In this document: positions 1 through 35,492 of the stretch, piece after piece
Numbering within the stretch: position 1 is the stretch's first letter
Layout: every line of letters starts with the position of its first letter
NCBI GenBank assembly: GCA_945876285.1
Contig: CAMCNO010000016.1
Coordinates: forward strand, 1 to 35,492
DNA from: an uncultured Clostridia bacterium
GTDB taxonomy: Bacteria; Bacillota; Clostridia; Oscillospirales; Oscillospiraceae
Reading direction: 5' to 3'
Length of the DNA stretch: 35,492 nt
Made by a program: the position numbers and the translations under genes
The notes under the pieces: generated by a model
Told to the model about the DNA's origin: nothing
Database searches by the model: none
Seen by the model: only the letters and a program-made list of their open reading frames with translations

Positions 1-98
1 CCGGCCTGGCTGTCGTCCTGAAGCAGATCGCCGAGAAGAACGGCGCTCCCGCCGAAGAGGCTGCCCCCGCCGAAGAGTCCGCTCCCGCCGCTGAATAA
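1..98 (+). CDS. rplJ: 50S ribosomal protein L10, C-terminal end (partial)
   Basis: The frame open from the left edge ends at TAA 96-98 and encodes about 31 residues: a short helix (GLAVVLKQIAEKN) and then an Ala/Pro/Glu-rich tail (APAEEAAPAEESAPAAE). L10 anchors the L7/L12 dimers on the ribosomal stalk through its C-terminal helix, and rplJ normally lies just before rplL. The identification rests on that position, 48 bases ahead of a clear rplL, and on the tail composition. The start and most of the gene lie outside the window. Confidence 0.8.
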   Translation, partial: GLAVVLKQIAEKNGAPAEEAAPAEESAPAAE

Positions 99-146
99 TC
101 AACGGCACACATCATTTTAAAAATTTACTTTTAGGAGGCTAATACA

Positions 147-515
147 ATGTCTGAGAAAGTTACCGCTATGATCGAAGAGATCAAGGGCCTGACCGTCCTG
201 GAGCTGTCCGAGCTGGTTCACGCTCTGGAGGAAGAGTTTGGCGTTTCCGCTGCCGCTATGGCCGCTCCCGCTGCCGCCGCTGCTCCCGCTGCTGAGGAGA
301 AGACCGAGTTTGACGTGGTTCTGGCCGGCTTCGACGCTGCCGCCAAGATCAAGGTCATCAAGGCTGTCCGTGAGATCACCGGCCAGGGCCTGGCCGAGGC
401 CAAGGCTACCGTCGAGGGTGCTCCTTCCACTCTGAAGGAAGGCATCTCCAAGGACGACGCCGAGGCTCTGAAGAAGCAGCTGGAAGAGGCTGGCGCCAAG
501 GTCGAGCTGAAGTAA
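147..515 (+). CDS. rplL: 50S ribosomal protein L7/L12
   Basis: The 122-residue product has the normal length and layout of L7/L12, the stalk protein that recruits translation GTPases. There is an N-terminal dimerisation helix region (residues 1-33), an Ala/Pro hinge (about 36-49), and a C-terminal globular domain with the family pattern [28 protein letters not shown] and the closing GAKVELK. The start is fixed by an AGGAGG site at 133-138, eight bases ahead of ATG 147. It follows rplJ as the second gene of the L10 operon. A strong hairpin at 552-583 ends transcription, so rpoB does not follow here as it does in many bacteria. Confidence 0.97.
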
Positions 516-551
516 TTTTACTTCCAGCCGTACTTCGTGTCTGACACAGAA

Positions 552-583
552 AAAGGACTCAGGTCGTGAGACCTGGGTCCTTT
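552..583. terminator. Bidirectional intrinsic terminator between rplL and the DUF4405-like gene
   Basis: A 14-bp stem (552-565 with 570-583, one G-T pair) closes a GTGA loop. T-rich tracts follow on both strands (TTTGTTGTCT on plus, TTTTTCTGTG on minus). It lies between convergent rplL and the 598-1440 gene and can serve both. Confidence 0.9.
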
Positions 584-597
584 GTTGTCTTGCGGAT

Positions 598-1440
598 TCA
601 ATCCTGCTGGGGAGAATTTAGACGGTGGAGGAGCAGAAGCACCTTTTCCAATACGACAGTGAGAAAAGCGAAGACCGCGGTGATGGAAACATATGTGGCC
701 GCGGTCAGGAGCACGTTTTGAACGCTGGGCTGCTGAAGCGCACCGCCCTGTGCGTTCTTCCCCATACCGAGTCCCTGACCGCGGCCTTTTCCGGGGCCTT
801 CATGCTTTCCGCCGCCAATATGTTCCAACTCCCCGGGATGTTCAGCGGGAGGCTGCTGATGACTTTCGGAAAATACGACGTTTGCCTGGAAAGGACCGCT
901 GAGCCACGATGAGAAATGGCTGACACTGAGAGAGTAAGCTCCGAAAATGAAGACCAGCGCCAGACATGCACTGCCGAGCACCGTGGTTGCCTGTTTCGGC
1001 AAGGGGAGTTTGGACAGCAGAACGCTGTGAAGATACTTCCCATGCAGGCCCAGGTGGATTCCAGTCAGAATAAGCGCCGACGCTGCTGCAAAATAATGCC
1101 ACGGTTTCACAAGATAGGCTCCCTGCATGGCTGTGGGAAGGGTTTTGGCCATAAGAAGTCCGGTGACAACAGTGGCTGCCATGGCGAGGAACAGGAGCGC
1201 GTCGATCAGCCAGCATACGCTGGAACGCAGAGGCAGACCGCACTGAAAAACTTTGACGGATACGGCTTTGACCCATTTCCAGTTCAGAGCGTTGTGAAGT
1301 AGAAATAGGGCAAACAGGACCAGGCCGCCGGTTTCGTGGAAACGCATACTGATGACTCTTTTTTGATACATCAGAACCAGAAGGGAGAGCATACAGACGT
1401 CCAGAAGTAGTTTCCACAGCGTTTTTTTCGCAATTCGCAT
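598..1440 (-). CDS. Multi-pass membrane protein, DUF4405 / cytochrome b561-like
   Basis: The 280-residue protein has about six hydrophobic segments (roughly residues 10-28, 36-54, 78-98, 114-134, 152-172 and 243-272). Histidines H35, H49, H115 and H129 lie in or beside the early helices, as in small b-type cytochromes and DUF4405 proteins, where such residues bind heme. This suggests a membrane electron-transfer role, but heme binding is inferred. Residues 193-240 form a hydrophilic Gly/Lys/His-rich loop before the last helix. The start at 1440 is preferred because AGGAGA lies just upstream; an extension to 1530 would run through the terminator of the neighbouring operon. It faces rplL across a shared terminator. 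Confidence 0.6.
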   Translation of the reverse strand: MRIAKKTLWKLLLDVCMLSLLVLMYQKRVISMRFHETGGLVLFALFLLHNALNWKWVKAVSVKVFQCGLPLRSSVCWLIDALLFLAMAATVVTGLLMAKTLPTAMQGAYLVKPWHYFAAASALILTGIHLGLHGKYLHSVLLSKLPLPKQATTVLGSACLALVFIFGAYSLSVSHFSSWLSGPFQANVVFSESHQQPPAEHPGELEHIGGGKHEGPGKGRGQGLGMGKNAQGGALQQPSVQNVLLTAATYVSITAVFAFLTVVLEKVLLLLHRLNSPQQD

Positions 1441-1517
1441 AACGTATCTCCTATCCTGGTAATTTTCAATGACAGTATATAGGAGCGGCCTTAAAGCAAG
1501 CTGAAACCGGCGAAAAA

Positions 1518-1540
1518 GCGGGGTGCCCAAGGCACCCCGC
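1518..1540 (-). terminator. Intrinsic terminator of the dehydrogenase-FprA operon
   Basis: A perfect 10-bp GC-rich stem (1518-1527 with 1531-1540) has a three-base loop. On the minus strand it is followed by TTTTTCG. It lies 17 bases past the fprA stop codon. Confidence 0.88.
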
Positions 1541-1557
1541 TTTTGATTGATTCAGGA

Positions 1558-2775
1558 TTATTTCAGGACAGAGGCGGCGATGGCGTCGGCCAGGGCGTCC
1601 ATATCCGCCAGATTCTGCTCCTGGAGGGAGGAGGCCATGGTGACTCCGTCGTCCAGGATGTCCATGTTTTTCAGCTTCTCCAGTTCCTCCCGCATGAGGG
1701 CGCCGGAACGGGGAGCCCAGGAACCGTTCTCCACCAGGGCAACGGTGCGCTTCTGGAGGTTCAGGGCCTTCATATCCGTCAGGAAGTTGTGCATGGGCGG
1801 GAAGATGCCCAGGTTGTAGGTGACGGAGGCCAGCACCAGGTGGCTGTACTTGAACAGATCGGAGATCAGGTAGCTGACATGAGTGCTGGACACGTCGTAC
1901 AGCCGGGTGTTGGTGACGCCCCGGTCCGCCAGCTTGGAGGCCAGAACCTCGGCGGCGGTCTCGGTGTTGCCGTACATGGAGGCGTAGACGATCATGACGC
2001 CCTTTTCCTCCGGCTCATAGGTGGCCCAGTGGACGTACTTGTCAATGATGTAGCCCAGGTCCTTCCGCCACACGGGACCGTGGAGGGGGCAGATGTACTT
2101 GATGTTGTCCAGGCCGACAATATTGGATGCCTTGTTCAGCAGGGCCTGCACCTGAGGGCCGTACTTGCCCACGATGTTGGTGTAGTAGCGGCGGGCGTCG
2201 TCCAGCCACTCGCCATCGAAGTCGAACTCGTCGGCGAACAGCTTGCCGTCCAGGGCACGGAAGGAGCCGAAAGCGTCGGCGGAGAAGAGGACGCCGTTGG
2301 TGGTGTCAAAGGACACCATGGCCTCGGGCCAGTGGACCATGGGGGCCGCGACGAAGGCGATGGTGTGCTTGCCGAAGCACTTGGTGTCGCCCTCCCGGAC
2401 CTCCTCCACCTGCTTGGCGTCGATGGGGAAGCCGAACTGGTGCAGCAGGATGACGGCCTTGGGGGAGGTGATGATCTTCACCTTGGGCCAGCGGAGCAAA
2501 ATCTCCTCGATGGAGGCGGCATGATCCGGCTCCACATGGTTGATGACCAGGTAATCCAGGGGACGGCCGGCCAGCACGGCCTGGATATTTTCGATGAACT
2601 GACGGCCCACGGCCCAGTCTGCCGTGTCGAACAGGACGGTCTTCTCGTCCAGCAGCACGTAGGCGTTGTAGCTGACGCCGTGATACAGGGGATGGATATT
2701 CTCAAACAGGGCCAGGCGGTGGTCGTTGGCGCCTACCCAGAACAGGTCGTCGGTGACTTTACGGAAATTATGCAT
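1558..2775 (-). CDS. fprA: Flavodiiron protein (A-type flavoprotein, O2/NO reductase)
   Basis: The 405-residue protein has the two-domain flavodiiron layout. The N-terminal metallo-beta-lactamase-like domain carries the di-iron ligands H80-x-E82-x-D84-H85, H148, D167 and H232. The C-terminal flavodoxin domain (about 258-400) has the FMN phosphate loop ASMYGNTE at 265-272. The family reduces O2 to water or NO to N2O in the cytoplasm of anaerobes, usually with electrons from rubredoxin. The start at 2775 follows an AGGAGG site. It is the second gene of an operon, 36 bases after a dehydrogenase whose C-terminus is a rubredoxin domain, so the likely electron donor is encoded next door. All expected ligands are present, so it should be active; preference for O2 or NO cannot be read from sequence. 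Confidence 0.94.
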   Translation of the reverse strand: MHNFRKVTDDLFWVGANDHRLALFENIHPLYHGVSYNAYVLLDEKTVLFDTADWAVGRQFIENIQAVLAGRPLDYLVINHVEPDHAASIEEILLRWPKVKIITSPKAVILLHQFGFPIDAKQVEEVREGDTKCFGKHTIAFVAAPMVHWPEAMVSFDTTNGVLFSADAFGSFRALDGKLFADEFDFDGEWLDDARRYYTNIVGKYGPQVQALLNKASNIVGLDNIKYICPLHGPVWRKDLGYIIDKYVHWATYEPEEKGVMIVYASMYGNTETAAEVLASKLADRGVTNTRLYDVSSTHVSYLISDLFKYSHLVLASVTYNLGIFPPMHNFLTDMKALNLQKRTVALVENGSWAPRSGALMREELEKLKNMDILDDGVTMASSLQEQNLADMDALADAIAASVLK

Positions 2776-2811
2776 ACAACAAATACCTCCTTTATGTATC
2801 CAGGCAGCGCT

Positions 2812-4719
2812 TTAAACTTCGATTTCGATGAACTGGTCCATGGGCTCGCCGCAGTGGGGGCAGACCCAGCCTTCTGGCAGGTCCTTGAAGGCGGTTCCGG
2901 GCTTGACGTCGTTTTCGGGGTCGCCCACCAGCACGTCATACTCATGGCCGCAGCCGTTGCAGATGTACAGCTTCCGGGGCGGCGTGGTCTTCTTGGGCAC
3001 GGCCCGCTTCATCTTCTTCATGGGAGGCGCGGGCAGCTTTTCGCCGGTATCCAGGGCCTTTGCCAGCAGGGGCAGGATCTCCATGACGTCGCCCACGATG
3101 CCGTAGTCACAGTTCTTGAAAATGCGGGCACCGGGGTCGATGTTGATGGCCACGATGGTGGAGGCGTCCTTGATGCCCTTGAGGTGCTGTCCGGCGCCGG
3201 AGATGCCGCAGGCGATGTACAGGTTGCCCTTGAATTTCTGACCGGACATGCCGACGTAGCGGTTCAGCGGCACATACTGCAGCGTTTCGGCCACGGGGCG
3301 GCTGGAGCCGATGGCGGCGCCGGCGGCCTTGGCCAGATCCTCGATGAGCTTCATGTTCTTCTTCTCGCCGATGCCCTTGCCGGCGCTGACCACCCGCTCC
3401 GCCTGGGCGATGGGGGTGTCCATGGGGATGCCCACGGTGAAGTCGTAGCCGTCCTTTTTCAGGGCAGCCACCAGGGTGTCCACCTTCTCCTGGGCGGTGC
3501 CGTCCTTCAGGATCATCTTTTTGCGCTCGCCGGTCTCGGCACCCCGCTTCTGGACGGGAGCAGCCTCGGCCTTGCCCGCCTTGCCCAGAATGTGGGAGGC
3601 GATGACGACCCGCTGAATTTCGTTGGTGCCCTCGTAGATGGTGGTGATCTTGGCGTCGCGGTAGAACCGCTCCACCTCCATGCCTTTCAGGTAGCCGCTG
3701 CCGCCGAAAATTTGCAGGGCGTCGTTGGTGACCTCCAGCGCGATGTCGGAGGCGTACATCTTCGCCATGGCGGACTCCATGCCGTAGGGCACATGGGCCT
3801 GCTTCAACTCGGCGGCGGAGTACACCAGCATCCGGGCGCAGCGGAGCTTGGTGGCCATGTCGGCGATCTTGAAGGCGATGGACTGCTGCTGGCAGATGGG
3901 CCGTCCGAACTGGACGCGGTCCTTGGAATATTCCACAGCCGCCTCAAAAGCGCCCTGAGCGATGCCCAGCGCCTGGGCCGCGATGCCGATACGGCCGCCG
4001 TCCAGGGTGCTCATGGCGATCTTGAAGCCCTGGCCCTCCTTGCCCAGCAGATTCTCCTTGGGAATTTTGACATTGTTGAAGTTCAGCTGGCAGGTAGCGG
4101 AGGAGCGGATGCCCATTTTGTCGTAGTGGGGCTCAAAGGTGAAGCCCTCCCAGCCCTTTTCCACAATGAAAGCGGAGATGCCACGGGTGCCGATGTCCGG
4201 CGTGGTGACGGCAAAGACCACATAGGTGTCCGCCTCGCCGCCGTTGGTGATGAAAATTTTCTCGCCGTTGAGCAGCCAGTGGTCGCCCTTGTCCTCGGCG
4301 ATGGTCTCGGTGCCGCCGGCGTCGGAGCCTGCGTTGGGCTCGGTCAGGCCGAAGGCGCCCACCTTTTTGCCGGAGCACAGGTCGGGCAGGTATTTCATCT
4401 TCTGCTCCTCGGTGCCGAAGGCGTAGATGGGGTAGGTGCCCAGAGACGTGTGGGCGGAGAGAATGACGCCGGTGCCGCCGTCCACCCGACTCAGCTCCTC
4501 CACGGCGATGGCGTAGCTGAGGGCGTCCAGTCCGGCGCCGCCGTATTTGGTCTCATAGGGGATACCCATAAGGCCCAGCTCGCCCATTTTCGTTACGGCC
4601 TCCCTGGGGAAGCGGTTTTCCTGGTCCAGCATGAAAGCAATGGGCTTGACCTCTGCTTCCGCGAAGGCGCGGACCTTTTGGCGCAGAGCCTCGTGGGCTT
4701 CCGTGGTCTGATAGAACAT
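2812..4719 (-). CDS. Acyl-CoA dehydrogenase / ETF-alpha FAD domain / rubredoxin fusion
   Basis: The 635-residue protein joins three redox modules. Residues 1-378 form a complete short-chain (butyryl-type) acyl-CoA dehydrogenase with [11 protein letters not shown] at 123-133, ITNGG at 157-161 and catalytic Glu363 in [11 protein letters not shown] charged linker (379-402) leads to residues about 405-555, which match the C-terminal FAD-binding domain of ETF alpha (SAGKGIG, GSSR at 471-474, [19 protein letters not shown]). A Pro/Lys linker (556-582) leads to a rubredoxin domain with C587-x2-C590 and C620-x2-C623. A normal dehydrogenase has about 380 residues. The N-terminal ETF-alpha domain and any ETF beta are absent, so the beta-FAD of bifurcating ETFs is missing. 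The start at 4719 follows AGGAGG; the upstream in-frame extension overlaps the promoter. Electrons probably pass from acyl-CoA through both flavins to rubredoxin and then FprA. Confidence 0.92.
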
Positions 4720-4788
4720 AAAATACCTTCCTCCTTTTTCGTATGATTCGTATCCCCGGACATGGAAATACGACTGGCTTCTGTTCAT

Positions 4789-4817
4789 ATTATACAAAGT
4801 GCGTTTCAATATCTAAA
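4789..4817 (-). promoter_or_regulatory. Promoter of the dehydrogenase-fprA operon
   Basis: On the minus strand, -35 TTTAGA (4812-4817), a 17-base spacer and a perfect -10 TATAAT (4789-4794) lie about 70 bases upstream of the start codon, in a locally AT-rich gap. Confidence 0.6.
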
Positions 4818-4829
4818 TTGCATTTGCAA
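4818..4829. repeat. Inverted repeat abutting the -35 of the dehydrogenase operon
   Basis: TTGCA-TT-TGCAA is a perfect palindrome with five-base arms, directly upstream of the -35 hexamer. Its position suits an activator or repressor site. The TTG...CAA ends resemble half-sites of the Crp/Fnr superfamily, but that link is only a guess. Confidence 0.35.
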
Positions 4830-4852
4830 CATTTTACAAATTTCTGTCGGAT

Positions 4853-7800
4853 TCATTCCAGCAGGTCTCGCATCCGCAGGAGCATTTTCAGGTCATCCTC
4901 CAGGCACGCCGATGCCGACATGCTGGCATCGTACCGCAATGCCGCGCCCTTTTCCGGCGCAAGGGGCAGGATGACCGCCTCGCTGAGCCGGGAGAGGGTC
5001 AGGTTTCGGGCGTACCGTTCCCGGTAGGCATTCTCAAGAGCCAGCAGGATGTTACGGCTATTCTCAATGCAGGTGCGGGAGAACCGGAACACCGACTCCC
5101 GGCCGCACTCCTTGTAGAACCGGGGGAAGGCGTAGGGCAGGATGAGGTTCACCGCCGGGGCGAGACCGGGGATGGAGGACACTGCCCCGCCCACCGTATC
5201 GCCGCCGATGAAGGGATACATGGTGGACTCCACATACCAGGCCCGCAGGTTGGGCACGAAGTACACGCTGTCCACCTCCCGGCCCTTGGCGGCCATCAGG
5301 TCACGGCCACGGCCGGACAGCAATCCCACCAGCACCCGGTCGATGTCCAGACCCTCCCGCCGGAACAGGGGGTCCAGCACGTTCAGGCGGTTGCCGGAGT
5401 GGAGCAGATCGTCCACCAGCACCACCGGACGGCGGAAAGACCGCACGGTGCGGATCTGGCTCTCCAGCGGCGCGTAGCCGGGATAGGCGGCGATGGTGAA
5501 GGACCGCAGGTCCGGGGCGAACACTTTGTCGGTGTGGATGGTCTTTGTCACGGTGTTGGGCACGGCGTTGCCCCGGAGGATCTTGCCGAAGGGCACGCAC
5601 ATCTTGGGGCCCAGCACCCGGGGCGTCGTCGGCTCGGCGGGAACGCCGTTCAGGTCCGTCAGCTTCCGCACCAGGCGGTGGTAGATGAGCTCCGCGTTCA
5701 GAGACAAAACCAGCGTTCCCGGATACATGGCGCAGATGGCCCGCTGAAGCCGCAAATGGGCCTCCCGGACGGCGGCGAGGACCTGGCGGTCAGAGGAGAA
5801 AGGCTCCTTCAGCGTGGTGGCGATGTTTTGCAGCAACACGGCAGGGGAACGCATATCCACCAGCAGCAGGGGATAGGGCGCGTCGCCGTCCACGGGGACA
5901 AAGCCCTGGCGGGCAAGCAGGTCCAACGTCTCCGGCGCTGTGCTGCCGCCCCACCAGACGGCGTAGCCGCAGTCCTCCGCCATGGCTCGGGACAGCACTT
6001 CCGTCAAAAGAAGCTGGCCCACATCGTAGTTCCCGCCGGGGGCCCGGACGGTATACAGTCCCGTCAGCAGGCGGATGCGGCCCGCCGTCCGCTCCCGGAT
6101 GGCGTTTGCCAGCTCTCCGCTGCCGAGGGCGTCATACAGCCCGCCGGAGTTGATGGTCCGCAGAGTCAAAAAGCCCAGCACCCGGCGGTCGGCGCCGGTG
6201 TGACGCAGAATGCACACCTCGTCCCTGGAGTCCGGCTTGGAGGGGCAGGCGTCCTTTACCGCCTCCCGCAGCGTCTGCCACAGGGCCTGCTCCGGCTGCT
6301 CCACGGTCTCGAAGTCCAGCATACCGGCACGGACCAGGTGCTTGTACTGCGGCTCCCGCAGATACAGGCTGTTGCGGAAGATGAAATCCTGTACCGTGGG
6401 GTCGATGAGGTTGGAGATGTCCCGCCCCAGGTCGATGTTTTCACGGATGCGGGTGGAGCTGATGTCCTCCAGATGGGTGGGGAGCTGCAGCTCGATGACT
6501 TTTCCCTGAATGGCGCTGAGGTCCGCATCGATCTCCCGGCCCTCGGCGTCGCTGGAGCGGCGGAAGACGATGTGGTTCAGAGAGTGGACGGAGCCGGGCG
6601 TGGGCGCCGCCTTATAGGACGAGGCGTTTGCCACCACGTCGGAGCCGACAGCCAGGTACAGCTCCCGCCCAGCGAAGACCTCCCGCAGGCGGTCCAGGTC
6701 GGCGGGGGTCGCCAGGTTCACGGGAATGTCGTGGGGGAACAGATACACGTTGAATTCGTCGGCCACGGACATGCTGACGATCTGCCGCCGCACCAGGGAC
6801 GGCTGGGCCTTTTTGGACCAGGAAAATTCGTCCACAGCCAGATAGACCTCAAAGCCCAAGTCCCGGATGGCCAGCACGATGCCCTTGTGGCTGAGGGAGA
6901 AGGGGTCGAAGGTGCCGGGGAAGAACGCCGCCTTTTTCGGCACCCGGAACTGGAAGGGACCGCTTTCGATGCGGTGCCGGACGATGAAGCGGTAGATGTG
7001 GGAGAGGGCCGCGGCGGTATAGAAGAAGGTCAGCTCCTCCTCCGGCTGTTCGTTGATGAGGAAGAGAATTTTCTTTGCCATCAGGGTGAAGAGGTCGGTT
7101 TTTTCCTCATAGCTCAGCACCCCGGAGCCGAACAGCCGCTCGCCGATGACATGAAGCGCTTCCTGCCGCACGGTCTGGTGACAGGAGGCCAGGCCTTTCA
7201 ACAGGAGGCCCGCCATCCGGTCCCGCCGGGCCGTTTGCTTTTTGGCGGATTCCCGGAACCGGCCGTTGTACTCCCCGTAATGCTCCAGCATGGCTCCCAC
7301 GGTGGACAGGGCAGCCGCCACCACGCCGGTGTTGGCGGAGGAGAGCAGCGTCATCATCTGGTCCAGCACCTCGTCCAGCTCCCGGGGGGACAGCCACAGG
7401 GAGAACCGCCCCAGATACTCCGGTATGTACTGGGAAATTTCCGCCTGCCCCGACTCCAGGGCCTTGGAAAGCTCCACGGCGATCTCGTTCCGGCGGTCCG
7501 GCGTCAGCTGGGGGGCGATGGACAGCAGGGCCGCACCCGCCATCCGGCGGACCACCACGTTTTCGCTGACCTTGATGAGGTTGGAAAAGTGGGTGGCGAT
7601 GTGGAGAAGGCTGCCCACCTCCTTCGCCTGGTTCAGTAGGTACTCCACGCCCACGGCCTTCAGCACCCAGGGGGTGGCGGTCTTCAGATTGTCCAGGAAC
7701 ACGCCGCTGACGGCTTCCGCCCGGTCCAGCCGCGCCCAGACGCCGGACACATCCAGCCCAAGCTTTTGGCCCAATTCCGCCTGCAGGAACAGCAGCGGCG

Positions 7801-9640
7801 TGGAATCGCCGCATTCGGCATGTTCCACGGTCTCCCGGACTGCCGCCGCCTCCTCGCTGCCCAAAGCGGGCAGCAGATGGCGCAGCAGCCGCAGGGCCGC
7901 GGCTTTCTGAGGCTCTCCGCCGCGGCACAGCCACCAAACGGCGAACCTTACCAGCACATGGCGGTCCTGGTCCGTCATCCGGGTGGTGGAGATGTTCAGC
8001 ACCGTGTCCAGAAGGGCGAAGGCTGCGTCGTCGTCCACGGCTCCCGGCTCCTGGTAGTGGCGGAACAGCAGCTCCGCGAACCGGGCGGCATTATGCTCGG
8101 AGCAGTTTTCCAACAGGGCATCCGTCACGGTCTTGGCCTGGTAGCGGATCATGCTGGTCTGCCGGGCGGTGAGCCGGTGGTCCGGGTGGATGAGCCGCTC
8201 CAGATAGTCCGCCCACAGCTCAAAGGGCCGCTCCTCCTGGGGACTGGGAGCGGTACCCGCGGGCAGCTCCTTTTTGTAGCCGGAATGGAACCCCGCCAGA
8301 ATGCGCCCGATGAGGGACGCCGCCTGGCGGCGGATGTCGCCGTCGGGCAGGAGCAGCAGCTCATACAGAAACTCCAGGGCCTGCTCCTTTTGACTGGCGC
8401 TCCAGTAGGTGAAATACTCCTCGAAAATGGACACATAGGCCCGGATGCGGGCCGGTTCCTTCTCGCCCCGGGCGGCCTCCAGGATGCCCACGAACAGCCG
8501 CTCATGGCCCAGGCGGTGCATCAGGCGGATGTTGTGGTCCACGGCGTTGTACCGCAGGCCGTAAACCACCTCGTCCGGCCCCGTCAGAGCCGGGGAGGGC
8601 CGCCGTACCGGCGCTTTGCGGGGCTCTTTCAGGGTGGTGTCCACGCCGAAATAGGTCAGGTATTCTTCAAAGTCCCGCAGCTTGGAGTAGACGTATTGGT
8701 AACGCAGCCGCTTGGCGTCGTCCACGTTGTCCAGCTTGTTCAGGATGACGTCAAAGGCCTCTGCCAGGGAGTAGATGCGGGCAATTTCCCGTCCGTCCTC
8801 CCCCCGGGACTGCTTCACCCGGAAGTCGGCATACACCAGCACCAGAGACTCCGAGGACAGGTTTTCGATTTCAAGGTCCCAGACGGAGTGGTTGGCGGCG
8901 ATGCGGCCAATGGCCGTCAGCCCCCGCCAGGAGAACCACTGGTCCGTATAGAAATAGTGGAGGTAGGGCACCCGCTCCCCCGGCTTGCAGCCGAATTTGC
9001 CGATGTCGTGCCCGGCGGCAGCGCCGGACATCAGCCCCAGGTCGATGAGGCCGCCCCCGGTCTTGAAAGCCCGGGCCACGGACATGGAGACGTGATGAAC
9101 GCCCGCAATGTGCTCCAGGGTGCGGAAGGGCGTCACCTCCCGGCCCAGCCGCAGCAGCTCGTAGACGTATTCCTCCCGGAACCGCCGCAGAAACTGGCGG
9201 TATTCCTCCGCCACGCCGCTGTCCGCCAGCTCCTCCTCCGTGCAGAAGGCAAAATCCAGCCACGGGTCAAAGGGGAGGGTCTCCCGCTCCAGATCGAACA
9301 GCTCCCGGAGGAACTGGAGGAAGCACAAAGCGCCGTCCCGCTGGGGGGCGGTGTGAGCCCGGTCGTCCTGGGGAAACAGCAGGGAGGAGGCTACCTGATA
9401 GGCGTAAGGCAGCCAGCCCTCAGTCGGCTCCGGGGCCATGGCGTCCAGCAGCGGGCGAAAGACCGCCAGCGCCTGGGCGCAGGAGAGGCGCTCCTTCAAC
9501 GGCAGCAGGGTAGTCAGCAGCCGGGACCAGTTCGCCGTTTCAAACAGGCGGGCCGCGTCGTTCCGGGTCATCCGCAGCTTGCGCAGAAAAGTATCCTCCT
9601 CAAATGCACGGCTGAATCGGGGATACAGCATGTTTTCCAT
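4853..9640 (-). CDS. 1595-residue HD / helical-repeat / NadD-like / GNAT-like / PRTase-like protein
   Basis: Several regions can be read in this very long protein. An HD-type metal-dependent phosphohydrolase region spans about 170-275 (H182/H183, H211-D212, H251, D272). About 360-890 is helical and resembles HEAT/ARM repeats. About 904-1095 is a nucleotidyltransferase of the NadD class, with FFPGTFDPFSLSHKG at 906-920 (H918 for the H/T-x-G-H motif) and ISSTRIRE at 1060-1067. About 1140-1265 looks like an N-acetyltransferase (GQLLLTEVLSRAM, LLARQGFVPV). About 1395-1460 has a PRPP-loop-like VVLVDDLLHSGNRL. NadD makes nicotinate adenine dinucleotide, but the reaction here is unknown. The protein is cytoplasmic, with no signal or membrane segment. 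The start follows GGAGG, six bases before ATG 9640. The frame is intact with uniform codon use, so it is one real gene. It appears to be transcribed alone. Confidence 0.85.
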   Translation of the reverse strand: MENMLYPRFSRAFEEDTFLRKLRMTRNDAARLFETANWSRLLTTLLPLKERLSCAQALAVFRPLLDAMAPEPTEGWLPYAYQVASSLLFPQDDRAHTAPQRDGALCFLQFLRELFDLERETLPFDPWLDFAFCTEEELADSGVAEEYRQFLRRFREEYVYELLRLGREVTPFRTLEHIAGVHHVSMSVARAFKTGGGLIDLGLMSGAAAGHDIGKFGCKPGERVPYLHYFYTDQWFSWRGLTAIGRIAANHSVWDLEIENLSSESLVLVYADFRVKQSRGEDGREIARIYSLAEAFDVILNKLDNVDDAKRLRYQYVYSKLRDFEEYLTYFGVDTTLKEPRKAPVRRPSPALTGPDEVVYGLRYNAVDHNIRLMHRLGHERLFVGILEAARGEKEPARIRAYVSIFEEYFTYWSASQKEQALEFLYELLLLPDGDIRRQAASLIGRILAGFHSGYKKELPAGTAPSPQEERPFELWADYLERLIHPDHRLTARQTSMIRYQAKTVTDALLENCSEHNAARFAELLFRHYQEPGAVDDDAAFALLDTVLNISTTRMTDQDRHVLVRFAVWWLCRGGEPQKAAALRLLRHLLPALGSEEAAAVRETVEHAECGDSTPLLFLQAELGQKLGLDVSGVWARLDRAEAVSGVFLDNLKTATPWVLKAVGVEYLLNQAKEVGSLLHIATHFSNLIKVSENVVVRRMAGAALLSIAPQLTPDRRNEIAVELSKALESGQAEISQYIPEYLGRFSLWLSPRELDEVLDQMMTLLSSANTGVVAAALSTVGAMLEHYGEYNGRFRESAKKQTARRDRMAGLLLKGLASCHQTVRQEALHVIGERLFGSGVLSYEEKTDLFTLMAKKILFLINEQPEEELTFFYTAAALSHIYRFIVRHRIESGPFQFRVPKKAAFFPGTFDPFSLSHKGIVLAIRDLGFEVYLAVDEFSWSKKAQPSLVRRQIVSMSVADEFNVYLFPHDIPVNLATPADLDRLREVFAGRELYLAVGSDVVANASSYKAAPTPGSVHSLNHIVFRRSSDAEGREIDADLSAIQGKVIELQLPTHLEDISSTRIRENIDLGRDISNLIDPTVQDFIFRNSLYLREPQYKHLVRAGMLDFETVEQPEQALWQTLREAVKDACPSKPDSRDEVCILRHTGADRRVLGFLTLRTINSGGLYDALGSGELANAIRERTAGRIRLLTGLYTVRAPGGNYDVGQLLLTEVLSRAMAEDCGYAVWWGGSTAPETLDLLARQGFVPVDGDAPYPLLLVDMRSPAVLLQNIATTLKEPFSSDRQVLAAVREAHLRLQRAICAMYPGTLVLSLNAELIYHRLVRKLTDLNGVPAEPTTPRVLGPKMCVPFGKILRGNAVPNTVTKTIHTDKVFAPDLRSFTIAAYPGYAPLESQIRTVRSFRRPVVLVDDLLHSGNRLNVLDPLFRREGLDIDRVLVGLLSGRGRDLMAAKGREVDSVYFVPNLRAWYVESTMYPFIGGDTVGGAVSSIPGLAPAVNLILPYAFPRFYKECGRESVFRFSRTCIENSRNILLALENAYRERYARNLTLSRLSEAVILPLAPEKGAALRYDASMSASACLEDDLKMLLRMRDLLE

Positions 9641-9674
9641 GGCGCGCCTCCGTTCTTTGTGTGTTCTATCCGAT

Positions 9675-9703
9675 ATTATACAGCGTATGATAAAAATATG
9701 GAA
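9675..9703 (-). promoter_or_regulatory. Possible promoter of the 1595-residue protein gene
   Basis: On the minus strand a perfect -10 TATAAT (9675-9680) lies 34 bases before the start codon. The best -35 at 17-base spacing is weak (TTCCAT, 9698-9703). Confidence 0.4.
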
Positions 9704-9713
9704 GCGATTTGCA

Positions 9714-9744
9714 CAAAAAAGAGCGGCCGTCCGCAGACGGCCGC
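9714..9744 (-). terminator. Intrinsic terminator of the rhomboid-like gene
   Basis: A perfect 9-bp stem (9723-9731 with 9736-9744) is followed on the minus strand by TCTTTTTTG. It lies 11 bases past the stop codon of the 9756-10634 gene. Confidence 0.88.
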
Positions 9745-9755
9745 GTGAAAAACGA

Positions 9756-10634
9756 TTACTCCGTGAAATGCTCGTGGTTGAAGATGTGGTCCTGGCAGAA
9801 GCAGTGGTACCCAGCGCAGCGGGAGCAGTACCGGAACTCCAGGTCGGGATAGTCCGTGTCGGTCCGGCCGCACACGGCGCACTTGTGGCGGTAACCCCGC
9901 TCCGCCTCTTTTTTCTTCTGCTGGCGGACGGCGGACTTGAACTGGATGGTCTGGCGGCTGGTCTGGTGCCTGGCCCGGCCCCGGCGGTAGCTGATCTCGT
10001 CGGTGATATCGGTCCAGAAGAAGACGAAGAAGTTCAGCAGGGCCACCACAGGGAGCAGGGCGTTCAGGATGTCCAGCCGCAGCAGGCTGCTCAGCACGCC
10101 AAGGGCGAAGAACACCGCGTCCACGATGGCCAGCCACTTCACCTTCACGGGGATGATGAACATGATGAGGAACCGGGTCTCGGGATACAGCACGGCAAAG
10201 GCGAAGAACAGAGACAGGTTGACGTAATCTGCTCCGGTCATCCAGGCGTTTCCGTTGACAAGGCCAAAGATCACGCCGGTGAGGATGGTCAGCACCACGC
10301 CGGAGAGATAATAGAGGTTGAACTTGGCCGTGCCCCATTCCCGCTCCAGAGAGCTGCCGATCATGTAATAGAAATACAAAAACAGCACCAGCCAGAGGAT
10401 ACTGTCCCGGGTGACGTAGCCCGGCATGAAGATAAAGGTCACCAGCCGCCACAGCTCGCCGCTTTTGATGGCGGCCCAGTCGAAGGCCAGAAAGCTGACG
10501 GCGCTGTACCCGGCGAATACAGTCAGCAGGTACACCAGAGCGTTGCAGCCCACGATCCACAGCATGAGGTTGGGGATGCCGAACCGGGGATGCTTTCTGG
10601 CGAAGCGGTCCACCGCGGCGTTCAGTTTTTTCAA
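9756..10634 (-). CDS. Rhomboid-like membrane protein (probable pseudoprotease) with cysteine-rich C-terminal domain
   Basis: Residues 22-210 of the 292-residue protein hold six or so membrane segments with rhomboid-like spacing: a GSSLEREWGTAKFNLYYLSG stretch (93-112) like the rhomboid L1/TM2 region, and FLIMFIIPVKVKWLA (155-169) like the segment after TM4. The catalytic GxSG reads NLSL (139-142), and the last helix (about 190-207) has no histidine, so the Ser-His dyad looks lost. Residues 250-292 form a likely zinc-binding domain with C252, C255, C270, C273, C278, C280, H283, H287 and H289. The start codon is TTG at 10632-10634, supported by GGAGGG six bases upstream; the ATG-free N-terminus leaves little alternative. 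A role as a membrane chaperone or adaptor, as for other inactive rhomboids, is inferred. Confidence 0.7.
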   Translation of the reverse strand: MKKLNAAVDRFARKHPRFGIPNLMLWIVGCNALVYLLTVFAGYSAVSFLAFDWAAIKSGELWRLVTFIFMPGYVTRDSILWLVLFLYFYYMIGSSLEREWGTAKFNLYYLSGVVLTILTGVIFGLVNGNAWMTGADYVNLSLFFAFAVLYPETRFLIMFIIPVKVKWLAIVDAVFFALGVLSSLLRLDILNALLPVVALLNFFVFFWTDITDEISYRRGRARHQTSRQTIQFKSAVRQQKKKEAERGYRHKCAVCGRTDTDYPDLEFRYCSRCAGYHCFCQDHIFNHEHFTE

Positions 10635-10667
10635 AGAGATCCCTCCAGAAATCGTAATAACAGTTGC

Positions 10668-10696
10668 ATTATACCCGTATTTCGCCCAAAAGTCAT
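10668..10696 (-). promoter_or_regulatory. Promoter of the rhomboid-like gene
   Basis: On the minus strand, -35 ATGACT (10691-10696), a 17-base spacer and a perfect -10 TATAAT (10668-10673) lie 33 bases upstream of the TTG start. It is divergent from the metK promoter 60 bases away. Confidence 0.6.
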
Positions 10697-10757
10697 GTAT
10701 AATTTTTAAACGTTGGCAAAATGAGGCAATTTTCCAATAAAAAGTGGCAGATGGATA

Positions 10758-10785
10758 TTGACAATCATTGAAAATCTGGTATGAT
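10758..10785 (+). promoter_or_regulatory. Promoter of the SAM riboswitch-metK unit
   Basis: A perfect -35 TTGACA (10758-10763), a 16-base spacer and -10 TATGAT (10780-10785) lie just ahead of the riboswitch aptamer, so transcription would begin near 10792. Confidence 0.8.
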
Positions 10786-10805
10786 GATTAAGTTAATTCA
10801 ATACC

Positions 10806-10952
10806 CCCTTATCAAGAGTGGCGGAGGGACCGGCCCGATGAACCCACGGCAACCTGTTATGACAAGGTGCCAATTCCGGCGGAAAGCGACAGATGAGGAG
10901 CAAGGAAAGCTGAGTTTCCGCGCGTTTCGCTGTCGAAACGCGCGGTTTTTTT
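10806..10952 (+). ncRNA. SAM-I (S-box) riboswitch
   Basis: The leader carries the S-box core: CTTATCAAGAGTGGCGGAGG from 10809, GGCCCGATGAACCC (about 10832-10845), GGCAACC, GGTGCCAATTCC (about 10866-10877), then GAAAGCGACAGATGAGGAG closing helix P1 near 10892-10900. It is followed by an intrinsic terminator at 10918-10952. In this family SAM binding stabilises the aptamer and lets the terminator form, switching off the downstream gene. Here that gene is metK, which makes SAM, so the circuit is direct feedback. Confidence 0.96.
10918..10952 (+). terminator. Riboswitch-controlled terminator before metK
   Basis: A perfect 12-bp stem (10918-10929 with 10934-10945) with a four-base loop is followed by seven T. 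It forms the expression platform of the SAM riboswitch. Confidence 0.93.
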
Positions 10953-10987
10953 GTCTGTGCTCTTGAAGGGGAGATAAGGAGACTATT

Positions 10988-12187
10988 ATGGCAAGACATT
11001 ATCTGTTTACTTCTGAATCCGTGACCGAAGGCCATCCCGACAAGATCTGCGACCAGATCTCCGACGCTGTGCTGGACGCCATTCTGGCCCAGGACCCCCA
11101 GGGCCGTGTGGCCTGCGAGGCCACGGCCTGCACCGGCCTCATTCACATCATGGGTGAGATCACCACCAACTGCTATGTGGACATTGCCAACGTTGCCCGG
11201 GAGGTCGTCCGGGATATTGGCTATGACCGCGGCAAGTACGGCTTCGACTGCGACACCTGCGGCGTCATTACCTCCATCGATGAGCAGTCCCCGGACATCG
11301 CCATGGGCGTGGACAAGTCCCTGGAGGACAAGAACGGCGACGCCCAGCTGGGCGAGGGCGCCGGTGACCAGGGCATGATGTTCGGCTACGCCTGCGACGA
11401 GACGCCGGAGCTGATGCCCCTGCCCCTGTCTCTGGCTCAGAAGCTGTGCAAGCAGATGACCCTGGTCCGCAAGACCGGCCTGCTGCCCTACATGCGGCCC
11501 GACGGCAAGAGCCAGGTCACCGTGGAGTACGATGAGAACAACCGCCCCGTCCGGGTGGACACCGTGGTCATCTCCACCCAGCACAACCCTGACGTCACTC
11601 TGGAGCAGATTCGTCAGGACATGATCGAGCAGGTGGCCAAGGTGGTCATCCCCGCTGACATGCTGGATGAGAACACCAAGTATTATGTCAATCCCACCGG
11701 CCGCTTTGTCAAGGGCGGTCCCGCCGCTGACGCGGGCCTGACCGGTCGGAAGATCATTGTGGATACTTACGGCGGCAGCGCCCCTCACGGCGGCGGCTGC
11801 TTCTCCGGCAAGGATCCCACCAAGGTGGACCGCAGCGCGGCCTACGCCGCTCGCTGGGTGGCCAAGAACATCGTGGCCGCCGGCCTTGCCCGCCGCTGCC
11901 AGGTGGAGCTGGCCTACGCCATCGGTGTCGCTCAGCCCGTCAGCATTCTGGTGGATACCTTCGGCACCGGCACTGTCAGCGACGACAAGCTGGAGGCCGC
12001 TGTCCGCAAGGTGTTTGACCTGCGGCCCGCCGCCATCATCCGGGATCTGGACCTGCGCAAGCCCATCTACCGCCAGCTGGCCGCCTACGGCCACATGGGC
12101 CGTGAGGACCTGGGCGTCTCCTGGGAAAAGACCGACCGGGTGGATGCGCTGAAGGCCGCCGTTGCCGCACTTGTAAGTTTACATTAA
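10988..12187 (+). CDS. metK: S-adenosylmethionine synthetase
   Basis: The 399-residue protein has the normal length and motifs of methionine adenosyltransferase, which makes SAM from methionine and ATP in the cytoplasm. Visible motifs are [19 protein letters not shown] at the N-terminus (H16, D18), [15 protein letters not shown] in the substrate loop region, the [19 protein letters not shown] phosphate-binding stretch (usually GGGAFSGKD), and the conserved GHMGRE near the end. ATG 10988 follows AAGGAG. It stands alone behind a SAM-I riboswitch, so expression should fall when SAM is plentiful. A terminator lies about 90 bases past the stop codon. Confidence 0.98.
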
Positions 12188-12276
12188 TATTATTAAACTT
12201 TACATTTACATTTTTAATTACTTGAAATTCTGAGAATCATTTTTTACAATAAAATATTTAACCTCCAAGCGATTGT

Positions 12277-12315
12277 AAAAAGGACTGGACACCAAATGGT
12301 ATCCAGTCCTTTTTT
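12277..12315. terminator. Bidirectional terminator between metK and the hybrid kinase gene
   Basis: AAAAAGGACTGGA (12277-12289) pairs with TCCAGTCCTTTTT from 12302, with a small inner ACC/GGT stem. T runs follow on plus and, from the A run, on minus. The 267-base gap around it (12188-12454) is AT-rich and shows no convincing gene. Confidence 0.88.
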
Positions 12316-12454
12316 AGAACTATTGTTCAAGGAGAGCACTCCGTATCTCTTCGTGCGGTGCCGTCGGACATGCAGGAACCTTCTTATTGATCATACAGAC
12401 TTTTGTATCATGGACCTGGGTATTTCCGACGAGGGTCTGAAGGAACTGCCAAAG

Positions 12455-14956
12455 TCAGCTGTTCACATTTCTTGCAATGGCCTTCATGACTTCGTCCATG
12501 ACAATGGGCTTTGACAAATGCCCGTTCATGCCCACATCCAGGGATGCCTGCACATCCTCGGCGAAAGCGTTGGCCGTCATGGCAATGATGGGGATCTCTC
12601 GTGCGTCTGGACGGTCAGGCATGGTGCGGATGGCGGCTGTGGCTTCATACCCATTCATCTTCGGCATCATAATATCCATGAAGATGATGTCGAAGGTGCC
12701 CGGCGGATTGTCTGCAAAGGCGTTGACTGCCTCGATGCCGTCGGCGGCTCTGGTGACCTGAATTCCCAGTTCCTCCAGCTGCACCATTGCGATTTCCGCA
12801 TTCAGATCATTGTCCTCCGCCATCAGGATCTTCGCGCCTATCAGGTCCACCTTGGCGGCAGAAAGCTCCTGTGTCTGAACATTGCTTTCATCGGTAAGCT
12901 CCAGAGGGATCTCCACGGTGAAGGCAGAGCCCTCGCCTTTTTTGCTCTCCACAGAAATGGTGCCGCCCATCAGGTCCACATACCGTTTGGTGATGGCCAT
13001 GCCCAGGCCGGTGCCCTTGTACTGGGTCCGTGCGCCGTTATCCTCCTGAGAGAATTCGTCGAAAATGTGCTCGACAAACTCCTTGCTCATGCCCACGCCG
13101 GTATCTGCCACCCGGTAGCGCGCCACGATGTGCCGGTCATTCGGGCCGGGATGATAGCCGGTCTCAAAGGAGATGGTGCCCCCATCGTTGGTAAACTTCA
13201 CCGCGTTGCCCAGGATATTCACCAGGACTTCCCGGATGCGCACGGCATCGGCCAGTACGCAGGGCTTCTCCGGTTTGGCCAGATCGGTACGGAATACGAT
13301 GTTCCGGTTGGACAGGAAACCGTACGTGATGCTCAGCACCGTATCTGCGACTTCCGTAATATCGACAGGGATGGGAGCAAATTTGATTTTGCCGCTCTCG
13401 ATGCGGCTGATGTCCAGCACATCGTTGATGAGTGTCAGCAGATGCTCGGAGCTTTCTGCGATTTTTTCCAGACAGCCCCTTACTTCCGGCTTCGGCTCCT
13501 GCTTCATGGCGATGTTGGTAAAGCCAATGATGGCATTCATCGGGGTCCGGATGTCGTGGGACATATTGTTCAGGAAGGTGGTCTTGGCCCGGTTTGCATT
13601 CTCCGCGGTGTGGACCGCATCCTCCAGCTTCTGATTGATCTTCTTGTCCTTGGTCCGGTCAGACAGATCCAGAATGTATTTCTTCTCACCCTGAATGTCC
13701 GTGCAGAACACCACCACACGGAACCACATCTCCTCGCCGGTCTTCTGGTGGATATACTCCCGGTCCCACTCCCGCTGTTCACCGGGCAGGATGGTTGACA
13801 GCTGGTCCAGAACGTGCATAGATTCGTCCACCCTGATCAGGCTCTCGATCTCATGGATATCATTGAAGACCTGCTGCCCGGAGATTCCGGTCAGCTTCTC
13901 AATATTGGGGCTGACATATTCCACGCGAAGATCATTTGCATCCACCATCAGGAAGACATCGTCTACATTGATGGACAGCTTGGAGAACAGCTCGTCACGG
14001 ATCAGCAGCTCATGGTCCTTCCGTTTTAGCTTCTGCCGGTTTTGCTGGATCACCAGCAGCAGAAGCAGCACAGCCAGAGCGATGGCAATACCCGACACCA
14101 CCAGCATGGTCGTGGACTGCAGCTTGTTCATGCTGGAATTGACCACTTCGGCGGGTACAATACCTAAAACAGTCCAGTTCTGAAAATTGGCAGACTCATA
14201 TACCAAATAATGGTCTCTGCCATTTACATCAAATACCATCGAGCCGGAATTGCCGGCCAGAAAATCCCGGTGCAGGGCGATGGTTTCCTCCTCAGTCAGG
14301 GTCTCTGATTCTTCCAGCAGCGCGAAGAGATTGTGGATATTCGGCAGATCCTCGCTGCCGTTGTCCACAACCACCCGGCCGTCGGGCAGAACCGCGAAGG
14401 TACTGGCCTGCCCGTCAAAGGCGGAGATTTTCAGGGCCTCCACCAGGTCGGAGTTGTTATAAGTAATGGCAATGGCCTCATAGTCAAACTCCCGGTAGCT
14501 GCCATGTCCGGTAGGAATGGCGAACACCATGATTTCCGGCTGATCCGGGACCACGGAGTTTACCACGATGGGCTGATCCCCCAGAACCAGGGTGGCCAGC
14601 TGATCCCGCAGATCCAGATAGCCTCTGTCCCCTGACAGTGTAAGATATTCTCCGTTCCGTGAGATGAAATAGAAATCAGTGAAATTGCTTTCCTCCCGGG
14701 CCTGGTTGACATAGGCAACGATCTCTTCGTCACTTTCCGCCCTCTCCAGATAAGGAGCCCACATTCGCATGCGGCTCCAGTTGACGGAAACCAGATTATA
14801 CAGCGTCTGATTCGCCTGACGGAAAATTTCCGTCAGGTGGGCAGTGCTTTCTTCGTAAATCGTCTGAGAGACAAAGCCGAAGTAGGCAAAGCCTGCCCAG
14901 ATCAGCCCTGCTGCCAACGCAAGGGACAACAGCATAGCTGTGATTCGTCTTTTCAT
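12455..14956 (-). CDS. Hybrid sensor histidine kinase (dCache-like sensor, PAS, HisKA, HATPase, REC)
   Basis: The 833-residue membrane kinase has an N-terminal membrane helix (about 8-29) and an extracytoplasmic sensor of about 240 residues resembling a double-Cache domain. A second helix follows (about 283-303), then a PAS domain (about 325-435). The HisKA domain has phospho-acceptor H467 in NMSHDIRTPMNAIIG. The ATPase domain has N584 (LGNAVKFTN), the G1 box DTGVGM (618-623) and GTGLGMAI (648-655). The receiver (about 708-825) has acidic pocket E714/D715, phospho-acceptor D761 in FMDIMMPKMNG, T794 and K816. The catalytic residues look intact. ATG 14956 follows AGGAGG. It sits 34 bases downstream of a binding lipoprotein gene, so the lipoprotein may present ligand to the sensor. 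No HPt protein is encoded nearby. Confidence 0.93.
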   Translation of the reverse strand: MKRRITAMLLSLALAAGLIWAGFAYFGFVSQTIYEESTAHLTEIFRQANQTLYNLVSVNWSRMRMWAPYLERAESDEEIVAYVNQAREESNFTDFYFISRNGEYLTLSGDRGYLDLRDQLATLVLGDQPIVVNSVVPDQPEIMVFAIPTGHGSYREFDYEAIAITYNNSDLVEALKISAFDGQASTFAVLPDGRVVVDNGSEDLPNIHNLFALLEESETLTEEETIALHRDFLAGNSGSMVFDVNGRDHYLVYESANFQNWTVLGIVPAEVVNSSMNKLQSTTMLVVSGIAIALAVLLLLLVIQQNRQKLKRKDHELLIRDELFSKLSINVDDVFLMVDANDLRVEYVSPNIEKLTGISGQQVFNDIHEIESLIRVDESMHVLDQLSTILPGEQREWDREYIHQKTGEEMWFRVVVFCTDIQGEKKYILDLSDRTKDKKINQKLEDAVHTAENANRAKTTFLNNMSHDIRTPMNAIIGFTNIAMKQEPKPEVRGCLEKIAESSEHLLTLINDVLDISRIESGKIKFAPIPVDITEVADTVLSITYGFLSNRNIVFRTDLAKPEKPCVLADAVRIREVLVNILGNAVKFTNDGGTISFETGYHPGPNDRHIVARYRVADTGVGMSKEFVEHIFDEFSQEDNGARTQYKGTGLGMAITKRYVDLMGGTISVESKKGEGSAFTVEIPLELTDESNVQTQELSAAKVDLIGAKILMAEDNDLNAEIAMVQLEELGIQVTRAADGIEAVNAFADNPPGTFDIIFMDIMMPKMNGYEATAAIRTMPDRPDAREIPIIAMTANAFAEDVQASLDVGMNGHLSKPIVMDEVMKAIARNVNS

Positions 14957-14990
14957 GGCGCTGCCCTCCTTTCGGCTTTATTCTGGGTCC

Positions 14991-16877
14991 TCATTTACCC
15001 TGAAGAATGGTCACATACTCCGTGGGTTCCAGGAACTGTCTCGTTTTCTCAAGTGCCTCCTGCATGCACTCCTGACTGGAGAAGTCGCTGACCAGATAGG
15101 CCTGGCGCTTCTCCTTCAGGTCGGCGGGCATGGGGCAGTTGCAGAAGGTCTCATGCTCCAGGAAGGTGTCCGCGCCTACCAGCATCAGGTTGTAGGTGGC
15201 GTTCTCGTCCAGAGGTTCCCCGCTTACGGTCACTTTCTCCAGGCGGAACTTGCCCCGCTCGTACTCGGTAACGGTGTATTCCAGGCCGCTGGTGACGGGC
15301 ATCAGATTGCGGTGCTGGATGGGATTGGAGCCGTCCTCCTTCACATTCACCAGCCAGTCCATGAACCGCCAGACCTCCTCGCCGGTGTACTCGCCCAGAT
15401 AGACGGAGTTGCGGGCGGTGAGGATCCATTTTGCCTGCTGCAGGGTGTAATCTCCGGCATAGATGGAGGTGCTGGCCACGGGGGAATAGCCGATGGCGAT
15501 GTCGGCCTCCATGGAAGAGCGGATGGTATTCATCAGGGAGGAGGCCGCAGCGCTGCCGTGGTCGGTGAAATCATTGGAATAGGCGGTCTCCTGGGTGAAC
15601 ATGACATCTACCGCATCCGGGTCCTTAAAGTTGGTGATCTGTGCGTTAAAGGCGTCATAAGCGGCCTTCGCGTCATACTCGCCCGTCATCATCTTGTGGC
15701 CCACATTCTGGGAAATGGCGAACACCTCGGTGGACGCCAGACGCATATACAGGTGGTTGCTGTTGATACAGTCCTGCACATACTGAAGCGAGGGAGAGGA
15801 GGAAATGTTCACTTCCTTATTATAGGACAGCACGGAGGTGCCGGCAGCAACATGCTTTTGTCCTTCCTCACTGAAAATGGCTGACAGCACTTCCATCACG
15901 GCCTTCCGCTTGGCCTCGTCCTGCTCCACGGTTTTGGACACGGCCAGCTGGCACATGGGATAGGTCAGCAGCCAATTGTCCTGCTCGGTTTCCCCGAAAT
16001 AGGGCAGGATGACACTGTTGAACCCCCGCTCCTGCGTAATGTTGTCCGCCAGAGCCGCTGTGTTGCGGACCATAGCGGTCTTTCCCTGGAAATATGGATC
16101 CATCGTAGCGGAAAACCGCAGCTCCTCGTCGCCGGGCTGGAAGCGGACATCCTTTAAGAACTGCTCGTACTTTTCAAAGACCTTCGGCCAGACCGTATCG
16201 TCCAGACCCACCTGGTGATCTTCCGTTTCACTTTCATAAGCCATACGCCACTGGGTACCCTCCAGGCTCATCAGCTCGGGGATGGCACAGCCCTGCATGG
16301 TCTCCAGACAGGTGTAGTCATAGTCCCAGTCGGTCTGATACCCCTTGATGCCCACCGCCTCGAAAGCGTCGATGGCGGCAACGAATTCCTCGTAATTGGT
16401 GGGCAGGGGGATGCCGTACTGGTCAAACAGGTCCTTGTTGGCCATGGTGCAGTCCACCTCGGCGCACATGGGCAGCCAGCGGATGGCACCGCCGGTCTCC
16501 CGGTTCACTTCCAGGTAGCTGGAGTAGAAGGTGCCCGCTACCTCGGTCTGGCTCAGATCCATCAGATGATCGGCCAGAGGGGCCGCGTCGTTCAGAGAGA
16601 ACCGGCGGCAGGTGATGATGTCCGGGATCTCCTCACCCCGGGCCAGCAGGTCTTTGTAGTATTCTATGGTGTTGAAGCTCTGGATAAAGGTGAACTCAAT
16701 ATTGGGGAACTGTTCCTCCAGCCAGGGAGACAGCTCCTTGAGCATGGAGCGGTCCCACAGATACATGGAGATCTGGATTTTATCATCCGGTTTCTTGCTG
16801 CTTCCTCCGCAGCCTGCCAGCATAGCCGCTGCCATGACAACGACCAGCAGCAGAGCGATCAGTCTTTTCTTTTTCAT
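14991..16877 (-). CDS. Solute-binding lipoprotein with 5'-nucleotidase C-terminal-like domain
   Basis: The 628-residue lipoprotein has a Lys-rich start, a hydrophobic stretch and lipobox LAGC with C23. Residues about 33-415 match family-1 extracellular binding proteins of ABC importers (ISMYLWDRSMLKELSPW, IPDIITCRR, VDCTMANKDLFDQYGIPLP, FQGKTAMV). Residues about 440-580 resemble the C-terminal substrate domain of 5'-nucleotidases (SSLMNTIRSSMEADIAIGYS, GDYTLQQAKWIL, YLGEYTGEEVWRFMDWL, VTSGLEYTV, LDENATYNLMLVGADTFL). The metallophosphoesterase domain of real 5'-nucleotidases is absent, so hydrolysis is unlikely. ATG 16877 follows GAGGGAGA. No permease or ATPase gene is nearby; the next gene, 34 bases on, is a hybrid kinase. 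A sensing role, possibly for nucleotides, is inferred. A usual binding protein has about 420 residues. Confidence 0.82.
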   Translation of the reverse strand: MKKKRLIALLLVVVMAAAMLAGCGGSSKKPDDKIQISMYLWDRSMLKELSPWLEEQFPNIEFTFIQSFNTIEYYKDLLARGEEIPDIITCRRFSLNDAAPLADHLMDLSQTEVAGTFYSSYLEVNRETGGAIRWLPMCAEVDCTMANKDLFDQYGIPLPTNYEEFVAAIDAFEAVGIKGYQTDWDYDYTCLETMQGCAIPELMSLEGTQWRMAYESETEDHQVGLDDTVWPKVFEKYEQFLKDVRFQPGDEELRFSATMDPYFQGKTAMVRNTAALADNITQERGFNSVILPYFGETEQDNWLLTYPMCQLAVSKTVEQDEAKRKAVMEVLSAIFSEEGQKHVAAGTSVLSYNKEVNISSSPSLQYVQDCINSNHLYMRLASTEVFAISQNVGHKMMTGEYDAKAAYDAFNAQITNFKDPDAVDVMFTQETAYSNDFTDHGSAAASSLMNTIRSSMEADIAIGYSPVASTSIYAGDYTLQQAKWILTARNSVYLGEYTGEEVWRFMDWLVNVKEDGSNPIQHRNLMPVTSGLEYTVTEYERGKFRLEKVTVSGEPLDENATYNLMLVGADTFLEHETFCNCPMPADLKEKRQAYLVSDFSSQECMQEALEKTRQFLEPTEYVTILQGK

Positions 16878-16901
16878 TGGTGTTCTCCCTCTTATGATTG
16901 T

Positions 16902-16929
16902 TTTATATTCAGAGTCCAAACAGCTGCAA
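16902..16929 (-). promoter_or_regulatory. Promoter of the lipoprotein-kinase operon
   Basis: On the minus strand, -35 TTGCAG (16924-16929), a 16-base spacer and -10 TATAAA (16902-16907) lie 25 bases upstream of the start codon. Confidence 0.5.
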
Positions 16930-16939
16930 GTCAGCTTGC
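16926..16939. repeat. Small inverted repeat overlapping the lipoprotein promoter
   Basis: GCAAG-TCAG-CTTGC has five-base arms and overlaps the -35 hexamer. It could be a regulator site; nothing else supports it. Confidence 0.3.
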
Positions 16940-16986
16940 TGTCAGCCCAAGATCTTTCGCGTATATTCAGATCGTCCCCTCTGTTC

Positions 16987-17868
16987 TCACAGGAATTTTA
17001 CCAGACTTCTCATCAGGCGGACAGAATTTGTCGGCTTTACAAGGAAATCGTCCATTCCCACGACGGCCGCTCTCTCCCGATTCTCAGGCACCGCATTTGC
17101 GGTCAGGGCAATGATGGGAATGTTCGCCCGGATCCGATTCGGAAGTTTTCGGATCTTCATCGTTGCCTCATACCCATCCATCACCGGCATTTCGATATCC
17201 ATCAAAATAAAATGATAGTAGCCGGGCTCATTCGCTGTCACGGCCACAGCCGCTTCGCTTCCATTGTCAGCTTCCTCAACGATGAGGCCGTTGTCTATGA
17301 GGATCTCCTTCATGATCTCACGATTCAGTTCGTTGTCATCCACAAGGAGAACTCTCTTCCCCTCTAACATTTCGATATTCCCCGGCTCTTCCTCAGCCGG
17401 GTCATCATCCAATGATTCGCCAAGAGCACAGGCTATCGTTGATTCCATATTGGCAAGAACCAGCTGGATCTTCTCCAGATATTCCTCTGCTTTGGAACCA
17501 TGTCTCATGCCAAGTTCCGTATATCCGGCTGCACTGTTCAGCTCTGTCCGCAGATCCCGCAATGATTTTTTGTGGAATTCCGTCGCTTTTCTCACTGTGT
17601 TCAGCTCTTCTTTCAACAAATCCATTCTTTCAAGCAGCAGTTCATGATTTGCCTGTGAGCTGTGGGTCCTGCCATCCGGGTATTCGAGTTCAAACTTGAT
17701 CGTGACGCCCATCACATCAAGACATTTTTGAAGTTCTTCAAATGTCATGCTTTCCCTGGAAAGCTTTCTGTATAGAGAAGATGGGAGCATCCCCATTCTT
17801 TTTGCCAGCTCCGCTTTCGTAATACCAAGTTCAGAACAAACGATATTGATCGTTTCCGCAGTCTTCAT
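16987..17868 (-). CDS. Xre-type HTH / degenerate DHp / receiver-domain regulator
   Basis: The 293-residue cytoplasmic protein begins with a helix-turn-helix of Xre type (about 5-55: LGITKAELAKRMGM, SSLYRKLS). Residues 75-100 look like a coiled coil. Residues about 97-150 align with the HisKA dimerisation domain of the neighbouring kinase: LRDLRTELNSAAGYTEL against SHDIRTPMNAIIGFTNI, with phospho-His replaced by R104. The C-terminal receiver (about 171-293) has D177/D178, phospho-acceptor D224 in LMDIEMPVMDG, T257 and K278. DNA-binding first and receiver last is the reverse of most response regulators. ATG 17868 is chosen because a GAGGTGGGG stretch precedes it; a GTG at 17883 has no ribosome site. 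Base composition is less GC-rich than the metabolic genes around it. It lies 109 bases upstream of the lipoprotein-kinase operon, on the same strand. Confidence 0.85.
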   Translation of the reverse strand: MKTAETINIVCSELGITKAELAKRMGMLPSSLYRKLSRESMTFEELQKCLDVMGVTIKFELEYPDGRTHSSQANHELLLERMDLLKEELNTVRKATEFHKKSLRDLRTELNSAAGYTELGMRHGSKAEEYLEKIQLVLANMESTIACALGESLDDDPAEEEPGNIEMLEGKRVLLVDDNELNREIMKEILIDNGLIVEEADNGSEAAVAVTANEPGYYHFILMDIEMPVMDGYEATMKIRKLPNRIRANIPIIALTANAVPENRERAAVVGMDDFLVKPTNSVRLMRSLVKFL

Positions 17869-17908
17869 GTCATCTATCCCCACCTCATGCGTTGCGCATT
17901 CCGTTTTA

Positions 17909-17919
17909 GTTAGTGTAAC
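17909..17919. repeat. Inverted repeat overlapping the -10 of the HTH-REC gene
   Basis: GTTA-GTG-TAAC overlaps the -10 hexamer (17912-17917). It may be an autoregulatory operator for the HTH protein; this is inferred from position alone. Confidence 0.3.
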
Positions 17920-17940
17920 ATAAAGAGCATATCACTGCAA
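17912..17940 (-). promoter_or_regulatory. Promoter of the HTH-REC regulator gene
   Basis: On the minus strand, -35 TTGCAG (17935-17940), a 17-base spacer and -10 TACACT (17912-17917) lie 44 bases upstream of the start codon. The -35 is the same hexamer as in the promoter of the lipoprotein-kinase operon. Confidence 0.5.
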
Positions 17941-18595
17941 GATGATTTTCTATTTTTTGGCCTGCTCCGCACCTGTTTTGCGTCGATGCTCAGGTCTCTT
18001 GGCACACCCCGCAGATTCGTTGAAAAATGTGCGGCATTTCCGTAAAAGAGAGTATTGCTGACGTGGGTATGATCCCTGCGCAGCTGCTTACCGGATTCTG
18101 TGTTGGCATGACCGGCGATCCGGTGTCTTTGGGCTTTGAATGACCGGATATCGGACTATTGCTGATGTACTTCCATTTGCTGACGGTGTGTTTCCCGGCC
18201 TTTGCCATCACCATGCTGCATGTTCAGCTCCTCAGGAGGAGTGCTATCTGACCGCCACATTTGGCCCGGATGTCTTGCTGACAGGCACCGGATGCTCCGC
18301 TATCTGGAGTGGTTGTTTTTCACCAAAATTCGCATAAAATCGGCTTGTTTTGTCCAAACTGTCACCGGGGTGATGCGTATGCGATATGTGCGGTATGTCA
18401 GAAGCCGACGGAAGGACAAAACGCCGGTTCTGCGCCTGGAGCCGGAGAAGCGGTTGTGTCCGCTGTTTGACCCGGTGACCATCGCGGAATTTCCCGTGGC
18501 GGAACCGGGGGAGATGGGCTACCGGGTGCTGGACAACTTCTGCGAGGAGCATATCGAATGACCCGCGGCCTGCCTGAAAAGGCGGGCCGATTTCC
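17941..18595. other. Gene-poor stretch with possible degraded coding remnants
   Basis: No intact gene can be supported between the HTH-REC promoter and the thiN promoter. The left part (to about 18330) is broken by stops in all frames. From 18331 one plus frame reads FCPNC, nine residues, CAVC, like a zinc ribbon, and stops near 18480. A second plus frame carries GC-rich codons to a stop at 18559-18561 (from a possible ATG at 18373, 62 residues ending FCEEHIE). The two could be halves of one frameshifted gene. A hairpin at 18567-18588 follows the second frame. I do not recognise a family. Confidence 0.35.
18567..18588 (+). terminator. Hairpin, possible weak terminator
   Basis: GGCCTGCCT pairs with AGGCGGGCC (one G-T pair) around a GAAA loop. 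Only a short T-rich tail follows, so termination may be weak. Confidence 0.5.
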
Positions 18596-18624
18596 TTGCC
18601 CTGAACCTCCAAACGTGGTACACT
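18596..18624 (+). promoter_or_regulatory. Promoter of thiN
   Basis: TTGCCC (18596-18601), a 17-base spacer and TACACT (18619-18624) lie 32 bases ahead of the thiN start and just after a hairpin. Confidence 0.5.
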
Positions 18625-18656
18625 ATCCGAAAAGATTTTGCGAAGGAGACTTCCGT

Positions 18657-19283
18657 ATGAAACGCTGTTTCATTTTTGCCGCCGGCACCTTTTTCGGCCT
18701 GCGGGAGCGCCCTGTTTCCGGCGACTTCGTCATCGCCGCCGACGCGGGCTACCGGACCTGCCAGGAGGAAGGCATCGTCCCGGACCTGCTGCTGGGGGAC
18801 TTTGACTCCATGGAGCAGCCGGACTTCCCCAACATCCACCGCTCCCCGGTGGAAAAGGATGACACGGACACCATGCTGGCCGTCAAGACCGCCCTGGAGC
18901 AGGGCTGCGACACCGTGTACATCTACGGCGGTACCGGCGGCAAGCGGTTGGACCACACCCTAGCGAACCTCCAGACATTGCTGTTTCTCCGCCGCCGGGG
19001 CGCCCAGGGCTACCTCTATGATGACGACTTCGTGTGGACCGCCATTGAAAACGAATCCCTCACCGTGGAAAAGACAGTGGAGTGGGGGCTGTTTTCCGCC
19101 TTTTGCCTGGGTGACCGGGCCGAGGGCATTGACGAAATTGGATTCCAATACCCGCTGTCCGGCGCCGTGTTGACCCCGGAATTTCCCCTGGGCGTCAGCA
19201 ACCATATCATGGAGCCCACAGCAACCATCACCGTCCGAAAGGGCGCTTTGATTGTCGGATGGCAGCTTCCGGCGCTATCCTGA
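18657..19283 (+). CDS. thiN: Thiamine pyrophosphokinase
   Basis: The 208-residue protein has the expected length and motifs for the enzyme that transfers pyrophosphate from ATP to thiamine, giving thiamine diphosphate in the cytoplasm: ADAGYR, DLLLGDFDSM, the catalytic KDDTDTMLAVKTAL stretch, YGGTGGKRLDHTLANLQ, and GVSNHI near the C-terminus. ATG 18657 follows GAAGGAG; an in-frame extension back to 18558 overlaps the promoter and hairpin and is rejected. It appears to be transcribed alone. No TPP riboswitch is seen upstream. Confidence 0.93.
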   Translation: MKRCFIFAAGTFFGLRERPVSGDFVIAADAGYRTCQEEGIVPDLLLGDFDSMEQPDFPNIHRSPVEKDDTDTMLAVKTALEQGCDTVYIYGGTGGKRLDHTLANLQTLLFLRRRGAQGYLYDDDFVWTAIENESLTVEKTVEWGLFSAFCLGDRAEGIDEIGFQYPLSGAVLTPEFPLGVSNHIMEPTATITVRKGALIVGWQLPALS

Positions 19284-19313
19284 ACATAGCATAACGCTTC
19301 ATACAAACAATGA

Positions 19314-19342
19314 TTGCATGGACCTGAAATTTATTGTATAAT
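19314..19342 (+). promoter_or_regulatory. Promoter of the FeS-Mo hydroxylase gene
   Basis: TTGCAT (19314-19319), a 17-base spacer and a perfect TATAAT (19337-19342). Transcription would begin near 19349, leaving a leader of about 75 bases. Confidence 0.7.
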
Positions 19343-19352
19343 GAACCAAACG

Positions 19353-19370
19353 GGAAAGGTTGACCTTTCC
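19353..19370 (+). promoter_or_regulatory. Operator-like palindrome in the hydroxylase leader
   Basis: GGAAAGGT-TG-ACCTTTCC is a perfect inverted repeat with eight-base arms, placed at about +5 to +22. A second possible hairpin (CCGTG 19385-19389 with CACGG 19404-19408, inner CCA/TGG) precedes the ribosome site. The first element suits a repressor site; together they could also be a structured RNA leader. Confidence 0.5.
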
Positions 19371-19424
19371 TAAATATGAACAGACCGTGGGACCAGCGTT
19401 GGGCACGGCAGCCAGGAGGAGTAT

Positions 19425-21974
19425 ATGGCAACATTTACCGTAAACGGCAAGACCGTGACTGTCGAGAAGAATCAAAAGCTGATCCGCTTCCTGCGGGATG
19501 AACTGCACCTTACCAGCGTGAAAGACGGCTGCAGCGAGGGCGCCTGCGGCACCTGCACCGTCCTGATTGACGGCAAGGCCACCCGGGCCTGCATTCCCCA
19601 GACCGACAAGCTGGAGGGGAAGACCATCGTCTCGGTGGAGGGCCTGACGGACTTTGAACAGAAGGTTTATACATACGCATTCGGCCATGCCGGCGCCGTG
19701 CAGTGCGGTTTCTGCATCCCCGGTATGGTGATGTGCGCCAAGGGATTGCTGGACGTAAATCCGAATCCCACCCGGGAGGAGGCGGCGTTTGCCATCCGCA
19801 ACAACATCTGCCGCTGCACCGGCTATGTGAAGATCATCGACGCCATTCTGCTGGCGGCGGAGCTGTTCCGGGACGGCAAGATTCCTGAGGAATCCGGCGA
19901 CTGGTCTCTGGGCAAGCGAGTGCCCCGTGTGGACGTGGAGGAGAAGGTCACCGGCATAGGCCAGTACCCCGACGATATTTATCTGGACGGCATGATCTAC
20001 GGCAGTGCCATCCGTTCTCAGTATCCCCGCGCACGGGTCCTGGCCATCCACACCGAGGAGGCGAAGGCTCTGCCCGGCGTGGTGTGTGTCCTCACCGCCG
20101 CCGACATTCCCGGCAGCAACAAGGTGGGCCACCTGAAAAAGGACTGGGACACCATGATCGCCGTGGGCGATATCACCCACTACTTAGGCGACGCCATCTG
20201 CCTGGTGGCCGCTGAGACCCCTGAAATTCTGGCCCAGGCAAAGGCCCTGGTCAAAGTCGATTACGAGGAGCTTCCCATGGTCCGCAATCCCCGGGAGGCC
20301 ATGCTCCACGATGCCCCCCTGGTCCACAAGGAGGGCAACCTGCTGGCCCATAAGCACATTCAGCGGGGAAACCCCGCTTTGGCCATCGCCAAATCCAAGC
20401 ACATTCTGACCCGGCGGTTCTCTACCCCCTGGACGGAACACGCCTTCCTGGAGCCAGAGTGCGCCGTGGCCTATCCTGAGGAAGACGGCGTGATGGTCCT
20501 CTCCACGGACCAGGGCGCCTACGACACCCAGCATGAGATCATGGGAATGCTGGGCCTGAGCGCCGACAAGGTGAAGGTCCGCAACTGCCTGGTTGGCGGC
20601 GGCTTCGGCGGCAAGGAGGACGTGACCGTCCAGCACCACGCCGCCCTGATCGCATACCTCACCAAGCGGCCTGTGAAGGTCAAGCTGACCCGTGCCGAGA
20701 GCATCCTCATTCACCCCAAGCGCCACCCTATGGAGATGGAGTTCGCTCTGGGCTGCGATGAAAACGGCATCATCCAGGGTGTGGTGGCGGAGGTCATTGC
20801 CGACACCGGCGCTTACGCATCTCTGGGCGGCCCGGTGCTGGAGCGCGCCTGCACTCATGCTGCCGGACCCTATAATTATCAGAATTTCGAGATCGACGGC
20901 TGGGCCTACTATACCAACAATCCCCCCGCCGGCGCCTTCCGGGGCTTCGGCGTGACCCAGACCTGCTTCTGCATTGAGACGCTGCTGAACCAGATGGCGG
21001 ACATCGTGGGCATCACGCCCTGGGAAATTCGCTACCGCAACGCTATCCGCCCCGGTCAGGTGCTGCCCAACGGCCAGATCGTGGACGATTCCACCGGCCT
21101 GGTGGAGACGCTGGAGGCGGTAAAGCCCTACTATGACAAGGCAAAATACGCGGGCATTGCCTGCGCCATGAAGAACGCGGGTGTGGGCGTGGGCATTCCG
21201 GATACCGGCCGTGTCCGCTTGGTGGTCCAGGACGGCAAGCTCCACATCCTGGCGGGCGCCTCCTGTATCGGCCAGGGCCTGGGCACCGTCCTGACCCAGA
21301 TGGTCTGCGACCAGACGGGCCTGAGCCGGGAAGATGTGGTCTACGAGCGCTCCAATACCTATAATTCCCCCGATTCCGGCACCACCTCCGGCTCTCGGCA
21401 GACGCTGTTTACCGGCGAGGCCTGCCGCCGGGCCTGCCAGGATTTGATAGAAGCATTAAAGGAAAAATCCTTGACAGATATGGAAGGCCAAGAGTTCTAC
21501 GGCGAGTATCTGGGCAAGACGGACCCCTTGGGCGCCGACGTGCCCAACCCCGTCAGCCATATCGCCTACGGCTATGCCACCCAGGTCTGTATTCTGAACG
21601 AGGAGGGCAAGATCGAGCAGATGATCGCCGCCCACGACGTGGGCAAGGCGGTGAATCCCCTGTCCATCGAGGGCCAGATCGAAGGCGGCGTGGTCATGTC
21701 CATGGGCTATGCCCTGACGGAGCGGTATCCTCTGGAGGACTGCAAACCCACCGCCAAGTACGGCACCCTGGGCCTGTTCCGGGCTAATCAGGTTCCCGAG
21801 ATTACCCCCATCATCGTGGAGAAGCAGGGCTTGAACGTGGCTTGCGGCGCCATCGGTATCGGTGAGATCACCTCCATCCCCACAGCTCCCGCCATTGCCG
21901 ACGCCTATTACCGCTATGACGGCAACCTCCGCACCAGCCTGCCCCTGGAAAACACGCCCTATAGCCGCAAATGA
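19425..21974 (+). CDS. Molybdenum hydroxylase with fused [2Fe-2S] domain, selenium-dependent xanthine dehydrogenase type
   Basis: The 849-residue protein joins an iron-sulfur part and a molybdopterin part. Cysteines 36, 41, 44 and 56 bind a plant-type [2Fe-2S] cluster, and 94, 97, 129 and 131 the second cluster. The catalytic part runs from about residue 165, with GGGFGGKED at 391-399, FRGFG at 505-509 and active-site Glu814 in GAIGIGE. It hydroxylates a heterocycle or aldehyde with water as oxygen source. There is no FAD domain, so electrons leave through the clusters to another partner, as in Desulfovibrio aldehyde oxidoreductase. Length and fusion order fit the family annotated as selenium-dependent molybdenum hydroxylase; the substrate may be xanthine or another purine. 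The labile selenium cannot be seen in sequence. ATG 19425 follows AGGAGG. mocA lies just downstream on the other strand. Confidence 0.88.
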   Translation: MATFTVNGKTVTVEKNQKLIRFLRDELHLTSVKDGCSEGACGTCTVLIDGKATRACIPQTDKLEGKTIVSVEGLTDFEQKVYTYAFGHAGAVQCGFCIPGMVMCAKGLLDVNPNPTREEAAFAIRNNICRCTGYVKIIDAILLAAELFRDGKIPEESGDWSLGKRVPRVDVEEKVTGIGQYPDDIYLDGMIYGSAIRSQYPRARVLAIHTEEAKALPGVVCVLTAADIPGSNKVGHLKKDWDTMIAVGDITHYLGDAICLVAAETPEILAQAKALVKVDYEELPMVRNPREAMLHDAPLVHKEGNLLAHKHIQRGNPALAIAKSKHILTRRFSTPWTEHAFLEPECAVAYPEEDGVMVLSTDQGAYDTQHEIMGMLGLSADKVKVRNCLVGGGFGGKEDVTVQHHAALIAYLTKRPVKVKLTRAESILIHPKRHPMEMEFALGCDENGIIQGVVAEVIADTGAYASLGGPVLERACTHAAGPYNYQNFEIDGWAYYTNNPPAGAFRGFGVTQTCFCIETLLNQMADIVGITPWEIRYRNAIRPGQVLPNGQIVDDSTGLVETLEAVKPYYDKAKYAGIACAMKNAGVGVGIPDTGRVRLVVQDGKLHILAGASCIGQGLGTVLTQMVCDQTGLSREDVVYERSNTYNSPDSGTTSGSRQTLFTGEACRRACQDLIEALKEKSLTDMEGQEFYGEYLGKTDPLGADVPNPVSHIAYGYATQVCILNEEGKIEQMIAAHDVGKAVNPLSIEGQIEGGVVMSMGYALTERYPLEDCKPTAKYGTLGLFRANQVPEITPIIVEKQGLNVACGAIGIGEITSIPTAPAIADAYYRYDGNLRTSLPLENTPYSRK

Positions 21975-21977
21975 GTG

Positions 21978-22004
21978 AAAACCGGCGGGGCATCCGCCCC
22001 GCCG
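21978..22004 (-). terminator. Intrinsic terminator of mocA
   Basis: A 9-bp GC stem (21983-21991 with 21996-22004) is followed by GTTTTCAC on the minus strand. It sits between the convergent hydroxylase and mocA genes and has no T run on plus. Confidence 0.7.
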
Positions 22005-22012
22005 AAGCTTGG

Positions 22013-22594
22013 TCATTTCGTATCTCCCTGTTCCAGCTGTTCCAGTGCCCGGACCGTGTCCACATCGTACAGCTCGGCTCCGTCCACTTCCAGCAGTATC
22101 AAATCTTCCTCGTGCCGTCGGATGACGGTATTCCCGCCGTGATCCTCCCGCAGTTCCAGCAGCTCCGGGAAAAACCGGGCGGGGAAGAGGCAGGGATTGC
22201 CCCGGACGCCGTCATGTCCCAGGGCCGCGATCTTGTCCGGCTGCCGCTTCCACAGCTCCGCCAGTTCTGTCACGGATTCCCGCCGCAGCAGCGGTTGGTC
22301 GGATACCAGAAACAGGACCCCGTCGCAGTCCCGCAGCTCCGTCAGCCCCAGCTGGATGGTGTGGCTGATGCCGAAGTCGGGATGCTCGTTGCGGATAGCT
22401 ATAAAGGCAAACTCCCTTGCAAGCTCTGTGATTTCCGGATACTGCGTCACAACGGCTACCGCGTCAAATATGTCCTCAGGCACCGCTTCCAATGTCCGCC
22501 GGATGAGGCTTTTCCCCCGGAACCGGGCCGCCAGCTTATTTTCCCCAAACCGCCGGGCGTTGCCCGCGGCCATCACCACGCATCCAAGTTTCAT
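22013..22594 (-). CDS. mocA: Molybdenum cofactor cytidylyltransferase-like NTP transferase
   Basis: The 193-residue protein has the nucleotidyltransferase fold of the MobA/MocA group. The N-terminal signature is reduced to VVMAAGNARRFGENKLAARF (residues 7-26; usual LAAGxSxRxGxxK), followed by DFGISHTIQLGL, FLVSDQPLL with the metal-binding Asp, and GNPCLFP. MocA transfers CMP to molybdopterin to give the dinucleotide form used by xanthine dehydrogenase-type enzymes. Its place between two such enzymes supports MocA over MobA. ATG 22594 is preferred to the adjoining TTG at 22597; the ribosome site is weak (GGGGTG). It has its own promoter and terminator on the strand opposite both enzyme genes. 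Confidence 0.85.
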   Translation of the reverse strand: MKLGCVVMAAGNARRFGENKLAARFRGKSLIRRTLEAVPEDIFDAVAVVTQYPEITELAREFAFIAIRNEHPDFGISHTIQLGLTELRDCDGVLFLVSDQPLLRRESVTELAELWKRQPDKIAALGHDGVRGNPCLFPARFFPELLELREDHGGNTVIRRHEEDLILLEVDGAELYDVDTVRALEQLEQGDTK

Positions 22595-22625
22595 CAAAAC
22601 ACCCCAGCTTTTTTCTTTGAATCCT

Positions 22626-22655
22626 AGTATATCCGCTTTCGCCCCCGTAAGTCAA
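22626..22655 (-). promoter_or_regulatory. Promoter of mocA
   Basis: On the minus strand, -35 TTGACT (22650-22655), an 18-base spacer and -10 TATACT (22626-22631) lie 31 bases before the start codon. Confidence 0.65.
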
Positions 22656-22665
22656 TCCGGGGCGA
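22639..22665. repeat. Inverted repeat flanking the mocA -35
   Basis: TCGCCCC (22639-22645) and GGGGCGA (22659-22665) form seven-base arms on either side of the mocA -35 hexamer. It may be an operator shared by mocA and the divergent xdhA. Confidence 0.4.
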
Positions 22666-22689
22666 GAATTCAATAAGGAGGGCTGCCAT

Positions 22690-24984
22690 ATGAGCAAATG
22701 TGTCGGCAAGAGCGTGATCCGGGTGGACGCCTACGAGAAGGCCACCGGCCGCGCGAAGTACATGGACGACCTGTGCGGCCGGGAGGCGCTGGTGGCGAGA
22801 ATTTGCCATTCCACCATTGCCCATGGCTTCGTGAAATCCATCGACACCGCCGAAGCGGAGGCTGTTCCCGGCGTGGTCCGGGTCCTGACCTGCTTCGATG
22901 TCCCTGATCTGCCGTTCCCCACGGCGGGCCATCCCTGGTCCACGGACCCCGGACACCAGGATGTGGCGGACCGCCTGCTGCTGAACCGCCATGTGCGGTA
23001 CTACGGCGACGATGTGGCCGTGGTCATCGCGGACAATGAGGTGGCGGCGGCCCAGGCTGTCCGGGCGCTGAAGGTGGAGTACGAGGAACTGCCCTTTGTT
23101 CTGGATGTGCAGAAGGCCATGGAGTCGGACGCGCCCCAGATCCATGAGGAATTCCCCGGCAATGTGCTCAAGCACACCGACATCCGCCGGGGTAATTACG
23201 AGGAAGCCCGGAAAGAGCCGGGCCTCATCAAGGTCGAGGGCTGGTATGACACTCCCACCGTCCAGCACTGCCACATCGAAAACCACGGCTGCTTTGCCTA
23301 CATGGAGGCGGGCCGGGTCGTGGTGGTCAGCTCCACTCAGATTCCCCACATCGTCCGCCGGGTGGTGGGGCAGGCCTTGGGGCTGCCCTGGGGCAAGGTC
23401 CGCATTGTCAAGCCCTATATCGGCGGCGGCTTCGGAAACAAGCAGGACGCCCTGTATGAGCCTCTGTGCGCCTGGTGCTCCACCCAGGTGGGCGGCCGCC
23501 TGGTGAAGCTGGAGTGCGCGAGAGAGGAGACCTTTGTCTCCAACCGTGTCCGTCACGCCATCCGAACCCATATCATTTCCTACGTCCGGCCTGACGGCAC
23601 TCTAGTGGCCCGGAAGTTCGAGGCGTTCAGCAACCAGGGTGCCTATGCCTCCCACGGCCACGGCGTGGTTGCCAAGGGAATGGGCGCATTCCCCCAGCTG
23701 TATCCCTGCGACAACCTGGAGTGCGACTGCTGGACGGTGTTCACCAACCGCCCCGCCGCAGGCGCCATGCGCGGCTACGGCATCCCCCAGGCCATGTTCG
23801 CCGGAGAGAGCCACATTGACGACATTTGCAAAGCAATCAATATGACCCCGCTGGAGTTCCGCCGGAAGAATCTGATGCCCGTGGGCTATGTGGACGGCTT
23901 CTCCAAGAACGAGCTGTACACGGATACCTTCAACCAGTGCCTGGAAAAGGGCATGGCGGCCATCGACTATGAGCGCAAGGTCGCCGCATATCAGAATCAG
24001 ACCGGCCCTGTCCGTAAAGGTATTGGCCTTGCCGTGTTTTGGTACAATACGGCGGTGTGGCCTATCTCCCTGGAGTCCTCCTCCTGCCGCATGGTGCTGA
24101 ACCAGGACGGTTCTCTCCAGTTCCAGACCGGAGAGACGGAGATCGGCCAGGGCTGCGATACCGCTTATTCTCAGATGGTGGCGGACGCGGTGGGTATTCC
24201 CGTGGAAGACGTCCATGTGGTCTCCAGCCAGGATACCGATGTGACTCCCTTCGGCACCGGCGCCTACGCCTCCCGCCAGACCTATGTGGGCAGCTTTGCC
24301 ATCCAGCAGACTGCCACGGCCCTCCGGGAGCGCATCCTGAACATCGCCCATGAGCAGACCCGGATGCCTGTCAGCAACCTGGACCTGGTGGACGGCCAGA
24401 TCGTCCGCAAGTCCGACGGCCGTATCCTGAAATCCCTTGGTGACCTGGCTACCGAGAGCCTGTATTCCCTGGAGCACAGTCAGCACATCACCGCCGAGAC
24501 CACGGCCCAGATCAAGACCAACGCCTACTCCTTCGGCTGCTCGTTTGCCGAGGTGGAAGTGGATATTCCCATGTGTAAAGTAAAACTCCTGAACATTGTC
24601 AACGTCCACGACTGCGGCCGCCTCATCAATCCCGCTCTGGCGGAGGCCCAGGTCCACGGCGGCATGTCCATGGCCATTGGCTACGGCCTCAGCGAGGAAC
24701 TGAAATTTGACGAGAAAACCGGCAAGCCCCTGAACAATAACCTGCTGGATTACAAGCTGTCCACCTTTATGGACCATCCCACGCTCCAGGCAGAATTCGT
24801 GGAGAATCCGGAGCCTACCAGCCCGTTTGGCACCAAGGCCCTGGGCGAGCCTCCGGCCTGTTCTCCGGCACCCGCTATCCGCAATGCCATCCTGAACGCC
24901 ACCGGGGTCGCCATCGACTGCTGTCCCATTACGCCCCACGTCCTCTACCGGAAGTTCAAAGAGGCCGGGCTCATTACCGACTAA
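22690..24984 (+). CDS. xdhA: Xanthine dehydrogenase, molybdenum-binding subunit
   Basis: The 764-residue protein matches the separate molybdopterin subunit of three-subunit xanthine dehydrogenases, such as E. coli XdhA. Visible features are the N-terminal RVDAYEKATGRAKYMDD, the cofactor loop GGGFGNKQD, AGAMRGYGIPQ, GETEIGQGCDT and active-site Glu720 in FGTKALGEP. It oxidises xanthine or a related purine or heterocycle with subunits XdhB (FAD) and XdhC (FeS). ATG 22690 follows AAGGAGGG. It begins the xdhABC operon, 15 bases ahead of xdhB, divergent from mocA. No convincing promoter of its own was found on the plus strand, so readthrough from upstream is possible. The exact substrate is not determined by sequence. 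Confidence 0.88.
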   Translation: MSKCVGKSVIRVDAYEKATGRAKYMDDLCGREALVARICHSTIAHGFVKSIDTAEAEAVPGVVRVLTCFDVPDLPFPTAGHPWSTDPGHQDVADRLLLNRHVRYYGDDVAVVIADNEVAAAQAVRALKVEYEELPFVLDVQKAMESDAPQIHEEFPGNVLKHTDIRRGNYEEARKEPGLIKVEGWYDTPTVQHCHIENHGCFAYMEAGRVVVVSSTQIPHIVRRVVGQALGLPWGKVRIVKPYIGGGFGNKQDALYEPLCAWCSTQVGGRLVKLECAREETFVSNRVRHAIRTHIISYVRPDGTLVARKFEAFSNQGAYASHGHGVVAKGMGAFPQLYPCDNLECDCWTVFTNRPAAGAMRGYGIPQAMFAGESHIDDICKAINMTPLEFRRKNLMPVGYVDGFSKNELYTDTFNQCLEKGMAAIDYERKVAAYQNQTGPVRKGIGLAVFWYNTAVWPISLESSSCRMVLNQDGSLQFQTGETEIGQGCDTAYSQMVADAVGIPVEDVHVVSSQDTDVTPFGTGAYASRQTYVGSFAIQQTATALRERILNIAHEQTRMPVSNLDLVDGQIVRKSDGRILKSLGDLATESLYSLEHSQHITAETTAQIKTNAYSFGCSFAEVEVDIPMCKVKLLNIVNVHDCGRLINPALAEAQVHGGMSMAIGYGLSEELKFDEKTGKPLNNNLLDYKLSTFMDHPTLQAEFVENPEPTSPFGTKALGEPPACSPAPAIRNAILNATGVAIDCCPITPHVLYRKFKEAGLITD

Positions 24985-24999
24985 AGGAGGGAACACGTT

Positions 25000-25881
25000 A
25001 TGTATGATATGAAAGCACTTTATCAGGCAAAAGACGTTGCTGACGCCGTCGCCCTCCGCATGGCTCACCCCGAGGCCCAGATCATCGCCGGCGGCTCCGA
25101 CGTGCTGGTGCAGATGCGGGAAGGGAAGCGGGCCGGCGTGGAGCTCATCTCCATCCAGGGTCTGAACGAGCTTCGGGGCGTGTCCCTGGAGGATGACGGC
25201 ACCCTGCGCATCGGCTCCCTCACCAGCTTCTCCCACATCACCCGGGACCCCCTCATCCAGAAATACATCAACGTCCTGGGCGAGGCGGTGGACCAGGTGG
25301 GTGGCCCTCAAATTCGGAATATCGGCACCATCGGCGGCAATACCTGCAACGGCGTCACCTCCGCTGACTCCGCCTCCACCCTCCATGCCTATGACGCTAT
25401 CGTGGAGCTGACCGGCCCTGACGGCGTCCGCCGCCAGCCCATCCATGATTTCTACATTAAGGCGGGCAAGGTGGATATCCGGGAGGGCGAGATTCAGACC
25501 GCCATCCTGATCCCGAAGGAGAGCTACGAAAACACCTTCGGCCACTACATCAAGTACGCCATGCGCAACGCCATGGATATCGCCACCCTGGGTACTTCCG
25601 TTAATGTCCGCCTCTCTGCCGACAAGAAGACGGTGGAGCGGGCCAGGGTCGCCTTCGGCGTGGCGGGCCCCGTGCCCCTGCGTGCGGCGACCGCCGAAGC
25701 AGTGGCGGCGGGGAAGGCCGTCAGTATGGAGCTGGCGGAGGCTTTCTCCCAGGCGGTGAAGGAGGACATCAATCCCCGGGATTCCTGGCGTGCCGCCAAG
25801 GACTTCCGTATGCACATCGCAGTGGAGAGCGCGAAGCGCGCCTTCATTGAATCCGTAAAGCTGGCGGGAGGTGCGCTGTAA
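25000..25881 (+). CDS. xdhB: Xanthine dehydrogenase, FAD-binding subunit
   Basis: The 293-residue protein is the FAD subunit of the CO dehydrogenase/xanthine dehydrogenase family. FAD-binding stretches are IIAGGSDVLVQMREG (about 28-42) and IRNIGTIGGNTCNGVTSAD (about 105-123), and the C-terminal domain follows from about 180. It takes electrons from the iron-sulfur clusters of XdhC, probably to pass them to NAD+ or another acceptor. ATG 25000 follows AAAGGAGGG. The stop codon overlaps the start of xdhC (TAATG), which suggests translational coupling. Confidence 0.92.
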   Translation: MYDMKALYQAKDVADAVALRMAHPEAQIIAGGSDVLVQMREGKRAGVELISIQGLNELRGVSLEDDGTLRIGSLTSFSHITRDPLIQKYINVLGEAVDQVGGPQIRNIGTIGGNTCNGVTSADSASTLHAYDAIVELTGPDGVRRQPIHDFYIKAGKVDIREGEIQTAILIPKESYENTFGHYIKYAMRNAMDIATLGTSVNVRLSADKKTVERARVAFGVAGPVPLRAATAEAVAAGKAVSMELAEAFSQAVKEDINPRDSWRAAKDFRMHIAVESAKRAFIESVKLAGGAL

Positions 25882-26390
25882 TGGAAAAGCACGTGACGCA
25901 GGTTCAGACCGTCCATTTTAATCTGAACGGCAAGGATGTGGAGCGGACGGTGGACGTCCGGGCCAGCCTGACCGATATGCTCCGCAATGACTTTCGCATG
26001 ACCTCCGTGAAAAAGGGCTGCGAGGTGGGCGAGTGCGGCGCCTGCAATGTCCTCATTGACGGCGAGGCTTTCAACTCCTGCATTTACCTGGCTGTCTGGG
26101 CCGAGGGCAAGAAGATTCGTACCCTGGAGGGTCTTCTGGGCCCTAACGGCGAGCTCAGCGACATCCAGCAGGCCTTCGTGGACGAGGCTGCCATCCAGTG
26201 CGGCTTCTGCACGCCGGGCTTTATCCTGACGGCGGTGGAGATTTTGGAGAGCGGTAAGGAGTATACCGACGCCGAATTGAGAAAACTCCTCTCCGGCCAC
26301 CTGTGCCGCTGCACCGGGTATGAGAACATCCTCCGGGCGGTGAAAAAGACCATGTACAAGCGGCTGGGCAAGCCCATGCCGGAAAACTGA
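25881..26390 (+). CDS. xdhC: Xanthine dehydrogenase, [2Fe-2S] subunit
   Basis: The 169-residue protein has two [2Fe-2S] clusters: C47, C52, C55 and C67 (GCEVGECGACNVLIDG), and C107, C110, C142 and C144 (QCGFCTPG, HLCRCTGY). It links the molybdenum centre of XdhA to the FAD of XdhB. The ATG overlaps the xdhB stop codon by one base. It is the last gene of xdhABC; a strong terminator begins 11 bases past the stop. Confidence 0.93.
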   Translation: MEKHVTQVQTVHFNLNGKDVERTVDVRASLTDMLRNDFRMTSVKKGCEVGECGACNVLIDGEAFNSCIYLAVWAEGKKIRTLEGLLGPNGELSDIQQAFVDEAAIQCGFCTPGFILTAVEILESGKEYTDAELRKLLSGHLCRCTGYENILRAVKKTMYKRLGKPMPEN

Positions 26391-26400
26391 ACCAATACAA

Positions 26401-26427
26401 AAACCGGGACCAAAGTCCCGGTTTTTT
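26401..26427 (+). terminator. Intrinsic terminator of xdhABC
   Basis: A 10-bp stem (26401-26410 with 26415-26424) with a CAAA loop runs into six T. The T run reaches within a few bases of the next promoter. Confidence 0.92.
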
Positions 26428-26429
26428 GT

Positions 26430-26458
26430 TTGACAGTTTTATCACAAAGTATTATAAT
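26430..26458 (+). promoter_or_regulatory. Consensus promoter of the cytidylate-kinase-like gene
   Basis: Perfect TTGACA (26430-26435), a 17-base spacer and perfect TATAAT (26453-26458). It is the only full-consensus promoter seen in the window and predicts strong constitutive expression. Confidence 0.9.
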
Positions 26459-26486
26459 AAAATCAGCAAAGAGAGGAGGAAGCTCT

Positions 26487-27137
26487 ATGAAAACCATCAT
26501 CACCATCGGTCGGCAGTTCGGCAGCGGCGGTAAGGAAATCGGCATCCGCGTTGCCAAGGAATTGGGTATTCCGTTTTACGATAAGGAGCTGCTCCAGGAG
26601 GCCGCCAAGAAGAGCGGCCTGTGCGAGAAGATTTTTGAAAATTTTGATGAACGCCCCAAGAGCCTGCTGTATTCCATCGCCATGGACTCCTACATGTTTG
26701 CCCTGCCCGGCACCGGCGCGGGGGATTCTCTGGAGCAGCAGGTATATCTGGCAACGTTTGACACCATCCGCCACATCGCGGCGCAGGGCCCCTGCGTGAT
26801 GATTGGCCGCTGCGCGGACTACGCCCTGGCGGATGACCCCAACCACCTGAGCCTGTTCATTTACGCTCCCATGGACGTGCGCATCCAGCGTGTCGCAAAG
26901 CGGCAGCACATCACCCCGGAGGAGGCCCGCAAGCTCATCATCAAGACCGACAAGCGCCGCGCCTCCTATTACGAGTATTATTCCTCCCAGAAGTGGGGCG
27001 CGGTGGGCAGCTACGATTTCTGCCTGGACTCCAGCTATCTGGGACTGGGCGGCACCGTGGAGCTCATTCAGACCATGGTGGCCCACAAGGAGCATCCCAT
27101 CCCCAGCCCCACCGAGGAAGACCCCACCCAGAAGTAA
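26487..27137 (+). CDS. Cytidylate kinase-like P-loop protein
   Basis: The 216-residue cytoplasmic protein begins ITIGRQFGSGGKEIGIRVA, a P-loop typical of the cytidylate kinase-like family, and continues with YDKELLQEAAKKSG, GPCVMIGRCADY and a lid-like region rich in Arg/Lys (VRIQRVAKRQ, IIKTDKRRASYY). It resembles CMP kinase-related proteins common in Clostridia, whose exact substrates are mostly unknown; housekeeping Cmk has a different layout. ATG 26487 follows GAGGAGGA; an extension upstream to 26430 would start inside the promoter. It is a single-gene unit between two terminators. Confidence 0.85.
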   Translation: MKTIITIGRQFGSGGKEIGIRVAKELGIPFYDKELLQEAAKKSGLCEKIFENFDERPKSLLYSIAMDSYMFALPGTGAGDSLEQQVYLATFDTIRHIAAQGPCVMIGRCADYALADDPNHLSLFIYAPMDVRIQRVAKRQHITPEEARKLIIKTDKRRASYYEYYSSQKWGAVGSYDFCLDSSYLGLGGTVELIQTMVAHKEHPIPSPTEEDPTQK

Positions 27138-27144
27138 ATTCTTG

Positions 27145-27176
27145 AAAAATCGGGCCGAACAGGCCCGATTTTTTTG
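27145..27176 (+). terminator. Intrinsic terminator of the cytidylate-kinase-like gene
   Basis: AAAAATCGGGCC (27145-27156) pairs with GGCCCGATTTTT (27162-27173) across a five-base loop, followed by TT. The tail overlaps the next -35 hexamer. Confidence 0.93.
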
Positions 27177-27202
27177 CCCTTTGCCTCTGTCTATGGTATA
27201 CT
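27174..27202 (+). promoter_or_regulatory. Promoter of the glycerate kinase gene
   Basis: TTGCCC (27174-27179), a 17-base spacer and TATACT (27197-27202) lie 28 bases ahead of the start codon. The -35 starts in the T run of the preceding terminator. Confidence 0.6.
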
Positions 27203-27230
27203 GTTTTCATCAGTCAAGGAGGGCACCGCC

Positions 27231-28361
27231 ATGAAAAAATGCATCGTGATCTCGGATTCCTTCAAGGGGACTCTGTCCACTCTGGCCATCTGCGCCATCG
27301 CCCGTGAGGCGTTCCCGGCCCATTTCCCGGACTGCGAGCTGGTGACCCTCCCGGTGGCCGACGGGGGAGAGGGCACCGTGGCCTGTTTTCTGGAGGCCCT
27401 CAAAGCGCAGGCGGTAAGCGTCACTGTCTCCGGCCCCTTCGGGGAGCCGGTCCAGGCGGTCTACGCCAGAAAAGACGCGCTTGCCGTTATCGAAATGGCC
27501 TCCGCCGCCGGACTGCCTCTGGCAGGGGAGCAGCGGGACCCGGAGACCGCCACGACCTACGGCGTGGGCCAGCTCATCCGGCACGCGGTGGAGCAGGGCT
27601 GCACGGATATCCTGCTGGGCCTGGGCGGCAGCGCCACTAACGACGGCGGCTGCGGCTGTGCCGCGGCGCTGGGCACCCGCTTCTACGATACGCAGGGAAA
27701 GTCCTTTGTCCCGGTGGGCGGCACGCTGGCGGACATCGCCCATATCGACACCGCGGAAAGCCGCCGTCTGCTGGAACATGTCCGTGTCACCGTCATGTGC
27801 GACGTGGAGAATCCCCTCTGCGGTCCCAACGGCGCCGCCTGGGTGTTCGGTCCCCAGAAGGGCGCGGACGACGATATGGCTGCCCGGTTGGACGATGGCC
27901 TTCGTCATCTGGACAGCGTTCTTCAGCAGGATTTGGGCCTGCATCTGGCAGACCTCCCCGGCGCGGGAGCGGCGGGCGGCATGGGCGCGGGGAGCATCGC
28001 GTTCCTGGGCGGCACCCTCCGCTCCGGCATCGAAGCGGTGCTGGACACCGTGGAGTTCGACAGCCAACTGAACGGCGCGGACTTGGTCATCACCGGCGAG
28101 GGCCGCATCGACGCCCAGAGCGTTCAGGGCAAGGTCATCTCCGGCATCGCCAAACGCACCGCGCCCCGGAACATTCCGCTGGTGGCTATTGTGGGCGGCA
28201 TTGGCCCCGGCGCGGAGGCGGCCTACGGCCTGGGGCTCACCGCCATGTTCTCCATCAACCGGGCGGCGGAGTCCTTTGCGGAGAGCGCTCCGAAAAGCGC
28301 GGAAAACTACCGCCGCACCCTGTCCGACCTCCTGCGCCTCATCAAAGCCATGGAAGCGTGA
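27231..28361 (+). CDS. Glycerate kinase
   Basis: The 376-residue protein matches the GlxK/GarK glycerate kinase family, which phosphorylates D-glycerate with ATP in the cytoplasm. It shows SDSFKGTLS near the N-terminus, VADGGEGTV, LGLGGSATNDGGCG, CDVENPLCGPNGAA, and ITGEGRIDAQS in the C-terminal half, with the expected length. ATG 27231 follows AAGGAGGG. It is a single-gene unit. Glycerate can come from glyoxylate released in purine breakdown, which would fit the xanthine dehydrogenase genes upstream, but the link is inferred. Confidence 0.93.
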   Translation: MKKCIVISDSFKGTLSTLAICAIAREAFPAHFPDCELVTLPVADGGEGTVACFLEALKAQAVSVTVSGPFGEPVQAVYARKDALAVIEMASAAGLPLAGEQRDPETATTYGVGQLIRHAVEQGCTDILLGLGGSATNDGGCGCAAALGTRFYDTQGKSFVPVGGTLADIAHIDTAESRRLLEHVRVTVMCDVENPLCGPNGAAWVFGPQKGADDDMAARLDDGLRHLDSVLQQDLGLHLADLPGAGAAGGMGAGSIAFLGGTLRSGIEAVLDTVEFDSQLNGADLVITGEGRIDAQSVQGKVISGIAKRTAPRNIPLVAIVGGIGPGAEAAYGLGLTAMFSINRAAESFAESAPKSAENYRRTLSDLLRLIKAMEA

Positions 28362-28394
28362 AAAACGGGACTGCGCATGCAGTCCCGTTTTTTT
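28361..28394. terminator. Bidirectional terminator between glycerate kinase and the ModE-like gene
   Basis: A perfect 14-bp stem (28361-28374 with 28379-28392) closes a GCAT loop, with A and T runs giving T tracts on both strands. It overlaps the last base of the kinase stop codon. Confidence 0.93.
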
Positions 28395-28764
28395 ATTCCG
28401 TTTTTTCCAGCTCCGGGAAGAATCCGAACGCTTCGTCGAACCTTCCCCGGGCGTATTGCTCCACATCCGCCTGGTAGGCCCGGTAGGCTGCCAGCAGACG
28501 CTCTGCCTTGGGTGTCAGCACCGCGCCGCCGCCGTGCTGGCCGCCGATGGTGGACTCCAGCAGCTTGCAGCCGAACACATCCTCCGCCGTGCGGATGATG
28601 CGCCAGGCCTTGGAATAGGCCATCTCCATGGACGCGGCGGCAGCCCGGAGGGACCGGTGCTCCCGCACTCGCTCCAGCAATGTGGCGATGCCCGGCCCGA
28701 AGCACCGCTGGTTGTCATCGGTGAACAGCCGCACCGTCAGCTTCAAATGCAGTTCTTTTTTCAT
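28393..28764 (-). CDS. ModE-type winged-helix regulator (DNA-binding domain only)
   Basis: The 123-residue protein matches the N-terminal winged-helix domain of ModE and LysR-like molybdate regulators: FGPGIATLLERVREHRSL, then the recognition-helix region AAASMEMAYSKAWRIIRTAE, then KLLES, GGQHGGGAVLTPKAERLLAAY. Full ModE has about 260 residues with a C-terminal molybdate-binding domain, which is missing here. ATG 28764 follows GGGAGG; longer upstream frames only extend antisense through the aldo/keto reductase gene. Proximity to two molybdoenzyme loci suggests a role in molybdenum or purine gene control. It is divergently transcribed from the aldo/keto reductase operon through promoters that share one -35 hexamer. 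Confidence 0.85.
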   Translation of the reverse strand: MKKELHLKLTVRLFTDDNQRCFGPGIATLLERVREHRSLRAAAASMEMAYSKAWRIIRTAEDVFGCKLLESTIGGQHGGGAVLTPKAERLLAAYRAYQADVEQYARGRFDEAFGFFPELEKTE

Positions 28765-28789
28765 GCCGCGCCTCCCGTGATTTTTTCTC

Positions 28790-28817
28790 ATTTTACCACA
28801 TCTGTTCTGATTTGCAA
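28790..28817 (-). promoter_or_regulatory. Promoter of the ModE-like gene
   Basis: On the minus strand, TTGCAA (28812-28817), a 16-base spacer and TAAAAT (28790-28795). The -35 is palindromic and is the same six bases used by the divergent promoter. Confidence 0.6.
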
Positions 28818-28839
28818 ACGGTGGAAAATGTGCTACAAT
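28812..28839 (+). promoter_or_regulatory. Promoter of the aldo/keto reductase operon
   Basis: TTGCAA (28812-28817), a 16-base spacer and TACAAT (28834-28839) lie 27 bases ahead of the start codon. Confidence 0.65.
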
Positions 28840-28866
28840 GAAAAAAATGGTTTGGGAGGAAGGAAT

Positions 28867-29895
28867 ATGGAGAAAATCAGACTGGGCCGCACGGAGCTGC
28901 TGGTCACCAAGACGGCTTTCGGCGCCCTGCCCATTCAGCGTATTTCCAAGGCCGACGCGGTGCACCTGGTCCGCCGTGCCGTGGACGCCGGTATCAACTA
29001 TTTTGATACCGCCAACGCCTATACCGACAGCGAGGAGAAGCTGGGCGAGGCCCTGGAGGGCGTCCGCCAAAACGTGGTGATCTCTACCAAGAGCGCTGCC
29101 ACGGACAAGGCCACGGCCCTCCGCCACATCGAGGAGAGCCTGCGCCGCCTGCGGACGGACTACATCGACCTCTTCCAGTTCCACAACCCCGCCGTCCTGC
29201 CGGACCCCACCGACCCCAACGGCGCTTTCGCCGCCGCTCTGGAGATGAAGGAGAAGGGGTACATCCGGCACATCGGCATCACGAACCACCGGCCCAAGGT
29301 GGCCCAGGCGGCCATTGCCTCCGGGAACTTCGAGACGCTGCAGTTCCCCTTCTGTTATCTGGCAACGGACACGGATTTCGCTCTGGTGGAGGGCTGCCGA
29401 AAGGCCGACATGGGCTATATCGCCATGAAGGGCCTCTCCGGCGGCCTGCTGAACAACGCCGCCGCCTGCTACGCCTTTATGGCCCAGTACGACAATGTGG
29501 TGCCTATCTGGGGCATCCAGCATGAGTGGGAGTTGGACCAATGGATCGAGCTGACGAAAAATCCCCCCGCCCTGACCGACGAGCTGAAAGCCGTCATCGA
29601 GCATGACCGCAGGGAGCTGGCGGGCAGCTTCTGCCGCAGCTGCGGCTACTGCCTGCCCTGCGCCGCCAATATCGACATTCCCCAGTCCGCCCGGATGAGC
29701 GCTCTGCTCCGCCGGTCGCCCTATCAGAAGTACATGACGGAGGAATGGTACGAGAAGATGCACCGCATTGAGAACTGCCTCCACTGTGACGCCTGCAAGA
29801 GCCGCTGCCCCTACGGCCTGGACACCCCGGCTCTGCTCCAGCAGCAGCTTCTGGATTACGATGCGTTCTACGCCGAACACCATAACGACAAATAA
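28867..29895 (+). CDS. Aldo/keto reductase with C-terminal 4Fe-4S region
   Basis: The 342-residue protein has an aldo/keto reductase barrel (about 1-240) with catalytic residues D47, Y52, K75 and H106 (FDTANAY, STKS, FQFHNP). Two cysteine groups follow: C256, C259, C262 and C265, then C304, C307, C310 and C314 before PYGLDTP, as in ferredoxin-like [4Fe-4S] domains. This subfamily is common in anaerobes; the carbonyl substrate and the role of the clusters are unknown. ATG 28867 follows GGGAGGAAGG. It leads a short operon with the 29906 and 30355 genes, ten bases ahead of the former. Confidence 0.92.
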   Translation: MEKIRLGRTELLVTKTAFGALPIQRISKADAVHLVRRAVDAGINYFDTANAYTDSEEKLGEALEGVRQNVVISTKSAATDKATALRHIEESLRRLRTDYIDLFQFHNPAVLPDPTDPNGAFAAALEMKEKGYIRHIGITNHRPKVAQAAIASGNFETLQFPFCYLATDTDFALVEGCRKADMGYIAMKGLSGGLLNNAAACYAFMAQYDNVVPIWGIQHEWELDQWIELTKNPPALTDELKAVIEHDRRELAGSFCRSCGYCLPCAANIDIPQSARMSALLRRSPYQKYMTEEWYEKMHRIENCLHCDACKSRCPYGLDTPALLQQQLLDYDAFYAEHHNDK

Positions 29896-29905
29896 GGAGA
29901 CGACC

Positions 29906-30343
29906 ATGCTTTTCAAGAATGAGGAAGCCAGCCTGAAGCTGGATATTGTGAACTATGAATTCCCCCCTGACGGCGGCGACCCCACCAGTGACGACCGAAA
30001 CTGGCTGGTCCTCCGGGCCACCTGGACCCAGGAGGACGGCAACGTGGTGAAGGACTCCAACAGCTGCCTGCTGACCTATGAGCTGCGGGAGATGACCGCC
30101 GGGCTGAAGGTTCTGAACGCGGGCATTAAGACCGAGTACGCCAGCGCCTTTGTGGAGCCGTACTTCGAGCTGGCGGCTCAGGCTGACGGCGACGACTTTC
30201 AGGTGGACGTGTCCTTCTTCCTGCCCAACACCATGGACGGTGAGGACACTGCCGAGCTGACCTGCGCCATGACCAAGGCGGACATGACCGCTCTGATTGA
30301 TGAACTGGACAAGCTCTGCGCCAAATTCCCGGATCGGGCCTGA
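29906..30343 (+). CDS. Small conserved-looking protein, weakly WapI-immunity-like
   Basis: The 145-residue soluble protein is acidic. Its opening, LKLDIVNYEFPP followed by DDRNWLVLRATW, recalls proteins annotated as WapI-family immunity proteins, which begin with a similar beta-rich stretch and a conserved N-W-L. The C-terminal half (TAELTCAMTKADMTALIDELDKL) ends in an amphipathic helix. No toxin gene lies nearby, so an immunity role is doubtful. ATG 29906 follows AAGGAG. It is the second gene of the aldo/keto reductase operon. Confidence 0.6.
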   Translation: MLFKNEEASLKLDIVNYEFPPDGGDPTSDDRNWLVLRATWTQEDGNVVKDSNSCLLTYELREMTAGLKVLNAGIKTEYASAFVEPYFELAAQADGDDFQVDVSFFLPNTMDGEDTAELTCAMTKADMTALIDELDKLCAKFPDRA

Positions 30344-30354
30344 GGAGCGCGCCA

Positions 30355-30724
30355 TGCTGGAACTGCTGCATCAGGCGCCCCTCTTTGCCTGGCTGCCGGA
30401 GGAGGGGGCGGAGACCCTCCCAACTGCTTCGACCTGTGTGTGGAGGAATTGAACGCGGAGGAGACCCGGGCAATGGAGGGGCGTATCGGCTGCCTGCTCC
30501 GGGGCGGCGCGGACTTCCGGACGGACGATGATACCCGCATCTTGGCACCGGGAGATGTGTTCGCCCTGAACCGGGACAGAAACCCGCTCCCCGGCGTCCT
30601 GACGGCGGGGGAGGGCTGCGTGGTAGCCTGGTTCCACCGGGACTTGGTGTGCCATGTCTGCTACCGGGCCTGCTGGTTCCACGCCCGTCTTATCCAGGAG
30701 ATCGACCGTAATTTGAACGAATAG
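30355..30724 (+). pseudogene. Crp/Fnr-like sensor domain, frameshifted and lacking HTH
   Basis: A good ribosome site (GAGGAG) precedes ATG 30355, whose frame reads MLELLHQAPLFAWLPEEGAE and then drifts to a stop after about 32 codons. The frame ending at 30724 continues convincingly as NCFDLCVEELNAEETRAMEG, then GRIGCLLRGGADF, ILAPGDVFAL and ACWFHARLIQEIDRNL. One base missing from the C run at 30419-30421 would join them into about 123 residues. The joined product resembles the cyclic-nucleotide-type N-terminal domain of Crp/Fnr proteins, but ends where the DNA-binding domain should begin. A GTG start at 30440 has no ribosome site. It could be a sequencing error, a real mutation, or a programmed shift; the missing HTH is independent of this. 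Confidence 0.6.
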
Positions 30725-30734
30725 ACCATAATAA

Positions 30735-30760
30735 GAGGCCGTCCCGAAAGGGACGGCCTC
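30735..30760. terminator. Bidirectional terminator between the Crp-like gene and pckA
   Basis: A perfect 11-bp stem (30735-30745 with 30750-30760) closes a GAAA loop. The tail is T-rich on minus (TTATTAT) and weaker on plus. Confidence 0.82.
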
Positions 30761-30782
30761 CTTGACATATGATGGGGAAATC

Positions 30783-32351
30783 TTACTCTGCCTTGGGGCC
30801 TGCGGCCACGACCTCGGCGCTCATGTGGGTGTACTTCTTGAAGTTCTCCACAAAGCTGGAGGCCAGCTTCTGGCAGCTTGCCTTGTAAGCAGCCTTGTCC
30901 TCCCAGGTGTTTTCGGGGATCAGCAGCTCAGAAGGCACGCCCTCGATGGCGGTGGGCACCTGGACACCGAAGGTGGGGTCGGTGACGAACTCGCCCTGTT
31001 CGATGGCGCCGGTGAGGGCGGCGGTGACCATGGCCCGGGTGTAGCTCAGCTTCATCCGCTTGCCGGTGCCATTCCAACCGGTGTTGACCAGGTAGACGTG
31101 GGCACCGGACTTCTCTACCTTTTCCGCCAGCATAGAGGCGTAGACGGAGGGGTCCAGGGGCAGGAAGGGCTCACCGAAGCAGGTGGAGAAGGTGGGCACG
31201 GGCTCGGTGATGCCGATCTCGGTGCCGGCCACCTTGCTGGTGAAGCCGGAGACGAAGTAGTACATGGCCTGGTTCTTGTCCAGCTTGGAGATGGGAGGCA
31301 GCACGCCGTAGGCGTCGGCGGTCAGGAAGATGACGGTCTTGGGCACGCTGGGGCTCATGCCGGACAGCTCCGCGTTGGGAATGTACTCCACGGGATAGCC
31401 CACGCGGCTGTTGACGGCCAGAGAATCATCGTCAAAGTCGAACTCCCGGGTCTCGTCGTCCATCACCACGTTCTCCACCAGGGAGCCGAACTTGATGGCG
31501 TTGTAGATCTCGGGCTCGCCCTCGGGGCTGAGGTTGATGCACTTGGCGTAGCAGCCGCCCTCGAAGTTGAACACGGAGTCGTCGGCCCAGCCGTGCTCGT
31601 CGTCGCCGATGAGCAGGCGGTTGGGGTCGGCGGACAGGGTGGTCTTGCCGGTGCCGGACAGGCCGAAGAACACGGCGGTGTCGCCGTCCTTGCCCATGTT
31701 GGCGGAGCAGTGCATGGGGAACACGCCCATCTTGGGCAGCACGTAATTCATGACGGAGAAGACGGACTTCTTGATCTCGCCGGCGTACTGAGTGCCGCAG
31801 ATGACCACCAGCTTCTCCTCGTAGTCCACCAGGATGGCGGCCTCGGAGCGGGTGCCGTCGATCTCCGGGATGCACTTGAAGCCGGGGGCGGCGATGATGG
31901 TGTAGTCGATCTTGAAATCCTTCAGCTGCTCGGCGGTGGGACGGCGCAGCAGCTGGTGGATAAACAGGTTCTGGGAGGCCAGCTCATTGACGATGCGGAA
32001 GGACTGGGTGTACTTGGGGTCGGCGCCGGCAAAGCCGTCGAAAATGAAGATCTCCTTGCCCTGCAGGTAGGCGATCACTTTGCTCTTGATGGCGTCGAAC
32101 TTGGCCTTCTCGATGGGGCGGTTCACCTTGCCCCAGGCAATTTCGTCGTGGACGGCGGGGGTATCCACGATGAACTTGTCGTTGGCGCTGCGGCCGGTGT
32201 ACTTGCCGGTCTTGACCACCAGCGCGCCGGTATTGCTCAGCTTACCCTCACCACGGCGCAGGGCGTGCTCCGTCAGCTGGGCGGGAGTCAGGTTGCGGTA
32301 GACAGCGGAGGCATTGATGATGCCCAGAGCTTCCAGACCATAGGTTTCCAT
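30783..32351 (-). CDS. pckA: Phosphoenolpyruvate carboxykinase (ATP)
   Basis: The 522-residue protein has the length and motifs of ATP-dependent PEP carboxykinase, which interconverts oxaloacetate + ATP with PEP + CO2 + ADP in the cytoplasm. Visible motifs are TGRSANDKF (52-60), the MHCSANMG stretch (213-220), the P-loop GLSGTGKTT (230-238) and the metal-binding LIGDDEHGW (247-255). In fermenting anaerobes the enzyme may run in the CO2-fixing direction. ATG 32351 follows AAAGGAGG. It has its own promoter with a leader of about 87 bases, and no terminator separates it from the transporter operon upstream. Confidence 0.98.
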   Translation of the reverse strand: METYGLEALGIINASAVYRNLTPAQLTEHALRRGEGKLSNTGALVVKTGKYTGRSANDKFIVDTPAVHDEIAWGKVNRPIEKAKFDAIKSKVIAYLQGKEIFIFDGFAGADPKYTQSFRIVNELASQNLFIHQLLRRPTAEQLKDFKIDYTIIAAPGFKCIPEIDGTRSEAAILVDYEEKLVVICGTQYAGEIKKSVFSVMNYVLPKMGVFPMHCSANMGKDGDTAVFFGLSGTGKTTLSADPNRLLIGDDEHGWADDSVFNFEGGCYAKCINLSPEGEPEIYNAIKFGSLVENVVMDDETREFDFDDDSLAVNSRVGYPVEYIPNAELSGMSPSVPKTVIFLTADAYGVLPPISKLDKNQAMYYFVSGFTSKVAGTEIGITEPVPTFSTCFGEPFLPLDPSVYASMLAEKVEKSGAHVYLVNTGWNGTGKRMKLSYTRAMVTAALTGAIEQGEFVTDPTFGVQVPTAIEGVPSELLIPENTWEDKAAYKASCQKLASSFVENFKKYTHMSAEVVAAGPKAE

Positions 32352-32378
32352 GATGTTGTTCCTCCTTTGATGATGGTC

Positions 32379-32421
32379 GGCGCCGGAGCCTGGCAGATAC
32401 CGGGGAAACAGCCACGGCGCC
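32379..32421 (-). repeat. Hairpin in the pckA leader
   Basis: GGCGCCG (32379-32385) and CGGCGCC (32415-32421) form a seven-base GC stem in the untranslated leader, with no T tract after it. It may affect mRNA stability or translation. Confidence 0.4.
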
Positions 32422-32444
32422 GCTTTTAAACGATTCCAGACTAT

Positions 32445-32473
32445 ATTTTACACGATTTGCGCGGGAAAGGCAA
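32445..32473 (-). promoter_or_regulatory. Promoter of pckA
   Basis: On the minus strand, TTGCCT (32468-32473), a 17-base spacer and TAAAAT (32445-32450). The -35 is ten bases from the stop codon of the upstream transporter gene. Confidence 0.6.
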
Positions 32474-32483
32474 GGAAACCTTT

Positions 32484-33989
32484 TCAACTCTGTGAAAGCA
32501 GGCCCTGGCTTACCAGGAATTCTCTCGCTACGTCGTCCACAGTCCGGCCCAGTACATCCACCTGGTAGGTCAGCTCTGCCATCTGCTCCGTGGGAATTCT
32601 GGCCGCAAGCTGGTTCAAAATGCCCTCCAGCTCCGGGTATTGCGCCAGCACATCCTCACGCACCAGGAAAGCGCCGTTGTAGTCGGGGAAGAAGCTCTTG
32701 TCATCCTCCAGAATTTTCAGGCCCATTTTCCGGTTCAGGCCGTCGGTGGCGTAGACCACGGTGACGTCGAAGCTGCCGTTTTCCACGGCGGTGTACTTCA
32801 GGCCCAGGTCCACGGACACGGGATTATGGAAGTTCAGGCCGTAGAACTCCGTGAAGGGTCCGTATTTCATGCTGCCCTCCAGGGTGAAGAAGCCCTGCTC
32901 CGCGCCAAAGGTCAGCTGGTCCGCCACGGGAATGAGGTCGCTGATGGTCTCCAGGCCGTACTGGTCGGCTATGGCTTGGGGTACCGCGATGGCATAGGTG
33001 TTATCGAAGCCCAGCTTCTCCAGCAGCCGCATCCCGTATTCCTCCTGGGCTACCTGGTTGACATAATCGTAGATGCTCGCGCCCTCCGGCACATCGGTGA
33101 CGTCCTGGTGGAAGAAGGTGGTCAGCAGGGTGCCGTCGTAGGAGATCATCAGGTCGCAGGTGTGGTTATTGCCGTTCAGGGCGTTGAAATTGTTCACCTG
33201 GGACATCTGGTCCTGGATGGTGACGGTCAGGTCGGTTTGATCTTCCACCAGCATTTTCACCATGTGGTGCATGAGCTGGGTCTCGGAGTAGTCGCCGTCA
33301 TAGAGCATCAAATCGCCGCTGCTGCCCCGGCCATAGGGGAGGAGCAGGCAGAAAGCCAGCAGGATGGCGGCTACGGGGATCCACATTTTCCGGGAGCCGC
33401 CCCTGTCCTTGCGCATCTGGTTTTCAAACCAGCCCATCAGCAAATCCAGCACCACGGCGATGACCATGAGCACGCCGGTGGCGGCCAGGATGAGCTTCAT
33501 GTCGGAGATGCGGATGGCCTGTGTGATGACGCCGCCCAAACCGCCGCCGCCTACGAAAGCCGCGAACACGGCGGTGCCGATGGCATTGACCACGGCGATG
33601 CGGATGCCGGTGAACACGGTGGGGAAGGCCAGGGGAAACTCCACCATCAGCACCCGGTAGGGCTTGCTCATGCCCATGCCCCGGGCGGCCTCCTTCACGC
33701 CGGGATCTACCTCCTGGAGCCCTAAGCAGGTGTTCCGCACGATGGGGAGAAGGGAGTAGAGGGTGATGCCGATGATGACAGTGAGCTTGCCGGGGTCCAG
33801 AAAGACCATGATGATGCCCAGCAGCGCCAGGGAGGGGATGGTCTGCAGCAGGTCCACCGCCCGCAGGATGACGGGCCGGGCGGTTTTGGACACGTAGGCC
33901 CAGATGCCCAGCGGCAGGCCGATGGCGATGGACAGGAGGCTGGCCGCCAGCACGATGAAAAGGTGCTCACAAATCAAAGACCAGGTCAT
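32484..33989 (-). CDS. OpuC-type ABC transporter permease fused to substrate-binding domain
   Basis: The 501-residue membrane protein has an N-terminal permease (about 1-190) with several helices and the EAA loop KEAARGMGMSKPYRVLMVEFPLA in two parts (99-121). An extra helix follows (about 203-218), then an external binding domain (about 225-501) of the glycine betaine/choline/carnitine class (YDGDYSETQL, SYDGTLLTTF, ISDLIPVADQLTFGAE, YATDGLNRK). Permease/binding-protein fusions also occur in OpuA and in ergothioneine importers (EgtU), so the substrate is open: a quaternary amine or ergothioneine. The start codon overlaps the previous stop (ATGA). It is the last gene of a three-gene operon. 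No terminator follows. Confidence 0.88.
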   Translation of the reverse strand: MTWSLICEHLFIVLAASLLSIAIGLPLGIWAYVSKTARPVILRAVDLLQTIPSLALLGIIMVFLDPGKLTVIIGITLYSLLPIVRNTCLGLQEVDPGVKEAARGMGMSKPYRVLMVEFPLAFPTVFTGIRIAVVNAIGTAVFAAFVGGGGLGGVITQAIRISDMKLILAATGVLMVIAVVLDLLMGWFENQMRKDRGGSRKMWIPVAAILLAFCLLLPYGRGSSGDLMLYDGDYSETQLMHHMVKMLVEDQTDLTVTIQDQMSQVNNFNALNGNNHTCDLMISYDGTLLTTFFHQDVTDVPEGASIYDYVNQVAQEEYGMRLLEKLGFDNTYAIAVPQAIADQYGLETISDLIPVADQLTFGAEQGFFTLEGSMKYGPFTEFYGLNFHNPVSVDLGLKYTAVENGSFDVTVVYATDGLNRKMGLKILEDDKSFFPDYNGAFLVREDVLAQYPELEGILNQLAARIPTEQMAELTYQVDVLGRTVDDVAREFLVSQGLLSQS

Positions 33990-34627
33990 TTGCCCACCTC
34001 CTTCCGCAGGCCCCGGGGCGTGACCCTCCGCTGGAGCCGGTCGATGACCGCGCCGAACAGGATAGCCAGAACAGCCGCCGGGATAGCGCCTAGGAGAATG
34101 AGGGTGTTATTGTTGGAGGCCACGCCCTGGTACACGAAGGTACCCAGGCCGCCCCGGCCGATCATGGCGGCCAGTACCGTCCAGGAGACGGTGTAGATGG
34201 CGGCCATCCGGAGGCCCGCAATGATGGTGGGCATCGCCAGGGGCAACTCCACCCGCACAAGAGCCTGGAGGGGCGACATGCCGCAGCCCTTGGCGGCCTC
34301 AATGTACTTATCTTCCACTCCCAGAATGCCGGTGTAGGTGTTTTTCAGCACCGGGAACATGGCGTACACGCTGAGGGCCACGATGACGGTGGAGGCGGTG
34401 TTGCCCCAGAGAATGAACAGCACGCCGATGAACACCAGGCCGGGGATAGTCTGGAAAATGGACAGCACCGGCAGGATGATGCCGGACCACTTGGGAACCC
34501 GGGACAGCAGGATACCCAGCAGCAGCCCCAGACAAAAGCCGCAGGCCACGGAGACCAGCACATACACCGTGTGAATGCCGATGGCTTTTGCCAGCATGGC
34601 GCCGTAGGTCTCAAACAGGGCCGTCAT
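33986..34627 (-). CDS. OpuC-type ABC transporter permease
   Basis: The 213-residue integral membrane protein has about five hydrophobic segments and the ATPase-contact EAA loop EAAKGCGMSPLQALVRVELP. It is the second permease of the osmolyte or amine importer and would pair with the permease half of the following fusion. ATG 34627 overlaps the stop codon of the ATPase gene (ATGA), and its own stop overlaps the next start in the same way, so all three genes are probably translationally coupled. A GTG at 34642 is possible but less likely. Confidence 0.92.
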   Translation of the reverse strand: MTALFETYGAMLAKAIGIHTVYVLVSVACGFCLGLLLGILLSRVPKWSGIILPVLSIFQTIPGLVFIGVLFILWGNTASTVIVALSVYAMFPVLKNTYTGILGVEDKYIEAAKGCGMSPLQALVRVELPLAMPTIIAGLRMAAIYTVSWTVLAAMIGRGGLGTFVYQGVASNNNTLILLGAIPAAVLAILFGAVIDRLQRRVTPRGLRKEVGK

Positions 34628-35492
34628 TTGGCATCCCCCCACAGGTTCTCCGCCACCGACCGTGCCACGCTGGTCTTGGTCACGATGCCCGCGATGGTGT
34701 CGTCCTCGTTCAGGACCACCACGTAGCCCGCGCCGGAGTCCAGAAGGTAGTCAAAGCTCTCCCTGGCGTCGTCTCCCACCCGGACGGTCCGGGCGGTCTG
34801 CCGCACCATGGGTTCAATGCTGCTTAGCTCCCGGCCCCAGCGGCGGATATCGCCGATGGAGATGGTGCCGGCGTAGCGGCCCGCCTCGTCGGTGACCAGC
34901 AGGGAGTCCACGCTGCTGCGGGCCATGCGCTCAGCGCACTCCATCACGCCCCTATTCTTCTTGACGGTGACGAGGTTCGTCCGCATGAAGTGCTCCACGG
35001 TGGAGGGGGCGGGGGCGTCTGGAGCGTGCTTGCCCAGGAAGTTCCGCACCAAATCGTTGGCGGGATGCTCCAGCATCTCCTCCGGAGAGGCCATCTGCAC
35101 GATCTCGCCGCCGGACATAAAAATAATAACGTCCGCCAGTTTCAGGGCCTCGCCCATGTCGTGGCTGACGAAAATCACGGTTTTATGCAGCTTCTGTTGG
35201 ATATTCTTGACCTCGTCCTGGAGGGTCTCCCGGGTCATGGGGTCCAGGGCGCTGAAGGGCTCATCCATCAGAACGATGGGGGGAGAGGCAGCCAGGGCCC
35301 GCAGTACGCCGATACGCTGCTGCTGGCCGCCGGATAGCTCCGAGGGGTACTTGTCGGCGTACTGCTCCATGCCCACCAGCTGCAGCATCTCACGGACGAT
35401 CTCATCGCACTTGGCCTTGTCGTATTTCAGGAGCTTGGGCACCACGCAGATGTTCTGGGCCACGGTCATGTTGGGGAACAGGCCGATCTGCT
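34624..35492 (-). CDS. OpuC-type ABC transporter ATPase with CBS domains (partial)
   Basis: The frame is open to the right edge, so the N-terminus with Walker A is outside the window. Visible are the signature LSGGQQQRIGVLRALA, Walker B VLMDEPFSALDP and the switch histidine in VSHDMG. Two CBS domains follow in the C-terminal region (around HFMRTNLVTVKK...YAGTISIGDIRRW and RTVRVGDD...IAGIVTKTSVA). In OpuA-type importers CBS domains sense ionic strength or cyclic di-AMP and gate transport. It couples ATP hydrolysis to import through the two permease proteins encoded next. Confidence 0.93.
   Translation of the reverse strand, partial: QIGLFPNMTVAQNICVVPKLLKYDKAKCDEIVREMLQLVGMEQYADKYPSELSGGQQQRIGVLRALAASPPIVLMDEPFSALDPMTRETLQDEVKNIQQKLHKTVIFVSHDMGEALKLADVIIFMSGGEIVQMASPEEMLEHPANDLVRNFLGKHAPDAPAPSTVEHFMRTNLVTVKKNRGVMECAERMARSSVDSLLVTDEAGRYAGTISIGDIRRWGRELSSIEPMVRQTARTVRVGDDARESFDYLLDSGAGYVVVLNEDDTIAGIVTKTSVARSVAENLWGDAK

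Follow-up and report, generated by a model that had tools for sequence, protein, structure and literature searches.

What does an acyl-CoA dehydrogenase do when an ETF-type flavin domain and a rubredoxin are carried on the same chain, and does such a chain work alone? The question is raised by one gene in the window (the whole 35,492-nt stretch of DNA analysed here), the product of which was originally predicted to be a tethered electron shuttle.

Modules, linkers and key residues of the fusion

Pfam profiles recovered all three modules in one chain, in the order (N- to C-terminal) acyl-CoA dehydrogenase (Acyl-CoA_dh_N, E value 4.8e-42; Acyl-CoA_dh_M, E value 1e-26; Acyl-CoA_dh_1, E value 8.7e-52), ETF-alpha FAD domain (ETF_alpha, E value 1.5e-26) and rubredoxin (Rubredoxin, E value 1.3e-16). 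Since all of these matches exceed the gathering scores, they are not attributable to chance, and the domain order of the original prediction is borne out, including the ETF-alpha and rubredoxin modules on which it stood or fell. Reading of the sequence places the ATG of this BCR-like gene at 4719–4717 and its stop codon at 2812–2814 on the minus strand (Table 1). The promoter-like site ahead of it is weak, as one such site was found where 0.7 would be expected by chance.

Table 1. Positions in the window of the fusion gene, its modules, its flavodiiron neighbour and the associated signals
Feature	Position	Strand	Basis
BCR-like gene, 635 aa	2812..4719	minus	Translation and Pfam; start by Shine-Dalgarno-like sequence
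Promoter-like site TTTAGA-17-TATAAT, 5′ of BCR-like gene	4789..4817	minus	10/12 match
Shine-Dalgarno-like sequence AAAGGAGG of BCR-like gene	4730..4737	minus	About 10 nt 5′ of the ATG; sequence reading
Acyl-CoA dehydrogenase module, residues 1–378, presumed catalytic Glu363	3586..4719	minus	Pfam, 5ol2_C match, conservation
Linker 1, residues 379–398	3526..3585	minus	Variable length and sequence; pLDDT
Conserved strand-helix segment preceding the ETF domain, residues 399–436	3412..3525	minus	Identity, predicted structure, hhalign
ETF-alpha FAD-binding domain, residues 437–556	3052..3411	minus	Pfam, matches to solved ETFs
Linker 2, residues 557–584, conserved APPxxKxK stretch	2968..3051	minus	Alignment, pLDDT
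Rubredoxin module, residues 585–635 and stop; Cys587, Cys590, Cys620, Cys623	2812..2967	minus	Pfam, conserved cysteines
Shine-Dalgarno-like sequence of FDP gene	2786..2793	minus	Sequence reading
Flavodiiron protein (FDP), 405 aa	1558..2775	minus	Pfam ODP and Flavodoxin_1; solved FDP relatives

The best solved relative of the dehydrogenase module is the acyl-CoA (butyryl-CoA) dehydrogenase of Clostridioides difficile (5ol2_C, E value 1.5e-139), while the ETF-alpha domain matches 14 distinct solved sequences at E values up to 0.001, every one of them from an ETF or from the ETF part of a bifurcating complex. The one predicted structure (mean pLDDT 69.3, pTM 0.48) superposes on 5ol2_C with a TM score of 0.93 over the target (60 % identity), and its best 50 PDB matches all lie along the dehydrogenase module. 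Given these mediocre scores and the low-confidence stretches within modules, the model serves for module folds only and is too weak for the packing of the modules on each other.

The original description of two flexible linkers fits the first better than the second. Across 81 sequences, linker 1 varies in both length (19–26 residues) and sequence (median identity 35 %), whereas linker 2 is nearly constant in length (28–29 residues), has a median identity of 68 % and retains invariant A564, P565, P566, K569 and K571 in 28 aligned sequences. The steady length and invariant residues of linker 2 suggest that it may dock, beyond simply tethering the rubredoxin. Within the predicted model, pLDDT falls below 50 in the linkers (379–397 and 566–579); it does so inside modules too (e.g. 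125–137, 361–377 and 474–494), and a low value is therefore not in itself the sign of a linker.

Residue conservation was assessed in 81 sequences, those of the window protein and of 80 relatives, and the key residues of all three modules proved to be retained, as predicted. Glu363, which we take to be catalytic, is kept in 81/81 sequences, as are the rubredoxin residues Cys587, Cys590 and Cys620; Cys623 is kept in 80/81, the exception (L007) coming from a contig that stops short of it. These cysteines are presumably the iron ligands. The ETF residues Arg474, Ser492 and His512 are likewise kept in all 81 sequences. They were identified with the flavin-tuning Arg, Ser(Thr) and His described for ETFs in PMC12630350 by their spacing, which is 17 + 20 residues in that account and 18 + 20 here, and alignment with solved ETF-alpha sequences revealed one extra residue between the tuning positions. 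Retention of the tuning residues suggests a flavin that handles electrons singly, as a rubredoxin acceptor needs.

A loss of the flavin-tuning arginine, considered for the G-R-G position, was dropped because the tuning arginine is that of the S-R position (Arg474), present throughout. At the G-R-G position itself (residue 448, window 3376–3378), the 81 sequences carry K (41), Q (26), L (11), M (2) or R (1). BCR proteins thus have K, Q, L or M in 80/81 cases, whereas R occupies this position in the five printed of the 14 solved ETF-alpha alignments, an unexplained difference from solved ETF-alpha.

The probable flavodiiron partner and its linkage to the fusion

The gene that starts 36 bp downstream of the fusion stop codon, on the same strand, encodes an FDP with ODP beta-lactamase and flavodoxin domains, related to the solved FDPs 6etb, 1ycf and 1e5d. 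Its His80, Glu82, Asp84, His85, His148, Asp167 and His232, presumably the diiron ligands, are kept in 74/74 aligned sequences (the window and 73 loci; the other 3 of the 76 FDP loci are ended by the contig). Judging from these residues and its position, the FDP is the likely partner subunit of the fusion and its oxygen-reducing site.

Linkage was counted in the best 80 of 575 confirmed relatives from one scan of sequenced genomes (74–99 % identical), a sample that makes the count lean to close relatives. Of these 80 loci, 76 have an FDP gene directly after the fusion in the same orientation, at a distance of about 16–870 bp (median about 50, measured from tblastn match ends), and the four loci without one (L007, L025, L027 and L073) have 0–431 bp of contig left after the fusion. 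Titles among the best 80 name Oscillospiraceae, Clostridium, Tissierella, Peptostreptococcaceae, Megasphaera, Amedibacillus and Synergistaceae, with the nearest record (99 % identical) pointing to an Oscillibacter-like anaerobe. In an even sample of 61 genomes from the family, 7, among them that of the window, gave an essentially full-length match to the fusion; matches in the other genomes stop before the rubredoxin. A TGA was counted within the matched stretch of one of these 7 (G015).

One related locus (L071) carries two window-type FDP genes flanking the fusion (4544–5734 and 7948–9141; 63 and 68 % identical to the window FDP). The window's genome, which is 85.5 % complete, encodes two other FDPs (55 and 43 % identical to the window FDP), and the window FDP could serve other donors too. 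Just 3′ of the FDP gene, at 1513–1550, is an inverted repeat, strong and rich in G+C, with A and T runs on its flanks; it was seen by eye rather than called by the scan, and may be a terminator. On the other side, 5′ of the BCR-like gene on the minus strand (4853–9640), is a gene for a 1595-residue protein with weak, below-cut-off matches to HEAT-repeat and cytidylyltransferase-like models. By eye, its start resembles an HD domain and its end a phosphoribosyltransferase, and it may be a multi-domain nucleotide enzyme of an unusual kind.

The segment ahead of the ETF domain

A search of the window and the 80 related loci, run without a positive control, gave no EtfB and no first EtfA domain. 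The claim that the ETF-alpha FAD domain stands without ETF beta or a first alpha domain agrees with what the loci contain, with the qualification that residues 399–436 weakly resemble the end of EtfB. This segment has a median identity of 74 % across the 81 sequences and is predicted to form a strand (402–404) and a helix (409–422), with mean pLDDT values of 89 (401–410) and 91 (411–420).

Because ETFs complete their flavin domain with a C-terminal arm supplied by the beta subunit, we compared the segment with EtfB, using a profile built from 23 EtfB sequences drawn from 37 listed places. A single match was reported by hhalign (probability 21 %, P value 0.001), located at the last residues of EtfB and corresponding to residues 251–269 of 271 in the genome's own EtfB. 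After column shuffling, the hhalign score was reached in 3/300 cases and the same EtfB end was hit at any score in 30/300, while 0/300 did both. A phmmer search of the segment against solved structures returned chance matches alone, with no ETF among them (best E value 0.33), and an hmmsearch of the EtfB of this genome with a profile of the segment reached no meaningful score, nor did it single out the C-terminal end. We therefore treat the segment as possibly an EtfB C-terminal arm, a lead and not a result.

If residues 399–436 were indeed an ETF beta arm placed ahead of ETF alpha, a domain that two subunits normally share would have become one portable flavin module within the chain, one also placed on the different dehydrogenase of a rare relative at locus L104, and it would become clear how one chain holds an ETF flavin without ETF beta. 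We hold this reading tentatively, giving it slightly less than an even chance. The L104 protein (5979–7676 of that locus; genome G023, contig 46) has 565 residues and consists of a dehydrogenase, a BCR-type pre-ETF segment and an ETF domain, without rubredoxin; no FDP or rubredoxin match was obtained within the 14 kb fetched around it. Over 161 residues, its ETF part and segment share 63 % identity with BCR; its dehydrogenase, by contrast, is closer to the two stand-alone dehydrogenases compared (67–68 % identity) than to that of BCR (42 %), which looks like module transfer. At least three proteins of this layout, L104 included, are present among the 120 matches listed of 6904, from 5.8 billion proteins.

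Proposed electron route and comparison with known systems

The original prediction knew of no characterised enzyme with this layout. Such an enzyme has been known since 2024, namely the butyryl-CoA oxygen oxidoreductase (BOOR) of Fusobacterium nucleatum (Bystrom and Wolthers 2024, doi 10.1021/acs.biochem.4c00279, as summarised in PMC12288474, PMC12630350 and PMC13404960); the fusion is genuine, but it is not the first of its kind. According to the summary in PMC12288474, the F. nucleatum enzyme is a four-plus-four complex that converts butyryl-CoA to crotonyl-CoA and O2 to H2O, and is described there as being without NO reductase activity. FN1423 is its FDP, and FN1424 is its BCR by deduction from PMC12630350. 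The pair is also reported from butyrogenic gut Firmicutes (PMC12288474, PMC13404960), with homologues described from gut Clostridia (PMC13404960). On the strength of its layout, residues and linkage, we consider it highly probable that the gene pair 4719–1558 encodes a BOOR. The idea of a tethered, non-bifurcating shuttle fits both the domains present and what is reported on the biochemistry of the F. nucleatum enzyme (PMC12288474), but the shuttle would not be stand-alone, as its probable acceptor is the FDP encoded next to it. The window thereby adds a well-supported BOOR pair from an Oscillibacter-like anaerobe and corrects the lone-chain idea.

Electrons from butyryl-CoA very probably travel through the fusion to the neighbouring FDP, in an oxygen-detoxifying system of a type that was described only recently. 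The modules, key residues, FDP partner and conserved linkage are observed here; the cofactors, order of electron transfer, substrate and two-protein complex are proposed because the pair resembles the F. nucleatum enzyme and from what is established for the families. Glu363 would act as the base when the dehydrogenase module transfers a hydride from butyryl-CoA to its FAD, and crotonyl-CoA would be released; electrons would then move to the FAD of the ETF-type domain, from there singly to the rubredoxin iron, and on to the FMN of the neighbouring FDP, the diiron site of which would reduce O2 to water.

An enzyme that oxidises another acyl-CoA (e.g. a longer or branched one) and otherwise works alike would overlap with the BOOR reading in all but substrate. 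No family model fixes the substrate of the fusion, since none among the 25 NCBIfam models listed reaches its cut-off, and the best of these matches is to acryloyl-CoA reductase (481.9 against a cut-off of 640). However, the closest relatives of known structure are dehydrogenases of butyryl-CoA and short-chain acyl-CoA, the Bcd encoded in the same genome shares 60 % identity over 347 residues, and butyryl-CoA is the reported substrate of the F. nucleatum enzyme (PMC12288474); a different substrate therefore seems unlikely. With regard to the acceptor, the fusion might instead be an acyl-CoA:rubredoxin reductase that feeds mainly other rubredoxin-dependent enzymes, rubrerythrin for example, rather than the FDP, and so serves mainly in peroxide removal. 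Clostridial rubrerythrins can be reduced in vitro by way of a rubredoxin system, but the same source reports the F. nucleatum pair as an O2-reducing complex (PMC12288474). Moreover, an FDP adjoins the fusion in 76/76 loci with room to tell, making a rubrerythrin acceptor very improbable.

The first ETF-alpha domain and EtfB together form the second FAD site of an ETF, and the potential of rubredoxin lies far above that of ferredoxin. An electron-bifurcating complex between the fusion and an EtfB from elsewhere in the genome, where etfB is available on contig 60 and in partial form on contig 4, is rejected as having next to no likelihood, given that the first ETF-alpha domain is absent from the fusion, that its acceptor would be the high-potential rubredoxin and that the window and all 80 loci yielded neither EtfB nor a first EtfA domain.

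The etfB of contig 60 belongs to a separate bcd-etfB-etfA cluster, the bcd of which is ended by the contig, and the partial etfB of contig 4 is accompanied by etfA; with this separate cluster and no EtfB in the loci, the fusion need not be a Bcd-EtfAB subunit. RnfC is encoded on contig 10. In the published loop, bifurcating Bcd-Etf and Rnf reuse the crotonyl-CoA of BOOR for energy (PMC12288474), and the genome's bcd-etfB-etfA and RnfC provide main parts of that loop here.

Compared with C. difficile Bcd-EtfAB (5ol2), the dehydrogenase is 60 % identical to 5ol2_C and the ETF-alpha domain is homologous to 5ol2_A, but the fusion is a single chain with an added rubredoxin, and the EtfB and first EtfA domain that stand beside the dehydrogenase in Bcd-EtfAB were found neither in it nor in the window or the 80 loci. 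The BOOR homologues of Roseburia inulinivorans, Eisenbergiella tayi and Faecalibacterium prausnitzii described in PMC13404960 have the same layout and FDP neighbour as the window. In that description they adjoin an Rrf2-type regulator, whereas the single above-cut-off Rrf2 match in the window's genome is on contig 33, with none on the window's contig. F. nucleatum belongs to another organism group, and none of the best 80 of 575 relatives is titled Fusobacterium; orthology to its BOOR is inferred from domain order, residues and gene linkage. Like the F. nucleatum enzyme as summarised in the sources above, the window combines a Bcd module, the C-terminal part only of EtfA and a rubredoxin in identical order in one chain, and has a two-domain FDP alongside. 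The window pair also carries the residues looked for in a BOOR: the Glu, the ETF Arg, Ser(Thr) and His, the rubredoxin cysteines and the presumed FDP diiron ligands.
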